Origin: Spraguea lophii
Lineage: Eukaryota > Microsporidia > Spragueidae
Reading direction: 5' to 3'
Length of the DNA stretch: 64,000 nt
NCBI GenBank assembly: GCA_001887945.1
Contig: LDOQ01000168.1
Coordinates: 1 to 64,000 of the forward strand
Part shown: positions 1 to 64,000 of the stretch, piece after piece
How the letters are laid out: each line of letters begins with the position of its first letter
Position numbering within the stretch: the stretch's first letter is position 1
Notes under the pieces: generated by a model
The model's database searches: none
Told to the model about the DNA's origin: nothing
What the model saw: only the letters and a program-made list of their open reading frames with translations
Program-made: the position numbers and the translations under genes

Positions 1-369
1 GCATTAATCTCATCTTACCTTATGCACCAGAGTGTTAGGATTTTGCGTCTGGTGCGCGTCGCCGCCCCCACTTCCAGCTCTTAAGGAATTCCCAGCCTCT
101 TTCGTTGCATAGTATTGGCCGAGTCACAAATCAATACAGGGATTGCAACTACATCAGCTGAACACTACTTTAATCTAGTAGCGGGGCCGTCATACAAGGC
201 ACAGCTATGCTGCGCTATCGAAACCTCACCCACTCAACAACCTTTTTCTTCTCTTCTCCGTTTATTATTATTCTTTTTTTGTTTTGAAAATTTTTTCTGG
301 ATGAGGGATTCGAACCCGCCAGGCTTGGGGTTTGGTTATCACCCCACGACCACTGGGCCAGGCGGGACT
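1..369 (-). mobile_element. tRNA-headed SINE, young copy, cut by window edge
   Basis: The element reads on the minus strand, with its 5' tRNA-like head at base 369 and its body running to base 1, where the window cuts it. The head has a perfect Pol III box B (GGTTCGAATCC, 306-316) and box A (TGGCCCAGTGG, 350-360). Against the copy at 8240-8752 I count about nine substitutions and one 1-nt indel over 369 bases, so both are recent. The body is far richer in GC than the surrounding DNA. No protein is encoded; the 93-codon reading frame across it on the plus strand is fortuitous. Confidence 0.85.
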
Positions 370-1089
370 TATAAATTAATCAATAAATATTTTTAACGAT
401 ATAAATTTTCCAAAGATATAAAAAATTTCAAAAAAAACAAAAATATTGTTTTAAAGAAAATTGACTCTTATGATGCCTAGTGGGTGTCGACACAAATGAA
501 TATTCGCAAAGGAGATCTACTAGGCGACGTCAAATTTTATCAAATGAAAAGAAAAATTAAGTTACTATGTTGTACCTTAAAAGTATAGGATAAAATGATA
601 TTTCCAATAACTTTCCCTTGTTTTGAGTATGATCGGTGGGAACGTTAAACGATTTGAAAAGGACGATGACTATGCGGCAAAGTTTAAAGGTGTGATTATT
701 TAATAAAGTCTAAACTTGAGTACGAAGAAAAATCTTTTATTAAATAGATAATGATTATTTATTAAACATAATCGACTCAGCAGTCTTATATTACAAAATT
801 TTAAAATTATTGTAAACATAAATCTGATAAACATAATATTAAAATCTTTTCATTATATTATTATAATTATTGTATCAATTGAGGAAAAATGTGATACAAC
901 CTTAAATAATATGTTCCAGTACAATCAATTCTCGCGATCGTGGAATGATTGTTGAATTAGAAAAATTTATTTTTGTTAATAAAATGGAATTTCAGGTTAT
1001 ATCAAGATTTATCTGTGAGAGTTAAGACAGGTTACATCCCTATATGACAAAACTCCGGATGCGGGAAGCCTGAATATATCTATTTTTTT
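370..1089. other. gene-free AT-rich stretch
   Basis: No gene is recognisable. There is a 7-bp inverted repeat (GCCTAGT near 475, ACTAGGC near 520) and a 24-codon open stretch near 629, neither of which I can assign. It may be the decayed 5' part of the IS630-like relic that follows. Confidence 0.4.
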
Positions 1090-1400
1090 CTAGTTATAAT
1101 AGTAAAAAATGAAATATTCTTGCATAATATTTTCGGCTATTCTTAAAATGGCGGAGTTTAAAAATTATCTTATAAAATTTAAAAATAAACATAACGAAAA
1201 TGGGCATCGTCACTGGTATTTATTCTTTATAATACGGGAAATCGCAATTATAAAAGCTTCGTAGAAATAATTTCGGATATGCACATAAGATTATTATACA
1301 TTTTTCCTTATTCTCCATTCTTAACTTCTATTAAAAATGTATTTTCTAAATGGAAAAACCTCATCATAATTTTAGACTAGCATTTGATTTGAGTTGAAAA
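1090..1400 (+). pseudogene. relic of IS630/Tc1-mariner-type transposase (DDE_3 end)
   Basis: At about 1278-1372 one frame reads through a peptide with the pattern PYSPFLxSIxNVFSKWKNL. This is the signature around the last catalytic acidic residue of IS630/Tc1-like transposases (usually PPYSPxLNPIExxFSxWK). Upstream frames hold only scattered similarity and several stops. The acidic residue that normally follows the NPI is replaced, so this is a dead fragment. The family call rests on this one motif. Confidence 0.5.
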
Positions 1401-2214
1401 AAGACATTTCATCGTCTTTTTTTAGGAATCAATAGAGATGGTTATATAAGAATTATAGAAAGATGTTAATATATATACATATGTTTAATGAAATATTGAA
1501 TAAATAATATTTGGTTTTAAATTTTATTTTTTGGAAATTTCTTATAATTCGCAAACTCTAATAAAAATTAAAAAGTAGTAGAAATAATAATTTAATGACT
1601 TAAAAATAATATTTAATGATGTCATTGACAAAAGATTTTTTTAAAAGATCGGTATTCACTAATAACAAGAATAATACAATTCCACATAACGTATTAAATA
1701 AAATTAGAAGAGTAAGATTTTTAAACTTTATTAAATAAAAAAACAGAGATTATAAATGGCAGAACATGTAATATTCTTATTGGAATAATTATTATGAATG
1801 AGATAACAGGAGTTACAAACTTGTTATTGTTTAAATATGTAATACATCAAGCCAATAGAAGTTGTAGCAAAGTAATAAGATTAACTAAAAATAGCTCGAT
1901 GGCATTTTAGATATCTTGAAAAAAGATGGCATGGTAATATTTTTTAAGCTATGATAATATGTATTGGCTAATGAAAAATGTTTTTCAATTTTTGTGAACT
2001 TGAAAATTTACAAAAATAAGATACATAGTGATTGGAATGGTGTTTAAAATAATATTGAATAGATATTGTGATAAAAATTGCCTTGAATATCCAAATTATA
2101 AAAATTATAAAAAAATATTACGTAACATAAAGATTGGAATTATATAAAAAACTTAACACATCGAACAAAGTTTTTGGGTCTATTCAACAATAAGCATAAT
2201 ATATAAAAATGAAA
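1401..2214. other. gene-free AT-rich stretch
   Basis: Only short frames with many stops are present. I see no recognisable motif, RNA or repeat. Confidence 0.4.
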
Positions 2215-2660
2215 ATGTAAGAAATTAGAAAGAATGTCAGACCCGACGAGCTGGATGTACAAAATCGAAAAATGTAATAAGGCCCCAATATATATTGGAA
2301 ACGGTTATGCATTTCGGATATTAAAACATCACTAAAACAAAAAAATATTAATAATATCTGAGTAATCTCATCAAGCACGGATAAAGATATTAAACATGGA
2401 TTGTGAGTTGATTATAGACAATTAACACGATTATAAATTTCTTTGAGAAATTTATTAATAGGGTGAAATATGTTCAAATTGGTGGTAATATGGATATAAT
2501 TGAGGTAGACGAAGGTTATACTAACAAGGAAAATAGGATGTTAGAAAATGTCTTAAACAATTTTGATGCATTTAATGTGATAACCAAGAATTCTAACGAG
2601 TATTTTCAATGCGGACATAAAAGGAATCGTGAAACAATTGAAAATAAAGTCTTAAAATGA
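2215..2660 (+). pseudogene. Merlin/ISXO2-type (IS1595-like) transposase relic 1
   Basis: Two pieces of a transposase survive. At 2229-2330 a frame has a Cys-containing stretch ending YAFR, like the zinc-ribbon N-terminus. At 2463-2660 there is QIGG followed by IIEVDEGYTNKENR, matching the family pattern K-I-G-G-x-x-x-x-V-E-V-D-E around the first catalytic Asp. The second and third acidic residues are not found and stops separate the pieces. Inactive. Confidence 0.55.
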
Positions 2661-3979
2661 AAATACAAACTCAACAATAATAACTGGCAGGTGAAAGGGA
2701 TATTATACCACGAACAATATCATATATAAACATTTCAAAACAAATCATAAAATAATTTTGTATCATTAGAAAATAAAGAAATACGCATATAAAACATTTG
2801 AGAATTTATGGTGTAGATAGGAAAATATATTAAAATAAAAGGATTAATATCAAAAAACCTTACAAAGAATATTGAAGACTTAAAATTATTCAATTATTAC
2901 AAAAATCATTTTGATAAAATAATGCTTGGTTTAAAATAAAATATAGGAAATAAATGTTAATTGGTGATGTTTTCCTGTATAATTTTGGAAAATATAATAT
3001 TTAGAACAATTTTAACCGATATTATCAAATTTTAATCATTCGTAATTATAACTTTAATAGGATATTTTTATTTATATACATGATATGAAAGATAAAATAG
3101 GGAAATCATGTAAAATATTTTTATGTAATTTTGTAAATACATTCATTTAAAGCCTCGCAACATTATAACAGACTTCGAAATTGGATTATTCGATTTCATA
3201 CAAATAATAGTATTTACAGCCCGATGATGATGGATATTATTTTTATTTCATTCAATCTTTATAGAGAAAAATAAATTTAAATAATTTCAAAAGTACGTAC
3301 ATAGAGGTTTCTTCGTTAATTCTGGTAATTTTCATTTGAATTGGTCAAAAAAATAAAACTTAATAACGTATCTTCTTTTGAATTTGGATGTTTCTCTAAT
3401 AAATTTGGAAATTATGAAAAATATGTAATTTCAATATTAAATAATGAAAAAATTACGTCACAAAGTAAAAATATACACGGTTTTTGTAAATATGCTGACC
3501 AATCTCTATAAAATACAGTTTAATTCTAATGGATTAGATTTTCAGAACCAGATTAAGAATAATTCTTCAATAATTAAAAAAATATCAAAAGGTCACTGAT
3601 GAAACGGGGAAAACACTTATAACTATAAAAAAGTAATCATAATATAAAAATATTGTTAATATAATTACTTTTACAAAAAATACGATTTATAATATTATTA
3701 ACATTTTAAAACGTGAAACAATAATGAGTAAAAGAAAAGAAGAGAAATAGACTTCAAAAATTAACATTATCGGAGAAGAACGTTATGATTCTTAAAATTT
3801 AATGGTAAAAACATAATTTTTATTTATCTCTGCCAACCAAACATATTTATGATTTAGTAATATTATTTCAATAAATTATACTTTATAATAATAGAAAAAA
3901 TAAGAAAGATCCAAATTGTAACATTATAAAATTTTAATAATTTCGCTTTTGATGCATTTATCCCAAAGTGAAGATAGAG
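2661..3979. other. gene-free AT-rich stretch between relics
   Basis: Possibly more eroded transposon DNA, but no diagnostic motif is left and no frame is long enough to call. Confidence 0.35.
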
Positions 3980-3980
3980 C

Positions 3981-4246
3981 TATAAATAACACTGGCATGC
4001 CAGCTGCATATATGCAATATGTAGCAAGGAGCATGCCTCACAAACCATTGAGTCATCCAAGGTCTAACATATAAAAAAGAAATAGATTTACCCTAGACAG
4101 GGATGAAAGGATAAGAAAACCCAAGAAGTTTGGGAGACAGGAAAAGAAAAGAAACAAACAATAAAAGTTTATTTGTCAACAGTTTGGTTAAGCCGCATCT
4201 GTCACAAAGGCGGGCCAAACCTTTTGAACCAATTCCACTCCATTTT
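3981..4246 (+). ncRNA. candidate structured RNA gene or GC-rich island, class unknown
   Basis: GC content is roughly 38% here against roughly 20% around it. A TATA box (TATAAATA, 3981-3988) leads the island. A strong hairpin can be drawn at about 4183-4221: GTTTGG pairs with CCAAAC, and inside it GCCGC faces GCGGGC. Smaller hairpins are CCCTagacAGGG near 4093 and CCCAA/TTGGG near 4120. T4 runs at 4222 and 4243 could stop Pol III, and TGGTTAAGCCG (4185-4195) fits the box A consensus. I could not match it to tRNA, 5S, U1-U6, SRP or U3 RNA; RNase P/MRP RNA is a weak possibility. It may instead be part of an unknown repeat. Confidence 0.3.
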
Positions 4247-4659
4247 AAAATAAATTATATTTACTCCAGAAAAAGGAACCGATTAAAGAACAATTAAAAT
4301 AAGATATGAATTCTCCAATTAATTTCTTAAAAAACAAACTGTCATGGTTTATAAACACTGTTTTTTTGATAAACGAATTCGAGTTTAATATTTTTATGAG
4401 ATATAAGAAAGGAAACCCATCTCTTAAAATACTCGGGTTGTTAAAATATTTAATATTGGAGCAAAGAACATTTTGGTAGTTTCAACATTCAACAGATATC
4501 TGACTATCAAGTTTAACGTAAATCATACATTTGTTAATAAAGTTAATGTTGCTTCATATATTTATAATTGATAAAAGATCGTATTAACTTTTAAAAAATA
4601 TATAAAAAACTGCCTTATGATAGAAAACAATGTTATTAAAAGATTGGAATTGATTTCAA

Positions 4660-4835
4660 TTATGAGAAATTCCTGGATTTTTAATGCTTATTTGGTATGT
4701 TTGAGTATTATAAAAATATTCAAAAACGTTCTAACTGTAAAAATACATCGAAATTGATGATTGTTAAGAATGATGATAAACGGTTATGGAAATGCGCAAA
4801 ACATCGTTTTAAGTTTCAATGAAGGTATATAAAAG
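4660..4835 (+). pseudogene. Merlin/ISXO2-type transposase relic 2 (zinc-ribbon fragment)
   Basis: A frame reads CSNCKNTSKLM then LWKCAKHRFKF, parallel to the zinc ribbon of the next relic (QCSKCKKVLKLM then LWKCTNPKC). It breaks at stops on both sides. This is a partial duplicate of the N-terminal part only. Confidence 0.5.
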
Positions 4836-4849
4836 AGCTCTTTATGATA

Positions 4850-5640
4850 AAAATTGATGTTATTGATAGGATAGAATTAATCTCATTGATGAGAAAATCA
4901 TATTTTTTTTTGTTTATTTGGAGGATTCGGTTATTTTTAAAACCCCAGGACAATGTTCTAAATGTAAAAAGGTATTGAAATTGATGATTAATGAAGACAT
5001 AAACAAATGGTTATGGAAGTGTACTAATCCCAAATGCACAAATACTTCATTTTCTACCAGAATAAATTCATTTTTTTATGGTTTGGAAGACATTTTTATC
5101 AAAAATTTTATTAATAATTTACGATATTTCAAAAAAAACGGATTTTAAGAGAAAACAGTATTTACAGTATTACCTATGTAAATATTAGGAATATATTTGG
5201 AATAAAATAAAATATCTACCCAAAAAAAGAATAAGAGAAAAAAATAACAGTTGAGGTAGATGAAATTTATCTTACAAAAAAAGTAAAACAGGATAAAATA
5301 ACAAAAAAAATAATAGTGTGTCGGAGGAATATGTAGAGAGACAAAAAAATGTTTTGGGGAATAACTACTAAAGGAAATGCATTAGAATGTATAAAAAATT
5401 GTATTTCACAATATAAAAAAGGAACAACCACTATTCCTGACTCGCGGAAAAAGCCATACTTCATTGATTAGAATGAATTATTTTTGTTATAACGTAAATC
5501 GCTCCAGGAATTTTATAAATCCAAATAATCTTGTAATTCACACACAAAACTTAGAGAATAAGTGGGAACACGTGAAATATTTTTTTAAAAATAAGAGGAT
5601 CTAATAGGAATAAAAATATAAAAAATTATATAATATAAGA
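4850..5640 (+). pseudogene. Merlin/ISXO2-type transposase relic 3 (most complete plus-strand copy)
   Basis: Pieces occur in the right order for an IS1595/Merlin transposase: a zinc ribbon CxxC...WKCxNxxC and SFF at 4918-5148; the first catalytic motif VEVDEIYL at about 5250; IPDS in the second-Asp region near 5440; and, out of frame, a HTKLRE..VGTREIFF-like block at about 5540-5590 corresponding to the HTQNIE..W region. Several frameshifts and stops break it. About 790 bp is the expected size for the whole gene, so this is a decayed full-length copy rather than a fragment. Confidence 0.65.
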
Positions 5641-5689
5641 GAATATTTTTATTTATATGATAAAAAATGTTCATTTTCCGCGTTGTTGG

Positions 5690-6480
5690 ATTTATTAAAA
5701 ATTATTTAATGGGGTTATTTTCTTTTAAAACTGCTCTTTATATATTTTTTGGAAATTAAAACGACTTTTTACCTGGAAATGCAGTAATTCAAATATATAA
5801 GAACTTCATTTTATATCAGAAAAAAATCATTGTTGTATGGTTTAAATACATCTTTATCGAAAATATTATCTGGCGACTTATAATATTTCCAAAAAAAATT
5901 TAAGAAAAATGATATTTGCAATAACATTTATGTAAATGTTAGGAATATATTATGTATTAAAATAAAATCTCGATCAAAATAAGAATAAGAATGAAAGAAA
6001 AAATTATTGAGACAGATGAAATTTACTTGGCCAAAAGAAAGTATAGCAGAGTCAAAGTAGCAAAAAAAACAATGGTATGTTATAGGAATATACAGGGAGA
6101 CAAAAAAATGGTTTTTTTGAAATATCTACTAAAAAATGCACCAGGACTTTTGAAAAAAATCGTATTTAAAAATATAGAACAATCCTTATTTCTGATTCAT
6201 GAAAAGAATATAATTCATTAGCTGAAGTGAATTATATTCATCATAAGATAAATTCACTCTAGATATTCAGTAAATCCAAACAACCCTATATAACCCATAC
6301 ACAAAATATAGAGACTACGTGGAAACACACAAATATTTTTTAAAAACAAGAGATTTAAATAGGAGTAAAAATATAAAAAATTATATGAGTGAATATTTTT
6401 ATTTATATGATTAAAACTACTTATTTTTGCATTATTTGACTTACTGAAAATCATTTGATAAATTTTTTTTCTTAAACTAT
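5690..6480 (+). pseudogene. Merlin/ISXO2-type transposase relic 4, tandem to relic 3
   Basis: It has the same order of pieces as relic 3: a TWKCSN zinc-ribbon remnant near 5775, IIETDEIYLAKRKYSR at 6003-6050 (first catalytic Asp), then a short IHKI..LRGNTQIFFKNKR block near 6295-6350 and an LLIFALFDLLKII tail near 6420. Intergenic words are shared with relic 3, so the two are probably neighbouring copies of one subfamily. Broken by stops. Confidence 0.6.
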
Positions 6481-6849
6481 TTTTTTCAAAATTTTTTTAT
6501 TCTAGATTATTGTATTAAATAACATATAATAAAAGAAATTCAAGTAAATTTTCAAATAATTTATATTATTTTTAATAGAAATTTAATATGATGTATTTTT
6601 AAATTTTTTTCATTTCTGCATCTAAGTGGAGTGTTTTTTAGTGTTAACCATGTTTCTTTTATTTTGTTTGTATGGATGCCGCTTATAAGATTAACAAACT
6701 TTTTAAAATAGTTCATGATATGATGTATATAATTTTCAAAAAATAATTTTGATCATTCTCTTCATTTATCTGAAAGTATTATATTTCTTTCTTTTATATG
6801 ATTTTGTATTATTAAAATTAGTGTATCTCTGTTTTTTTCTTTTTATTTC

Positions 6850-7720
6850 AATTAAGATAATCTTTTCGCATCTGTTTATTCAATAATTTCTAAAGCTCAA
6901 ATTTTATTTATATGCGATTTTTGTTATATGTTATTTTATCATTTCGGCAATTATTCATTGTCCGTTTATTCTTTTTATTGATGTTATATAATCGTATTTG
7001 AATTCGTTTTCAATTTTCGGTTAAAATTTCTTCGAAAACTACTTTTTAAAAATTTACATGAATGGAAAGATGTTCAATTAATGTTTATTTCTTGTATCTT
7101 TCGTTTAAATCTGAAACATGTTTTGAAATATTCTTTTTAATATTGGCTCTTTGTAGTGTAATGTATTTTTAGTCCACATCACAATTTTTAATATTTTGAA
7201 TGTGTATCTCTATATTTTATATGGACACAAAATTTGTTTTAGGATTTACCTGTAAATGTTTAAATCTCATGTTTTTAAGATTATAATAACCTTTCCTACC
7301 ATCTGTTATTATTTCGGAATCCCTATTTAAACTTTTTAAAATTATATTTCAATATTCTTATGATTTCTTGTATGCATTATTTTGAAGACCTATTATTTAG
7401 TAGGGTTTGTGATATCCCATCAGTACACCGTAATTATTTAAAACATTACCTGCCTTATACACCTTCTACTAAAACAACGTTCGTTAACTTCAATTATAAC
7501 TTTATTTCTATCTATTTTTATCATATTTAACCTTACAAGTAATCATTTTTATAAGATTTAGAACTTTGTGGTTAATTTATACTTAATATCCGATCTGTGT
7601 TTAATGTCCTTTATTCGCGTTCAACGAAACCATTCGTATATTATCACAATTATATTTTTAGTGATGTTCTAATGTTTAAAGATACAGAATCGTTCGATCA
7701 TAATTGATATTTTATTACAT
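6850..7720 (-). pseudogene. Merlin/ISXO2-type transposase relic 5, opposite strand
   Basis: On the minus strand EVNERCFSRRC (near 7470) matches the VDExxFxRRK motif with the first Asp changed to Asn. It is followed by DSEIITDGRKGY (near 7300), the second catalytic Asp, then FKHLQVNP and IHIQNIKN (near 7180-7250), like the H-x-x-VNHS...HTQNIE motif. This gives the whole DDE order, but with stops and a lost first Asp. It lies inverted to relics 3 and 4. Confidence 0.6.
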
Positions 7721-8225
7721 CTCTTGTATTAAGAAACCTAATTAATCCGTTTAATACATTCCTATTCTTTAAGACACGACTTATTTATATTTTTTACATT
7801 TTCTAATTTTATAAAATACTCGCAAATTAGAACGAAAAATAAAAATTTTGTACGATAAATTAAGATGTTCATATAATTCTAATCTTGTAAATATAGACCA
7901 TATTTTATATAAACTTAAAAAAGGTTTGAAAACAATTTTTATCGAAAAAATTAATTAAGAGTTCACAGAAATAACGATGAAAAATTGTTAGGTTAAATCT
8001 AAGTTATTAAAATTTAAAAAATATACGAAAAAAATAAAGAAAGCAATGTAGAAAATAAAATCACAAATAAAATAGAGGTAATATTAAGAATAGTGTAATA
8101 AGTTTTGTTGAACAAAATATCAATGAAATAGTAAAGGATATAAATAACTACGAAAATAAAAAGATCCGAAGATAATTATTTGGAATATATGATAAAAAAT
8201 GAAAATAATAGAGTTTCCAAAAATG
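7721..8225. other. gene-free AT-rich stretch
   Basis: I see no gene here. Its last 14 bases and the following ones supply the target site of the SINE at 8240. Confidence 0.35.
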
Positions 8226-8239
8226 TTAATTTGTATGAT
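8226..8239. repeat. target-site duplication, left copy
   Basis: TTAATTTGTATGAT here is repeated exactly at 8753-8766 and brackets the SINE. A perfect 14-bp duplication beside an A-rich tail is the hallmark of target-primed reverse transcription by a LINE-type machinery. Confidence 0.9.
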
Positions 8240-8752
8240 TTTTTTTTTATTTTTTTTTATTTTTTTACGAATGAAACTTTTATTTATCAAAGCTTCCTGG
8301 CCGGTTGCGGCCTACCATGGTCCGTGACCTTCGGTTCCTCGAGCGAATTTAAGCTTGTACTAACTGGTTTCGTTACAGATCTGCATTAACCTCATCTTAC
8401 CTTATGCTCCAGAGTGTTAGGATTTTGCGTATGGTGCGCGTCGCCGCCCCCACTTCCAGCTCTTAAGGAATTCCCAGCCTCTTTCGTTGCATAGTATTGG
8501 CCGAGTCACAAATCAATACAGGGATTGCAACTACATCAGCTGAACACTACTTTAATCTAGTAGCGGGGCCGTAATACAAGGCACAGCTATGCTGCGCTAT
8601 CGAAACCTCACCCACTCAACAACCTTTTTCTTCTCTTCTGCGTTTATTATTATTATTTTTTTTGTTTTGAAAATTTTTTCTGGATGAGTGATTCGAACCC
8701 GCCGGGCTTGGGGTTTGGTTACCACCCCACGACCACTGGGCCAGGCGGGACT
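8240..8752 (-). mobile_element. tRNA-headed SINE, full-length young copy
   Basis: The element is about 510 bp and reads on the minus strand. Its 5' head (about 8681-8752) has box A TGGCCCAGTGG (8733-8743) and box B GGTTCGAATCA (8689-8699), spaced as in a tRNA gene. The head lacks a good acceptor stem, so it is tRNA-derived rather than a tRNA. The body (about 8268-8680) is GC-rich and non-coding. The 3' end reads ATAAATAAAAGTTTCAT and then an A-rich tail (T-rich on the plus strand, 8240-8267). A perfect 14-bp target-site duplication flanks it. All parts of a SINE are present; a LINE reverse transcriptase acting in trans is implied by the known biology but is not seen here. Confidence 0.92.
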
Positions 8753-8766
8753 TTAATTTGTATGAT
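8753..8766. repeat. target-site duplication, right copy
   Basis: Exact copy of the 14-mer at 8226-8239, directly abutting the tRNA-like head of the SINE. Confidence 0.9.
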
Positions 8767-9373
8767 ATTATAATTTTTAGGTCTATAATAAAAAATGAAT
8801 CAAAATATCTAAAAACACTTCAAAATATCAGGAATTAAATAAATATAAGATTTAAAGAATACGAAACAAATAATATCGTTCAAATTAGATGTCTAAATAT
8901 AATTTAAAATGCTACCCATTTTTTCAGCCATCTTTTTAAAATCTGTGTAGAATTTTTATTCGCTATTATATATCAGAAAAATAACAAAGAATATTTTTTC
9001 TATAAAAAATACTAATAGAGATAATTTATTCGCAACAAAGCAATTATATTAATTATATAAAAACAATTATCTGTTGTATATATATTTTAATATTATTTTT
9101 CCTCGTTGTTGAAAATGGTATTCAATCTGTTTACATAGCACATATAAACATAACATGATATTTATAAAATATATAATTTTCTTTGAGAATTGTGATAAAC
9201 AATAATCAAAATTAAATAAACCTCATATAGTATACTTTGTCTTCTTTTACAACATTTTTGAATAAATTATTTTTAAAAATACTAAAACAATGATTATTTA
9301 TGGTGATTTTCTTGTTTAAAAAAAATAAAAGTTTATTATACAATTATTATCAAGAATATGTACAATTGAAATA
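8767..9373. other. gene-free AT-rich stretch
   Basis: Nothing recognisable is present. It is the 3' flank of the minus-strand RING gene. Confidence 0.4.
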
Positions 9374-9967
9374 TTATAATTCTACAATAAAAATTTCTTT
9401 CTCCGGACGCAAATTACCGAATAAATCATAATTTCTCCTTCTTCTTATATTAATAACATTTCCTTGGATTATTTTAGGATACGATCGTAATTCTTTTATA
9501 TTTTTTAAACTTAAAAAATACGGATTACCATTTATTTCTTGATATACCACTTTTCTATTATCTTCATAATATTCAAAGATACCATCTTCATTTTTTTCAC
9601 CATTTATAAAATAATAAGAAGAATAAGGATGTTCCATATAATTTTTATAATTTTCTATATTTCTTATTTTTATTTTCCTAAATGTGATAAAACTACCAAC
9701 GATAATATTCTCTGGAAAAAATAATTTTACTGGCTTAAATTTATTACTAAATGATAAACACACTGGACACCTCTTTCTTACATCAAAACAGTTTATAATG
9801 CATTCTCTACAATATATATGACCGCATTGTAAAGATACTGGTTCTTTCTGGTATTGAAAACATATAGGACAATCAGAAGAGAAAGGTGCAATGTAAAATT
9901 CCACATTATTTTGTTTATCATTAGGATAATAAGAAAATACAGGAATAAAAGAAATAGGATAATCCAT
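9374..9967 (-). CDS. RING-finger E3 ligase, RNF10-like
   Basis: The 197-aa protein has a C3HC4 RING with Cys33, Cys36, Cys48, His50, Cys53, Cys56, Cys67 and Cys70 (CPIC...CGHIYCREC...CPVC). After the RING, a second conserved-looking part reads VYQEINGNPYFLSLKNIKEL, then a run of basic residues, and ends in EIFIVEL. This order (RING, F/Y-x-Q-x-x-x-G-x-x-x-F-L-x-x-x-N, and a terminal E-x-x-I-x-E-L) resembles RNF10 and its fungal relatives, which ubiquitinate 40S ribosomal proteins on stalled ribosomes. It is much shorter than animal RNF10. The start ATG is directly preceded by GCCC (GGG at 9968-9970 on the plus strand). The RING is certain; the RNF10 link is an inference from the tail. Confidence 0.85.
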   Translation of the reverse strand: MDYPISFIPVFSYYPNDKQNNVEFYIAPFSSDCPICFQYQKEPVSLQCGHIYCRECIINCFDVRKRCPVCLSFSNKFKPVKLFFPENIIVGSFITFRKIKIRNIENYKNYMEHPYSSYYFINGEKNEDGIFEYYEDNRKVVYQEINGNPYFLSLKNIKELRSYPKIIQGNVINIRRRRNYDLFGNLRPEKEIFIVEL

Positions 9968-9970
9968 GGG

Positions 9971-10594
9971 CTCTTATCTATGATAAATTAAATATTTTTA
10001 TATTTTTTAATTGAATATTTTTAATTTGATTTTTGAAAAGATAAAATCTTTGTTTAAAAATAAAATATAATTATAAAATAAATAATAATTAAATATTATT
10101 TATAACCTATTAAATATAACAAGAATGGAAACAAAGAACTTCGGAGATACAAGATCTATAAGGATAATATTAAATAAAAGTAGGAAATTAAATAGCTTAT
10201 AATTAAAATATTTGATATTTAAATTATTAAATAATTATAAACAAGAATTAACCTAAAGCTTATTTCAATTTTATATTGTAAAATATATCTATTAATAACC
10301 ATGGATGTATTTTTTATTAAAAAATATACTCTTTATTCAATAAAGTTCATAAGTATTACAAAATATTTTTTGAATATATAATAAAATAATTCATACTTTA
10401 TAAAAAATATTTTTAAAATTAGTTTTACTATATTTTTAAATGCAAATTAAAAAATGATATCTATCATATTTACAAATATTCTTTCCGATATGATTTTTGA
10501 TTTGTTACAAAAACTGATATTATCTTTTGACTGTGTTATTTCTGTTACAAACTGTTTTACATTAAAAGATAAAAATATTCTCTTAAATTGATTT
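9971..10594. other. divergent intergenic region
   Basis: Very AT-rich spacer between the minus-strand RING gene and the plus-strand proline-rich gene. I see no RNA, repeat or extra frame. Confidence 0.4.
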
Positions 10595-11422
10595 ATGAAA
10601 TTGCATGTTTATTCTGTTTTATATTTTATCATAAGAATACGTACGTATACATACCTGAATAATTTAGAATGTGGCGATCTTTCAACATATTTGGATACTG
10701 CTCTTAGACCCGAAATGATTCCATTGCCTCCGGATATACCAACATATAATTATAGTTCAAGTCCTCCTCCAAGTACAATCCAACCTGTTAATAATCCACA
10801 ATATCAATATTATAAATATCCTTCACAGTATGTGCCATCTCCTGTAATTACACCATCTATACCCGTTGTAAATAATAAACCTCCAGTAAATTCATCGTTG
10901 ACAGATATAAGCAAATTGGCTGGTTCATTAAGTGGGTTAATATCATATTATACACCACCAAAATGTAAATCTACTAATAGTTGTATAAATTTTGGAAACG
11001 CTCAGGTGCCTGGAAACAATGTGTATATCAATCCATGTACAAATATCAAAGACGTAAATGGATATAAATCGTGTATAGGTAATTCTATAACCTCTTTAAA
11101 ATCTAATATCGATAAATGTAGAAAAGTATTGGGAGAGGTAGATGCCTGTTGTGGACACGATAAATGCTTAGAAATGTTAAAATCTCCTAAGCCTAAGCCT
11201 ATGCAAATAGATGATGCCACAATAAAAAAGATATCAGATTCTATAGTAAATAATGGGATAATAGATAATCTTCTTGCAAGATTAAAACAATTGATAGAAC
11301 AAGAAAAAAGAAATAAATTATTAGCTGGAAGACCAGTGAGAAGCCAACAACCTATAAATTGTTCAAAAAATTATCAACAACGAAATACTTCTCAACAGAA
11401 CAATAGAAATACCAGTAAATAA
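10595..11422 (+). CDS. secreted proline-rich, cysteine-containing protein; polar tube or spore wall candidate
   Basis: The 275-aa protein has a hydrophobic N-terminus (VYSVLYFII, residues 5-13) that could be a signal peptide, then a Pro/Tyr/Asn-rich part (about 35-105). A Cys-bearing part follows (ten Cys in all, including DACCGHDKC near 187) with a basic, Lys-rich stretch and a Gln/Asn-rich tail. The size (about 275 aa), Lys content and Cys number recall microsporidian polar tube protein 2, but I cannot align it with confidence and make no gene assignment. Unlike most genes here there is no CCC box just before the ATG, so the start is less certain. Confidence 0.7.
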   Translation: MKLHVYSVLYFIIRIRTYTYLNNLECGDLSTYLDTALRPEMIPLPPDIPTYNYSSSPPPSTIQPVNNPQYQYYKYPSQYVPSPVITPSIPVVNNKPPVNSSLTDISKLAGSLSGLISYYTPPKCKSTNSCINFGNAQVPGNNVYINPCTNIKDVNGYKSCIGNSITSLKSNIDKCRKVLGEVDACCGHDKCLEMLKSPKPKPMQIDDATIKKISDSIVNNGIIDNLLARLKQLIEQEKRNKLLAGRPVRSQQPINCSKNYQQRNTSQQNNRNTSK

Positions 11423-11454
11423 AAATTTATAATATAATACTTCTTTTAAAACCC

Positions 11455-11823
11455 ATGTCCCGTTATTTCTGTGATACTTGCAAGAAATTTATATTTAACA
11501 GTAATTTAGAGGGTAGGAAAACACATTTAAACGGCCAAAAACATATTTACAATAGAAGAAAACATTTTCTTAATATAATAAATAATGAAAAATATAAAGA
11601 AGAGATAGAATGGATAAAAAGAATAACAAAAGGAAATGAAATGATAATGACAACAAAAAAAGAAAGAGAATATTCTCTACCTCCGATACAAATAGATAAA
11701 ATTATAATTCCTAAGCAACCAGAGAATTTTAAGTTACCAAAAAATTTTGATTATAAAAATATTTTAAATTATCCGAAAGAAAAAGATAAAATAGAAAGAA
11801 TGTTTTGTAAAAATAATATTTAA
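11455..11823 (+). CDS. U1-type C2H2 zinc finger protein (U1-C or ZMAT5-like)
   Basis: The 122-aa protein begins MSRYFCDTCKKF, with Cys6 and Cys9 followed by a His pair (KTHLNGQKH). This fits the matrin/U1-C zinc finger C-x2-C-x(n)-H-x5-H located at the extreme N-terminus, as in U1 snRNP protein C and in U11/U12 ZMAT5. The remainder is basic, with a Pro-rich LPPIQ stretch. The finger suggests a role in pre-mRNA splicing. U1-C has a similar size but normally a Pro/Met-rich tail, which is not obvious here. The start follows CCC directly (11452-11454), only 32 bp after the previous gene. Confidence 0.75.
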   Translation: MSRYFCDTCKKFIFNSNLEGRKTHLNGQKHIYNRRKHFLNIINNEKYKEEIEWIKRITKGNEMIMTTKKEREYSLPPIQIDKIIIPKQPENFKLPKNFDYKNILNYPKEKDKIERMFCKNNI

Positions 11824-11951
11824 TTGAAATGGTTTAAATATTAATAAAATATTTTTGTATTATAAAAATATATAAATTTTATTTTTAAAATGAATATTCA
11901 TAATTTTTTTTCTTGGAATAAAATATTCAACAAATTTTTACTTTTTATCCC

Positions 11952-14900
11952 ATGTCTAAGAATAATATTTTGATAAAATCTTTTTTTGAATACAAAATGC
12001 TGGCTAGACAACATATAGATTCATTCAACTATTTTATTAACCATGACCTTCAAAATATTCTCGAGGCTAATAAATATGTAGAATCTGATATCGATCCTTC
12101 TTTTTATATAAAATATTTAAATATAAGAGTAACTAGTCCTACGGTGGAAGAAAATATGTTATCATATCCTATATATCCACATGAGTGTAGATTAAGAGAT
12201 TTTAATTATTCTGGTAATGTATATGTTGATGTAGAATACACAGTCAATAAAGAAGTTGCTGTGAAAAATAATATTTTATTATGTAAAATACCTATAATGT
12301 TAAGAAGTGAAAAATGTTACTTATCAAAAGATGAGGTTAAAAGTGAATGTGAATTGGATACTGGTGGATATTTTGTAGTCAAGGGTGTAGAAAAGGTTGT
12401 TATGATGCAAGAACAATTGTCTAAAAATAGAATTATTATTGATGTAGATTCTAAAGGGAATCTTGTATCTTCTGTAACGAGTTCTACATATGATAAAAAG
12501 AGTAAGACGACTATTATGATGAAAAATAATGTATTATATGTTAAACATAATACATTTGTAGAAGATATACCATTTTGGATTGTTGTTAAAGCGTTAGGAA
12601 TTCTATCTGATGTTGAAATAATATCTTTTATCGGGGAAGAAATTGAAATTTTAAACTTTTTATCTCAGACTGTAGAAGAATCGGTAAAACAGAAAATAAA
12701 AGGAGAAAAAGATGCATTATTATTTATTTCTAAGAGGATGATACTAGATACCAATATGGAAGATTGTAAATCTGTTTTAAATGATGTTTTATTACCAAAT
12801 ATTGTTTCTGTAGGGTGTCCTAATCGTAAAAGAGCTATTTATTTGGGGATTATGGCCAGAAGACTTATACAAGCACATTTGGGTATTTTTGAAAAGGATG
12901 ATAGAGATTTTGTGGGTAATAAAAGATATGAGCTTGCGGGACAACTTCTTTCTCTGTTATTTGAAGATCAATTTAAAAAATATAATTCAGATTTAAAAAA
13001 ATCTATAGATAAGATTCTAACAAAAAATTCTAGAGCTCAACAATTTGATGCTTTGCTTTATATGAATTTACAATCTAATTTAATTACTGTTGCATTTTCT
13101 AGAGCAATATCCACTGGAAATTGGAATCTTAAAAGATTTAAAATGGAAAGAAGTGGTGTATCCCATGTGCTTTCTAGATTGTCGTATACTTCTGCTCTAG
13201 GAATGGTTACAAGGGTTTGTTCACAGTTTGAAAAGAATATGAAGACTTCTGGACCAAGAGCCCTCAATACATCTTCTTGGGGATTGTTATGTCCTAATGA
13301 CACTCCTGAAGGAGAATCATGTGGTTTAATAAAAAGTTTGGCATTAATGGCAGAAATTACAACTGATGAAGTTGAAGAGAAAAAATTAAATATGATTGAA
13401 AATGTTTTGTATGACATAGGAATGATAAATATAGAGACTGCTAATTGTAATATATATTCAAAAGATACATATCTTGTTTTTCATAATGGTTCTATCTTGG
13501 GTGTTACTAAGAATACAGATTTTATGATACAAACACTGAGGAAAATGAGAAGAAGTGGAGAAATAAGTAAATTTATTTCTATAGATAAAAACGATAAGAA
13601 TAAAAGTATTTATATATCAAGTGATGGTGGTAGAATTTGTAGACCATTACTTATCGTAAAAGATAAAAAGTTGCTGATAGAAGAAGAAGATTATGAGTTT
13701 TTAAAAAATAAATATAAAAATTTGGAAGATCTTTACTGTGAAGGGAAATTAGAGTTTTTAGATGCGAATGAGAGTAAAAGTTGTCTTATAGCTTTAAATG
13801 AATCTGAGATTACAGAAAATACAACACATATGGAAATTGAGCCTTATACTATTTTAGGATATGTAGCAGGTATAATTCCTTTTCCTCATCATAATCAATC
13901 GCCTAGAAATACGTATCAATGCGCTATGGGTAAACAGGCAATGGGTATTATAAGTTATAATCAGAATAATAGATTTGATACACAGTTAAACACTTTGGTT
14001 TATGCTCAGCGACCTTTAGTTTCTACGGAAACAACAAAGATAGTAAATTTCGATAAACTTCCAGCAGGACAAAATGCTATGATAGCGGTAATGTCATATT
14101 CTGGATATGATATTGAAGATGCAATAATTTTGAATAAAGCATCAGTAGAAAGAGGTTTTGGACGATGCTCTATTTTTAAGACTACTAGTGTGTCACTTAA
14201 AAAATATTCTACAGGGTTTACAGATACGCTGTTACCAGGAGATAATACTTACAAATTTAAATGTTTAGATTCAGATGGAGTTATAAAACCTGGAGAGAAG
14301 GTAAAACAAAACCAAATTTTGGCAAATAAACATATACCTACAGAGAATTATGGAGAATATAAACCATCAAGAGAAGTATTTAAGGGTGCAGAAGCCATTG
14401 TAGATAAGGTATTAGTTACAAGATCAGGAGACGATAAAATTTTAATAAAAATATTGCTTAGAGAAACTAGAATCCCAGAGGTTGGTGATAAATTTAGTAG
14501 TAGACATGGTCAAAAAGGTGTTGTAGGATTAATAGCCAATCCAGAAAATATGCCATTTACTGAAGATGGAATAGTACCCGATCTTATAATGAATCCTCAT
14601 GGTTTTCCATCAAGAATGACAGTCGGAAAAATTTTAGAACTTATTAATGGAAAGGCTGCATTGTTTAAAGGAATTCAAGATGCTACCGCATTTGCTGAAA
14701 ATAAAACAGAATCAATATGTAATATTTTAAGAGAAAATGGATATAATTATTCTGGCAAGGATGTATTAATTGATGGAATAACTGGGGAAGTAATGAAAGT
14801 GTATGTATTCTTTGGTCCTGTATTTTATCAAAAATTAAAGCATATGGTTGCTGATAAAATCCACGCAAGAGCCAGGGGAAAACGAACCATGCTTACCAGA

Positions 14901-15188
14901 CAACCAACGGAAGGTAGATGCAGAGAAGGTGGTCTTAGATTAGGGGAGATGGAAAGAGATTGTCTTGTAGGATATGGAGCATCTAATTTACTAAAAGAGC
15001 GATTATTGTATTCTTCTGATATATTTGAAACATTCATATGTGGACAATGTGGAATACTGGCCTCTGAAAATCTTTGTTCTTTGTGTAAGAAAGGAAATAA
15101 TATAAAGGTAAAAATACCATATGCATTTAAATTATTATTACAAGAATTGATGTCTATGAATATATACCCAAAACTAGAATTCAAGTAA
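11952..15188 (+). CDS. RPC2: DNA-directed RNA polymerase III second-largest subunit
   Basis: This 1078-aa protein is the beta-like subunit of RNA polymerase III, which transcribes tRNA and 5S genes. Visible hallmarks are PIMLRSEKCYL and GGYFVVKGVEKVVMMQEQLSKNR in the protrusion region, LNTSSWGLLCPNDTPEGE in the fork, GYDIEDAIILNKASVERG in the hybrid-binding domain, GDKFSSRHGQKGVVG around residue 845, and a C-terminal zinc site with Cys1030, Cys1033, Cys1042 and Cys1045 before a short tail. The insertion pattern and QEQLSKNR favour Pol III over Pol I or II. Length is close to the fungal subunit (about 1150). The ATG follows CCC (11949-11951) without a gap. It would be part of the enzyme that transcribes the SINEs in this window. 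Confidence 0.96.
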   Translation: MSKNNILIKSFFEYKMLARQHIDSFNYFINHDLQNILEANKYVESDIDPSFYIKYLNIRVTSPTVEENMLSYPIYPHECRLRDFNYSGNVYVDVEYTVNKEVAVKNNILLCKIPIMLRSEKCYLSKDEVKSECELDTGGYFVVKGVEKVVMMQEQLSKNRIIIDVDSKGNLVSSVTSSTYDKKSKTTIMMKNNVLYVKHNTFVEDIPFWIVVKALGILSDVEIISFIGEEIEILNFLSQTVEESVKQKIKGEKDALLFISKRMILDTNMEDCKSVLNDVLLPNIVSVGCPNRKRAIYLGIMARRLIQAHLGIFEKDDRDFVGNKRYELAGQLLSLLFEDQFKKYNSDLKKSIDKILTKNSRAQQFDALLYMNLQSNLITVAFSRAISTGNWNLKRFKMERSGVSHVLSRLSYTSALGMVTRVCSQFEKNMKTSGPRALNTSSWGLLCPNDTPEGESCGLIKSLALMAEITTDEVEEKKLNMIENVLYDIGMINIETANCNIYSKDTYLVFHNGSILGVTKNTDFMIQTLRKMRRSGEISKFISIDKNDKNKSIYISSDGGRICRPLLIVKDKKLLIEEEDYEFLKNKYKNLEDLYCEGKLEFLDANESKSCLIALNESEITENTTHMEIEPYTILGYVAGIIPFPHHNQSPRNTYQCAMGKQAMGIISYNQNNRFDTQLNTLVYAQRPLVSTETTKIVNFDKLPAGQNAMIAVMSYSGYDIEDAIILNKASVERGFGRCSIFKTTSVSLKKYSTGFTDTLLPGDNTYKFKCLDSDGVIKPGEKVKQNQILANKHIPTENYGEYKPSREVFKGAEAIVDKVLVTRSGDDKILIKILLRETRIPEVGDKFSSRHGQKGVVGLIANPENMPFTEDGIVPDLIMNPHGFPSRMTVGKILELINGKAALFKGIQDATAFAENKTESICNILRENGYNYSGKDVLIDGITGEVMKVYVFFGPVFYQKLKHMVADKIHARARGKRTMLTRQPTEGRCREGGLRLGEMERDCLVGYGASNLLKERLLYSSDIFETFICGQCGILASENLCSLCKKGNNIKVKIPYAFKLLLQELMSMNIYPKLEFK

Positions 15189-15784
15189 TAAATCTAATTA
15201 TTGATGAAATAAATTTTATTTTTAGTTGAACTTTTTTCTTAAAACTCTAAAAATTACCTTAAAATAAATTTATAATTGATTTATAATAAATATTTATTTA
15301 AAAAAATATATCAATAAGAATGAATTTATAATAAATATTATATACACAATATTTCATGTCATGATAACAGTTATGTTGACCGCTCATTTCTAAAAGGAAT
15401 ATCTTTTTTTTCAAAAGATACTCATACTCTTAAATCAGAATTCCCATAAAATTTTTTCCTCGTATGATATGTTCTCACATCTGAAATATGATATTCATAA
15501 ACATAAAAATCTTATTTTATAAAAAAATGTTAAAATGATTGGTAGAAAATCTATAAAAATATCGAGTTATTTTATATTCAACAATAAAAATTTTTAATTT
15601 ACCTAATTATTTGTTCTAGTTGATAAATAGAAAAAATTTCTTATGTGAAACATTTCGTTTAGTAATGAGGAGATTTTAAAACTGTATTTTCAACATTTTT
15701 TTTTAAATAACACAATAATTATTATCTAAATGTTTCGACTAGTTATGACTTATAATAATTGAAACCGTTGCCAATTTACAATAT
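15189..15784. other. gene-free AT-rich stretch
   Basis: Downstream of RPC2 there is no convincing frame, RNA or repeat until the SINE relic. Confidence 0.4.
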
Positions 15785-16073
15785 AAGTAATTAGTTGGTT
15801 CATTATATATATACATTAATTTCACCTTACCTTATACAGTCATTGGTGTATTGGGATTTTACATATGATGCAATCATTATTCTATTCGATTAATATAATT
15901 TTAACCTTATTATTTACACAGTGGGGACGGTATCAAATTATATTATTTAACCACATTTCTATTTTTTATCTTTTATAGTTTTATTATTTTGAAAAGTTTT
16001 ATATATACCAGGATTCGAACTCGTCAGGTTTGGAAATTAATTATTATTTCACAACTATTGAGCCAGGCAGAAA
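15785..16073 (-). mobile_element. old SINE copy, decayed
   Basis: It aligns by eye with the minus-strand young copies from the GCATTAACCTCATCTTACC block (here CATTAATTTCACCTTACC, near 15814) to the tRNA-like head. Box B is degenerate (ATTCGAACTC near 16013) and box A reads TGGCTCAATAG. Much of the middle has turned to A/T. The head ends only about 28 bp before the start codon at 16102. Confidence 0.7.
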
Positions 16074-16098
16074 TAATATATTTTACTTAAATTTTTCA

Positions 16099-16101
16099 CC
16101 C
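16099..16101 (+). promoter_or_regulatory. CCC start-adjacent motif
   Basis: CCC abuts ATG 16102. This chooses that ATG over an upstream TTG at 16030, which lies inside the SINE relic, and makes both 212-aa paralogues equally long. Confidence 0.65.
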
Positions 16102-16740
16102 ATGAAAAATATTATTATTTTTGTTTTATTTTTTCCATTTCGGTTTTCTGCTCTTTCAGAGACCAAAGAATATTTTACAGAAAGAGTGAAATTAATCACA
16201 GCAAATAATTCATTAAATAATTTAATAGAAATAATGATGAATATTTCTTATAATATAGAAAATGATTATTTAAATGGTTACGATAAAGATAAATTAAAAA
16301 CAATAAAAGATAATTTGGCAGATACAGCTACAAATTACGGGCCAGGGTTAAAATCTGTATTTGGATCTTTGTTAGGAATAGAATACGGAGCTTTTCTTAG
16401 CAATCAAGATTATAAAGATTTACAAGAAATTGTAACTTTTCTTTCAGATAAATTATTAAGGAAAGTATCAGATTGTGAAAATTTTAAATTTATAAAAGAG
16501 GAACTTAACGTAAAAAATAAGTTATTAGGATATAGGTTATTACATAAAATTAATTATATATATGAAAATATTGAAAATTTGGAGAATAATGAAATAGTTG
16601 AAGTTTATTATAATATAGTATGTTCTTATACAATGATAAAAAATGCAAATCGAGTAATGAAGATATACACATATATATTTGCTACGTTAATTTCTTTAGT
16701 ATTTGCAACAATAACAATTAAAAACTTTAAAAAAAAATAA
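16102..16740 (+). CDS. secreted/membrane protein, paralogue A of tandem pair
   Basis: A 212-aa protein of unknown function. Residues 1-17 (MKNIIIFVLFFPFRFSA) form a signal peptide. The middle is mostly helical and polar with one Asn-glycosylation-like site (NIS), a YGPGL turn near residue 80 and two Cys. A C-terminal membrane segment (about 190-206) ends in a basic NFKKK tail. The topology is that of a type I surface protein, or a soluble protein held in the ER by the KK tail. It is about two-thirds identical by eye to the protein at 18649. The 3' flank (about 50 bp) is also shared, so the pair arose by tandem duplication. Confidence 0.85.
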   Translation: MKNIIIFVLFFPFRFSALSETKEYFTERVKLITANNSLNNLIEIMMNISYNIENDYLNGYDKDKLKTIKDNLADTATNYGPGLKSVFGSLLGIEYGAFLSNQDYKDLQEIVTFLSDKLLRKVSDCENFKFIKEELNVKNKLLGYRLLHKINYIYENIENLENNEIVEVYYNIVCSYTMIKNANRVMKIYTYIFATLISLVFATITIKNFKKK

Positions 16741-16908
16741 ATTTTGAATTATACTAAAAAATAATATAGTGATTACGTGTTTAACAAAATAACTACATTT
16801 TTAACGTTCCGAACAATAGGTATTGCTTTGAATAAATGCTTATAATTATATATCATACTCTGGTTCATGAACGAGATAACGCCAAACTTGACTGTGGTAA
16901 GAAAAAAC
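16741..16908. other. spacer with duplicated 3' flank
   Basis: The first 50 or so bases are nearly the same as those after the paralogue at 18649-19287. The rest is AT-rich. Confidence 0.5.
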
Positions 16909-17330
16909 AAGTCCGTTTACTTGAGTGGTAATGGGACGATGCCAAAATCCAAACTTGGAAAGTACGACCTTCACCTAGACGAATTTTTAAAACAAAAAAA
17001 ATAAGCACAATAAACTTAATTGGTGAGGATTTGATAATATAACATTAGTTATGCTTTGTATAACTACCCTGTTACTAGATTAAAGTGACGTCTGTTGGTG
17101 TAATTGCAATCTTTGTATTTATTTGTGACCCAGTCAATATTATGTCAAGAAAGCGGATAAGAATTTTTAAAAAGCCGAGGTAACGATATGTATTATACTA
17201 AAAAGCCTAATGATCTGGTGCATATCCGTAACGGAATTAATTATATAAATTTAAATGTACTTTAGAAACAAAAGATCATAAATTACGGTAGGTTAGGAAA
17301 TTTCGATAAATAAATGTTTCAGTAAAAAAT
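16909..17330 (+). mobile_element. old SINE copy, opposite orientation
   Basis: This copy reads on the plus strand. The head starts AAGTCCGTTT and keeps TGAGTGG as a box A remnant, and box B is changed (GTACGACCTTC). The body blocks TATGTCAAGAAAGCGG and GATCATAAATTACGG and the end GATAAATAAATGTTTCA, with an A-rich tail, are all recognisable. Most differences from the young copies are C to T or G to A. I could not find a target-site duplication. Confidence 0.75.
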
Positions 17331-17920
17331 GTATTATCCTTTTTTAACTAGGTTATTTGGTTAAAAAGTTCCTTAGTAGTACATTTTTTTACGATCAAAT
17401 ATAAAGATTAACAATTTATAAAAGAAAAATAATTATTGCTCAATACTTTTTATTATTATTTATTGTTTTTTTTATTTTTCAAACCTTATTTATATTTATG
17501 AATACCTCGATTAAGAAGGAAACGACCTTTTAAACAGTTAGAATTATAATTAAATAAAACACGAGTAATATATTCTATAAATTTTCTGGAATATTATCAT
17601 ATATATATTGATTTAACTGTACCACTTGAAGTATTAGAAAAACTCATTAATATTTATTTAATTATTTTTTTATGTTAAAAAGATTTCCTCAAAATATAAT
17701 CACATATTATATATGTTATACAGAAATAGAAAAATTCTTTATAAAATTCTATTCCTTTAAAAACAAAAAAAAAATATAAAATAATGTTTTTAAATAAAAT
17801 TTAATACATTTTTTCAGTGACTTTTTTAATGCTTCTTTAGTAATATACAAGATTTTATTTGACAATTTTTATTATTATTTTTTGTAATTGAGAATATCCG
17901 CTGCTTCCTTTTATATAAAT
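17331..17920. other. gene-free AT-rich stretch
   Basis: Homopolymer-rich DNA between two inward-facing SINE 3' ends. Nothing else is visible. Confidence 0.4.
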
Positions 17921-18368
17921 TTATTTTTTTAAATGAAACTTTTGTTTATCGAAGTTTCCTGAAAGATTGTAGCCTACCGTAGTATATAATATTCGGTTCC
18001 CAAAGTACATTTAAACTTATACCAAATTATTTCGCTATAAATATATCTTGACCTACATTATGCTCCAGATCGTTAAAGTTTTGAATGTAATACATATCAC
18101 TACCTCGGTTTTTTATAAATTCTTAATCTCTTCCTTGACATAATATTGACAGAGTCGCAAATCAATACGGAGATTACAAACTGCATTTGATAGACATTAC
18201 TTTAACCTAGCAGTGATATAGTTATACAAGGCATAGCTAATGTTATGTTATCGAACCCTCATTCCACTACTTTTTCTTCTTTTTGTTTTTGAAATTCTTC
18301 TAGATGAGAGATTCGAATCCATTAGATTTGAAATTTGATTATCATCCCATGAACATTGGAATACTATT
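17921..18368 (-). mobile_element. old SINE copy, nearly full length
   Basis: It aligns with the young copies along almost the whole length: the GAAACTTTTGTTTATCGAAG end, GTAGCCTACCGTAG, ACCTACATTATGCTCCAGA, GTCGCAAATCAATACGG, ACCCTCATTCCACTAC, then TAGATGAGAGATTCGAATCC (box B preserved, GGATTCGAATC) and a decayed box A region. The great majority of changes are C to T or G to A. It lies upstream of the second 212-aa paralogue. Confidence 0.85.
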
Positions 18369-18648
18369 ATATAAATTTATAATATTTTTGAATTTCAATT
18401 AATGGAAATTGTGAATCTCTTTTTTGTCTTTAAAATAAATAAAATAGATATAATTTTTTTATCCGATTTTTTTGATAAGAAAATATATAATTTTCCAATT
18501 GTATTATAAAGAAACAAAAACAAATATAAACACATCACAACATTACAAGAAATTTATGTTTTAATGATATTTTTTTGATCTAATTAATCAATGTAATTTT
18601 TTATATAAAATGATAATAAATATTTCTATAATTTAATTATCTCTCCAC
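18369..18648. other. AT-rich upstream region of paralogue B
   Basis: No further element is visible. A short CC-containing word (CTCCAC) sits before the ATG at 18649. Confidence 0.4.
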
Positions 18649-19287
18649 ATGAAAATTATTGGTGTTTTTGTTTTGTTCCTTCCATTCATGTTTTCCGCTC
18701 TTCCCAAGACCGAAAATTATTTCGTAGAAAGAATAAATTTACTCACGACAAATAATTCATTAAATAATTTAATAGAAATAATGATGAATATTTCTTATAG
18801 TGTAGAAAATGATGATTTAAATGATTACGATAAAAATACATTAAAAACAATAAAAGATAAGTTGGCAAACACAATGGCAAATTACGGTCCAGGGGTAATT
18901 TCTACATTCGGGTCGTTATTGAGAATGGAATACAAAGTTTTTCTTAGTAGCCAAGATCATAACGATTTACGAAAGATTGTAACTTTTCTTTCGGATAAAC
19001 TGTTAAAAAAAGTATCAAATTTTAAAAGTTTGGACTTTGTAAAGGAAGAAGTTAATGTAAAAAATACATTATTAGGATATAGACTATTACATAAGATTAA
19101 TTATATATATGAGAATCTTGAAAATTTAAAAAATAATAAAGTAGTTGAGGTTTATCATAATACAGTATGTTCTTATACTCGGATGCAAAACGCAAATCGA
19201 GCAATGAAGGTATATACATGTATATTTGTTGCATTGATTTCTTTAATATTTGCAGCTATAACAATTAAATACGTTAGAAAAAAATAA
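18649..19287 (+). CDS. secreted/membrane protein, paralogue B of tandem pair
   Basis: At 212 aa it has the same length and design as the protein at 16102: signal peptide MKIIGVFVLFLPFMFSA, a helical polar middle with NIS and YGPGV near residue 80, a C-terminal membrane segment and a YVRKK tail. The function is unknown. Both copies are intact, which suggests both are used. The duplication unit is about 2.55 kb and each copy has a minus-strand SINE relic upstream. Secreted duplicated families of this kind in microsporidia are often host-facing, but nothing here shows that directly. Confidence 0.85.
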   Translation: MKIIGVFVLFLPFMFSALPKTENYFVERINLLTTNNSLNNLIEIMMNISYSVENDDLNDYDKNTLKTIKDKLANTMANYGPGVISTFGSLLRMEYKVFLSSQDHNDLRKIVTFLSDKLLKKVSNFKSLDFVKEEVNVKNTLLGYRLLHKINYIYENLENLKNNKVVEVYHNTVCSYTRMQNANRAMKVYTCIFVALISLIFAAITIKYVRKK

Positions 19288-19764
19288 ATTTTGAATTATA
19301 CTGAAAAATAATATAGTAATTACGTATAATTGTTTTATAATAACCTTTATTTGGATTATTTGTTTATATCTGTTTTTCTTATTCGTATTACTTCTTGTTA
19401 ATATTCTTAAAGAAATTTTATTTAGTAATATTTTTTATCGTAGAATATCGGGTTTTACAATTTTATATCAATAATAAAGATTATGATATTTATCTTTTGA
19501 AACATATATATCTATTATTTACTTAGCAAATTCATAATTGCAATGTTTAATTTCAAAAACCGTATTATATTTTAATGTATTAAATTAATTATTTTATTTA
19601 TATGCGGTAAAATGGCGATCGTTCTTTAACTAGAATTACTTAATACATACTTTTAATTATTTCTCAAACAATCCCATTGGTGTAAAGATATTAAAAGTAA
19701 CAGAAGATTCGTACAATTTTCTTTATTATGGATATGATTTGATTTCAACTGAACTCCTAATTCG
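19288..19764. other. gene-free AT-rich stretch
   Basis: It begins with the duplicated 3' flank of paralogue B. Beyond this nothing is recognisable. Confidence 0.4.
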
Positions 19765-20220
19765 ATTTTTTTCGTTCAAATAATACTTTAATTATTATCA
19801 AAGTATCCCATCCAATTGCGGTTCATCATAATTTAAAATTGTTAGTCTCTTGCATGAATAATTTGTACTATTTGGTTTAGTTATATATATACACATTAAC
19901 TTTATTTTATTATCCAGAAAAGGATGTGTGTACAATGCGATCATCACCATATCATATTTATACAGTTGTAACTTCCTTCTTAATATAATATTTGGTGAGC
20001 CACTAATCAATGCAGATATTATAATTACATTGGATAAGGATTATTCCAATGTCCAGCATACAAAGCATAGATAAACTTACGCTGTAAAATCACCACATAT
20101 TCAATTCTCTTTTACCCTTTTATTTTTTTGTTTTAAAATTTTTTATGGATGAAAGATTCGAGCTTCGCCAAATTTAAATTTAGTTCTTACTCGCACAATT
20201 ATCGATTTAAGCAGGCCTAT
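19765..20220 (-). mobile_element. old SINE copy, heavily decayed
   Basis: Blocks in the right order for the minus-strand element are TTATTATCAAAGTATCC, CCAATTGCGGTTCATCAT, TACACATTAACTTTATTTTATTA, GCCACTAATCAATGCAGAT, CATACAAAGCATAG, then ATGGATGAAAGATTCGAGC (box B remnant) and CGATTTAAGCAGGC (head). The whole length is represented but the GC-rich body has mostly become A/T. Confidence 0.7.
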
Positions 20221-20377
20221 TGTCTAAATAATAATTATTTATTTGTATTTGAAATTACATTATATTTTATTGTGTTTGTCCTTTTTTCAAAAATTCTTTA
20301 ACTAAATTTCTGTCCTGTAATTAAAATCATAAAGAGTGTACATACATTTTATTTTAAATATATTTTTATAAGAAAAT

Positions 20378-21298
20378 TTATTTTTTTATAATCTTTGCAA
20401 CAAAGAATCCATCCATATTATGCACATGGGGATATATTCTCCTGCACTTCTTTATCGACGGATGAAAATGTAATCCTCTATAATCCGTTATTCCATCCTT
20501 TCCTATATTCACCGGTATATCCACTATTTTCGCATCTTTTCTTGTTCTTAACAAATAATCTACCACCCACTCATTTTCTTCAACCAAGACCGAACATGTT
20601 GAATACACCAATATTCCATTTCTATTAAGTTTATCAAATCCCGATAAAATTAATTTTCTTTGTAATTCTACTAAACGATTAAATTCAATTTTTTGTAAAT
20701 TTTTAACATTTTTATCTTTGGATATAGTACCAGTTCCTGAACATGGTGCATCTAATAACACTCTATCCACTTTTTTAATTTCCAATTTTAATGCATCTTC
20801 TTGTGTTACTATACAATTAGTAACTCCCATTCTTTGAATATTGTTTGCTAATGCAGGTATTCTAAGCTTATTAATCTCATTAGCATATATTGTACCTGTA
20901 TTATTCATTAATTCTGCAATATATGTTGTTTTACCTCCTGGAGAAGCACACATATCCAAAATATCCAAATTTTCTTTAACATCCAAACTCAATACGGGTA
21001 AAAGTGATGAAGCACCCTGAATAAAATAATACCCAGCTAAATATTCTGGTGTTGCACCCACTGGTACTTCTGATTTGTATATAATCAATGCACTATCATT
21101 CCATTCCAAACCATCCACATCCATTCCTCTCCCAATAAGAAGTTTAGATAATTCTTTTCTCTTTATAAGCCTAGAATTACAACGTATTACCAAAGGTCTG
21201 GATTTTTCACTCTCCTCCAAAAATGCATCCAATTCGTCTTTATTAAATAATTCAGATAATTTTTCTCTAAAAAAATTACTATAAGATGATTCTAACAT
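20378..21298 (-). CDS. NOP2: rRNA (cytosine-5) methyltransferase NOP2
   Basis: A 306-aa nucleolar 25S rRNA m5C methyltransferase needed for 60S biogenesis. It shows VPVGATPEYLAGYYFIQGASSLLPV, the SAM-binding DMCASPGGKTTYIA (115-128), DAPCSGTG with Cys186, and YSTCSV with Cys235. These are the two active-site cysteines of the NOL1/NOP2/Sun family. It ends with RIYPHVHNMDGFFVAK, which is diagnostic for NOP2 rather than NSUN relatives. Yeast NOP2 is about 618 aa; the long charged N-terminal extension is absent here, as in other reduced microsporidian proteins. The start follows CACCGCTAC. Confidence 0.96.
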   Translation of the reverse strand: MLESSYSNFFREKLSELFNKDELDAFLEESEKSRPLVIRCNSRLIKRKELSKLLIGRGMDVDGLEWNDSALIIYKSEVPVGATPEYLAGYYFIQGASSLLPVLSLDVKENLDILDMCASPGGKTTYIAELMNNTGTIYANEINKLRIPALANNIQRMGVTNCIVTQEDALKLEIKKVDRVLLDAPCSGTGTISKDKNVKNLQKIEFNRLVELQRKLILSGFDKLNRNGILVYSTCSVLVEENEWVVDYLLRTRKDAKIVDIPVNIGKDGITDYRGLHFHPSIKKCRRIYPHVHNMDGFFVAKIIKK

Positions 21299-21919
21299 GT
21301 AGCGGTGAAAAAATATTTTTATTAAAAAAATAATGTAAAATAAAATACAAATAAAAAAATATAAATAGAAAATATTATATTATCATAATTTCTTTCTTAA
21401 TAATATTTTTAGTTTAAAAAATAAGTATATTGATTTATTATTAATATTTTCTATTTTTATTTTTTTAAATCTGCAATAAAACAATAAATATAATATCAGA
21501 ATTTTCCTAACAACATCATATTTTTATTTTAATACTGAGTTTATTATATATTTTTATAAAATAAAATTACAATAATAAAATATAGTTTAAATAAAAATAA
21601 ATATTACATATGCCATTAGCCAAAAGAGAGTATTGTTTTTGATATAAAATAATCAGTCTATAATAACACACCATCTCATAAAAGAGAATGTTATTTTTGA
21701 TTAATTTTTGAGATCACAGAATAGATAAAATTAAATAAATACTCTCAACTTATAACAATAATTAAAATAAACGTTATTATGGAATATTGGTGATATTACA
21801 TTTTTATTGAGAATACCAATGATATTTAATATATCAAAGCAAATATATCTTTATTAAACATAAGAAAATATATATTTTGAATATATATCTCGCTATTGTA
21901 TAAAAATATTAATATATTT
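21299..21919. other. AT-rich spacer with a short direct repeat
   Basis: A word like AAAAGAGAGTATTGTTTTTGAT near 21622 recurs with small changes near 21679. No gene is seen. Confidence 0.4.
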
Positions 21920-21985
21920 CAAACACATAAGATAAGATTAATGCATATATGTAACAAAACCAATTAATATAAATTATTTAAGAAA
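21920..21985 (+). mobile_element. SINE fragment (3' part)
   Basis: CACATAAGATAAGATTAATG followed by CATATATGTAACAAAACCAATTAAT corresponds to the reverse of the body block CATAAGGTAAGATGAGGTTAATGC...GTAACGAAACCAGTTAGT in the young element. It is a short truncated piece on the plus strand. Confidence 0.5.
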
Positions 21986-22103
21986 CCAATTATATTCTTA
22001 CATTAATATTTTACAATCAAAATACTTTATCGATATATAAAATATTATTACTAATAAATATATAATTTTATTTTTTACTAATAACATTTTCCTACCCCTC
22101 TCT

Positions 22104-22328
22104 ATGTCAAATAAAGAAAAGAAATCAAAAATAGAAATAATAGAAGATCCTAGATTTCATGCGAAATGTAATTATACTAAACATTATAAAGATTATGGAT
22201 TTTTATATCCTAAAGAAGTTACACAAAAATTAAAAGAAAGATTTATAAGAAGAAGTAAAGAAGATAAAAAAGTGAAAAAAGGAAAGAAAAGATTTTATGT
22301 AAAAAAGAAACCTATTGTTAAAGAATGA
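22104..22328 (+). CDS. small basic protein, minimal RRP36-like
   Basis: The 74-aa very basic protein has EDPRF near residue 16 and YGFLYPKE near 31. It ends with KKGKKRFYVKKKPIVK. In RRP36, a 90S pre-ribosome protein needed for 18S rRNA processing, the core runs RDPRF...YxFL...E and a later GKKPFYLKK motif. Both ends of that pattern are present with the middle deleted. This is a pattern match to a very short protein and needs a profile search. A CCCC box (22095-22098) precedes the ATG by 5 bases, which supports a real gene. Confidence 0.65.
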   Translation: MSNKEKKSKIEIIEDPRFHAKCNYTKHYKDYGFLYPKEVTQKLKERFIRRSKEDKKVKKGKKRFYVKKKPIVKE

Positions 22329-22821
22329 ATAAATATTTTTTATAACAATTAACAAAGAATAATAAATATTTTTTATAAAATAAATATATTTATTATATTA
22401 TATTTGTATTATATTTATTATTGTAATTATATTTTATAATGATATATATTATATTTATTTTCTTCTTCTTTATATCCTATAAAGAAATATTATCAACTAT
22501 TTTATATAAGAATATAAATATATTATATTGTATGATATTATATATTTATATTCTTATATTTAGTTTATTACAATATACCATTATAGTATATAATAGTTAT
22601 CCACGGTTTATTAAATATATCATTGTTATATATAATATAATAATTTACTAAAATATATCATTGTTATATATAATAATATAATACTCATATAATAATCTAT
22701 TAAAAATATAACAATAATATTTTAGAATGGTATTATGCATAAAAGGGAGGGTATTTTTTGTTTTTTTTATTTATTTCTTATGGATGAGTATACACTTTAT
22801 TTTTTTAGAAAAAAAATAAAA
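22329..22821. other. low-complexity AT-rich spacer
   Basis: A 70-codon frame at 22439 is composed almost entirely of Ile, Tyr and Phe and lacks an upstream CCC box, so I do not call it. Nothing else is present. Confidence 0.45.
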
Positions 22822-22824
22822 CCC
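22822..22824 (+). promoter_or_regulatory. CCC start-adjacent motif
   Basis: CCC lies 6 bases before ATG 22831. The open frame could extend back to an ATG at 22735, but that one lacks the motif and would add a hydrophobic, out-of-character N-terminus. Confidence 0.6.
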
Positions 22825-22830
22825 ATCGTT

Positions 22831-25401
22831 ATGAATTTAGATAAAAATATAAAACAAAATAATATACTGTCAGATGAATATATAGAAAAAAATAATAATG
22901 ATGATAATTTGGATATAATAGAAAATATAAAAATATATCAAGAAGATATGGAAATAGAAGGAAATGGTGATAATGAAATTAATAATGAGGATATAAATAA
23001 CAATATAGATAATGTGCATATGAATAATAATATAAATAATAATGTGGATAATAAAATTATAAATAAAAATATTATTAGCATAGATAGTGAAACAGAAAAG
23101 AAATGTGGAGATGGAACAATATATGAGGGAGAATATGGTACTAAAATAGATGGAATGGATAAGGTTTGTTATGATTCGGGAATATCTGGAGAAAAAAAAG
23201 AGTTAGTCAATGAAAAAACAGTGGTAAAATTTTATCTTACAAATATGGATAAGAATAATTCTAACAAAACAAAGAATGTTAATCTTGGTGTGGATTATAC
23301 TAATAATTCAGAATTTAATGATGCTAATGTGTATAATATAGATAATGGTGTTTCTACAGGACAGGATAAAACTAATAATATTATTACTGAAATAAACAAA
23401 GATGATATTATTCAAAAAGAAAAAGATTCAGAGCATATAAGGAAAGATAATGAAGATAATAAAAATTATGTATCTTTAAATGATGAGAAAGAATCTAATA
23501 TTTCAAATTCAACGAATAATTCATTTTTCAAAAAAGACCAAACTTATGGTTTGTTAGGTGATAATGATACAAAATGTTTTAAATATAAGAATATGAATAT
23601 AAAACCAATAGTGGCAGCTAACATAAAAAAAGATATAATGAAAAATAATATAAAAAATTCTACTTCCGAGCTTTTTAAATTTAAAGATCCAGATTCGACA
23701 ATTACACCAATAAAAAATATAGATCGTTCAATTATAGAGGAAGATAATAAAAGGGTCAAAATTTCTGATAAAGAAGATAAAAAGGTGATAAATGAAATAA
23801 ATATATCAAATCAGAAAGATAATATGATTAAACATGGTGAATTTGATAATAATTTTACAGTAAAAAATAAAGAAATAGAGAAAATAGATATCATAGAAAA
23901 AGAAACAAAGAACAATGAAATTGTGGAAACAAAAATGCATGAAACAGAAATAGATAACTATGAGGAACAACCAGGTATTGTTAACGGTAATATAAACCTA
24001 CAAGAAACAAATTTTATAGATAAAACAACTGAGAAGAATCTGAATGGTGAAAATTCTATAAAAAATATAGAATCTTTGATGCCCATAGAAAATGGTTCAG
24101 AGATAGAAATTATTAAAAACGAACAAAAGAAAAATTCTTTACTTTGTGAAAATAAAACAATTTTAAAAAACTTAAAAAATATTAAAGAAGAAATAAATAA
24201 AAGTATAAACATAGTCGAAAACGAGATAGAGAGGATATCAGAAAATGTGGTAATGGTAAATCCTAATGATATTTTTAATGATGAAGGAAATATTTCATGT
24301 ATAAATACACCAATACTAGAATGTGAGAGTAGTTTTACTAATAAAATAATAGAAGATATCGTTTTAGAGAAAAATGATATTGTGATAGATAAAATAGATA
24401 TGAATATTTTAAATATTGTAAGAAATAAATCCATAAAACAAAATACAATAGAGCATAATACAAAAATGAAAGAATATTTTAAAAATTTAAGAGAAAATAA
24501 ATATCTAAAAGAATATATGGTAGATATTGGTATTAAATATCCTGATGAATATCTTAGAAATTCTTTGGAAAGATGTAGAAGTTTAGGATTAAAAAATAGA
24601 GCAGAATATATTGATGGACCTATTTTTGCAAGAAAAAAATATACGCGGATAGAAAATATTTTAGATGATTTCACAGAAGAAGAATCAAAAATTTTTAATG
24701 AGAAATTTCATTATGATTTTAAAGAGATAAGTAAAATAGTTAAAAGACCTATGAGTGCCTGCATAATACATTATTATCAAAATTATAGAGAAAGAAAAAA
24801 GACAGGAAGAATATCCGACACGGATTTAAAATTACTGATAGAATCCAGATGGTCAGAAAGTGAACTTAACACATTTAAACACTTTTCTAAATATTATAAA
24901 AAAGAATATAAACTTTACAAAGAATTATTCCCAAGCAAAACAGAAAATGAACTTAAAATGGTGGAAAGATACGTAGAGAAATTTATGAATAAACCAGATA
25001 AAATTATTTTAGAAAATTCAGAAGGAAGAAAAGTAGAATCAGTGGTTAAAAAGGTTAATAAAAGAAATAAATCAGTAGGTAATAAATTAAAGAAAAAAGT
25101 TTTGGAATCCTGGAATATAAATGAAAGACAACTTTTTGCTATTTATTACCCTTTTGTCGGTAGAAATTGGCTTATGCTTAGCTCCTACATAGAATCCAAA
25201 AAACCCGCAGACGTAAGAACCTATCACAGAGTATATTTTAAATATCTTAGTAAAAATGAACAAAAGTTAGAAGCATCATTACAGTATATAAAAAGAGACA
25301 CATATTCTATGCCCAATACACCCAAGATTAGATATGATGATATACACAGTACTAGCTGTGGTGTTCTATTTGCAAAAGAAAGAGACAACGATCAATTATA
25401 A
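22831..25401 (+). CDS. SANT/Myb-domain protein, SNT1/NCoR-like
   Basis: An 856-aa nuclear-type protein. Residues 1-540 are Asn/Asp/Lys/Glu-rich and disordered. A helical block follows (KMKEYFKNLRENKYLKEYM), then PIFARKKYTRIEN. The first SANT domain spans about 614-658 (FTEEESKIFNEKFHYDFKEISKIV, ending CIIHYYQNYRERKK). The second spans about 760-806 (WNINERQLFAIYYPFVGRNWLMLSSYI). Two SANT repeats with the HYYxxYRERKK end resemble the yeast SNT1 / animal NCoR corepressor group, which anchors histone deacetylases. Other SANT proteins (for example RSC or TFIIIB Bdp1 types) cannot be ruled out. Confidence 0.85.
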   Translation: MNLDKNIKQNNILSDEYIEKNNNDDNLDIIENIKIYQEDMEIEGNGDNEINNEDINNNIDNVHMNNNINNNVDNKIINKNIISIDSETEKKCGDGTIYEGEYGTKIDGMDKVCYDSGISGEKKELVNEKTVVKFYLTNMDKNNSNKTKNVNLGVDYTNNSEFNDANVYNIDNGVSTGQDKTNNIITEINKDDIIQKEKDSEHIRKDNEDNKNYVSLNDEKESNISNSTNNSFFKKDQTYGLLGDNDTKCFKYKNMNIKPIVAANIKKDIMKNNIKNSTSELFKFKDPDSTITPIKNIDRSIIEEDNKRVKISDKEDKKVINEINISNQKDNMIKHGEFDNNFTVKNKEIEKIDIIEKETKNNEIVETKMHETEIDNYEEQPGIVNGNINLQETNFIDKTTEKNLNGENSIKNIESLMPIENGSEIEIIKNEQKKNSLLCENKTILKNLKNIKEEINKSINIVENEIERISENVVMVNPNDIFNDEGNISCINTPILECESSFTNKIIEDIVLEKNDIVIDKIDMNILNIVRNKSIKQNTIEHNTKMKEYFKNLRENKYLKEYMVDIGIKYPDEYLRNSLERCRSLGLKNRAEYIDGPIFARKKYTRIENILDDFTEEESKIFNEKFHYDFKEISKIVKRPMSACIIHYYQNYRERKKTGRISDTDLKLLIESRWSESELNTFKHFSKYYKKEYKLYKELFPSKTENELKMVERYVEKFMNKPDKIILENSEGRKVESVVKKVNKRNKSVGNKLKKKVLESWNINERQLFAIYYPFVGRNWLMLSSYIESKKPADVRTYHRVYFKYLSKNEQKLEASLQYIKRDTYSMPNTPKIRYDDIHSTSCGVLFAKERDNDQL

Positions 25402-25754
25402 AATTCAAATAATTCTACAATAATATTTTATGGTAATATCATTGTAGAAATTAATACATCAGCTAAAAATATTGTAGTGTAAATTCTCGTTTAAAATGGT
25501 TTTGTTAAACATATTTTTATTTTTATAGATTTTTATATGTAAACTAAATGATAAAAATTATTATTGTAATATTTCTGTTATGTTTAGTAATCTAATTAAA
25601 TATTTTTTTATGTAAATATATTATAAATGCAAATGTTTTAATTTATTTTAATTATAAATATAATTAGCATAGATAATTTTTTTCTTTATTATGCATGCAC
25701 ATTTTTTAATAATACTTTTAATTACAGTTAAAATATTTTAATCAATTATACTCT
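25402..25754. other. AT-rich spacer
   Basis: No gene or repeat is visible up to the SINE relic. Confidence 0.4.
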
Positions 25755-26238
25755 ACAGCATTAGTTCGTTAAAGTATGTAATCTATTTTTACTAATTGGA
25801 TTCGCACATATATGTATTAATTTATTTTATGTTTCTGAGTGATATGAATTTATAATAATATATTAGCATATTATTAATATTATCAGTATTGTTCTACATT
25901 CAATTATAATAATCATGATTATATATTTTGTGCATGGTATAATCATTATTTTATTATCTTTAACGAAATTCACAACTTCTTTCTTGGCATAATATTGGCC
26001 GTATCAGAGACCAATCCAGAATTACAACCACATCGAATAAACACTACTTTAATCTTGTAATAGAGCCATCGTACAAGTCACAGTTAAGGTTACGCTATCG
26101 AATTCCTAGTCCATTACTTTTTCTTTATATTTTTTATCGTTTATTATTTTTTTGATTTGAAAGTCTTCTGGATGAGAGATTTGAATCGTCAAGCATGGAA
26201 TTTAGTTACTCCATGACCATTGGACTAAACAGCTTCTA
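25755..26238 (-). mobile_element. old SINE copy, with internal insertion
   Basis: It carries CACATATATGTATTAATTTATTTTATG (near 25805), then about 80 foreign AT-rich bases, then TTTCTTGGCATAATATTGGCC, GACCAATCCAGAATTACAACC, CTGGATGAGAGATTTGAATC (box B remnant) and CCATTGGACTAAACAG (head). The head stops about 35 bp before the HisRS start codon, so the SINE and the gene point away from each other. The CCCC box of HisRS lies in the short remaining gap. Confidence 0.75.
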
Positions 26239-26272
26239 ATTTTTTTTAAAAAATATAATCTTATCCCCTATT

Positions 26273-27595
26273 ATGTTGGATATACGAACACCTAAAGGTA
26301 CTGTAGACTACGGCCCATTGGAAGCATATATTATCGATTATATACTTAATACGTGTACATCTATATTTAAAACACACGGTGCAATATCCTTAGACACACC
26401 AACGTTTGAGTTACGTGACATTCTTCTAAATAAATTTGGAGATGATGAAGTACAAATTTATAATCTTGAAGATCAAGGTGGTGACATATGCTCATTGAGA
26501 TATGATCTTACTGTTGGTTTTTCTCGATATCTTGCACAAACGAAACTAAAGAAGATAAAAAGATATCAAATGGGTAAAGTATTTCGAAGAGATCAGCCAG
26601 CGATAACAAAAGGTAGATATAGAGAATTTTATCAATGCGATTACGATATTGCAGGAGATTATTTACCGATGGTAGCAGATGCAGAAATTATACAAACTGC
26701 AACTGCAATTTTGGAGAAAATGAATTTAGGAGAATTTATTTTAAAAATCAACAGCAGAAAAATACTTTTAGGTTTTGCACAAATAATTGACGTAGATCAA
26801 AATAAAATAAATTCTGCAATAGATAAATTAGCAAAAATCGGATGGGATAACGTACAAAAGGAATTAATCGAAAAAGGTGTGGAAAAAGAAAAAACAGAAA
26901 TTCTTAAAAATTTCATAGAAATAAAAACACCTACAATAGAAAATTTAAAAGAAAATAAATATTTAAAAGAACTAAGAAATAACGCAATGGCTAACGAAGG
27001 AATAGAAGATCTCATGCTACTTGAAAAATATCTTAAAATTTACAATATAAAAAATTATATATTTGATTTCAGCCTTGCAAGAGGAGCCAATTATTACACT
27101 GGAATGATATTTGAAGGTTTTTACGACAATTACGACTGTGGAGCCGTAGTTGCAGGAGGAAGATATGATAATCTTGTTGAAGATTTCCTATCCAATCCCA
27201 ACATGAGAGTCCCCTGTGTAGGATTCTCAGTTGGTGTAATGCGTATATTTTCTATTATAAACAACAATAAGAATATAAATTATAATATTACAAAAGTATA
27301 TATATCATCATCAAAACAATTATTCTTAGAAGATAGATTATCTCTATTAAATGAACTATGGAATAATAATATCAATGCAGAAACATATTACAACAAAAGA
27401 ATAAATATTATGGAACATAAAAAATATTGTAAAAAAAATGATATTCCTATTATGATAGTAATAGGTGAAGAAGAAATAAAAAATAATGAAATAGATGTTT
27501 TATTGGTAGAAGAGGATATTAATGAAAAAGTAAAAAGAGAGGATATGATAAAATATATAAAGGAGAAGGTGGATAAGAAGAAAAAGATTTTATAA
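26273..27595 (+). CDS. HTS1: histidyl-tRNA synthetase
   Basis: A 440-aa class II enzyme that charges tRNA-His. Motif 1 lies near residues 30-70 (THGAISLDTPTFEL). It has the LRYDLTVGFSRYLA loop. Motif 2 is at about 93-122 (KRYQMGKVFRRDQP..GRYREFYQCDYDI). The HisA motif is GANYYTGMIFEG. Motif 3 is at about 297-327 (VVAGGRYDNLVEDF, then GFSVGVMRI). A C-terminal anticodon-binding part follows. It is slightly shorter than the yeast cytosolic form because the N-terminal WHEP-like part is absent. The CCCC box (26265-26268) lies 4 bases before the ATG. Confidence 0.97.
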   Translation: MLDIRTPKGTVDYGPLEAYIIDYILNTCTSIFKTHGAISLDTPTFELRDILLNKFGDDEVQIYNLEDQGGDICSLRYDLTVGFSRYLAQTKLKKIKRYQMGKVFRRDQPAITKGRYREFYQCDYDIAGDYLPMVADAEIIQTATAILEKMNLGEFILKINSRKILLGFAQIIDVDQNKINSAIDKLAKIGWDNVQKELIEKGVEKEKTEILKNFIEIKTPTIENLKENKYLKELRNNAMANEGIEDLMLLEKYLKIYNIKNYIFDFSLARGANYYTGMIFEGFYDNYDCGAVVAGGRYDNLVEDFLSNPNMRVPCVGFSVGVMRIFSIINNNKNINYNITKVYISSSKQLFLEDRLSLLNELWNNNINAETYYNKRINIMEHKKYCKKNDIPIMIVIGEEEIKNNEIDVLLVEEDINEKVKREDMIKYIKEKVDKKKKIL

Positions 27596-27806
27596 TAAAA
27601 TTTGTTATTATAATAATATTTTTATTTTAATTATACGATAATAATATTTCTTTTATATTTATTTATTTTACTTCTATGATAATATTATTATTTATTCTAT
27701 TTATTTAATACTTTCAAATATGAAATATAATAAAATTTTTATACTGTAATATTTTTATATTGTAATTATATTTTATAATAATAATATTTTTTTAATTACC
27801 CACCCT

Positions 27807-28325
27807 ATGAGAAAATTACGTTACCATGAACAACGTTTACTCCGTAAATTAAATTTCACAAACTGGCCCATATCTAATGCCCACGAACAACAAACACTCT
27901 CAAAATATTACATCGAACACAAAGAAACCTACTACCACTATAAAAAGCTTGTTTCACTCATAAAAAAAATATCCACACAAATAGTATTACAAAATAAAAA
28001 TAAAGCACCTATAACAAACACACTGATAAATAGACTTTACAATTTAAATCTCATAAAAAATAAAAAATTGGTAGATTGCCATAAAATCCAAATATCTAAT
28101 TTTTGTGAAAGAAGGCTACCAGTAGTATTACTCAGAAATAAAATGGTGCAAAATTTAAAAGATGCAGTAAGATATGTGCAGCAAGGACATGTTAAAATAG
28201 GAAATAATATAATAAGAGACGATAATTATTTGGTAGATGGTAATACAGAGGCAATAGTACAATGGAATAAAGGTAAAATAAAAAGTACAATAGATAAATA
28301 TAATGATGAGGAAGATGATTATTAA
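27807..28325 (+). CDS. IMP3: U3 snoRNP protein IMP3
   Basis: A 172-aa member of the small-subunit processome, which bridges U3 snoRNA and pre-18S rRNA. It starts MRKLRYHEQRLLRKLNF, the standard IMP3 opening. It then has CERRLPVVLLRNKM, AVRYVQQGHVKIGNNII (the S4 RNA-binding domain, about residues 105-160) and ends with an acidic EEDDY tail. The length is nearly the same as the yeast protein (183 aa). Two CCC words (27799-27801, 27803-27805) sit just before the ATG. Confidence 0.97.
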   Translation: MRKLRYHEQRLLRKLNFTNWPISNAHEQQTLSKYYIEHKETYYHYKKLVSLIKKISTQIVLQNKNKAPITNTLINRLYNLNLIKNKKLVDCHKIQISNFCERRLPVVLLRNKMVQNLKDAVRYVQQGHVKIGNNIIRDDNYLVDGNTEAIVQWNKGKIKSTIDKYNDEEDDY

Positions 28326-28744
28326 TTAAGATTGGAATACTAAAAATATTATAATATTCTATTGTAATATTTAAAGATAATAATCAATATAACATATTAC
28401 ATATAACCATTCTCTATTTTGAAGAATATTAGTATTTAAAACCAATATCTTAAATATATTTTATTTTATCCCGTAACAAAATAAATAAAATTTTATATTA
28501 AACCATCAATATATTTATTATTATATTAATATTATTATCATCAACTAGAAACAGTTTAAATATTATCACAGTAGAATATTAAAATACACCATATAAAACA
28601 TATTACCATTCATTTAAAAATACCTTAAATCGTCAATATGACAATAATAAGAATAAAAAATAATAGTTATGATATCAATAATAAAATAAATAATAAATAT
28701 TTTTATTCTCATTTCTTCTTCTCTCCTATTAAATAATAAATATT
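28326..28744. other. AT-rich spacer
   Basis: Convergent region between IMP3 and the Asn-rich minus-strand gene. No RNA or repeat is seen. Confidence 0.4.
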
Positions 28745-30307
28745 CTATTTTTTATTCTTATTACTACCAATAGATGTATTATTATTAACAATGCTATTAT
28801 TACTAATATAACTATTATCATATCCATTATCATTATTATTATCATCATTATCTTTATTATAAATATAATCTATATCTATATTGCTATTAATATATTTAGT
28901 AGTTATATTTTTTATAGAAGAAATAAACATATTATAATTTCTATTATCTTTATATCTTAGAAATATTATTAATATTTCTTTTACTGTTTTATATATTCTA
29001 TCTATTAAAATATTATTAGTATTATTATTACTATTATTAGTAATGGTGGTAGTATTATAATTATTATTATAAGGGTTAGTATAGGTTATATCTTTATCAT
29101 CTTTATTGGTATTATTATTATCATTACTACTACCAATACTACTAATATTATTATCTTTATCACCTATAATATTATCTTTAATATCTTTATTATCATGATT
29201 ATATAATTCTTTTAAATAATAATCTAATATATATATTAATATTTCATATACTATAGATATATTATTATTTATCTTATTATTTTTTATTATATCTTTTATT
29301 AAAATATTATTTATATTCTCTATTATATCGTTATTATTACAAGGGTTAGTATAACTTATATCGTTATTATCGTTATTGTAAAGGTTAGTATAGGTTATGT
29401 TACTATTATCATTGTTACAAGGGTTAGTATAGGTTATATCGTTATTATCATACGTATTACTATTATCATTATCATCACATCTATCATTATTATACTGTAA
29501 ATACTTTAGAATGTATATATAAAACTTATCTATATTATTATTATTATAATAATATATAGCTATAATATAATATATTATTTTATTCTTTATTATTTCTTTT
29601 ATATATTTTATATTATTATATACATTTGTATCATATTTATTATTTGTATATGAAATAATAGAATAGAATAATATTATATATTTATTATCTATCTTCTTAT
29701 TGTTTATTATACAATCATAGATATTATTAATATAATTAGTAGTAGTATTATTATTAGTATGGTTAATAGTAGTAGTATTATTGTTAGTAGTATTACTACC
29801 TATACTCTTATTATCATTACCATTACTATTATTATTATTATTGTCTTCTAATATTTTATATGTTTTTTTTAATTCTTTATAAAATATATCTAATTCTTCG
29901 TTGAATTTATTATTTAATTTATTATTGCTCGTGGTAACATTATTATTTAGTTTATTACTATGTTTATTATTATTGTTAATATTATTTATATCTCCATATT
30001 TTGTATATTTTTGTCCACCATTACAATCATTTCTATATTTCTCTTTATTTCTCTGACTATCATATTCTGAAAAAAATATATTATTGTTATGTATATATTT
30101 ATTGTTATTATGTGTATATTTATTGTTATATGTATATTTATTGTTATCATATCTATTATTATCATTATTATTATGTGGATATTTTTTATCATATTCTTTA
30201 TCTTTATTATTATCACTATAATTATATTTTATAGTATCTATCTTCTGTATACATTCTGCTTTTGTACAATGTTTTATATTACATTTATAAATATTATTAT
30301 TCTTCAT
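28745..30307 (-). CDS. Asn-rich low-complexity protein with short tandem repeats
   Basis: The 520-aa protein is dominated by Asn, Asp, Tyr, Ile and Lys. It has three more structured islands (about residues 130-150, 205-270 and 340-365) rich in Ile/Tyr/Leu that look helical. A repeat of about 12-13 residues with the core ITYTNPCNN occurs four times (see 29069-29104 and 29335-29450). There are two Cys near the start (CNIKHCTKAEC). I do not recognise a family. The frame stays open for 1.5 kb despite the composition, and this favours a real gene, but AT-rich repeats can also keep frames open. There is no clear CCC box. Confidence 0.55.
   Translation of the reverse strand: MKNNNIYKCNIKHCTKAECIQKIDTIKYNYSDNNKDKEYDKKYPHNNNDNNRYDNNKYTYNNKYTHNNNKYIHNNNIFFSEYDSQRNKEKYRNDCNGGQKYTKYGDINNINNNNKHSNKLNNNVTTSNNKLNNKFNEELDIFYKELKKTYKILEDNNNNNSNGNDNKSIGSNTTNNNTTTINHTNNNTTTNYINNIYDCIINNKKIDNKYIILFYSIISYTNNKYDTNVYNNIKYIKEIIKNKIIYYIIAIYYYNNNNIDKFYIYILKYLQYNNDRCDDNDNSNTYDNNDITYTNPCNNDNSNITYTNLYNNDNNDISYTNPCNNNDIIENINNILIKDIIKNNKINNNISIVYEILIYILDYYLKELYNHDNKDIKDNIIGDKDNNISSIGSSNDNNNTNKDDKDITYTNPYNNNYNTTTITNNSNNNTNNILIDRIYKTVKEILIIFLRYKDNRNYNMFISSIKNITTKYINSNIDIDYIYNKDNDDNNNDNGYDNSYISNNSIVNNNTSIGSNKNKK
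29335..29450 (-). repeat. tandem repeat of about 33-39 bp inside the Asn-rich gene
   Basis: The words ACAAGGGTTAGTATA...TTATATCGTTATTATC recur three times here, and once more near 29069, with point changes and multiples of three in spacing. On the minus strand they encode variants of ITYTNPCNNDN. The frame is kept through all copies. Confidence 0.8.
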
Positions 30308-30757
30308 ATCCTAAAATAATTATAATTTCTTTTTGTAACTATTAATAATATATTTATAGAAATAAAAACCATTTGAAAGGTTTGGCATTTTTTGATTAAA
30401 ATTTTATTTATTATTTATTTATTATATGTAGTATATATGTAATACGTAGTAGGTTGTAAAGTAATATATAGTAATTAATAGTTATATAGTAGTTAGTAGT
30501 ATATATAAAGTATATAATGATCTAAAGTAGTTAGTAGTTACATATAAAATATAAATAATATATTATTATATTTATTTAATATTAATATATAGTAATTATT
30601 GTATATTTAAATTATTTATCCTATGAATATGGATAATACATTAATTAAAAAAGTTATTAACAATAATAAGATATTATCAGTGGTTAGGTTAGGTTAGTTG
30701 TATTATTATTAATTATTGTATTGTTATTTGTTAATATCATTTATAGTCTTATTATCG
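30308..30757. other. spacer with simple repeats and a telomere-like word
   Basis: AT-rich DNA with many TAGTAGTTAGTA variants near 30470-30545 and GGTTAGGTTAGGTTAG at 30682-30697, that is three tandem TTAGG-type units. No gene is seen. Confidence 0.5.
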
Positions 30758-32278
30758 TTATAACTTATCATTATTATTTAAAATCTTATTACCATTTATA
30801 ATCTTATTATCATTTATTCGTTTTGTCTTATATATGCCTTTTAATTTATATATTTTATTAATATATTCTTTTATTACTTTTTCTTTAACATTTAATTTTG
30901 TAAGCTTATCTTTTAATAATAACATTTTATTGTTATATTCATTTTCTTCTTTTATATTATTTATATTATCATGAATATTTATTTTATTATTGATATTACT
31001 ATTAATATTATTTTCTTCATATGCTTTCATATTGCTTATTTTACTTTTGTTATCCTTAATATTATTATTGATACTATCCTTGATACTATCCTTAATACTA
31101 TCATAATTATTATCATACTCATTCTTAAAATTCGCTTCTTTCTTAATATTTTCTTCTTTCATATTTGTTATCACTTCTTCGTATTCTTTTTTAATATTTT
31201 TTATTATTTCTTCATATTCTTCTTTTATTTTATTCATTTTATTTTCTTCATATGCCTTCATTATATTTTTTATTTCTGTTATTGTATAATATACATCATT
31301 AGATTTATATTTATTTTTAATATTTTCTATATTAATATTTATATTCTCTTTATTTTCTTCTATTATAGATATTAATTCATTATTATATTTTTTTAATACA
31401 TTTATTTTATTGTTAAGATATTTATTTACTTCTTTTAGTTTTATATTATCTATATTATTATTGTTTATATTTTCGTTTATATTTTCGTTTGATTTAGATG
31501 TTAGTTCATTATTTATATTATTATTATTTGTATCTATATTAGTTACTTCTATATCATTATCATTTAATTTATTATTGTTTATTTCTTGTAGTTTTATATT
31601 TTCTTCTATCAATTTTTTCATTTCCTTCTCACTTTTACTTTTATATTCTCTTATTTCCTTTTCACTTTTATTTTTATATTCTTTCTTTATCTCTTCTATT
31701 TCTTTATAAATTAAAAGATATATTTTACCACGTATAGAAAGTATTTTACGTTGTGTATCTTTTAAATCATCTAATTCTTTTTGTATGATATTTAAAGATA
31801 TCATATTATTATTTTCATTTGATATTTCTTTTCCTGTATTAATGGTATTAATAATATTAGTATTTAGGTTATTATTATTTAAGTCGTTATTATCATTATT
31901 AATAGTATTAGTAATATTAGTATTAATTTTGTTATCAATGTTAAGTGTGTTTAGGTTATCTTCATTTAAAAAATATTTCTGATTAACTTTGTTATATTTA
32001 TTTGTTTCTTTATTTTCATGATTATTGTCTAAATTATTATTTATATTATAGTTATGTTTGTTATGTTTGTTATCTAAATTATTATCCTTGTTATAATTAT
32101 ACTTATTATCTAACTTATAACCTTTTTCTTTGTTATAATCTATATCATCTTTATTATCATTTAAATTATATTCTTTATTATTGAATACATTTATATTTTT
32201 TTCTAATAACTTAGATTTACGTATTACAAAACTATCATCATATTTACGTTCTAAATTATTTAATTCTGTATCTGACAT
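30758..32278 (-). CDS. coiled-coil, Asn-rich protein of unknown function
   Basis: At 506 aa the first third is Asn/Asp/Lys-rich. From about residue 165 a long coiled coil begins (ELDDLKDTQRKIL, then EIEEIKKEYKNKSEKEIREY) and continues with Asn-rich interruptions to about 480. There are two near-repeated pieces, MKAYEEN, about 75 residues apart. No signal peptide or membrane segment is visible. The gene is real by the CCC test: CCC (GGG at 32283-32285 on plus) lies 4 bases before the ATG. Its function cannot be told; a structural, motor-associated or kinetochore role would be a guess. Confidence 0.75.
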   Translation of the reverse strand: MSDTELNNLERKYDDSFVIRKSKLLEKNINVFNNKEYNLNDNKDDIDYNKEKGYKLDNKYNYNKDNNLDNKHNKHNYNINNNLDNNHENKETNKYNKVNQKYFLNEDNLNTLNIDNKINTNITNTINNDNNDLNNNNLNTNIINTINTGKEISNENNNMISLNIIQKELDDLKDTQRKILSIRGKIYLLIYKEIEEIKKEYKNKSEKEIREYKSKSEKEMKKLIEENIKLQEINNNKLNDNDIEVTNIDTNNNNINNELTSKSNENINENINNNNIDNIKLKEVNKYLNNKINVLKKYNNELISIIEENKENININIENIKNKYKSNDVYYTITEIKNIMKAYEENKMNKIKEEYEEIIKNIKKEYEEVITNMKEENIKKEANFKNEYDNNYDSIKDSIKDSINNNIKDNKSKISNMKAYEENNINSNINNKINIHDNINNIKEENEYNNKMLLLKDKLTKLNVKEKVIKEYINKIYKLKGIYKTKRINDNKIINGNKILNNNDKL

Positions 32279-32771
32279 TTAAGGGTTTAAAAAAAACAAA
32301 GAAATATGTAATATAGATAATAATTTATGATATAGATATTAGTTTACGATAAGTATAATAATGATAAATAGAATAGTTTATGATAAATGTAATAATGATA
32401 TAGATATTTAAAAAGTAATTATAAATATTTCATTTAAGAATAATTATAAATATTTTTTAATAGAGCAATAAACTTAATAATAAGATAATAAAGAAATATT
32501 ATCAATGTGTAATAAAACATATAATTTTATAGTTTCTTATATTTTCAATAACAATTTATTTTTACACGTACATTCATAATAGTTGTTTTTAATTTCTTAT
32601 ATTTTCATTAGTAATAGGTTTTAATTTCTTATATTTTCATACGTATATTTTTATAATTGTATTTATTTGTTATTTTTTATTAAATGAAATATTTTATACA
32701 TCTGAAACATATCATCTATCTTTTTTTTCTCTTACCACAATATATTATATTTTTTTTGTTTCAAAACAAAA
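32279..32771. other. divergent intergenic region
   Basis: AT-rich, with a few repeats of TTTCTTATATTTTCA near 32530-32640. No gene or RNA is visible. Confidence 0.4.
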
Positions 32772-33275
32772 ATGCATGATTACGATACCATCTATTTTGA
32801 AAAAAATAACAAAATAGTCAAAATACTTTCTATATCCGAGCTAGACCCATTCACATTGATATCCTACGAAGAGACTATTCATAATACTAAAGATGATATT
32901 ATTTTATTTGCTATGTTAATATGCGATAGCCATAAAAGTTTGTATTTGGCAGAAAATATCTTAAATCTTAGATATGGAAGATATGGTAAGACGGATGAAC
33001 TTTGTATTTATGAGCTTATGGATCCGATTACAAGATTGTTTTGTAATGATATACATTATTATAAACTCAGGAAAAAAGATAGGATCGCTAAATTTATGGG
33101 CAATGAAAAGGTTTTGCTTTCTTCGGAGTATATAAATGTTATTTGGGATAAGGATACAAAAGTAAGTGATCAGCATGTTTGTAAGGATGTCGTAGGTGCA
33201 ACCATTTTGTGTTTTATTATAATATATTTGTTGTTTTTGGCGCCGTTCATAATAGATAAGTATAGAAATGGGTAA
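32772..33275 (+). CDS. C-terminally anchored membrane protein, unknown
   Basis: The 167-aa protein has a polar N-terminal domain and one strong hydrophobic segment (about 141-160, ATILCFIIIYLLFLAPFII), followed by DKYRNG. There is no signal peptide, so it is probably tail-anchored with the bulk in the cytosol, as for SNARE-like or ER proteins. No family motif is recognised. The codon and base composition is less AT-biased than that of the neighbouring Asn-rich genes, and the reading frame has no low-complexity filler, which supports a true gene. Confidence 0.75.
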   Translation: MHDYDTIYFEKNNKIVKILSISELDPFTLISYEETIHNTKDDIILFAMLICDSHKSLYLAENILNLRYGRYGKTDELCIYELMDPITRLFCNDIHYYKLRKKDRIAKFMGNEKVLLSSEYINVIWDKDTKVSDQHVCKDVVGATILCFIIIYLLFLAPFIIDKYRNG

Positions 33276-34054
33276 TCGTTGCACATAATTGGAATCATAT
33301 TGTTTCAGAAATATCTTTTATATTTTGATATATTGGAAGTTACATATTTTTATTTTAAAGTTTGATATGTTACAAATTAAGTGTTTTAAAATTTTTATAT
33401 AAACTATTATTTAATCAGATTTTTATTATTATATTGCAGAATATTTAATTAAACTTTTATTATATTGTAAAATACTTTATAAACTTTAAATGGGATTTTA
33501 TGAATGACGAGAGAAAAATAAATATAGAAAAGATTGCGACTTAATAAATTTTGATTTTTAAAGAGAATACGTGATATTAAACATGTTATATATTTTATAT
33601 TCATATTACTATTTCTAAAATATTTCTATATCTTTTCTATTACATTCTAATACAAGTTTTAAACGTGATTCTTGTAGTTTCAACTGGTTGTTTAAAGGAT
33701 AATATATTTCTAAATATAGAAAATTTATTTTTCTGTAAAAAATATTGGATTATAGAAGTGCTATGAAATTATACGTTATTCTTTGGATTATAGGAGTGCG
33801 ATGAAATTGTGCATTATCTATTATAATAATTATATTTACGTTTAAATATTATAATGATATGTCATAGTTGAAAATTCTGAATATTTTTATATATCAAATG
33901 TGTTGTTTTCACATTTATAATATGATATACCACTTTGAGAGAGGTTGAATTTATAGTGGTATTTTGTTACTGGAATGAAATAATATACTTTATATCATTT
34001 ATGTTAATAAGATAATAACCATATGATGCAATATTGTGTAAATTAAAACAACAC
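33276..34054. other. gene-free AT-rich stretch
   Basis: The only repeated feature is a sentence of about 30 bases (TTGGATTATAGAAGTGC...ATTATACG) found twice near 33750 and 33785. Confidence 0.4.
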
Positions 34055-34234
34055 TTATTTTTTAAAAGGTACGATTTTATTTATCTTACCCATGAATATT
34101 GCATAACAACTCTTTATTTGCTGCTTATGTTCTTCATCCAAAACAATAAAGTATTTTTTTAATCTTTTAAAAGTAATATCATTACTTCTAACTAACATAG
34201 AAAAGATGCGGCTAAAATGAAATGTCTGTTTGCA
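34055..34234 (-). pseudogene. possible gene fragment, unrecognised
   Basis: On the minus strand 59 codons are open and end at a stop at 34055-34057, with a non-repetitive composition (VRSNDITFKRLKKYFIVLDE and FMGKINKIV are readable). Upstream, another frame reads KHARVHKIYNANRHFILAAS without an obvious end. The two pieces look like one coding sequence broken by a frameshift. I do not know the family. It could also be an eroded transposon. Confidence 0.3.
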
Positions 34235-34354
34235 TTATAAATTTTATGAACTCTGGCATGTTTCAAAAAACATTAACTGAAAAGATTTCTCTTATATCAA
34301 CTTTATTTCAACATTATCATTTTTTATAACCATTGAAATTCCAATCAGAATTAT

Positions 34355-34428
34355 CGAAACCAGAAACCAAGGGTTTTAGACCATGGTAGATCACAATTAG
34401 TCAAGAAAAAATTTAATTTATAGAACTT
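34355..34428 (+). mobile_element. SINE fragment (3' end)
   Basis: AACCAAGGGTTTTAGACCAT followed by GGTAGATCACAATTAGTCAAG matches the young element's AACCGAAGGTCACGGACCAT and GGTAGGCCGCAACCGGCCAGG in order. The rest of the element is missing, as expected for a 5'-truncated insertion or decay. Confidence 0.6.
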
Positions 34429-35441
34429 TATAGAGAAGTCACACATGGATCTAGAATTGAGTAGAGGAATAAAAAAATATAAAATAATTATGTTTTAATA
34501 ATAATAATATATTTTATTTTCTTATGTTAAAAAAATTATCGGAAATAAAAGCCAGAAATTAATAAACAATTTCTTCGGAAGGTTAGTAAATTTTGCCGTT
34601 TCTTTACACCTTTACTACCAATCAATCTTGTTTCAAAGAATAATTCATTGTGAATTTTATATATTTTCTTATTCTAATATTTATTGTATTTATATAAAAA
34701 TTACAATTTATTCTTCCTTATATTTAAGAAATCCGTTTTTACATATGAAAACCTCTGTATAATATATTTATTTTTTATTTATAATTTTATGCAAATGAAG
34801 AATAAGATTAATTTTATCACCAAACGGTCAAAAACCATAGATCCTAAAGAATTATCAAATGAAGAATGTATATCAAGCTTGAGTGAAGAATATGAGAACA
34901 TTTAATTTAATAAATAATAATTAATAATTTATTTTTGAATAAATATTTTGTTTATAGAGGTTTTTTAATTTACCATGATTGGTGACATTGTGTCTTTAAA
35001 GTTATTGTGAGTTACTTTGATTGTTATTACAATAGATGTATTACTCTCAGATTACTTTATGGTCTAGGTTATTGGAAGTTTATATATTTTACATCACTTC
35101 CTTTGATTAAAACAGATATTAGCTTTTTCTATATCATTGTCACGTCCAATCCAAAAATCAATACAGAATCTTTTTACAGAGCAAATTAAATATTGTTTTA
35201 ATTTAACAATATATATCACATATAAAAACGGAATATAATGATTGTATCATATTATAAATTTTGTATTTAGAAGAATTTGAATAAATGACCTTTAAATATT
35301 TTTCAAATCTAATGGGACAATAAGAAATAAAAAAATAAAATATTTATGAAAAGTAACAACCAATGGTTTATTATTATATATAAGAATTTAATTATCATAA
35401 ATAAATAATTTCTAATATTTAAAATGATAATACTCAGTATT
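34429..35441. other. gene-poor stretch
   Basis: Two short frames (34684-34905 and 35007-35189) begin with non-ATG codons and have no motif. I do not call them. Confidence 0.4.
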
Positions 35442-35669
35442 TTATTTTATATAACCTACAATATCTTTTAGAATTTTATTAGGATCTAATCTTCCATGTA
35501 TTATTTTAAATATCTCTGTACAATCTCTACCTGCATATTTTAAAAGACATTTTTTACCTCCTGGATGAGTATTTATATATTCTGTTATATTATACACAAC
35601 ATTGTTATAAATTATCCAACAATCATTAGCAGTATTATGTTTAGCTACTTCTTCTAAAGAAAGTATCAT
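35442..35669 (-). CDS. cytochrome b5-type heme-binding protein
   Basis: The protein is only 75 aa and consists of just the cytochrome b5 fold. HPGG with heme ligand His35 lies in the pattern YNITEYINTHPGGKKCLLKYAGRDCT, and the second ligand is His58 (IIHGRLDP). There is no membrane anchor or signal. It would carry electrons to an oxidoreductase; without an anchor it may be soluble or a domain partner. The frame could be read nine codons further upstream only from a TTG, so ATG 35669 is preferred; the DNA before it reads ATCCTT. It lies 35 bp behind SPT3 on the same strand. Confidence 0.9.
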   Translation of the reverse strand: MILSLEEVAKHNTANDCWIIYNNVVYNITEYINTHPGGKKCLLKYAGRDCTEIFKIIHGRLDPNKILKDIVGYIK

Positions 35670-35704
35670 AAGGATAACAAAAAATGATTTTATCAATGAT
35701 AATC

Positions 35705-36382
35705 CTAATACAAGGTTTCTTTTTTACAAACAATAATCTGAAATACCGCATTTTCTAATTCAAATAAAGTTATGGGTATTTCTTCTTTACTTAATCTTTT
35801 ATCGAGAACATGGCTTACTATTTTATATACTATTTCATGACATATATATGCTATTACGTCTTTTGCATCATCCGATACTAAATATTTACCCAAAAATGTT
35901 TTAAACTGCTTTGGTTTTTTATAAATGAAAGAAGCTTTTCTACAATCAGCAAATTCTAAATATTTACTTTTTGTCATATTCTTTGTTAGTTTATCTATAG
36001 CTTCTAATTTTTTAAGATGGTATGTATCTTGACCAGAAGGTTCATTAAACCATTCAAAAGATTCTGAATAACTTGTTTCCGTTACATTTACATCAGGTGT
36101 TTCTTCTTCTTCTTTTTGTATGTTTTTTTTATATTTTTTGTATGCTATACAATCTTTTATACGTTTGACTTTAAAAGGATCTTTTCTGAGAGCAAAGCAT
36201 ATATCTTCTATACCTATAGATTTTCGTTTCTGGTGTATTTTTATACCATTGGCTATATTTAATAGATGTTGTATGTTAGATTTTACCACATCTTCTAAAT
36301 ACGATGCACTTTCTGTAAGTGGGTCGCGTACATCACCAAAAGAATACATCATTGTTTTTATTTCATGTGTATATAGTGACAT
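35705..36382 (-). CDS. SPT3: SAGA subunit SPT3 (two histone folds)
   Basis: A 225-aa transcription co-activator subunit of SAGA that helps TBP bind promoters. The N-terminal histone fold runs about 4-80 (YTHEIKTMMYSFGDVRDPLTES, then IEDICFALRKDPFKVKRI). It has the linker EFADCRKASFIYKKPKQFKTFL, close to the D/E-CRxxSFxxRKxxxF block of SPT3. The second, TAF11-like histone fold runs about 175-220. TAF13 has only the first fold, so the second fold and the linker favour SPT3. It is short compared with yeast (337 aa). CCC (GGG at 36385-36387 on plus) lies 2 bases before the ATG. Confidence 0.88.
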   Translation of the reverse strand: MSLYTHEIKTMMYSFGDVRDPLTESASYLEDVVKSNIQHLLNIANGIKIHQKRKSIGIEDICFALRKDPFKVKRIKDCIAYKKYKKNIQKEEEETPDVNVTETSYSESFEWFNEPSGQDTYHLKKLEAIDKLTKNMTKSKYLEFADCRKASFIYKKPKQFKTFLGKYLVSDDAKDVIAYICHEIVYKIVSHVLDKRLSKEEIPITLFELENAVFQIIVCKKETLY

Positions 36383-38269
36383 AAGGGTTTTGTAGAGAAT
36401 TATGTGTTGATTTAATCAATATTTTTAATTTATTCTAAAAATAGAATTATGTTACAATAAAGGAAATAGAAGAAAAGTATAAATAAAAAGGGAAGTTTAT
36501 ATTATTGTTATATTTTATTATGAGAAAATTAACTAGTGTATATTTTTGAAAATGGATTCTATAAATTATTTTTTTAATCATTTATTCACTATTTCTTTTA
36601 TAAATAAATCTCTAATTATTAGACAGTTTCAAAAAGAAATAAAAACAAATTTTATTATAACACAATATTATAAACAATTTATTTTTTCTCTAATTGTATT
36701 GATCAATGAAGTTTTTTTATATGAAAAATGACATATAATATAATTTTATAAAAATAATAAAAATATTTTTTGTCATTAAAATACTTTAATTTTTAAATAA
36801 AATTATAACATTTTCAAGAAATTTATTATGATATAATATTATGTTCTAATTATTATTTTGAAATGTATTTAATTACCGAATTTTCTTTTAGAATAAATTT
36901 AATTGACATTTGTATTAGAAGTGCAAGTTTTATATTTAAAATCTCTGAGATGTAAGTGTTGATTAGAATATTTTTGTGTTTATGTATGAAAAGTAGATAT
37001 AATACAGAATAAAATAAAGAAACTTATTTATTTAAAATAATATAAAATAATAATAATTTTAAACAATTTAATAATAAAAACGATAGTTCATATGTAATAT
37101 AATATTTTAGAAAAAAAATCAAAATTTCATATAAGAATTTTAATAAAAAGTAATTAAAATCTTATAAGATCTCGATTAAATCCGAATTATTCAATTAAAA
37201 ATATTATGAATCCTTTGTGAAATTTGAAGTAATAGCTTATAAAAAGTATACTATGTTATTTAAAATTCCTGTTGATTCGTTATATAAACTGTTTTGATTT
37301 TTTATTAATTGGCTTTGTCTTGTTTGTAACATGTTTTTATTCTAATTTCTAAGAGTTTCCTGTGAAATGATTACGTTCTAAAGGGGAATAGCTAATTAAA
37401 AATTGATCTTTTTTTGAAGTTTTTATCTCTTTCTGAAATATTCTGTAATATATAAAATATGTTTTTAAGTAATAAAATGACAAAGTTACAATATTTAAAA
37501 AGTTATGAAGCTAGATATAATTTTTAAAATATTTTTTTTAATTTAAATATGAATATAAACAAAGAAATAATTAAAAAATATTTTCAAGAAACTTTTAATG
37601 TATATTATAATATTTATATAGTGTTTAAAATATGATTTTGGGTTTTAATAGGAGGATCCGGAAATTATGATATTCATATTTTTTAGTTTTTTTAATAATA
37701 TAATGGTATCATGAAAAAATGTAAAATTTGAAAAAGGAACTAAAACTACGGGGGTAATGATATTATCATCAAGTCTAGAACATCAAATAAGTAATAATGG
37801 GTATAATATGTTATTTATGAAAAGATGAGTTATGTTTATAAAAGATATAACAAATAAATATTAATCTATGTCTAATAATCCTTTTTCTAGAAAACTCATA
37901 AAAGCCGGAAAAAATAATGAAATTTTAGTGTTAATTTTATATTTAAGGAATTTTTCTTTTTTTCGTGATCTCTATAATGTTATACTTACAGATAAAGTGT
38001 TATTTACTTTATCTGTAATTGATCCAAGATCGTTGAGTTTTAAAACACGAGTATATTTATATTAATCATCTTAGCTATAAATATATATTAATATTATCAC
38101 ATAATGTTCTGAGTATTAAGAACACGTGCAGAATATGTATTTTTGAGTTATTTAAATTATAATGGGATTCTAATATTCTTATTGGCTGACAATAATCAAA
38201 TAATGTGTCAATATATGAATTATAATTACACCAGTTAATCACTATTTTTATCTAATAATGGCATCATAA
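36383..38269. other. gene-poor AT-rich stretch
   Basis: Two short ATG frames (36552-36731, 59 aa; 37868-38065, 65 aa) have no CCC box and no recognisable motif. I see nothing else supportable. Confidence 0.4.
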
Positions 38270-38420
38270 CTCATTATATAATTATATTATCTTGTTGAAC
38301 TTTCAGTTAACTCATCTTATCTTCCTAATTTGTCGATTTTTTTGTTTTGTAAATATTTCTGAATAAGTATTTAAATCTGGTGGTTTTCGAATATGATTAT
38401 CATTTTACATTTGTTATGTG
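38270..38420 (-). mobile_element. possible SINE fragment (5' head side), very decayed
   Basis: AACTCATCTTATCTTCC, TTTTTTGTTTTGTAAATATTT and CTGAATAAGTATTTAAATCTG, then GATTATCATTTTACA, follow the order of the young element near its head. Identity is low, so this is tentative. Confidence 0.4.
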
Positions 38421-39271
38421 CACTCTTGACTTATGTCAAGCAAAGAAGCTAATTAGTCTCTTAGTAATTATCATAATATATTTAATGGGGAGTTGCGTTA
38501 TGAGCAGTTCTAAAACGATTTGGGAATTTTTTATTTTAAAACAAAATATGATTGGTTCAAAAATACTTTTATTGAACTTTATAACAACGTTATTACATAA
38601 ACTATAAGTTTCACAATTCTTTTAATTTCCACTCTACTTATAGAAAAAACAATTCTACTTATAAAAAAATATTCTATACTAAGATTTAATAACAGAGAAT
38701 TCATGTTTAGATTCCATATGTATCTCATGGGTATGTTTCCCATTCCCGGGCAAATTAATAATCACTCTCCCCTATTGACATAGCCATCACAGTACAAAGC
38801 TATTTTTTTTTAACCATCATTAAACATACCATAAAAATTTAAGATCCTCCCTTACGAAATTATTATTGAAAATGTATCATATTTAAATAATTTTATTATG
38901 GAACCAAATATTTAAACCATTATACGCTTATAAAAATATTGTCTTTGTCGTTATATAATCAAGACTGTGACAGTCGAACTTAATACACATTAGACCATTT
39001 TAATATTTCATAAATTAATTTATATTTAATATACCCTATTTATTTATAAAAACGAATGAAAATGTTTAAGTTACAATTTTTAATTATTAAATATGTTTAT
39101 GTAATAAGTTATCAATGCAAGATAAAGAATACATAATACATTTAAATATACCGATTGTTTGTGCAATATTTAAAAGAGCAGACGAGATAAAGTTTAAATA
39201 TTACAACATTTGACATATTTATTGTCTAAATATACAAAAGCCTTGTACGAAGCAAAAGACGAGAAGACTGA
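38421..39271. other. gene-poor stretch with a small GC-richer patch
   Basis: The patch near 38720-38800 contains ATGGG...CCCAT (38727-38743), CCCGGG and CTCTCCCC, which is unusual against the background. No frame is convincing. Confidence 0.35.
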
Positions 39272-40267
39272 TTAACATAAATCATCAAAAAATGATGAGT
39301 TTGGGAGTTCAACATCGTCGTCGATAAAGAAATTCTTCAAAACAGTTTCTTTTCTGGTAACTCTTCTTTTTACATTTTCTTCTTTCTTTCCCGGAATCGA
39401 AGATATATGTTTTCTTTTTTCAATCCCTATTTTGTCATTTTCTCTAATATCTACAGGCTTTTTAATTTCTTCTATAGTTTTTGAAATTAAAACATTTTTA
39501 GAGTTTGTAGGTTTTTTGAAATCCCTTACAAACAATATATTTTCCGGATCAAATTTTTTTAATTTTATATTTATTTTGATATTATATTTTTTATTAATAA
39601 TCGAAGATTGAATTCTTGTACCGAAAGCTCTTGCTTTGTTTTTCTTAACATAAATAAAGGGTACAGGTGTATCTAATGTGGAACTTTCATCATCTCCCAA
39701 ATCAATTATTTTCTTTTCAGGGTTTTTTTGAGTTTTAATACTTAAATTTTTAAATTCATTGGTTGTTTTTATTTCCATCACACCGTCTTCTTCTTTGTTT
39801 TTATCCCATTTATTAAACAAATGTTTTCGATATCCTCCTGTCATTATAGTTTTTTTAGTCATTTTCACTTCTTCTTTATCATTCTTACAAGCTTCTCTTA
39901 AAAATTCATCCTCATCTTCTGTTTGTTCTGTCTCAAAATCATCATGAAACAAATCCAACATCTGCTCTTCTTTGTTGATTTGTATTATATCATTAAATTT
40001 TGCAATTTTTTCCACATCTATACTACTAATATCAGATTTAGAAGATGTTATATTCAAATCTGTTCTGATTCCTTGATTTTTTTCAAGACCTTTATTCATC
40101 ATATTTATAAGCTCGTCTTTTTTCTTTCTTATTTCATTAATATACCTATTTTTAACTGTAACATTCAACCGATTATTCTTTTTCCATATTTCCTTTCCAT
40201 CTAGATTAGATTCGAGAAAATATATTTCACCCTTGGATATACGTACTCCATTGATTTTTTCCTCCAT
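39272..40267 (-). CDS. charged protein of unknown function
   Basis: The 331-aa hydrophilic protein is rich in Lys, Glu and Asp, with no signal peptide or membrane segment. It begins MEEKINGVRISKGEIYFLES. It has acidic stretches near 110-125, a basic part near 275-310 (KRKHISSIPGKKEENVKRRVTRKE) and an acidic terminus. The arrangement suggests a nuclear, disordered protein. I do not recognise a family. The gene is not low-complexity, and CCCC (GGGG at 40275-40278 on plus) lies 7 bases before the ATG. It is divergent from the subtilisin gene across about 340 bp. Confidence 0.75.
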   Translation of the reverse strand: MEEKINGVRISKGEIYFLESNLDGKEIWKKNNRLNVTVKNRYINEIRKKKDELINMMNKGLEKNQGIRTDLNITSSKSDISSIDVEKIAKFNDIIQINKEEQMLDLFHDDFETEQTEDEDEFLREACKNDKEEVKMTKKTIMTGGYRKHLFNKWDKNKEEDGVMEIKTTNEFKNLSIKTQKNPEKKIIDLGDDESSTLDTPVPFIYVKKNKARAFGTRIQSSIINKKYNIKINIKLKKFDPENILFVRDFKKPTNSKNVLISKTIEEIKKPVDIRENDKIGIEKRKHISSIPGKKEENVKRRVTRKETVLKNFFIDDDVELPNSSFFDDLC

Positions 40268-40611
40268 AGTGTTTGGGGTAAAAATTATTTTTATAGGTTT
40301 GTATCATCAGATGATAAAAATAACTTTAAAACAATATACAAATAATAAACTGAAAAAAATCGAGATTTCATTTATATTACTGGATTTATATATTATTATA
40401 TTTTTAATGAAAACCTTGTGTTTTGTTTCTTTTATATAATTATTTTAATAGTTTAATATATCCGAATAAATATTAATATTTAGAATTACTGAAGGAAATA
40501 CATTAAAGATTAGTTCTAATGTTTAATATCATTCTTTATGTCATCTCTCATCAAAACATTTTTGTGTTTGTTTCATTTCTTTATATATAAAAAATCCAAA
40601 GCATAATTTAT
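40268..40611. promoter_or_regulatory. shared divergent promoter region
   Basis: 344 bp between the start of the charged protein (minus) and the subtilisin (plus). It is AT-rich and has a CCCC box for the minus gene. A 68-codon plus frame across it starts inside the first gene and is not real. Confidence 0.5.
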
Positions 40612-42039
40612 ATGTTTTTATTTCTAACATCTATATATTGTAGTGCTAATTATATAGTTATGTACAAAGAACCAGACAATAAATCTGATGTCAATGAGAA
40701 GATATTATATGAAGATAATTATACACATATTATGAATGAGTACAAAGATGAGGTTATAATAAAAAATAAAATGAGAAATGGTTTCATTGCTATTTTTAAC
40801 GAAAATACAAAGAAAAAATTAGAGAAAGATTCCAAAATAGCAATAATAGAGAAAGATGCAAAAATTAATATAGCATATAAAAATTCAAGTCCTATAGATA
40901 TTGCTATGCCATTTGAAATATTTGAAAATTCTAAGAAAGATAATCCTAAAAAATATTTTACTAAAAACAGTTTCTATTATCAAAAAAATGCACCATGGGG
41001 AATAAGTAGGATTGTTAATGGTAAGAATTTTAAACATAAAGAAAGTTATGTTTATCCAGAGAATGCGGGGAAAATGGTTGATGTCTATATAATTGATACA
41101 GGAATAGAAATAAATCATCCTGAATTTCAAGATCGAGCCAGACTTGGTATAAATTTAGTGGAGGGATCAGTTGACACAGATGAACATGGTCATGGAACAC
41201 ATTGTGCAGGCGTAATTGGAGGCAAAAATACAGGTATAGCGAAATATGTTAATTTAGTTGCAATTAAAGCTTTAGATAAAAATGGTGCCGGGTTAATATC
41301 AAGGCTAATGTTAGGATTAGATTATGTGATTCAAGAACATGAACTGAAAAGACATCTTTTAGAAGAGGAAAAAAATATTGGTCAAATATCATCTAACATC
41401 TTAGATACTAGAAAAAAAAGAACTTATTTAAAAAAAATATTTAAAAAGCTTCGTAAAAACTATAATAAAAATTACAAACACCATCAATCTGAAGAACCTA
41501 TAAACAAACACTCTGTTATAAACATGAGTGTAGGAGGAGGAAAAAGTGCAATTTTAGATTATGCAATACAATATGCAACAAAACAAGGTATACACTTTTC
41601 GGTAGCTGCAGGAAATGATCATAAAAATGCATGTGCATACTCTCCCGGATCTTCTAAAAAAGCACTCACGGTTGGAGCAACAACACGTAATGATAAAGTA
41701 GCATTCTTTTCAAATTATGGAGAATGTGTTAAAATATTTGCACCTGGTGTAAATATCTCAAGTTCTTGGATAAAAAATAGTTATAAAATAGCCTCTGGAA
41801 CATCAATGGCTGCTCCACATGTAACAGGAATTATGGCTGTTTATCTTACATTCGATAATTATAAACCTAATGAACTTATGGAACAAATAAAGAAAGATGC
41901 CTACTCTGTAGTGGAAGATACAGAAGATAAAACACTCCTATCACAAACTTGGCCATTCAACCTAGTCTTTAAAAATGAAAAAAAATATCCATTGGTTTCT
42001 CTAAAACCTTTGCTCATGAGATTGAAAAAGAATAAATAA
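40612..42039 (+). CDS. secreted subtilisin-like serine protease
   Basis: The 475-aa protein has a short signal peptide (MFLFLTSIYCSA), an I9-type propeptide (about 20-110) and an S8 catalytic domain with the triad Asp162 (IIDTGIE), His194 (HGHGTHCAG) and Ser398 (GTSMAAPH). The oxyanion Asn is 335 (AAGND). Kexin-like or proteinase K-like S8 enzymes of microsporidia are thought to process spore wall or polar tube proteins. Between His194 and the NMSVGG block there is an unusual highly basic loop (about residues 260-300, RKKRTYLKKIFKKLRKNY) that other S8 enzymes lack. All active-site residues are intact. It converges with the next gene 36 bp away. Confidence 0.95.
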   Translation: MFLFLTSIYCSANYIVMYKEPDNKSDVNEKILYEDNYTHIMNEYKDEVIIKNKMRNGFIAIFNENTKKKLEKDSKIAIIEKDAKINIAYKNSSPIDIAMPFEIFENSKKDNPKKYFTKNSFYYQKNAPWGISRIVNGKNFKHKESYVYPENAGKMVDVYIIDTGIEINHPEFQDRARLGINLVEGSVDTDEHGHGTHCAGVIGGKNTGIAKYVNLVAIKALDKNGAGLISRLMLGLDYVIQEHELKRHLLEEEKNIGQISSNILDTRKKRTYLKKIFKKLRKNYNKNYKHHQSEEPINKHSVINMSVGGGKSAILDYAIQYATKQGIHFSVAAGNDHKNACAYSPGSSKKALTVGATTRNDKVAFFSNYGECVKIFAPGVNISSSWIKNSYKIASGTSMAAPHVTGIMAVYLTFDNYKPNELMEQIKKDAYSVVEDTEDKTLLSQTWPFNLVFKNEKKYPLVSLKPLLMRLKKNK

Positions 42040-42075
42040 AAAGTATAACTACTGAAACTTGCTTTATTTAAAGAC

Positions 42076-43560
42076 TTACATCATTGTGTAAATTCCATAT
42101 CCGACACCAGCACCAATTCCAGTACCTACTACTACGCATACAACGGATATAATAACAACAGTTCCTGTAGACATACCGGAGGATTTCCTCTCTGGTTTTT
42201 TATTTGCTGGTTTCTTTTCCTTCTTATCTGCTGGTTTCTTTTTCTCAACAACTTTTTCTTCTTCTTCTTTTTCGGAACTCTTATCTGGAATATCAACATG
42301 TTCTTCTTCGTTTACAACATTATCTGCCATTGCGATCTCTTCCAAGCATGGATCTGCATTTAAACCGATAAAGTAGTTATAATCAGATACTAAAAGTACA
42401 TCTTGTTCTGGACATTCATATTTTTTAAATTTTGCACAAAATTCTTTGTTGAAGAAAACTAAAGCTAATGCTTTTGTTATACATAATGGATATTGTTTTT
42501 CTCCAGTGCATATGTTTTGATATTTTTCTGTATCGAACTTACATTCAATCCTATCTGATACTATCATTTCAGCTGCTTTGGATACTTTCAAACAGTGGTT
42601 ATATCCTTCGATGATTTCTGTGGCTTTACATGCCTTTTCATCTTTGATAGAACATGAGAATACAGAATCATCAGAGTTAGAATCTTCACATTGTTTTTTA
42701 CAATCTTTCTTACATTTTTCATTCTTTATTGCTACTCTGTACATCTCTTTAGCCTTTTCTCTTGCAAGCCATTTCTTTATCTTTTTCAATCCATTATCCA
42801 TTGTTTCAGTTGGAGTGACAAAGCAATTGGTAAATTCATGAACGAATTTATTTAGTTCTATTTCATTCTTAGCACGTACTTCAGCAGAGAACCCGGGTGT
42901 AACCTGAACGAAAATAGCTGCAGAACGATCACCGACTACTGGGAATTCAGCGTATTCTTCCATCATAAATTTATTTGAAATTACATTCAAAGCCAAAACA
43001 ATTGCAGGTTTAAATGATGAAGCTGGATCTGTTATTGTAAGTCTGCTTTTAATAAAGTCATTAAATCCTGGATATGTATCCGCTGGGACATCAGTATTTA
43101 AATCACCAAGTGAGTTTGTTGATGTTGTTATTAAACCCTCTACTTCCTGGAATGCTGGTATATTAATTTCTACCGTAAACTGGGTAACATCTTTTGTTAT
43201 AATTAACATCACCTCATCATTCTTAGACACTGGATCTGCAGCCCAAAAAATACTTCCATCATAAAATACATCAAAGAGTACATATTTTACATCAGTCCCC
43301 GTCATTGAAAAAAGCAAAACATCATTCTTTTTATACGGAAATGCTGTATTACCTACCTTACCTGTTCCTGTAATAGTTAGACTAGAACCAACATTACTTG
43401 CACTAACTGTAATACCTGCTTGCGCGGCAGGTATAGGTGATGTTTCCGCAGATCGTAAATAACACACACTATATCCTAATGTTGTCTGGGTGTCTGTAGC
43501 ACCTATAAAATATAACATAGATGTATAAAGTGTTAGAATATTAGATAATCTCAAACGCAT
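42076..43560 (-). CDS. secreted type I surface protein, Cys-containing, Lys-rich stalk
   Basis: The 494-aa protein has a signal peptide (about 1-22, LRLSNILTLYTSMLYFIGA). A Ser/Thr/Val-rich beta-like domain follows (about 25-235). A Cys-rich part runs about 240-405 with C-x3-C-x3-C spacing (KCKKDCKKQC). A Lys/Glu/Pro stalk (about 420-465, KKPADKKEKKPANKKPE) precedes a C-terminal membrane segment (about 472-490, VVIISVVCVVVGTGIGAGV). Composition is less AT-biased than the surroundings, consistent with high expression. It has the layout of a spore wall or plasma membrane protein, possibly linked to chitin or polar tube; I know no exact relative. Confidence 0.88.
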   Translation of the reverse strand: MRLRLSNILTLYTSMLYFIGATDTQTTLGYSVCYLRSAETSPIPAAQAGITVSASNVGSSLTITGTGKVGNTAFPYKKNDVLLFSMTGTDVKYVLFDVFYDGSIFWAADPVSKNDEVMLIITKDVTQFTVEINIPAFQEVEGLITTSTNSLGDLNTDVPADTYPGFNDFIKSRLTITDPASSFKPAIVLALNVISNKFMMEEYAEFPVVGDRSAAIFVQVTPGFSAEVRAKNEIELNKFVHEFTNCFVTPTETMDNGLKKIKKWLAREKAKEMYRVAIKNEKCKKDCKKQCEDSNSDDSVFSCSIKDEKACKATEIIEGYNHCLKVSKAAEMIVSDRIECKFDTEKYQNICTGEKQYPLCITKALALVFFNKEFCAKFKKYECPEQDVLLVSDYNYFIGLNADPCLEEIAMADNVVNEEEHVDIPDKSSEKEEEEKVVEKKKPADKKEKKPANKKPERKSSGMSTGTVVIISVVCVVVGTGIGAGVGYGIYTMM

Positions 43561-44486
43561 GGTACATTATTTTACACTGCTTATATAGTTTAAAATGATA
43601 AATGAAGACTTTTATTAAAATTATGAAATATATTAAATTTTTAATATTTTTGGTGATAAATTACAGTAAAACAGAATCTAGAATATAAAATATAAAATAA
43701 TTTATATTTTATGAAAATATTATAAACATATATATAACTTCTATAATAAGAATTTAAATGTCCATAAAAATATATATAATTTCTATAATAAGAATTTCAA
43801 TATTTATAAAATTTAATAAAAATTTATTTTAGATCATTTAATATAAAGAAATAAAATATAAAACAATAAAATATAGTATTAATGAATATTTAAACTAATA
43901 TATTTTATTATTTTCATATTTTAATATATCGTATTCTCCTTTTTAAAATGTTTGATAGTTTGAATTAAAAAAAATAAATTATAATTGAAAATATAATATT
44001 TTATTATAATTCGTATAATTCTTAAAAGAAAATAAATTATAAAAGTTACAATAACAAATAATAAAAGATGGTAATAAAAATACATTAAAAAATATTTGAA
44101 ATATAATTTTAATTATAAATATTATATAAAAATATTTTTCGTTAAATAATATTTTATTTATACTCTTTATTATTTCAATTCTTAGCTCAACAAGATTTCA
44201 TTTCATTTTCTTATTAAAACCATAGAATTCCATTATTTTATTAATCACAATAAATCAAATGTATACATTTAAGAATATTTAAATAATAAAATATATTATA
44301 AAAATTACAGTCCAAAGAATAAAAATATTTAAATAATAAAACATATTATAAGATATATTGAAGAATGATAATAAAAATATCTAAATAATAAAATATCATT
44401 GTAAAATGATATTAAAAGATAATAATATAACCTTAGTTAATTATTACAAATATTACAAATATTATAATTATATTTTATTTCTTTAT
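43561..44486. other. AT-rich spacer
   Basis: About 930 bp of A/T runs between two divergent genes. It includes many copies of AATATTTAAATAATAAAATAT near 44270-44400. No gene is seen. Confidence 0.4.
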
Positions 44487-44489
44487 CCC
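44487..44489 (+). promoter_or_regulatory. CCC start-adjacent motif
   Basis: CCC abuts ATG 44490. The open frame begins at 44406, but that upstream part is low complexity (KYYKYYNYI) and has no motif. Confidence 0.65.
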
Positions 44490-45140
44490 ATGTATCACCC
44501 TATCCACCATAAATTATTTGTTATAGATAAAATATGTACATATTTTAATATCCCTCAATGTATTACCTCTCTATCAAAATTAATATTAATTAAATCATAC
44601 AATAATTTCCATTATTCCACTTCTATTATTTTAGCTCTGAAAATAAAAGAATCTTTTGTATTACCTAGAGATATAATAAATTATATAAATAAAATATATA
44701 AAGAAGATATACAATTATCACAGATAATAAAAGAAGAAATAGCATTAGTAAAATATTTTAATTATGAACTCAATATAGATTCTATAGAATATATTTATAA
44801 TAAGATAATAGAAATTATAAAAGATAAAATGGATAATAAAGATTATGATAAAATTATAAGAGATATTAAAAATCAGATAGATAATGAAGATTATGATAAA
44901 ATTATAAAAGATAAAATAGACAATAAAAACTATGATAGTATAAAAAATAATATAAAACATTTATACGATGAAAAACTTATAGATATAAAATATAGTATAG
45001 AAGATATAGCATTGTGTTTGTTAAGAGAAGATGAAATAAAAATATTAGAAATTTATAATAAATTTAAAGTTGATAGAAATAAATTAGAAGAAATAAAAAA
45101 AGAATTGGATATAGAAACTAAAATATTTAAAAAAGAATAA
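44490..45140 (+). CDS. cyclin-fold protein
   Basis: The 216-aa protein has a first cyclin box with a helix (DKICTYFNIP), then SIILALKIKES and LPRDIINYINKIY (residues 45-70), then EEIALVKYFNYELNIDSIEYI (about 82-102). The A-x-K-x-x-E pattern of CDK-binding cyclins appears as ALKIKE. After this comes a repeat-rich charged middle (about 110-160, IKDKMDNKDYDKI repeated) and a second, weaker helical part. The overall look is a small transcriptional or cell-cycle cyclin; the second cyclin box is not well defined. TFIIB-type proteins are an alternative but the zinc ribbon is missing. Confidence 0.6.
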   Translation: MYHPIHHKLFVIDKICTYFNIPQCITSLSKLILIKSYNNFHYSTSIILALKIKESFVLPRDIINYINKIYKEDIQLSQIIKEEIALVKYFNYELNIDSIEYIYNKIIEIIKDKMDNKDYDKIIRDIKNQIDNEDYDKIIKDKIDNKNYDSIKNNIKHLYDEKLIDIKYSIEDIALCLLREDEIKILEIYNKFKVDRNKLEEIKKELDIETKIFKKE

Positions 45141-45327
45141 AAGTATTTTATTATTTAATTATAAAGATTGTAATAAAAATATATTATAACGAATCATAGA
45201 ATATTAAATGTATATTATAATAAATTATATTTATTTTTTAGATTCTGTAAAAATTATTATCTTATTATTCTATCATAATTTTTACTATTGGTTTATTTAG
45301 TTGTTCGTTATTATTGAAGTAATTTTA

Positions 45328-48237
45328 TTATTTAACTGTTGGTCTTCCGTTCTGTGTAACAACTCTGAAGAGTCTATTAGCATTTGAGAACATCTCATCT
45401 TTTAATGAAATTACAACAAATTGTGATGTACTAAAATTGGTTTTTATTATTTCTCCTAGATTGTTAGTGTGATTGGAATCTAGGGCGGCATCTATTTCAT
45501 CAAAAAGATAGAATGGTGAGGGTTTATATTTTAAAATAGAAAATATTAAGGATATTGCTACTAAGGAACGTTGGCCACCAGATAATTCAACGATGGAATC
45601 TTTCCAATCTCCGATTTTTACGGATATTTCAAAATCTTCTGTTATTTGGGCATCTGAGTCTTTTATGAAAAAGCGTAAGAAATGGCCTATGTATTTATTT
45701 ATGTGTGTTAAGGCTTTTTTAAATTCTTCTTTACCTATCTTTGAGAGTTTATCTATGGTAATGTTTAATTTGATTTTATCCTTTTCTAAAATATTTATTT
45801 TTTCTTCTAGGTTTTTTATTATTTCTTCATTACGTTCTAAGAGATCAAAATTTTTAGGATTCATTCTTACGCTTTCAACGTTTTTAGCTGCCTCTATTTC
45901 TTCTTCTATTTTAAATATCTCTTCTTTTAAGATTTTCACTTCTTCATCGTTAATAATTCTTTTTTGGTAACTTTTAACAATATTATCTTCTAAAGTATTG
46001 TAATTTGTAAATTCTTCTTTTATTTCTTCGTTGATTTTCCCATCATTTATTTTTTTATTTATTTTTTTATTTATTTTACTTTTCATTTTTATCATTTTTT
46101 CCATAAAATATTTCTTTTTTGGTTCTAATACTGCTTCATCCTTTTCATCTATCGTTCTTCTCTTTTTCTTTATTTCCGTATCTTTTATTTTTTGTTCTAA
46201 TTTATCTATTTCTTCATATATTTCATCTCTTTCAATTTTTAGCCTTTTTAGTTCTTTTTCTTCCTTCTCTCTATCATTTTGCATTCTTAGAAATTTTTGT
46301 TTATTTTCTTCTATTTGCTTATTTTTTATGCTCTCTTCAACAATTTTATTTCTAATTATTTCTAACTCGTTTTTAAAGTTTATTTTAGGCATAGATTTAT
46401 AAAATCTTATTTTTTCTTCTATTTTTACCAATTCTTCATTATTTCTTTGAATAATTTGTATTTCATTCAATCTATTTTTTATTTCATTAATATCTCCGTC
46501 AGGATTTGTACTCTTTATTATTTCTATTTCTCTATCAATTTCTTTTATTTCATTTCTACTATAATTACTTTTTCGATAATATACTTTTCCACCACTCAAT
46601 GTTCCTCTGGGATCATATACTGTACCTTCCAATGTAACACATACTATATTTAATTCAAAACAACATTTTTTAGCTTCTTTTTCATCTTCAAATATAAAAA
46701 AATTATTAAAAATAAATTCCATACCATTTTTCACTTCTTCATGATATTCCAAAACTTCAAGCGCTTCCAATCCTCCTCTTTTCTTCACCTCTTTTATTAT
46801 CCTGGAATTAACAATCTTTGAAACAATCTTCGTTAATGGTATTACACTAATTTTTAGATTATTATTTTTCAATATTTCTTTTCCTTTTCTATCATCTTCA
46901 ACAATTACATATTTTCCTCTGGAACCCAAAATACTGTAAATAGCTTCTGTATATTTTTTATTTTTAAAAGAAAAATTTTCTTCAACTGTACCATATACAC
47001 CATTTATATAAGGATAATTTAAATTATTTATAATATTTTCTCTTTTCTTAATTAATTCCAATTCTTTTTCTTTGTATTTTTCATATTTTTCATGTTCAAC
47101 AACCAAACCTTCTAATTCCTTCTTCTCTTCTATGCAAATATCTTTTTTATTTTTATGTAATCCATTCTTTTTAATTTCTAATTTATAAATTTCTTCTACT
47201 AAATTTTCATTTTCAATTCTTCCAAATTTCTCCATCGCTTTTATCTGATCAAATAATATTTTTTCTTTTTCTCTCAATTCATTAATATCAACAGGATTTT
47301 CATTAACAATACCTAATTCAAACGAAAGATTCTTTTCCAATTCTTTTATCTTTTTATCCTCTATTTTTTCTTTTAAGCTATCTACCATAAACTGTAATTT
47401 TCTTGTTTCATCACCATCTTTATTCTTTTTTATATTCTCCAATTTACCATTTATATTTTCCAATTCTCTTTCCGCATTTAAATATTCTTTTATATCTTCA
47501 TTCAATTCCAAAACTCTTCTACCCATACTATCGATTTCCAATGATTCACTAATTTCTTTCTTCCTATCTAAAATCTCTTCTTTCTTTTCATTCCATCTTT
47601 TCGTTATTAAATAACTTTCTCTCTCTTCATTCAATTTCTTATAAAAAGGAGATACTCTTCTTTTCAAATTATCTTTTGTTTCAACCAACTTCCTCTCTTT
47701 CTTCTCCAATGACACTACAGCTTTTTCACGCTCAATTTCATAATTTCTAATACCTGCAGTCTCTTCCACCAACTCTCTAACACTTTCTCTCTTCATATTC
47801 AACACTTTGGTTATCCCACCCTGCATAACAACAAAATAAGGAGATTGAATATTTAGAGAAGATAATCCACACTTAACCAATATCTTCTGCACCGTAGCTG
47901 CTGAAGAAGGCTGTCCATTTAATAAATATTTTGTTTTCCCTTCTTTATTTATACTTCTACACAATATTAAACTTTCATAACCCATATAATTAGTATCTTT
48001 TAAAACCAAAGTAACACTACCTTCACTCTTCTTTTGATTTACCAACTCTTTATAACTATTTACCCTCAATAACCTAAGATTTTCTATACCCAATGCAAAT
48101 ATTATCCCATCCAATACATTACTCTTACCCGAACCATTCATACCAGTAATAGCATTATAATTAGTATCTAGATTTTTAATAATAGTACGTAATTCAAAAG
48201 ACTTAAATCCATCAAGAATAATCTCAGTAATAAACAT
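45328..48237 (-). CDS. SMC2: condensin subunit SMC2
   Basis: A 969-aa ATPase of the condensin complex. Head part one begins MFITEIILDGFKSFE and has Walker A GMNGSGKSN at 32-40 and QGGITKVLNMK. The latter, with the preceding PYFVVMQG, is typical of SMC2. Long coiled coils flank a hinge with GTVYDPRGTLSGG. Head part two has LSGGQRSL at about 885 and Walker B FYLFDEIDAALD. Yeast SMC2 is about 1170 aa, so the arms are shortened. The start is moved from the longest frame to ATG 48237, 1 base after CCC (GGG at 48239-48241 on plus). Confidence 0.96.
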   Translation of the reverse strand: MFITEIILDGFKSFELRTIIKNLDTNYNAITGMNGSGKSNVLDGIIFALGIENLRLLRVNSYKELVNQKKSEGSVTLVLKDTNYMGYESLILCRSINKEGKTKYLLNGQPSSAATVQKILVKCGLSSLNIQSPYFVVMQGGITKVLNMKRESVRELVEETAGIRNYEIEREKAVVSLEKKERKLVETKDNLKRRVSPFYKKLNEERESYLITKRWNEKKEEILDRKKEISESLEIDSMGRRVLELNEDIKEYLNAERELENINGKLENIKKNKDGDETRKLQFMVDSLKEKIEDKKIKELEKNLSFELGIVNENPVDINELREKEKILFDQIKAMEKFGRIENENLVEEIYKLEIKKNGLHKNKKDICIEEKKELEGLVVEHEKYEKYKEKELELIKKRENIINNLNYPYINGVYGTVEENFSFKNKKYTEAIYSILGSRGKYVIVEDDRKGKEILKNNNLKISVIPLTKIVSKIVNSRIIKEVKKRGGLEALEVLEYHEEVKNGMEFIFNNFFIFEDEKEAKKCCFELNIVCVTLEGTVYDPRGTLSGGKVYYRKSNYSRNEIKEIDREIEIIKSTNPDGDINEIKNRLNEIQIIQRNNEELVKIEEKIRFYKSMPKINFKNELEIIRNKIVEESIKNKQIEENKQKFLRMQNDREKEEKELKRLKIERDEIYEEIDKLEQKIKDTEIKKKRRTIDEKDEAVLEPKKKYFMEKMIKMKSKINKKINKKINDGKINEEIKEEFTNYNTLEDNIVKSYQKRIINDEEVKILKEEIFKIEEEIEAAKNVESVRMNPKNFDLLERNEEIIKNLEEKINILEKDKIKLNITIDKLSKIGKEEFKKALTHINKYIGHFLRFFIKDSDAQITEDFEISVKIGDWKDSIVELSGGQRSLVAISLIFSILKYKPSPFYLFDEIDAALDSNHTNNLGEIIKTNFSTSQFVVISLKDEMFSNANRLFRVVTQNGRPTVK

Positions 48238-48238
48238 A

Positions 48239-48241
48239 GGG
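48239..48241 (-). promoter_or_regulatory. CCC start-adjacent motif
   Basis: CCC (GGG on plus) lies 1 base before ATG 48237. The longer frame would need a TTG or other non-ATG start 11 codons upstream and adds residues that no SMC2 has. Confidence 0.7.
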
Positions 48242-48558
48242 TAATATAATCTATTTTTTGAATAACACAAACAATAAAAATAAATATTTAAAAAAGAAGA
48301 ATATATTATGCAAAATTAAGAAATAAATATTTTAAAAGAAGAATATATTATGCATAATCAAATGTTTTAAACATTGTAAAGAATAGTAGAATAGCGATAA
48401 AATAAGTGGAAAATAACAATAGCATAAATGAAAAACATTATTAAATACATAACAACAATAGTAAACACTAATAAATACTAATAAACATTATCAAATACCA
48501 ATAAACACTTATAAATATTACTAAACACGAAATAAGAAAATAATATTCTACACCCTCC
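48242..48558. other. divergent intergenic region with short repeats
   Basis: A/T-rich repeats such as AATAAACA(C/T)TA occur near 48450-48530. CCC at 48553-48555 serves the next gene. Confidence 0.4.
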
Positions 48559-49395
48559 ATGGAAGAAACCACATTTATTAAATTCTTAGAATTATCATCA
48601 TACACCAATACCAATATGCTTCATAAAATCTTAGAAAGAATGGATTTACAATTATTTGAAGAGAGTGATAGTCATACCTACACTTTATCAGGAACCAATT
48701 TTGTATTAGATTTCTCTAACCTAGATATAAATCTATATTTTATAGAAGAAGAATACAATAACAAATACCAATATGTAATACAATATCTAAAATCTACATT
48801 AGAAAATAAGAATTATAAACTTTTCTATTTATTCTTAAAATACTTCTGTGCATACGATAAAGATAATAAAAATAAAGATAATAGTAATGGTGGTAAAGGT
48901 AAAGGTAAAGACAACAAAGATAAAAATAATACCATAACTATTATAAAGAAGAAAATAAAAGTAATAAATAATTTATATTATTGTAAATGTATAGAAGAAG
49001 GTAATTACTGTAAAGTATTAACATATAATGAATGTTATAAAATAAATAATTATAATATATTTATACATGGAGAAGATAGAAATATAGAAAATATAAAATA
49101 TATAGAATTTATAGGTAACTTAGATATAGATTATAATGATAATTATATTATATTCTATTTAGATAACAATAAACTATATGGTAATGATAAATTATATGAT
49201 AATAATAGTAATAAAGATGGTGATACTGTTATTAACAATAGTAATATTAATAAACTAGAAGTAAAGATAGATAATAATTTAAATGTATATTTTAATAATA
49301 AATATATGTTAGATATATCCTTTGCTGTTAAGAAGGGGATGAGTTGGAATGATATTTTAGAATCTAAAGATATATTCTTTAGAAATTATAAATAA
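48559..49395 (+). CDS. Asn/Asp-rich protein, unknown
   Basis: The 278-aa protein has an ordered N-terminal half (about 1-100: FIKFLELSSYTNTNMLHKIL, LSGTNFVLDF) and an Asn/Lys/Asp-rich insert at about 100-125. A more ordered part with several Cys follows (about 130-165), then another insert at about 215-230, and the protein ends FAVKKGMSWNDILES. I have no family. A LSGTNFVLDF-like word followed by a helical part occurs in some Mediator MED1 proteins, but this is too weak to name. CCC (48553-48555) supports the start. Confidence 0.6.
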   Translation: MEETTFIKFLELSSYTNTNMLHKILERMDLQLFEESDSHTYTLSGTNFVLDFSNLDINLYFIEEEYNNKYQYVIQYLKSTLENKNYKLFYLFLKYFCAYDKDNKNKDNSNGGKGKGKDNKDKNNTITIIKKKIKVINNLYYCKCIEEGNYCKVLTYNECYKINNYNIFIHGEDRNIENIKYIEFIGNLDIDYNDNYIIFYLDNNKLYGNDKLYDNNSNKDGDTVINNSNINKLEVKIDNNLNVYFNNKYMLDISFAVKKGMSWNDILESKDIFFRNYK

Positions 49396-49660
49396 TTATA
49401 CTTTTATTTTTATTGTACATTTATTTTATTATTTCATTGAGCTTATGATTATTTTATTTTCTCTGCTATAAAATATTATTTATTATTATTTATTGCTTAT
49501 TATTATAATGTATCATTATTATTATTACTTATTATCATTACCATTCTTTATTACTCTCTTGAGTTGGGAATGAAAATAATAAAGAATATAAAATATTACT
49601 TAAAGAAAATCATATAACACTTATAACTTATAATTAAAATTATTTATTATTTATTATTGC
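49396..49660. other. AT-rich spacer
   Basis: Convergent 3' ends, with TTATTATT-type simple sequence. Nothing further. Confidence 0.4.
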
Positions 49661-50839
49661 TTAGAATGTATTTTTTATAAATACCATTACTGTTACTATA
49701 AGTATTATATGCAATATGTAGAGTATGTATTGCATATATTTCTTTATTACACTTTCTTCTTTATGTATTTTTATTGGTTCATCTTCTTCTATTTCATCTA
49801 AATATTTATTTATTATTTTATATTGTTCATTATATGTGTTACATAGTTTTAAGAAGGCGTCTTCTGCTCTATCTACCTTTTTGTAAATGGCTTTAGCTCT
49901 TTTCGTTTTTATTTTGATTGTTTTAAAAGGTTCGATATTTGTTGATATGTATTCTATCTGGTCGTGAGCTTCTCTAAAAAGTAGATTTGAAACGTTTATG
50001 GATGATAGGAAGTTTATTATAAGTTTTAGAACGTAGGCGTAACCTATTCCGAAGAAATGTTCTACTTTGGTGTGAGCTATGATTAGGTATTGTTGGCATG
50101 TTTGTGGGTAGAGTGCTTGTTTAAGGTGGTTTTTACTGAAAAAGGATATTGGTACTGTTGGTGGTTCTGGTTTGTGGCTATCTGGATTTATTTCTAAATT
50201 TCCATTATGTTTTTTATTTGTAATATTATGGAATTTATCATTATGAAATCTAATAATGCATTCTTGAACGTTCATTGCTTCTTTGTGTATGAATTGAAGA
50301 TTTTTTTTATGTTTTTTTAAAATTTCTTTATCTAACGTTTTAAAAATATCGTTGAGTGATGTGCACATTTCTATTAAATTAGCTTGTAAATTATCTATCT
50401 TTCCTACCATATTATTGTATTTTGATGATGTTACACGATCCATTGTTCTATTTTCTATTTCATCATTATCTTCTGATTCTTCTGTTTCAAAATTTTCAAT
50501 TGTTTGATTTAAAGACATTTTCACTTGACTTCTTTCCAAATTTTTGACAAGCGGGTTTTTATTAACTTTTCTTACCAAAATTTTATTATCTGGTACTTCT
50601 TCTGTATAAAGCTTTCCACCATCACTAGACTCTTCATTAAAATTAAATATGCTATTCTTGGTTTTGGTTTTATCTGTTGAAGTAGAATCTTCTGCGTTTG
50701 AAGCATCATGTTGTGTATTATCAAATATCGTTTTATTCTCATTTTCTACACCATTATTTGTTATTGTTGGTGTTCTCTTAGAAAGTATTTGTCGTAGATA
50801 AATAATAAAAAGAAAAAAATTTTTCAAGAAAATATTCAT
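49661..50839 (-). CDS. secreted protein with C-terminal membrane anchor, unknown
   Basis: The 392-aa protein has a hydrophobic N-terminus (FLKNFFLFIIYLRQIL, residues 3-18) acting as signal peptide or anchor. An Asn/Thr/Asp-rich disordered part follows to about 150. A helical domain with two Cys runs from about 150 to 360 (LIEMCTSLNDIFKTLDKEIL..HKEAMNVQECI). A C-terminal membrane segment (about 370-387, YILYILHIILIVTVMVF) ends the chain. The order resembles the 212-aa pair (signal, helical middle with a YG/FGIGY turn, membrane end), but the similarity is weak. The ATG is preceded by ATCCT. Confidence 0.8.
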   Translation of the reverse strand: MNIFLKNFFLFIIYLRQILSKRTPTITNNGVENENKTIFDNTQHDASNAEDSTSTDKTKTKNSIFNFNEESSDGGKLYTEEVPDNKILVRKVNKNPLVKNLERSQVKMSLNQTIENFETEESEDNDEIENRTMDRVTSSKYNNMVGKIDNLQANLIEMCTSLNDIFKTLDKEILKKHKKNLQFIHKEAMNVQECIIRFHNDKFHNITNKKHNGNLEINPDSHKPEPPTVPISFFSKNHLKQALYPQTCQQYLIIAHTKVEHFFGIGYAYVLKLIINFLSSINVSNLLFREAHDQIEYISTNIEPFKTIKIKTKRAKAIYKKVDRAEDAFLKLCNTYNEQYKIINKYLDEIEEDEPIKIHKEESVIKKYMQYILYILHIILIVTVMVFIKNTF

Positions 50840-51731
50840 AGGATAGTTTCTTTTTAGGAAAAAAAGAAAATGTAAATGTCAAATACGGAAAAATAAATAA
50901 AATATTAGATTATTTATGGTTTTATAGAATATTTTGTGAAGAATTAATGTTTTATAATATTATGAATATATATGTGTATATTCACAATAAAAAATAAGAA
51001 AATATAGTATATTTGATAATATTCATTATTATGCTTTTAAATATATTGGATATGTAAATAAACAGGTTTTATTTTTTTATCAAATTTTATACAGTTTATT
51101 ATGTCATAGATATTTTTTAAATTTGATTTGAAGTTATACTATTTATGTTCTAAAATGTAATTTAATGAAAATATGAATAAATGGTATAAATAATATATAC
51201 CATCGTATAATTTTAAGAATTATGATATATTAGATATTTACTAAGTTTTTGAAATCAATCGGAAATGATGTATTGAATTTATGATGGAAATTAAGAAGTA
51301 TCTTGTAAAATACCATGGATATCTTTGTTATCAAAAGGTGAATAATCAATCAAATTGTCAATACATTGAATTAGAATATGATTAATTAAAACAGACGAAC
51401 TTAATATAAAAAAAATATTTTAAATAAACGTTATGCATTTAAATAAAGATATTGTGAAAAAGAGAAATCCCGATCATTTTTAGAGATACCTATTGTGTGA
51501 CATATGCAAATGATCAATTGTATTATTATAATGAAAGATAGGGTTGATATATACAGTAAAATCGGTTATACTAAGATTAAATATACGCTTTAAGGAATTA
51601 ACAATCTCTGATTATAATATATAACGATATTTTAGAACATTTTAATTATAAATAAAGAATTATAAATAAAAATTATATTATATTTATTTTAAAATAATAT
51701 TTTTATAATAACATTTATTCTTATATTTCTT
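50840..51731. other. gene-free AT-rich stretch
   Basis: No gene or repeat seen. Confidence 0.4.
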
Positions 51732-52424
51732 TCAGTTATCAACATTGTATAATTCAGACAAATCATTTTCAAGCAAACAAAGAGCTATAACATAATTTTG
51801 TATAAGAGCAATAGAACTTGACCATACTGAGTCAGGCAATCTGGCTATCGCCAAATTGTATTTAATTAATGCATACTCTTCAAGTCTTAATCTAGATATC
51901 ACTTTGTAAATACCGTATAATTTTTTTCTATAAAATTCCTCTTCATCAGGTAGATCATCAGTCATAGAATTTAATCTCAATCCTCTACTAACAATAATTT
52001 CAATAAAAACCACAATATTTTTCCTTAAAGAAAACAGTTCATTGTCACCTAAATACAATCGTAAGCGTCCAAAATCATACACAAAGCGTTTGACATAATT
52101 TATAGTTTTAAGTGCTTTATTGTCAGGATGTTGTAATAAGGTTGCCGAAGTGATCGTTAAATCATCTAATATTTCAAATATACCATTGAAACAATCCATT
52201 TCTAAATCTACAGTTTTGTTAAGACATTCTGTAATGAATGGATGTTGGAGTGGTTGACTTATTGTTGTCAATTTATCTAAAAATATTTCGTATCCGAGCA
52301 AATTACTTATTAACATATTTTCTAATTTTTCTAATCTATCCGCAGTGTGAGAAGTAGCTATTATTTTTTCAATAAAATATTGTTCTAGAATAAATATTGA
52401 AATAAAAAATCTTAAATATATCAT
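51732..52424 (-). CDS. secreted helical protein, unknown
   Basis: The 230-aa protein has a signal peptide (FLRFFISIFILEQYF-like, first 22 residues). Then it is all helical, with few Asn tracts and only a small number of Cys (FITECLNKTVDLEMDCFNGI near 70). There is no clear membrane end. A segment with LRKNIVVFIEIIV followed by KKLYGIYKVISRL has the same order as IVTFLSDKLL and KNKLLGYRLLHKI in the 212-aa proteins, so a distant relation is possible but unproven. Codon composition is ordinary. Function unknown. Confidence 0.82.
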   Translation of the reverse strand: MIYLRFFISIFILEQYFIEKIIATSHTADRLEKLENMLISNLLGYEIFLDKLTTISQPLQHPFITECLNKTVDLEMDCFNGIFEILDDLTITSATLLQHPDNKALKTINYVKRFVYDFGRLRLYLGDNELFSLRKNIVVFIEIIVSRGLRLNSMTDDLPDEEEFYRKKLYGIYKVISRLRLEEYALIKYNLAIARLPDSVWSSSIALIQNYVIALCLLENDLSELYNVDN

Positions 52425-52903
52425 GGTTTAAAATTTAACAGGAATTATATAGAATAGCATTTAACCTAAAATAATAAATAAATATGCTTTTGTTAGTTAA
52501 TTTTTTACAATTAAACATATTAATAATTTACAATAAAATTATTGAGGTATAATCTTTAAAAAAAATATTTTAATATTGCTTTATGTGGTAATTATAAGAT
52601 TGTTCTTTATTTTGAACTTTTGTTTTACAATATTTTAATTGTTTTACAAAATAATATATTAATTGATTTTAAAATAAGGGGAAAAGGGTAATTTAATATA
52701 TTAAACTATTTAAGATAATAATGAAAATTTATAATTCATAAAGGTTTCTTGTTTTTTAGAATCAAAATTGTTTAAGCGAGAAGTTCCACTCATAATAAAT
52801 CATTATTATAATATATATTACTATTTCTATAATGAATTTTATTAAAATAATATTTCTTATTACTGCATTGAAAACCCCATGCAATAATTTTTATCATGTT
52901 CCA
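52425..52903. other. gene-free AT-rich stretch
   Basis: I see no gene or RNA. It leads into the SINE head. Confidence 0.4.
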
Positions 52904-53372
52904 AAAATATACTTAGCTGAGTGATCGTACAATGGTAACCAAATTATAAGCTCAGTAGGTTTGAATTCTTTGGATAGGAGAATTTTAAGAAAAGAATAAA
53001 GTAGAAGAAGAAGATAAAAGTTAGTAGACGTGTAAGAATTCAATAGTGTAGTTTTGGTTATACCCTGTACGATGATTCCATTACTAGATTGAAGCAATAT
53101 GCAGTGAATGTAATTGTAATCCCTGTATCGATTTGTGACTCAACCAATATTATGCCAAGAAAGAGATTAGGAATATCAAAGAAACATATGAGGCGGTGGC
53201 GTGCACCAGATGCAAATTCTACCGCTTTAGAGCATAAAGTAAGATGAGATTAATGTATATATGTAACGAAACCAGTTAATACAAGTTTAAATATACTTTA
53301 GGAACCAAATGTCATAAACCACAATTGGTCAGAAAACTTCGATAAATAAAAGTTTCATTTTTAAAAAATTTA
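52904..53372 (+). mobile_element. SINE copy, full length, opposite orientation
   Basis: This plus-strand copy has the head (box A TTAGCTGAGTG, box B GGTTTGAATTC), CCAATATTATGCCAAGAAAG, GGCGGTGGCGTGCACCAGAT, GTAAGATGAGATTAATG, GAAACCAGTTAATACAAG and the end GATAAATAAAAGTTTCATTT with an A-rich stretch. It is better preserved than the other old copies, so of intermediate age. Half of the body is still GC-rich. No target-site duplication could be seen. Confidence 0.85.
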
Positions 53373-53757
53373 AATGTATTACAATCACAGAATAAATATT
53401 TAGTAAAACAATCTAATCAACTTTAATAGCCGAACTGGATGCATGAATATTATAAACAGCATAAGAAATTATTTTATAGATAGAACATATACCATTGTAT
53501 AATGTTCAATTGTTCAATACTCATAATAAAAAAATCTTCCTTACATTACTTACATTTTAAATTTACAAAATATAATTTAAATTTACATATTTTACCATCC
53601 AAAACTATGATAAAAAACATAATTTAAATTAATACATATGATTATCATCCCAAAACAACCACAATAAAATATATTTTATTACAATATTTAAAATATTTTA
53701 ATATTTCTTCCGATATAAAATATATTTTTATCTCTTTAAAGTAAAATTATCCCTATT
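53373..53757. other. AT-rich upstream region of TAD2
   Basis: No gene is seen. A CCC box (53751-53753) closes the region. Confidence 0.4.
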
Positions 53758-54555
53758 ATGCATAACAATATACTTTCATATTATATCACACATTGTCTTA
53801 ATACTGCAAAATTAGCACTTAACCACAATGAAGTACCAGTCGGATGTATAGTTATATCTAATAATCTAACAGATATTTTAGAAAATAATATACTTATAGA
53901 AACACATAATATGACAAATAGAAATAAAGATCCATTAGCACATGCAGAGCTATTAGCAGTAGAAATTATTAAAAATAAAATAGAAAATATATATAACAGT
54001 AATAATAACGGTGAGATAGAAAATAATAACAATGAGAATAATATGAATAACAACGAAATAAAAAATTACAATTCAACTGATAATAGATTAGATATTTTTA
54101 TAAACCACACTCTATCTAAAATCTATCCAACTAACCATACTTTAGACACTATTATAAACTATACATTTAACAATCTTATATTTATTATTACCTGTGAACC
54201 ATGTATAATGTGTATGCACATATTAAATACTTACAATATAAAATATATTTATAATTGTAAAAATGAAATATTTGGTGGTAATACAATATTTAAATTAAAT
54301 GAAATGGAATGTTTTAACTATGACAAGAAAAAAAATAATTTTAAATGTGTCAATGAAGATGATAATAATAACTATGATAATATAAATAAAAATAAGAATT
54401 TTAAATATGAGAGTATAAATAATTGTATTGATAAACTCTTTAATGGTAAAAATTATTTATATATTCAAGATGATAGGGCTATAGAAATATTACAGGAATT
54501 TTATAAAGGAGAGAATATACGTCCACCAGAAGAGAAAAGGAAAATAAAAAAATAA
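53758..54555 (+). CDS. TAD2: tRNA-specific adenosine deaminase, TAD2/ADAT2 catalytic subunit
   Basis: A 265-aa zinc-dependent deaminase that makes inosine at position 34 of tRNAs. The active site has His62-Ala-Glu64 (HAELLAVE) and Cys149 and Cys152 (TCEPCIMC). NEVPVGCIV near 24-32 and RAIEILQEFYKGENIRPPEEKRK at the end match TAD2 rather than TAD3, whose active-site Glu is replaced. An Asn/Glu-rich insert (about 80-125) and a second one (about 195-220) split the fold. CCC (53751-53753) lies 4 bases before the ATG. Confidence 0.93.
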   Translation: MHNNILSYYITHCLNTAKLALNHNEVPVGCIVISNNLTDILENNILIETHNMTNRNKDPLAHAELLAVEIIKNKIENIYNSNNNGEIENNNNENNMNNNEIKNYNSTDNRLDIFINHTLSKIYPTNHTLDTIINYTFNNLIFIITCEPCIMCMHILNTYNIKYIYNCKNEIFGGNTIFKLNEMECFNYDKKKNNFKCVNEDDNNNYDNINKNKNFKYESINNCIDKLFNGKNYLYIQDDRAIEILQEFYKGENIRPPEEKRKIKK

Positions 54556-54892
54556 AAAAGATTTAAAATATTAATATTTTATGAGTTAAAAGATATTTAA
54601 TTCATTGTTAATTCGAATGAAGTATAATTTATTTAATTCACTGTTAATTCAAATGTGGTATAATTTACTAACTGATGAAATTATATCTATCTTATTCATA
54701 CAGCATAAATATTCTATAGCATAAAATAAATAAGAGTAATTTATATATTATTATATTTAACAGATATAAAACAAAAAGTTTGAAACCAATAAAAATCTAA
54801 TATTTAATATCAATTAATTTTGATAATTTCTAGAAATATAAATTATATTTAAAAAATATATAAAATTTAGTATAAAATAAAAAATTATACCC
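54556..54892. other. AT-rich spacer
   Basis: Holds two near-repeats of TTTAATTCATTGTTAATTC near 54596 and 54630, and a CCC box (54890-54892) at the end. Confidence 0.45.
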
Positions 54893-56356
54893 ATGCATAA
54901 AAATGGTAATGAATATGTTGATAAAGATACCAATGGAAATAATAAAAATAATGATAATAGTTTTTCTAATATTAAATCCCAAGATAACCATATCCATAAT
55001 AATTTACATTGTAATGGTAATATTGGTAAAGATTGTAAAAATGATAACAATTTTTCTAATACGACTAACAGCAATAGAACAACGAATGATAATATTATTA
55101 ATAAAAAATATACAACAGAGCAAAATAAAGATAAAATACAATATAATACAGATAATAATAAATACAAACAAATTACAGAAGAAAATTATAAAACCGATAT
55201 TAAAAATAATAATGAATCAGGTGATCTTAATACAAAATCTGATAAACAATTTTTAAAGGAAGAACAAACTGTAGATTTAGAAGAAAGAATAAAAAATATA
55301 AATGTAAATGATAGAAAACTGATGAATCACAATGATATTAAGAATCAGAATAATAATGATATTATGAATGATAGTAAGAATATTAAAAATGATAAAAAAA
55401 CAATAAACAACAACGAACATAATATAATTAAAGAACCTATTGATATTAAAACACTTAAGAATAAAAAGAAAATAAAAATAATAAATAAAATAGAGATAAC
55501 AATAGAAAATAGAAATTGGAATATAAAAAAGAAGATCGAAAAAAGAAATATAAATATTTTATTTTCAGATAAAATAAATATAAAAGTAGAATGTAATAGA
55601 TGTACGTCTATGCATGATATAAATATTATTAAAAAAAATAAAGATAAAAATATCATTGAAAATATACAATGTAATAAATGTAAGAGTGTTATGAATATAA
55701 CATATACTCCATCGTTAGAAGATGAATATTTAGGAATGTTATTAATTTATAATTGTAAATTTATTATGTTTAATAGTATAGAATATAAATTTATGTGTAA
55801 TTGTGGTACATTCTATGAAGAAATAGATTATGATGAAAATAATGATAATGATAAAGATGATGAATGTAATTATTTTAAAAATATAAGAAGAGAATTGAAA
55901 GAGAGATGTTTTAATTGCAATGAAAATATAGGATTTAAAATAAAGAATATAAAATATATTATTAGTAGTAAAGATAATATTGTTTTAAAGGCTAATACAC
56001 CATTACCTAAGAATGGTACGTGTGTACATTATAAAAAATCTTATAGATGGTTTAGATTTCCTTGTTGTAATAAATTATATCCATGTGATGTATGTCATGA
56101 TGATAATAATAGTAAAAATCATTTATATTCTGTATCTAGTAATTGTGGATTGTGTGATGTAAAATATACAGGAAAGAGTTCTGGTTATATGGCTAATATT
56201 ATGGTATGTGGATTTTGTTCTTTAGAACAGAGTGTAAAGAAGGAATGTAAGTGTGGAATGAATATGAAAAAGAATACAATGTATTGGGAAGGTGGTAAGG
56301 GTATGAGGAATAAACAGAGTATGAGTAGGAAAGATAGTAAGAAATATAAAAAATAA
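54893..56356 (+). CDS. CHY-type zinc finger protein with Asn-rich N-terminus
   Basis: The first 170 or so of the 487 residues are Asn/Asp/Lys-rich. Then come beta-like parts with CxxC pairs (CNRCTSM and CNKCKSV). The C-terminal CHY zinc finger starts at Cys377: GTCVHYKKSYRWFRFPCCNKLYPCDVCHD, then CGLC, VCGFCSLEQSV and CKCG. The chain ends YWEGGKGMRNKQSMSRKDSKKYKK, which follows the pattern WEGGxGTRxxxxMSRxDxRKYK of an uncharacterised fungal CHY protein family. The domain binds several zinc ions. CHY proteins include ubiquitin ligases and mitochondrial Hot13, but there is no RING here, so the role stays open. CCC directly precedes the ATG. Confidence 0.88.
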   Translation: MHKNGNEYVDKDTNGNNKNNDNSFSNIKSQDNHIHNNLHCNGNIGKDCKNDNNFSNTTNSNRTTNDNIINKKYTTEQNKDKIQYNTDNNKYKQITEENYKTDIKNNNESGDLNTKSDKQFLKEEQTVDLEERIKNINVNDRKLMNHNDIKNQNNNDIMNDSKNIKNDKKTINNNEHNIIKEPIDIKTLKNKKKIKIINKIEITIENRNWNIKKKIEKRNINILFSDKINIKVECNRCTSMHDINIIKKNKDKNIIENIQCNKCKSVMNITYTPSLEDEYLGMLLIYNCKFIMFNSIEYKFMCNCGTFYEEIDYDENNDNDKDDECNYFKNIRRELKERCFNCNENIGFKIKNIKYIISSKDNIVLKANTPLPKNGTCVHYKKSYRWFRFPCCNKLYPCDVCHDDNNSKNHLYSVSSNCGLCDVKYTGKSSGYMANIMVCGFCSLEQSVKKECKCGMNMKKNTMYWEGGKGMRNKQSMSRKDSKKYKK

Positions 56357-56565
56357 TAAATCATAATGTTTTAGAGAAATTTATAAATATTTAATATATT
56401 GAGATTTATTTATTTATTCTATTTTCTATAAAAGAGATGGAAAAAATCTTTGTCTACACTTATTATTAATTTATTTACTTTTAATGAAAAATAATTGTAA
56501 TTTCCTGCTTTCAATCTACACAGGCAAAACTTTTTAACTCTCAGTTATTAAAATAATTGTTTTAT
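56357..56565. other. convergent spacer
   Basis: AT-rich, nothing recognisable. Confidence 0.4.
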
Positions 56566-58173
56566 TTATTTTATTCTCTTTAAAATATTTATCAACTCTT
56601 TCATTGATATTAAAGATTTCTGGTAAAAAACTACTAACAGATCAAATAATTCCTTATTTTTATTTCTATCTTTTATAAAATTTAATATCAATCTACAATT
56701 TATACTTAAGTCCTTATCTCGATTTTCAACAGAATAATATTTATTCACATCAAATTGAAATCCATTAGCACAAGAAAAATAATTTATTTCCATTCCTTTT
56801 TTATCACAATCAATATTACCAACATAAATATTATATTCTAACATATACCTATTCCATTCTTTCATTATTTTCAATTTAACCTCTGGCATATCTATTATTT
56901 CATCCATTCTTTTCTCATTTAGATAATATAACCATTGCATATTTACATCACCATCTAATATAAAATATTTTTTCTTTAATAAATTATCATTTGTATTCAA
57001 AATCTTATTCTTCTTTTTACTTTCTTTCTGATTCTTATCAAAACATTTATATTTCCTCGGAACCTTTAATTTACCTATAAAATAGAACATTTTATTCATT
57101 GTTTCTACCAGATCATTAACATTTTTATTTATTTCATTTGTATTAGATTCTTCACTTATTATACTTCCAATATATTTATAAATTAATATATTTTCTATAA
57201 TTTCAGCTCTATAATTCATGTGTGTAAAATTTATATGAAATAACAAAAAATTAATATTTTTAAATTCTTTTAAGCAGAGTATACACTTGGTATTGAAAAT
57301 ATAAAGATTACCATTAATTTTCATGTTGTTTATCTTTGTATTATCAACAGTATTTGAAGTATTTATAATATTATTATTACCGTTATTAGTTATTATATTG
57401 TTATTATCGTTCTTATTATTACTATTATCATTGATATTATTATTTATATTATATTTTTCTCTTTCATTGTCATTGGCATTATTATCGGATACTTTATGAT
57501 TTACATTATCATAATACCACACATAATGTAATGACTCTTTATTTATTTTCTGTTTATAATTTATTACTTTCAATTCCAAAAATAATGACGGTTCTTCTTC
57601 TATTTCTACAAATTCCCCATTTTTATTCTCATCATTAAAATTTACTCTATAAGCTTTTACTATTTTATCTCTTAAAATACACAGGTTGAATTTTATAGTA
57701 TAAAATCTTAATGTATTATCCGTGTATAATTCTATAAAAAGTTGTGTATCGAGGAAACAGTTATAATTAATTGTTCTTGTGTTCTTTATATCTTTAATAG
57801 TGTATGATGTTTTTATGCACGTTTTACATTTTTCTTTATTTTGTTTGCATAATATGCATAAATTAGTTATATATTTTTCTACTTCTATTTCATATTCAAT
57901 ATTATTTATTCTATAAATATTTTCTTGAAAACCACGTATCTTCATATCTTTTACAGTGTAATTATCTTTTAAATGGATATGTGGTATAAAGTATATTGAA
58001 CATTCAGATAGATGATTTTTAGGATATGTTATTTCATTATTAATATGATATGGAATATTTTTAATTGAATTTTTTTTGAATAAATCATTTTCGTTGTTAT
58101 ATTTGTTTTTTATGTTACGTAAAAGAAATGGTGGTGAATTTCCTAAACGATTTTCTATGTGATATTGTAACAT
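56566..58173 (-). CDS. candidate SUZ12-like (C2H2 + VEFS-box) protein
   Basis: At 535 aa the N-terminal half looks like a beta-rich domain with Cys pairs (LCILCKQNKEKCKTC near 105). A C2H2 finger has Cys297, Cys300, His313 and His318 (KCILCLKEF...LLFHINFTHMNY). The finger is followed near 401-530 by a helical part with MQWLYYLNE...MDEIIDMPEVKLKIMKEWNRYMLEY (Trp440) and a run of helices to the end. In SUZ12/VEFS proteins of Polycomb complex 2 a C2H2 finger is followed by a VEFS box with an F-x-D-V-x-x-x-E-K-x-x-M-x-x-W-N-x-F pattern, which this resembles. An Asn-rich insert lies near 235-275. ATG 58173 is chosen because CCC (GGG 58180-58182 on plus) precedes it. Confidence 0.7.
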   Translation of the reverse strand: MLQYHIENRLGNSPPFLLRNIKNKYNNENDLFKKNSIKNIPYHINNEITYPKNHLSECSIYFIPHIHLKDNYTVKDMKIRGFQENIYRINNIEYEIEVEKYITNLCILCKQNKEKCKTCIKTSYTIKDIKNTRTINYNCFLDTQLFIELYTDNTLRFYTIKFNLCILRDKIVKAYRVNFNDENKNGEFVEIEEEPSLFLELKVINYKQKINKESLHYVWYYDNVNHKVSDNNANDNEREKYNINNNINDNSNNKNDNNNIITNNGNNNIINTSNTVDNTKINNMKINGNLYIFNTKCILCLKEFKNINFLLFHINFTHMNYRAEIIENILIYKYIGSIISEESNTNEINKNVNDLVETMNKMFYFIGKLKVPRKYKCFDKNQKESKKKNKILNTNDNLLKKKYFILDGDVNMQWLYYLNEKRMDEIIDMPEVKLKIMKEWNRYMLEYNIYVGNIDCDKKGMEINYFSCANGFQFDVNKYYSVENRDKDLSINCRLILNFIKDRNKNKELFDLLVVFYQKSLISMKELINILKRIK

Positions 58174-58179
58174 TTTAAA

Positions 58180-58182
58180 GGG
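58180..58182 (-). promoter_or_regulatory. CCC start-adjacent motif
   Basis: CCC (GGG on plus) lies between two possible starts, 6 bases before ATG 58173. Starting at the upstream ATG near 58197 would place the motif inside the coding part. Confidence 0.55.
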
Positions 58183-58391
58183 TTGTTTTATCATCAAAGA
58201 ATTATATATATTTAAAAATAAATTTAAATTGTAAATATAATATTTTACAGTAATATTATAAATATAATTTTTTAAAGTAACATTACAAAAAATTTAAATT
58301 TAAATATATTTTTAAATAACTTCTCTGATATGATAAACTAATTTTTATTGTCATTATTATATTTCATATATTATAATCTCATCGAAAATTA

Positions 58392-58471
58392 GTCACTGTG
58401 GCAGAGTGGTTATCGCGTTGGTCTGCTAAACCATCCCTTCGGGGTCGCGGGTTCGAATCCCGTCGGTGACG
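58392..58471 (+). tRNA. tRNA-Ser(GCT)
   Basis: A full cloverleaf can be drawn. The acceptor GTCACTG pairs with CGGTGAC, with box A TGGCAGAGTGG in the D arm. The anticodon arm is TTGGT-CTGCTAA-ACCA with anticodon GCT. There is a long variable arm (CCCTTCGGGG hairpin) as in all serine tRNAs, and a T arm CGGGTTCGAATCCCG carrying box B. A T-run starts at about 58474 and terminates Pol III. No intron. It reads AGC and AGT codons. It is the only true tRNA gene seen in the window. Confidence 0.96.
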
Positions 58472-58481
58472 ACTTTTTTTT
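58472..58481 (+). terminator. Pol III T-run terminator
   Basis: A run of eight T directly after the tRNA-Ser 3' end; four or more T suffice for RNA polymerase III to stop. Confidence 0.8.
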
Positions 58482-58637
58482 GTAATATTACTTTAAAATA
58501 TTATATTTATTTAAAGAATATTTCTATATTAAATTACACGTACAACCAATATATTTTATTTTTAACCTCTTCTATTAATTTTTTTATTTAAAGAATATTC
58601 TTATATAAATTACACATACAACCAATATATTTTATTT
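58482..58637. other. short duplicated spacer
   Basis: A phrase of about 60 bases, TTTAAAGAATATTTCTATATTAAATT...CCAATATATTTTATTTTTAAC, occurs twice (near 58510 and 58588). Confidence 0.6.
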
Positions 58638-60251
58638 TTAACTCTCTTCTATTAATTTTAAAAGTCTTATTTTATCTCTATTTTCTTCATACAATCCATT
58701 TACTATTTTGTATAATTCATCCTTCTTTAAACCGCTAATAAAATCTTCATCTTTATTTTCCAATTTAAATATTAACTCTTTTATATTCATATCTATAATA
58801 TATACTATTTTTCTAACCTTACTCAAATTTTTTATATCATTCATACCACCACATTTTCTAAGTATAAATCTAAATATCACACTTAAAAACAAATATCTAT
58901 TCTTCATTTCATAATCTTCTAAAATAAATTTATATATTATATCATCTATTAACACTTCATAAAATTTCTTCTTAAATTTTACCTCTTCAACTTCTGGTAC
59001 CATAAACACTATTATTTCTAAATAAAAATTATATTTTTCCATTATATCCTTTTCTATATTAGTTCCATCACCATAATTAATTTCATTTATATATTCTATC
59101 ACTATCTTATCAAACATAACATCCTTTATTCCATCAATATCTTCTAAATAATTAATTATTTTTATATTCTCTTTATTACTATATTCTTCTATTTGTTTAA
59201 AATAACAATACAAATAACTTATATCTGAATAAGCAATTACTCTCTCATACAATGATAAATTCTTTATATTAAAAAATTTTATCACTATTTTTTTCAATGT
59301 AGATTTTATTTTTATACGTCTCTTACTTTCTATTTCATTTAATTTTACTATCAAAGAATAGAAGTATTTAAATTCTTTGCTTATGATTTTAGGTTTTAAA
59401 TCATTAATATTTTTATTACCTTTAAAACCATTATCCATTAAATCATCCTTAGATATATTTTCTATTCCATCATAATTTTTTCTACTAGAAATATTTATCA
59501 TCTCTTTTATAATCATATCAACGAGATATTCATTAGTATTATTATTATCTAAACTCAATGCTAATATATCTTTATACATTTTATCATCTATCTTATTATC
59601 AAAATATCTTATCTTAAAATTTTCTATAAATATATTTTTAAATATTTTTATTCCATTTATTTCTTCTGTTGATAATATTTTCCCTTTAACTTTCTCTGTT
59701 CTCAATTTACAATCCTTGTTTATTATATCCGTATTATATAATATAAAGTATTTATTTATATCTTCTATTATTTTTACCTCATTTATTAATTTATCCATAT
59801 TATGATTTATAATATCTTCTATTATATTATCATTTATTACACCTTTAGGAATTATAATTATTTTTACATACTTTTTATCCATTTCCTTATAAAAATAATC
59901 CAATGGATTTATACCATCATCATTTTTTATATTTAATTCTTCAGGAAGTAAATTTCTATCTTTTGTATATCTTATCATAACATTATAAATATCTTTAGAT
60001 TCTATTTTCTCACTATTATATACATTTTTCTCAAGTTTAGATTCTTCATGTTCTTTATATGTAATCTTTATTTCTTCTTTCAAAGATTCAATAGTATTTA
60101 TTAATTTTATTCTCTTTTTCTCAGAAGTTTTTATCTCCTGTAACAAATGATCATTTTTTAACTGAAGATAATTAAACTCATCTAATAAATATGGGAGTTC
60201 TTTACATTTTTTATAAAAATAAATTATGCCTTCTCTACTATTTATATTCAT
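58638..60251 (-). CDS. helical protein with N-terminal coiled coil, unknown
   Basis: The 537-aa protein has an N-terminal coiled coil (about 25-75, LQLKNDHLLQEIKTSEKKR). Polar helical parts fill the rest, with Lys/Ile/Asp bias but no signal peptide or membrane segment. It ends DELYKIVNGLYEENRDKIRLLKLIEES. The all-helical body with a coiled-coil start and a terminal 'V-x-x-L-F/Y-x-x-x-x-x-R' helix recalls vesicle-tethering proteins (DSL1/RINT1/exocyst type), but this is only a topological guess. CCC (GGG at 60256-60258 on plus) is 4 bases before the ATG. Confidence 0.7.
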   Translation of the reverse strand: MNINSREGIIYFYKKCKELPYLLDEFNYLQLKNDHLLQEIKTSEKKRIKLINTIESLKEEIKITYKEHEESKLEKNVYNSEKIESKDIYNVMIRYTKDRNLLPEELNIKNDDGINPLDYFYKEMDKKYVKIIIIPKGVINDNIIEDIINHNMDKLINEVKIIEDINKYFILYNTDIINKDCKLRTEKVKGKILSTEEINGIKIFKNIFIENFKIRYFDNKIDDKMYKDILALSLDNNNTNEYLVDMIIKEMINISSRKNYDGIENISKDDLMDNGFKGNKNINDLKPKIISKEFKYFYSLIVKLNEIESKRRIKIKSTLKKIVIKFFNIKNLSLYERVIAYSDISYLYCYFKQIEEYSNKENIKIINYLEDIDGIKDVMFDKIVIEYINEINYGDGTNIEKDIMEKYNFYLEIIVFMVPEVEEVKFKKKFYEVLIDDIIYKFILEDYEMKNRYLFLSVIFRFILRKCGGMNDIKNLSKVRKIVYIIDMNIKELIFKLENKDEDFISGLKKDELYKIVNGLYEENRDKIRLLKLIEES

Positions 60252-60258
60252 TTATGGG

Positions 60259-61462
60259 TAAAGTTTGTTTGTTTATTTTGTTCATGTAAAAATAAAATAT
60301 TTTATAATTTTTATCAATGCATAAATATTCAATATAATGCTAAAATGTACATATTCAACTTTTAATTATATTTTAAGAAAAGATTTATTTTATAAATAAT
60401 ATTTATAAAATAATTAAATATATTACATGAATCAAATTATAGAAATATCAATTAAATATTATTTTATGCTATATTTATAAAATACCTGAAGAAATTAAAT
60501 ATCATATATTATATTCACTAAGCATAAAAATATTTTAATTAAATATATATAATATTTTATATTATTTGTAATATTTATACAGGATTTAGGTAATATTTAA
60601 TAATCTAATATAATTATATAATTGGTATGACATTGGTTATATTATATGTTTATTGTATTATTTAAATATATCTTGGATAAATAAGATATTAACTGCTAAT
60701 GATATGTTATCTTTCATTGAGATAGGAAACAAATATTAAATAATTATATTTTTAATAAAATATATTTGAATAAGTTTATAAAACTATAATGATGTCAAGA
60801 TCCATAATCTTACTGATATACCATTGGTTATCTAGAAAGAACATGATATAACAAATAATAATATATTTAATAATATAAATACCATTAAATATTAATTCAA
60901 TAAAATATTTATGATAGAATAATACTTTGTTTGATTTAATTATGAATATTTTATTATTTAGAATATTATGTTAATAATAATACGTTGCTTTGAATAAAGA
61001 AATAAATAATAAAATTATTAAAAATTTAATTTTTAAAACAATACCTTAAAACATCTTTCATTGGATATTTTTATATCCTGTAATAACCTTTATAATTTTA
61101 AACATCAATATTTTTTTACGTTTCATAAAGGTTTACACAATTTTTTTTTATTTTTTTGTTATGTATATTTTATATTTTTACTTTGAAGATTAATAGATTT
61201 ATCCAGGATTTTATTTCAGAAAACACCTTTTTCCGTCTAATATTTCTCCTTCGACGTGTATTCATATTCAACAAATTTCTTTTCTGATATAGAATTTATT
61301 ATTTATAGTTTCTGTTTGTAATTAAGAATTGTCCACTTTTTTTCTTATTTCTCATTGTGAATAAATAATAATATTTTTAGAGTTTTATATAAAAAAATAT
61401 CGAAAAAATAAAAATAAATAATAGAAACTTTATTATATATCTTTTAATCTACATTTTTATAC
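60259..61462. other. gene-free AT-rich stretch
   Basis: 1.2 kb with no open frame of note, no RNA-like sequence and no SINE similarity. Confidence 0.45.
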
Positions 61463-63337
61463 TTATTTCTTAGTATAATTTATATCAGATGGAATTAACT
61501 CTACTCTCTGTGTTAATGGTCTATATCTTATTCCTAATTCTTTCATAGCCTCTGTTATAAATAACATAAAAAGAGTTCTTCTTTCTAAAAAGAATTCATA
61601 ATTCTGCCAATTTTTTATATATTGTATGTAAATCTTTATTATAAGCTTATTTCCATCATCTATTTTTTCAAGATTCAGCATAAATACATCAGTGAATAGA
61701 CGGTTATTTTCACGTAGCCAATATTTTATTTTCTTTTTCAATTGCATTAAAGTATCTACATCTGTGTTAACATCAACAGCAAAAGGATGTGATTCTGCCA
61801 TATTTCCACATCTTCTTACATTGGTTATCATTTTTTCTATAAGTTGAGAATTAGGAACTGTTACTAATACACCTTCAAAATTATAAAATACGGTAGAAAG
61901 TACATTAAGCTCTTTTACAATAAGATTTTCTACATTTCCTTCTAATTCGACAAAAATTCTGTCACCGATGTCAAAAGGATGAACACCAAATAAAAATATT
62001 AATCCATTCATAAGATCGGTAGTTAAAGCTATCAGAACAAAATTTGTACCAAATATTGCAGAGAAAAATGCGGCAAGAGACGATGAAATATCAAAACGTA
62101 TTACAAGAAGAGAGAGGATAGATAATATAAATATTATGGCTGACGTTGATGTTTCTACTCTGTTTATGGCCCCATTTATTTGTAGAAGAGATTTTTTGAG
62201 AAATATCTTTTCATTGTAACTTCTTTCCAATAATGTATGTATTTCAGAATATTTTATAGCGCCTCGTGGCGGAATTCCAACAACCTCCATAATATCCGCA
62301 TAAGAATCGTATTCTTCAAAGAATACAGCAATATGACTATATTTATAAACATTTCTTTCTTCGAATTGTCTGCAAAGTCTTTTCGCTTTTCTCCTGATAA
62401 GGGTTTGAAATACAGTTTTATTCTTTAAAGGATCTTCTAAGCTTTGTGTTTCTCGAGCTGTTAAAATATTAAATTCCCGCATAATCATAATTCTATCTTT
62501 ATCCGCTGTAGCAGGACCTGTAAGAATTTTTAATTTGTTATCAGATAATTGCTTTTTTCCGTTATTCATATCTTTAAGTTTGAAGAAAGAAATCCAATTT
62601 TTAGGATTAACACGTTCCCATGTAATGTGCTCATTAGAATCCACTATTTTCAACATCTTTATAACTAAAAAATCCAAGAGACATTTTCTAATTCTCTTGA
62701 GATAGGCTGAATAATTATATACAATTCTGATTATCTGAAAAGATATATTCTTTAAAGATATTAAAAAGAATACAAAAATCAACCATAAAATTATTTTTTG
62801 AAGCGTAAAACCTTCATCAACCAATCCAAGAATATATAATTCCCCATATTTTTTTGTTTGAATAAAGTAAAACAAAGTCAAAGCTAATATTGAAGATCCT
62901 GGCGAACTTAAAACAGTAATATACATACATAAATCTGCTAATTTCGAAGTAATGGATAAAATAATATTAGCCACGCCATAAAATAAAGCATCTACTACCA
63001 CATGCGTTGTCAAGCATATATAAATTATTATAATTAATTCTCTCACCGTTTGAACCTTCTCAGAATTAAGATAAGTATAATAAATATCTCTTTTAAATGA
63101 AATTGAAAACAATATCAGAAATATTGTTATTTCCAATATATATCTGAACTTAAATATACATAAAATAATTATTTGCATTCTTTCTTTCCAATCTATATTC
63201 ACATCCACACTTTTATCGTCTACTTCACCAAATATAGATGCATCAGATTCTCCTTCACCCGATTGACTATCGTCCTTCTTATCTTTACAATCTCCAGAAC
63301 TTAAGTCACTATTTCTTCTCTTTGATTTAATAATCAT
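61463..63337 (-). CDS. mechanosensitive channel, MscS family, eukaryotic type
   Basis: The 624-aa membrane protein has an acidic cytosolic N-terminus (about 1-50). Several membrane helices follow (about 54-80, 100-128, 136-160 and 180-200). Then comes a long linker and a MscS core from about 392: a hydrophobic pore region (SSSLAAFFSAIFGTNFVLIALTTDLMNGLIFLF), FDIGDRI and VPNSQL in the beta domain. It ends with a cytosolic cage. It opens on membrane tension, so it may protect against osmotic shock or act in germination. The long N-terminal part resembles fungal Msy1/Msy2 rather than the short bacterial-type MscS2 known from microsporidia. CCC (GGG 63341-63343 on plus) lies 3 bases before the ATG. 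Confidence 0.93.
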   Translation of the reverse strand: MIIKSKRRNSDLSSGDCKDKKDDSQSGEGESDASIFGEVDDKSVDVNIDWKERMQIIILCIFKFRYILEITIFLILFSISFKRDIYYTYLNSEKVQTVRELIIIIYICLTTHVVVDALFYGVANIILSITSKLADLCMYITVLSSPGSSILALTLFYFIQTKKYGELYILGLVDEGFTLQKIILWLIFVFFLISLKNISFQIIRIVYNYSAYLKRIRKCLLDFLVIKMLKIVDSNEHITWERVNPKNWISFFKLKDMNNGKKQLSDNKLKILTGPATADKDRIMIMREFNILTARETQSLEDPLKNKTVFQTLIRRKAKRLCRQFEERNVYKYSHIAVFFEEYDSYADIMEVVGIPPRGAIKYSEIHTLLERSYNEKIFLKKSLLQINGAINRVETSTSAIIFILSILSLLVIRFDISSSLAAFFSAIFGTNFVLIALTTDLMNGLIFLFGVHPFDIGDRIFVELEGNVENLIVKELNVLSTVFYNFEGVLVTVPNSQLIEKMITNVRRCGNMAESHPFAVDVNTDVDTLMQLKKKIKYWLRENNRLFTDVFMLNLEKIDDGNKLIIKIYIQYIKNWQNYEFFLERRTLFMLFITEAMKELGIRYRPLTQRVELIPSDINYTKK

Positions 63338-64000
63338 AATGGGATAAATATTTTTTTTTAAAAGGAGAAGAACAAAATTATTTATTCATGCAATAATATT
63401 TTATAAATTGATATTGTTGAATAAAATGATAATTCGATTAGATAAAAAAAATATTATTATCTTATAAATGAAAGATGAAAACAAATATAAAAAGCATAAA
63501 ATAAAATAAAAATTAATTTAATATGAAAAATAATCTTTTCAGTAATATTTCGCTAACCAAAGATTTCACAACCATTAGTAAATTATTTTTTATTATAGAA
63601 TTATAATTTATTAGATGATATAAAATATGATGATATAGATACATAACTTGCAATGTTCCACCAGTTGTTCTTCGGCTAAAAATATTCGATAAACAACTTC
63701 TATTTATTTTCGTAACAATACTATTAACTCATTTTAAAGATTAAAAAGAAAACATAATGACATAATATAAATATTTTATATTTTTGAAGAACATAATAAG
63801 AAACATTGGAAATTATTGCAAAACATAGGCTATGTACAATACATCTATATTCCATATATATGATAGATACATGTTACTTGTTTATATAACAACTTGCTGA
63901 ATTGTACAAATGAAAATGCATAAAGTGTAAAACAGCATAAAACAATTTATTTATTTGTAAAATTAAAATTTAACATATTTAAATATTAATGAAGATATGG
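63338..64000. other. upstream region, gene-free
   Basis: AT-rich up to the window edge, with no frame, RNA or repeat visible. Confidence 0.4.

Follow-up and report, generated by a model that had tools for sequence, protein, structure and literature searches.

The window, i.e., the whole stretch of DNA analysed, comprises bases 1-64000 of contig C19 in an assembly of 5.27 Mb and 73 contigs, and its G+C content is 23%. It encodes RPC2 (11952-15188), which is most similar to a protein of Astathelohania contejeani (56%); the three named organisms among the five best matches are A. contejeani, Hamiltosporidium tvaerminnensis, and Gurleya vavrai. Because of these matches the genome carrying the element described below is assigned to a microsporidian, as the earlier note had proposed; judged by RPC2, the organism itself has no entry in the database searched. 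The window also contains other repeats and asparagine-rich proteins. The segment 4798-6498 contains a repeat present twice in tandem (73%), which is common to L031, L053, L058, L084, L087, L095, and L098 (69-83% where shown). We take its frames to resemble a Merlin-type DNA transposon, with no convincing match in Pfam. The stretches 16072-16778 and 18615-19325 are 82% identical and cover ORFs of 236 and 212 amino acids without a Pfam match; old copies of the SINE lie between them. Proteins very rich in asparagine are encoded at 28745-30307, 30758-32278, and 54893-56356, among others, and also at locus L013 on contig C2.

Anatomy of the Element

A SINE of 513 bp, a length within the range of about 100-600 bp usual for such elements, occupies 8240-8752 on the minus strand, with its 5' end at 8752 and its A-rich tail at 8240. 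Transcripts would start at AGTCCCGCC, and the 3' end of the SINE reads GCTTTGATAAATAAAAGTTTCATTCGT. It is flanked by two identical 14-bp copies of TTAATTTGTATGAT, at 8753-8766 on the 5' side and at 8226-8239 on the 3' side, and this sequence has no third occurrence in the window. Read along the minus strand, the element consists of a tRNA-like head (8680-8752), an A-rich linker between head and body (8621-8679), a G+C-rich body without recognised origin (8288-8620), the motif ATAAATAAAAG (8277-8287), and the A-rich tail (8240-8266). The G+C content is 44%, as compared to 20-22% in the 1-kb flanks. The earlier note had described a complete SINE of about 510 bp between exact 14-bp duplications, and both descriptions hold; the orientation is an addition.

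The head carries two stretches that fit the consensus of the internal promoter elements, box A (TGGCCCAGTGG, 8733-8743, minus strand) and box B (GGTTCGAATC, 8690-8699, minus strand), in a tRNA-like spacing. The combined pattern occurs in three places in the 64-kb window, namely in this head, in that of a second copy (307-360), and in a tRNA-Ser gene, and it had no match in 50 mononucleotide-shuffled windows. The linker holds the only sense-strand TTTT of the family consensus, at position 80; in some organisms such a sequence may end polymerase III transcription early. A protein search with the SINE gave no match, and neither did the one open stretch noted in the consensus, about 95 amino acids on the opposite strand (E <= 1). 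Taken together, the element is almost certainly a complete tRNA-headed SINE on the minus strand.

The claim of a tRNA-like head stands as far as the boxes and their spacing are concerned, but neither ARAGORN nor Rfam calls the head as a tRNA, and no cloverleaf fold was found in it. The 75 bases of the head were aligned to 23 distinct tRNAs called by ARAGORN, mostly from 20 fetched tRNAs, while the genome lists 57 tRNA genes. This comparison with the organism's own tRNAs, which the earlier note had suggested, gave the highest scores for Arg(TCG), Ser(GCT), and Trp, none of them decisive. Arg(TCG) scored best with 47 identities, while Ser(GCT) reached 50 at the cost of more gaps. It is thus the promoter boxes alone that mark the head as tRNA-like. 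At three tRNA genes a SINE copy lies no more than about 300 bp away (C40:3118-3191 with L100, C16:74991-75063 with L039, and C9:67784-67857 with L046). An association between SINEs and tRNA genes was considered and dropped, these three close cases found by eye comparing with about one expected by a rough reckoning.

Copies in the Window and in the Genome

The window contains 11 matches to the SINE: two are young copies, and the other nine, of which the weakest has an E-value of 2e-4, are old or fragmentary. The second young copy (1-369, minus strand, 98.6% identical to the consensus) is incomplete, the contig beginning at position 369 of the consensus. Old copies are found at 52920-53368 (plus strand, 69%), 17920-18359 (minus, 66%), 16924-17329 (plus, 61%), and 19766-20170 (minus, 61%), and an old partial copy at 25960-26223 (minus, 71%). 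The remaining matches are an old head fragment overlapping an ORF by 39 bp (15965-16068, minus, 70%, E 6e-10), two other old fragments (21928-21975, plus, 83%, E 9e-8; 15787-15871, minus, 69%, E 2e-6), and a weak and uncertain one (32712-32766, minus, 73%, E 2e-4). Together the matches make up 4.8-4.9% of the window and about 10% of the part outside ORFs of at least 150 amino acids. Extrapolation from the nine old pieces in this single 64-kb window would mean about 700 such pieces genome-wide.

A genome-wide search, as the earlier note had recommended, gave 143 matches to a head pattern (at most two mismatches) and 130 to a body-end pattern (at most three mismatches), with none for the reversed control of either pattern. 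Pairing of the head and body-end places among the matches listed leaves at least 142 sites. The sequence GCTTTGATAAATAAA, with one mismatch allowed, has 153 matches in the genome as against eight in its reversed control. A DNA search, in which 40 of 408 first-look candidates were scored so that the copy number derived from it is a lower bound, returned 40 near-full copies at 94-100%, including the window copy, and one match at 67%. The 5' end is constant to within 2 bp in these 40 copies, which are spread across many contigs, and the A-rich tail varies in length.

For closer analysis 117 regions were fetched, chosen from the DNA-search and pattern lists and thus a subset of the places found. 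Together with the window they contain 148 BLAST matches to the window copy, of which 105 are near-full and 43 partial. A consensus was built, and as a query it gave 167 matches in the 296 kb examined, while its reverse gave none. Three places with the tail pattern that lay outside the SINE lists were tried as possible LINE ends, and all three turned out to be truncated SINE copies. The family is dispersed and has been copied well over a hundred times.

Target-Site Duplications and Mobilization

Duplications were sought by comparing the 5' flank of each copy to its tail region (score >= 11), the flanks of different copies being paired as a null. Of the 105 near-full copies, 60 carry such a duplication, as against 1.7% in the null. 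Among the 81 young copies (at least 93% identical to the window copy) 58 have a duplication at this score and 23 do not, while for the 24 more diverged near-full copies the numbers are two and 22; such a shortage is expected if decay erases the duplications. The 59 exact duplications are 11-16 bp long (mean 13.5), and each copy has its own sequence. The earlier note had named copies lacking duplications and having variable ends as evidence against a SINE; the copies found instead have their own duplications and a fixed 5' end.

Twenty-two of the young copies are truncated at the 5' end. Four of these had too little upstream sequence and were left out, and 12 of the 18 tested have a duplication (score >= 10; null 2.0%), six having none. 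The shortest product noted here, L137, is a 38-bp stub of the SINE 3' end flanked by a 16-bp duplication. No insertion-site motif was seen beyond A+T richness. A is rare directly before the duplication, which is read as an artefact of the duplication overlapping the A-tail. An empty allele of the window insertion site was looked for elsewhere in the assembly and was not found.

Target-primed reverse transcription by LINE enzymes yields duplications of variable length and copies that keep the 3' part but may be truncated at the 5' end. The same combination is seen here and points to this type of mechanism. Given boxes A and B, RNA polymerase III would transcribe the SINE from within, and the A-rich end of the RNA would be taken up by a LINE endonuclease and reverse transcriptase. 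These enzymes would nick the chromosome, and the A-rich end would prime cDNA synthesis at the nick. Completed insertion would leave the duplications of 11-16 bp, and an early stop the 5'-truncated copies, both of which are the products observed. The age series described below shows that inserted copies afterwards drift to a higher A+T content, whereas their source hardly changes. There is very little doubt that this is a tRNA-headed SINE moved by LINE enzymes, with copies that decay while the source barely changes.

Search for a LINE Partner

Nine reverse transcriptase (RT) matches were obtained in the genome, seven of which were assigned to a type, L014 and L015 being the other two. L009 (within L135), L011, and L010 are of the LTR type by domains or frames, L010 by frames only. 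Two of the loci L135, L011, and L010 have long open frames, and RT, RNase H, protease, and integrase domains are found between them. L013 and L016 are one frame on contig C2, which, to judge from its motifs, presumably encodes a telomerase reverse transcriptase. L012 and L017 are read as LINEs. The RT of L012 is above the cut-off (35.3 bits), but the locus is decayed. L017/L136, with which contig C72 ends, combines an endonuclease-like region (Exo_endo_phos, 19.8 bits with a cut-off of 24.5) and the beginning of an RT. This RT does not reach the RT cut-off and lacks a Pfam match, and the locus is typed as a LINE because of its protein matches. The piece is out of frame, and the contig ends before the LINE 3' end. 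Its G+C content is 37-51% per 200 bp.

The best of 49 protein matches to the C72 piece is 31% identical (99% covered) and another is 27% identical (89% covered), higher identities than 31% being confined to short stretches. The search covered proteins up to about 800 amino acids, a size range outside of which full-length LINE proteins fall. The strongest named matches are Tx1-like proteins of Smittium culicis (27-36%), a gut fungus of insects, while the matches to animal proteins (Schistosoma, Branchiostoma, and others) are weaker. When the L017/L136 frame was searched against the genome six matches were found, namely itself, three pieces of L012, and two short ones of 35 and 42 residues on C21 and C1. 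An intact LINE was not among them, the two short matches being unreadable in this respect. SINEs often have a 3' end in common with their partner LINE, but the body and tail of this SINE have no similarity beyond that of shuffled sequences to the two LINE loci, one of which is missing its 3' end. Judging from the endonuclease-like and RT sequence, LINE machinery apparently exists or has existed in the genome.

Age and Decay of the Family

The 81 young copies differ on average by 1.6% from their own consensus. Within two pairs of copies at different sites (L021/L024 and L033/L034) there are no substitutions, indels not being counted, which speaks for recent movement of the family. To this extent the earlier note was right to consider an active SINE, but the description suits the family and not the window copy itself, which differs by 2.5% from the consensus and by 2.1% from its nearest relative. 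A minor base is present in at least eight of the young copies at 20 columns, which suggests several source lineages.

The G+C content falls with identity, from 0.449 in the 90s (101 copies) through 0.404 in the 80s (11 copies), 0.363 in the 70s (13 copies), and 0.305 in the 60s (14 copies) to 0.18 in the single copy in the 50s. In old copies C>T and G>A outnumber the opposite changes about fourfold. RIP and CpG decay were considered and rejected, as C>T has its lowest value before A (0.181) and is not highest before G (0.258, as against 0.285 before T).

The source of the old copies was reconstructed as the majority base at each column. For the 22 copies at 70-85% the majority agrees with the young consensus at 456 of 485 columns, the differences being 17 C>T or G>A and 12 other changes, while for the 16 copies at 55-70% it does so at 411 of 481 columns (54 C>T or G>A and 16 other). 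At columns 321, 404, and 483 the majority bases of the old copies persist as minority bases in the young ones. This agreement, obtained with old copies found by their likeness to the young consensus so that a very different older family would escape, indicates that the source changed little while its copies decayed. The family is long resident and its source nearly still, and the plain reading of such a still source is selection on the source copies. The wider picture is put forward tentatively, as possible but short of probable: a lineage with a nearly unchanged G+C-rich source in an A+T-biased genome, with copies that have decayed by as much as about 40% and recent movement without a visible intact LINE. 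If it is true, it implies either strong selection on source copies for retrotransposition or re-supply from outside, i.e., from the host.

Alternative Explanations

That the repeat is a product of assembly or of contamination by host DNA is highly improbable. At least seven contigs start inside the SINE (C3, C15, C19, and C25 as read, and C54, C56, and C60 by pattern position), which might raise suspicion, but contig breaks are the usual effect of a multi-copy repeat on an assembler. The four contig starts that were read (the window, L059, L119, and L120) share a single hexamer, ATGCAT, close to position 368 of the consensus and in either orientation, which indicates that the assembly breaks at the SINE repeat. 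The window copies are moreover surrounded by A+T-rich DNA, their contig also encodes RPC2 and other microsporidian genes, and the duplications of copies outside the window differ from one another. It is even harder to believe that a MITE, i.e., a non-autonomous DNA transposon, or some other repeat has been taken for a SINE. Like a MITE the element is short, dispersed, and without a long open frame, but no terminal inverted repeats were found when looked for in the window SINE, the copies have A-rich tails, and there are 5'-truncated copies with duplications. The duplications of a MITE have a fixed length, unlike the variable ones seen here. An rDNA spacer, which the earlier note had mentioned beside a MITE as a possible identity for the whole unit, was rejected, Rfam giving no rRNA match in the window and the tRNA-Ser gene only.

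That the SINE did not originate in the microsporidian lineage but came by horizontal transfer from the animal host, in one or several events and perhaps together with a LINE, is a more serious possibility, if on balance an unlikely one. The SINE and the C72 LINE piece both deviate in G+C content from the window, none of the 23 own tRNAs compared is a clear parent of the head, and many microsporidian transposons are described, in the passages cited, as exchanged horizontally with animals (PMC4202319). On the other hand, the old copies (55-85%) come from almost the same source, which speaks for long residence, and within the size range searched the strongest named matches to the LINE piece are from Smittium culicis and not from animals. 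Exact SINE patterns had no match in IMG/VR (two scans) or in prokaryote contigs (one scan), nor did the protein search give any. The preferred reading is that of a long-resident SINE family moved by LINE enzymes.

The Family in Relation to Known Systems

Microsporidia are a standard example of genome reduction, and SINEs are hardly described in them. The elements reported here are a genuine, recently mobile, and long-resident family in an unusual host. A young SINE family above a deep layer of decayed copies means that retroposition by LINE enzymes can persist in a reduced genome. The series of decaying copies is a resource for studies of mutation bias and history, and the insertions can serve as markers for population work.

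The statement of the earlier note that no well-described SINE is known from microsporidia agrees with the papers searched. Among the titles and abstract openings listed in searches of the open literature there was no paper describing a microsporidian SINE family, and the words "SINE" and "SINEs" are absent from the main text of six papers (PMC4202319, PMC7313128, PMC3749934, PMC12449221, PMC12558613, and PMC13174016). The statement has to be modified in one respect, as a repeat table for Nosema bombycis lists 28,669 bp, or 0.18%, as "SINE" (PMC3614468). The passage concerned gives no element, head, or duplications, while here about 4.8% of the window is involved and the full anatomy is available.

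Of microsporidian LINEs, Dong-R4 is reported, in the sections cited, from N. bombycis (PMC3614468), LINEs of the Dong-R4 and L1 types from Microsporidia sp. MB (PMC13174016), and four non-LTR families from Anncaliia algerae (PMC4202319). Microsporidian LINEs are candidate suppliers of the machinery, and the piece found here has endonuclease-like and RT regions, but the LINE pieces in this genome are broken.

Among fungal SINEs, Mg-SINE of Magnaporthe (472 bp, about 100 copies), the active Foxy of Fusarium oxysporum (about 160 copies), and AfuSINE2 of Aspergillus fumigatus (duplications of 4-14 bp) all have a tRNA-related head according to the descriptions cited (PMC5063351), and this is a feature that they have in common with the present family. 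The likeness is one of descriptions. The present family differs from them in that it is found in a microsporidian, where an assembly of 5.27 Mb holds 143 head matches together with a layer of decayed copies.
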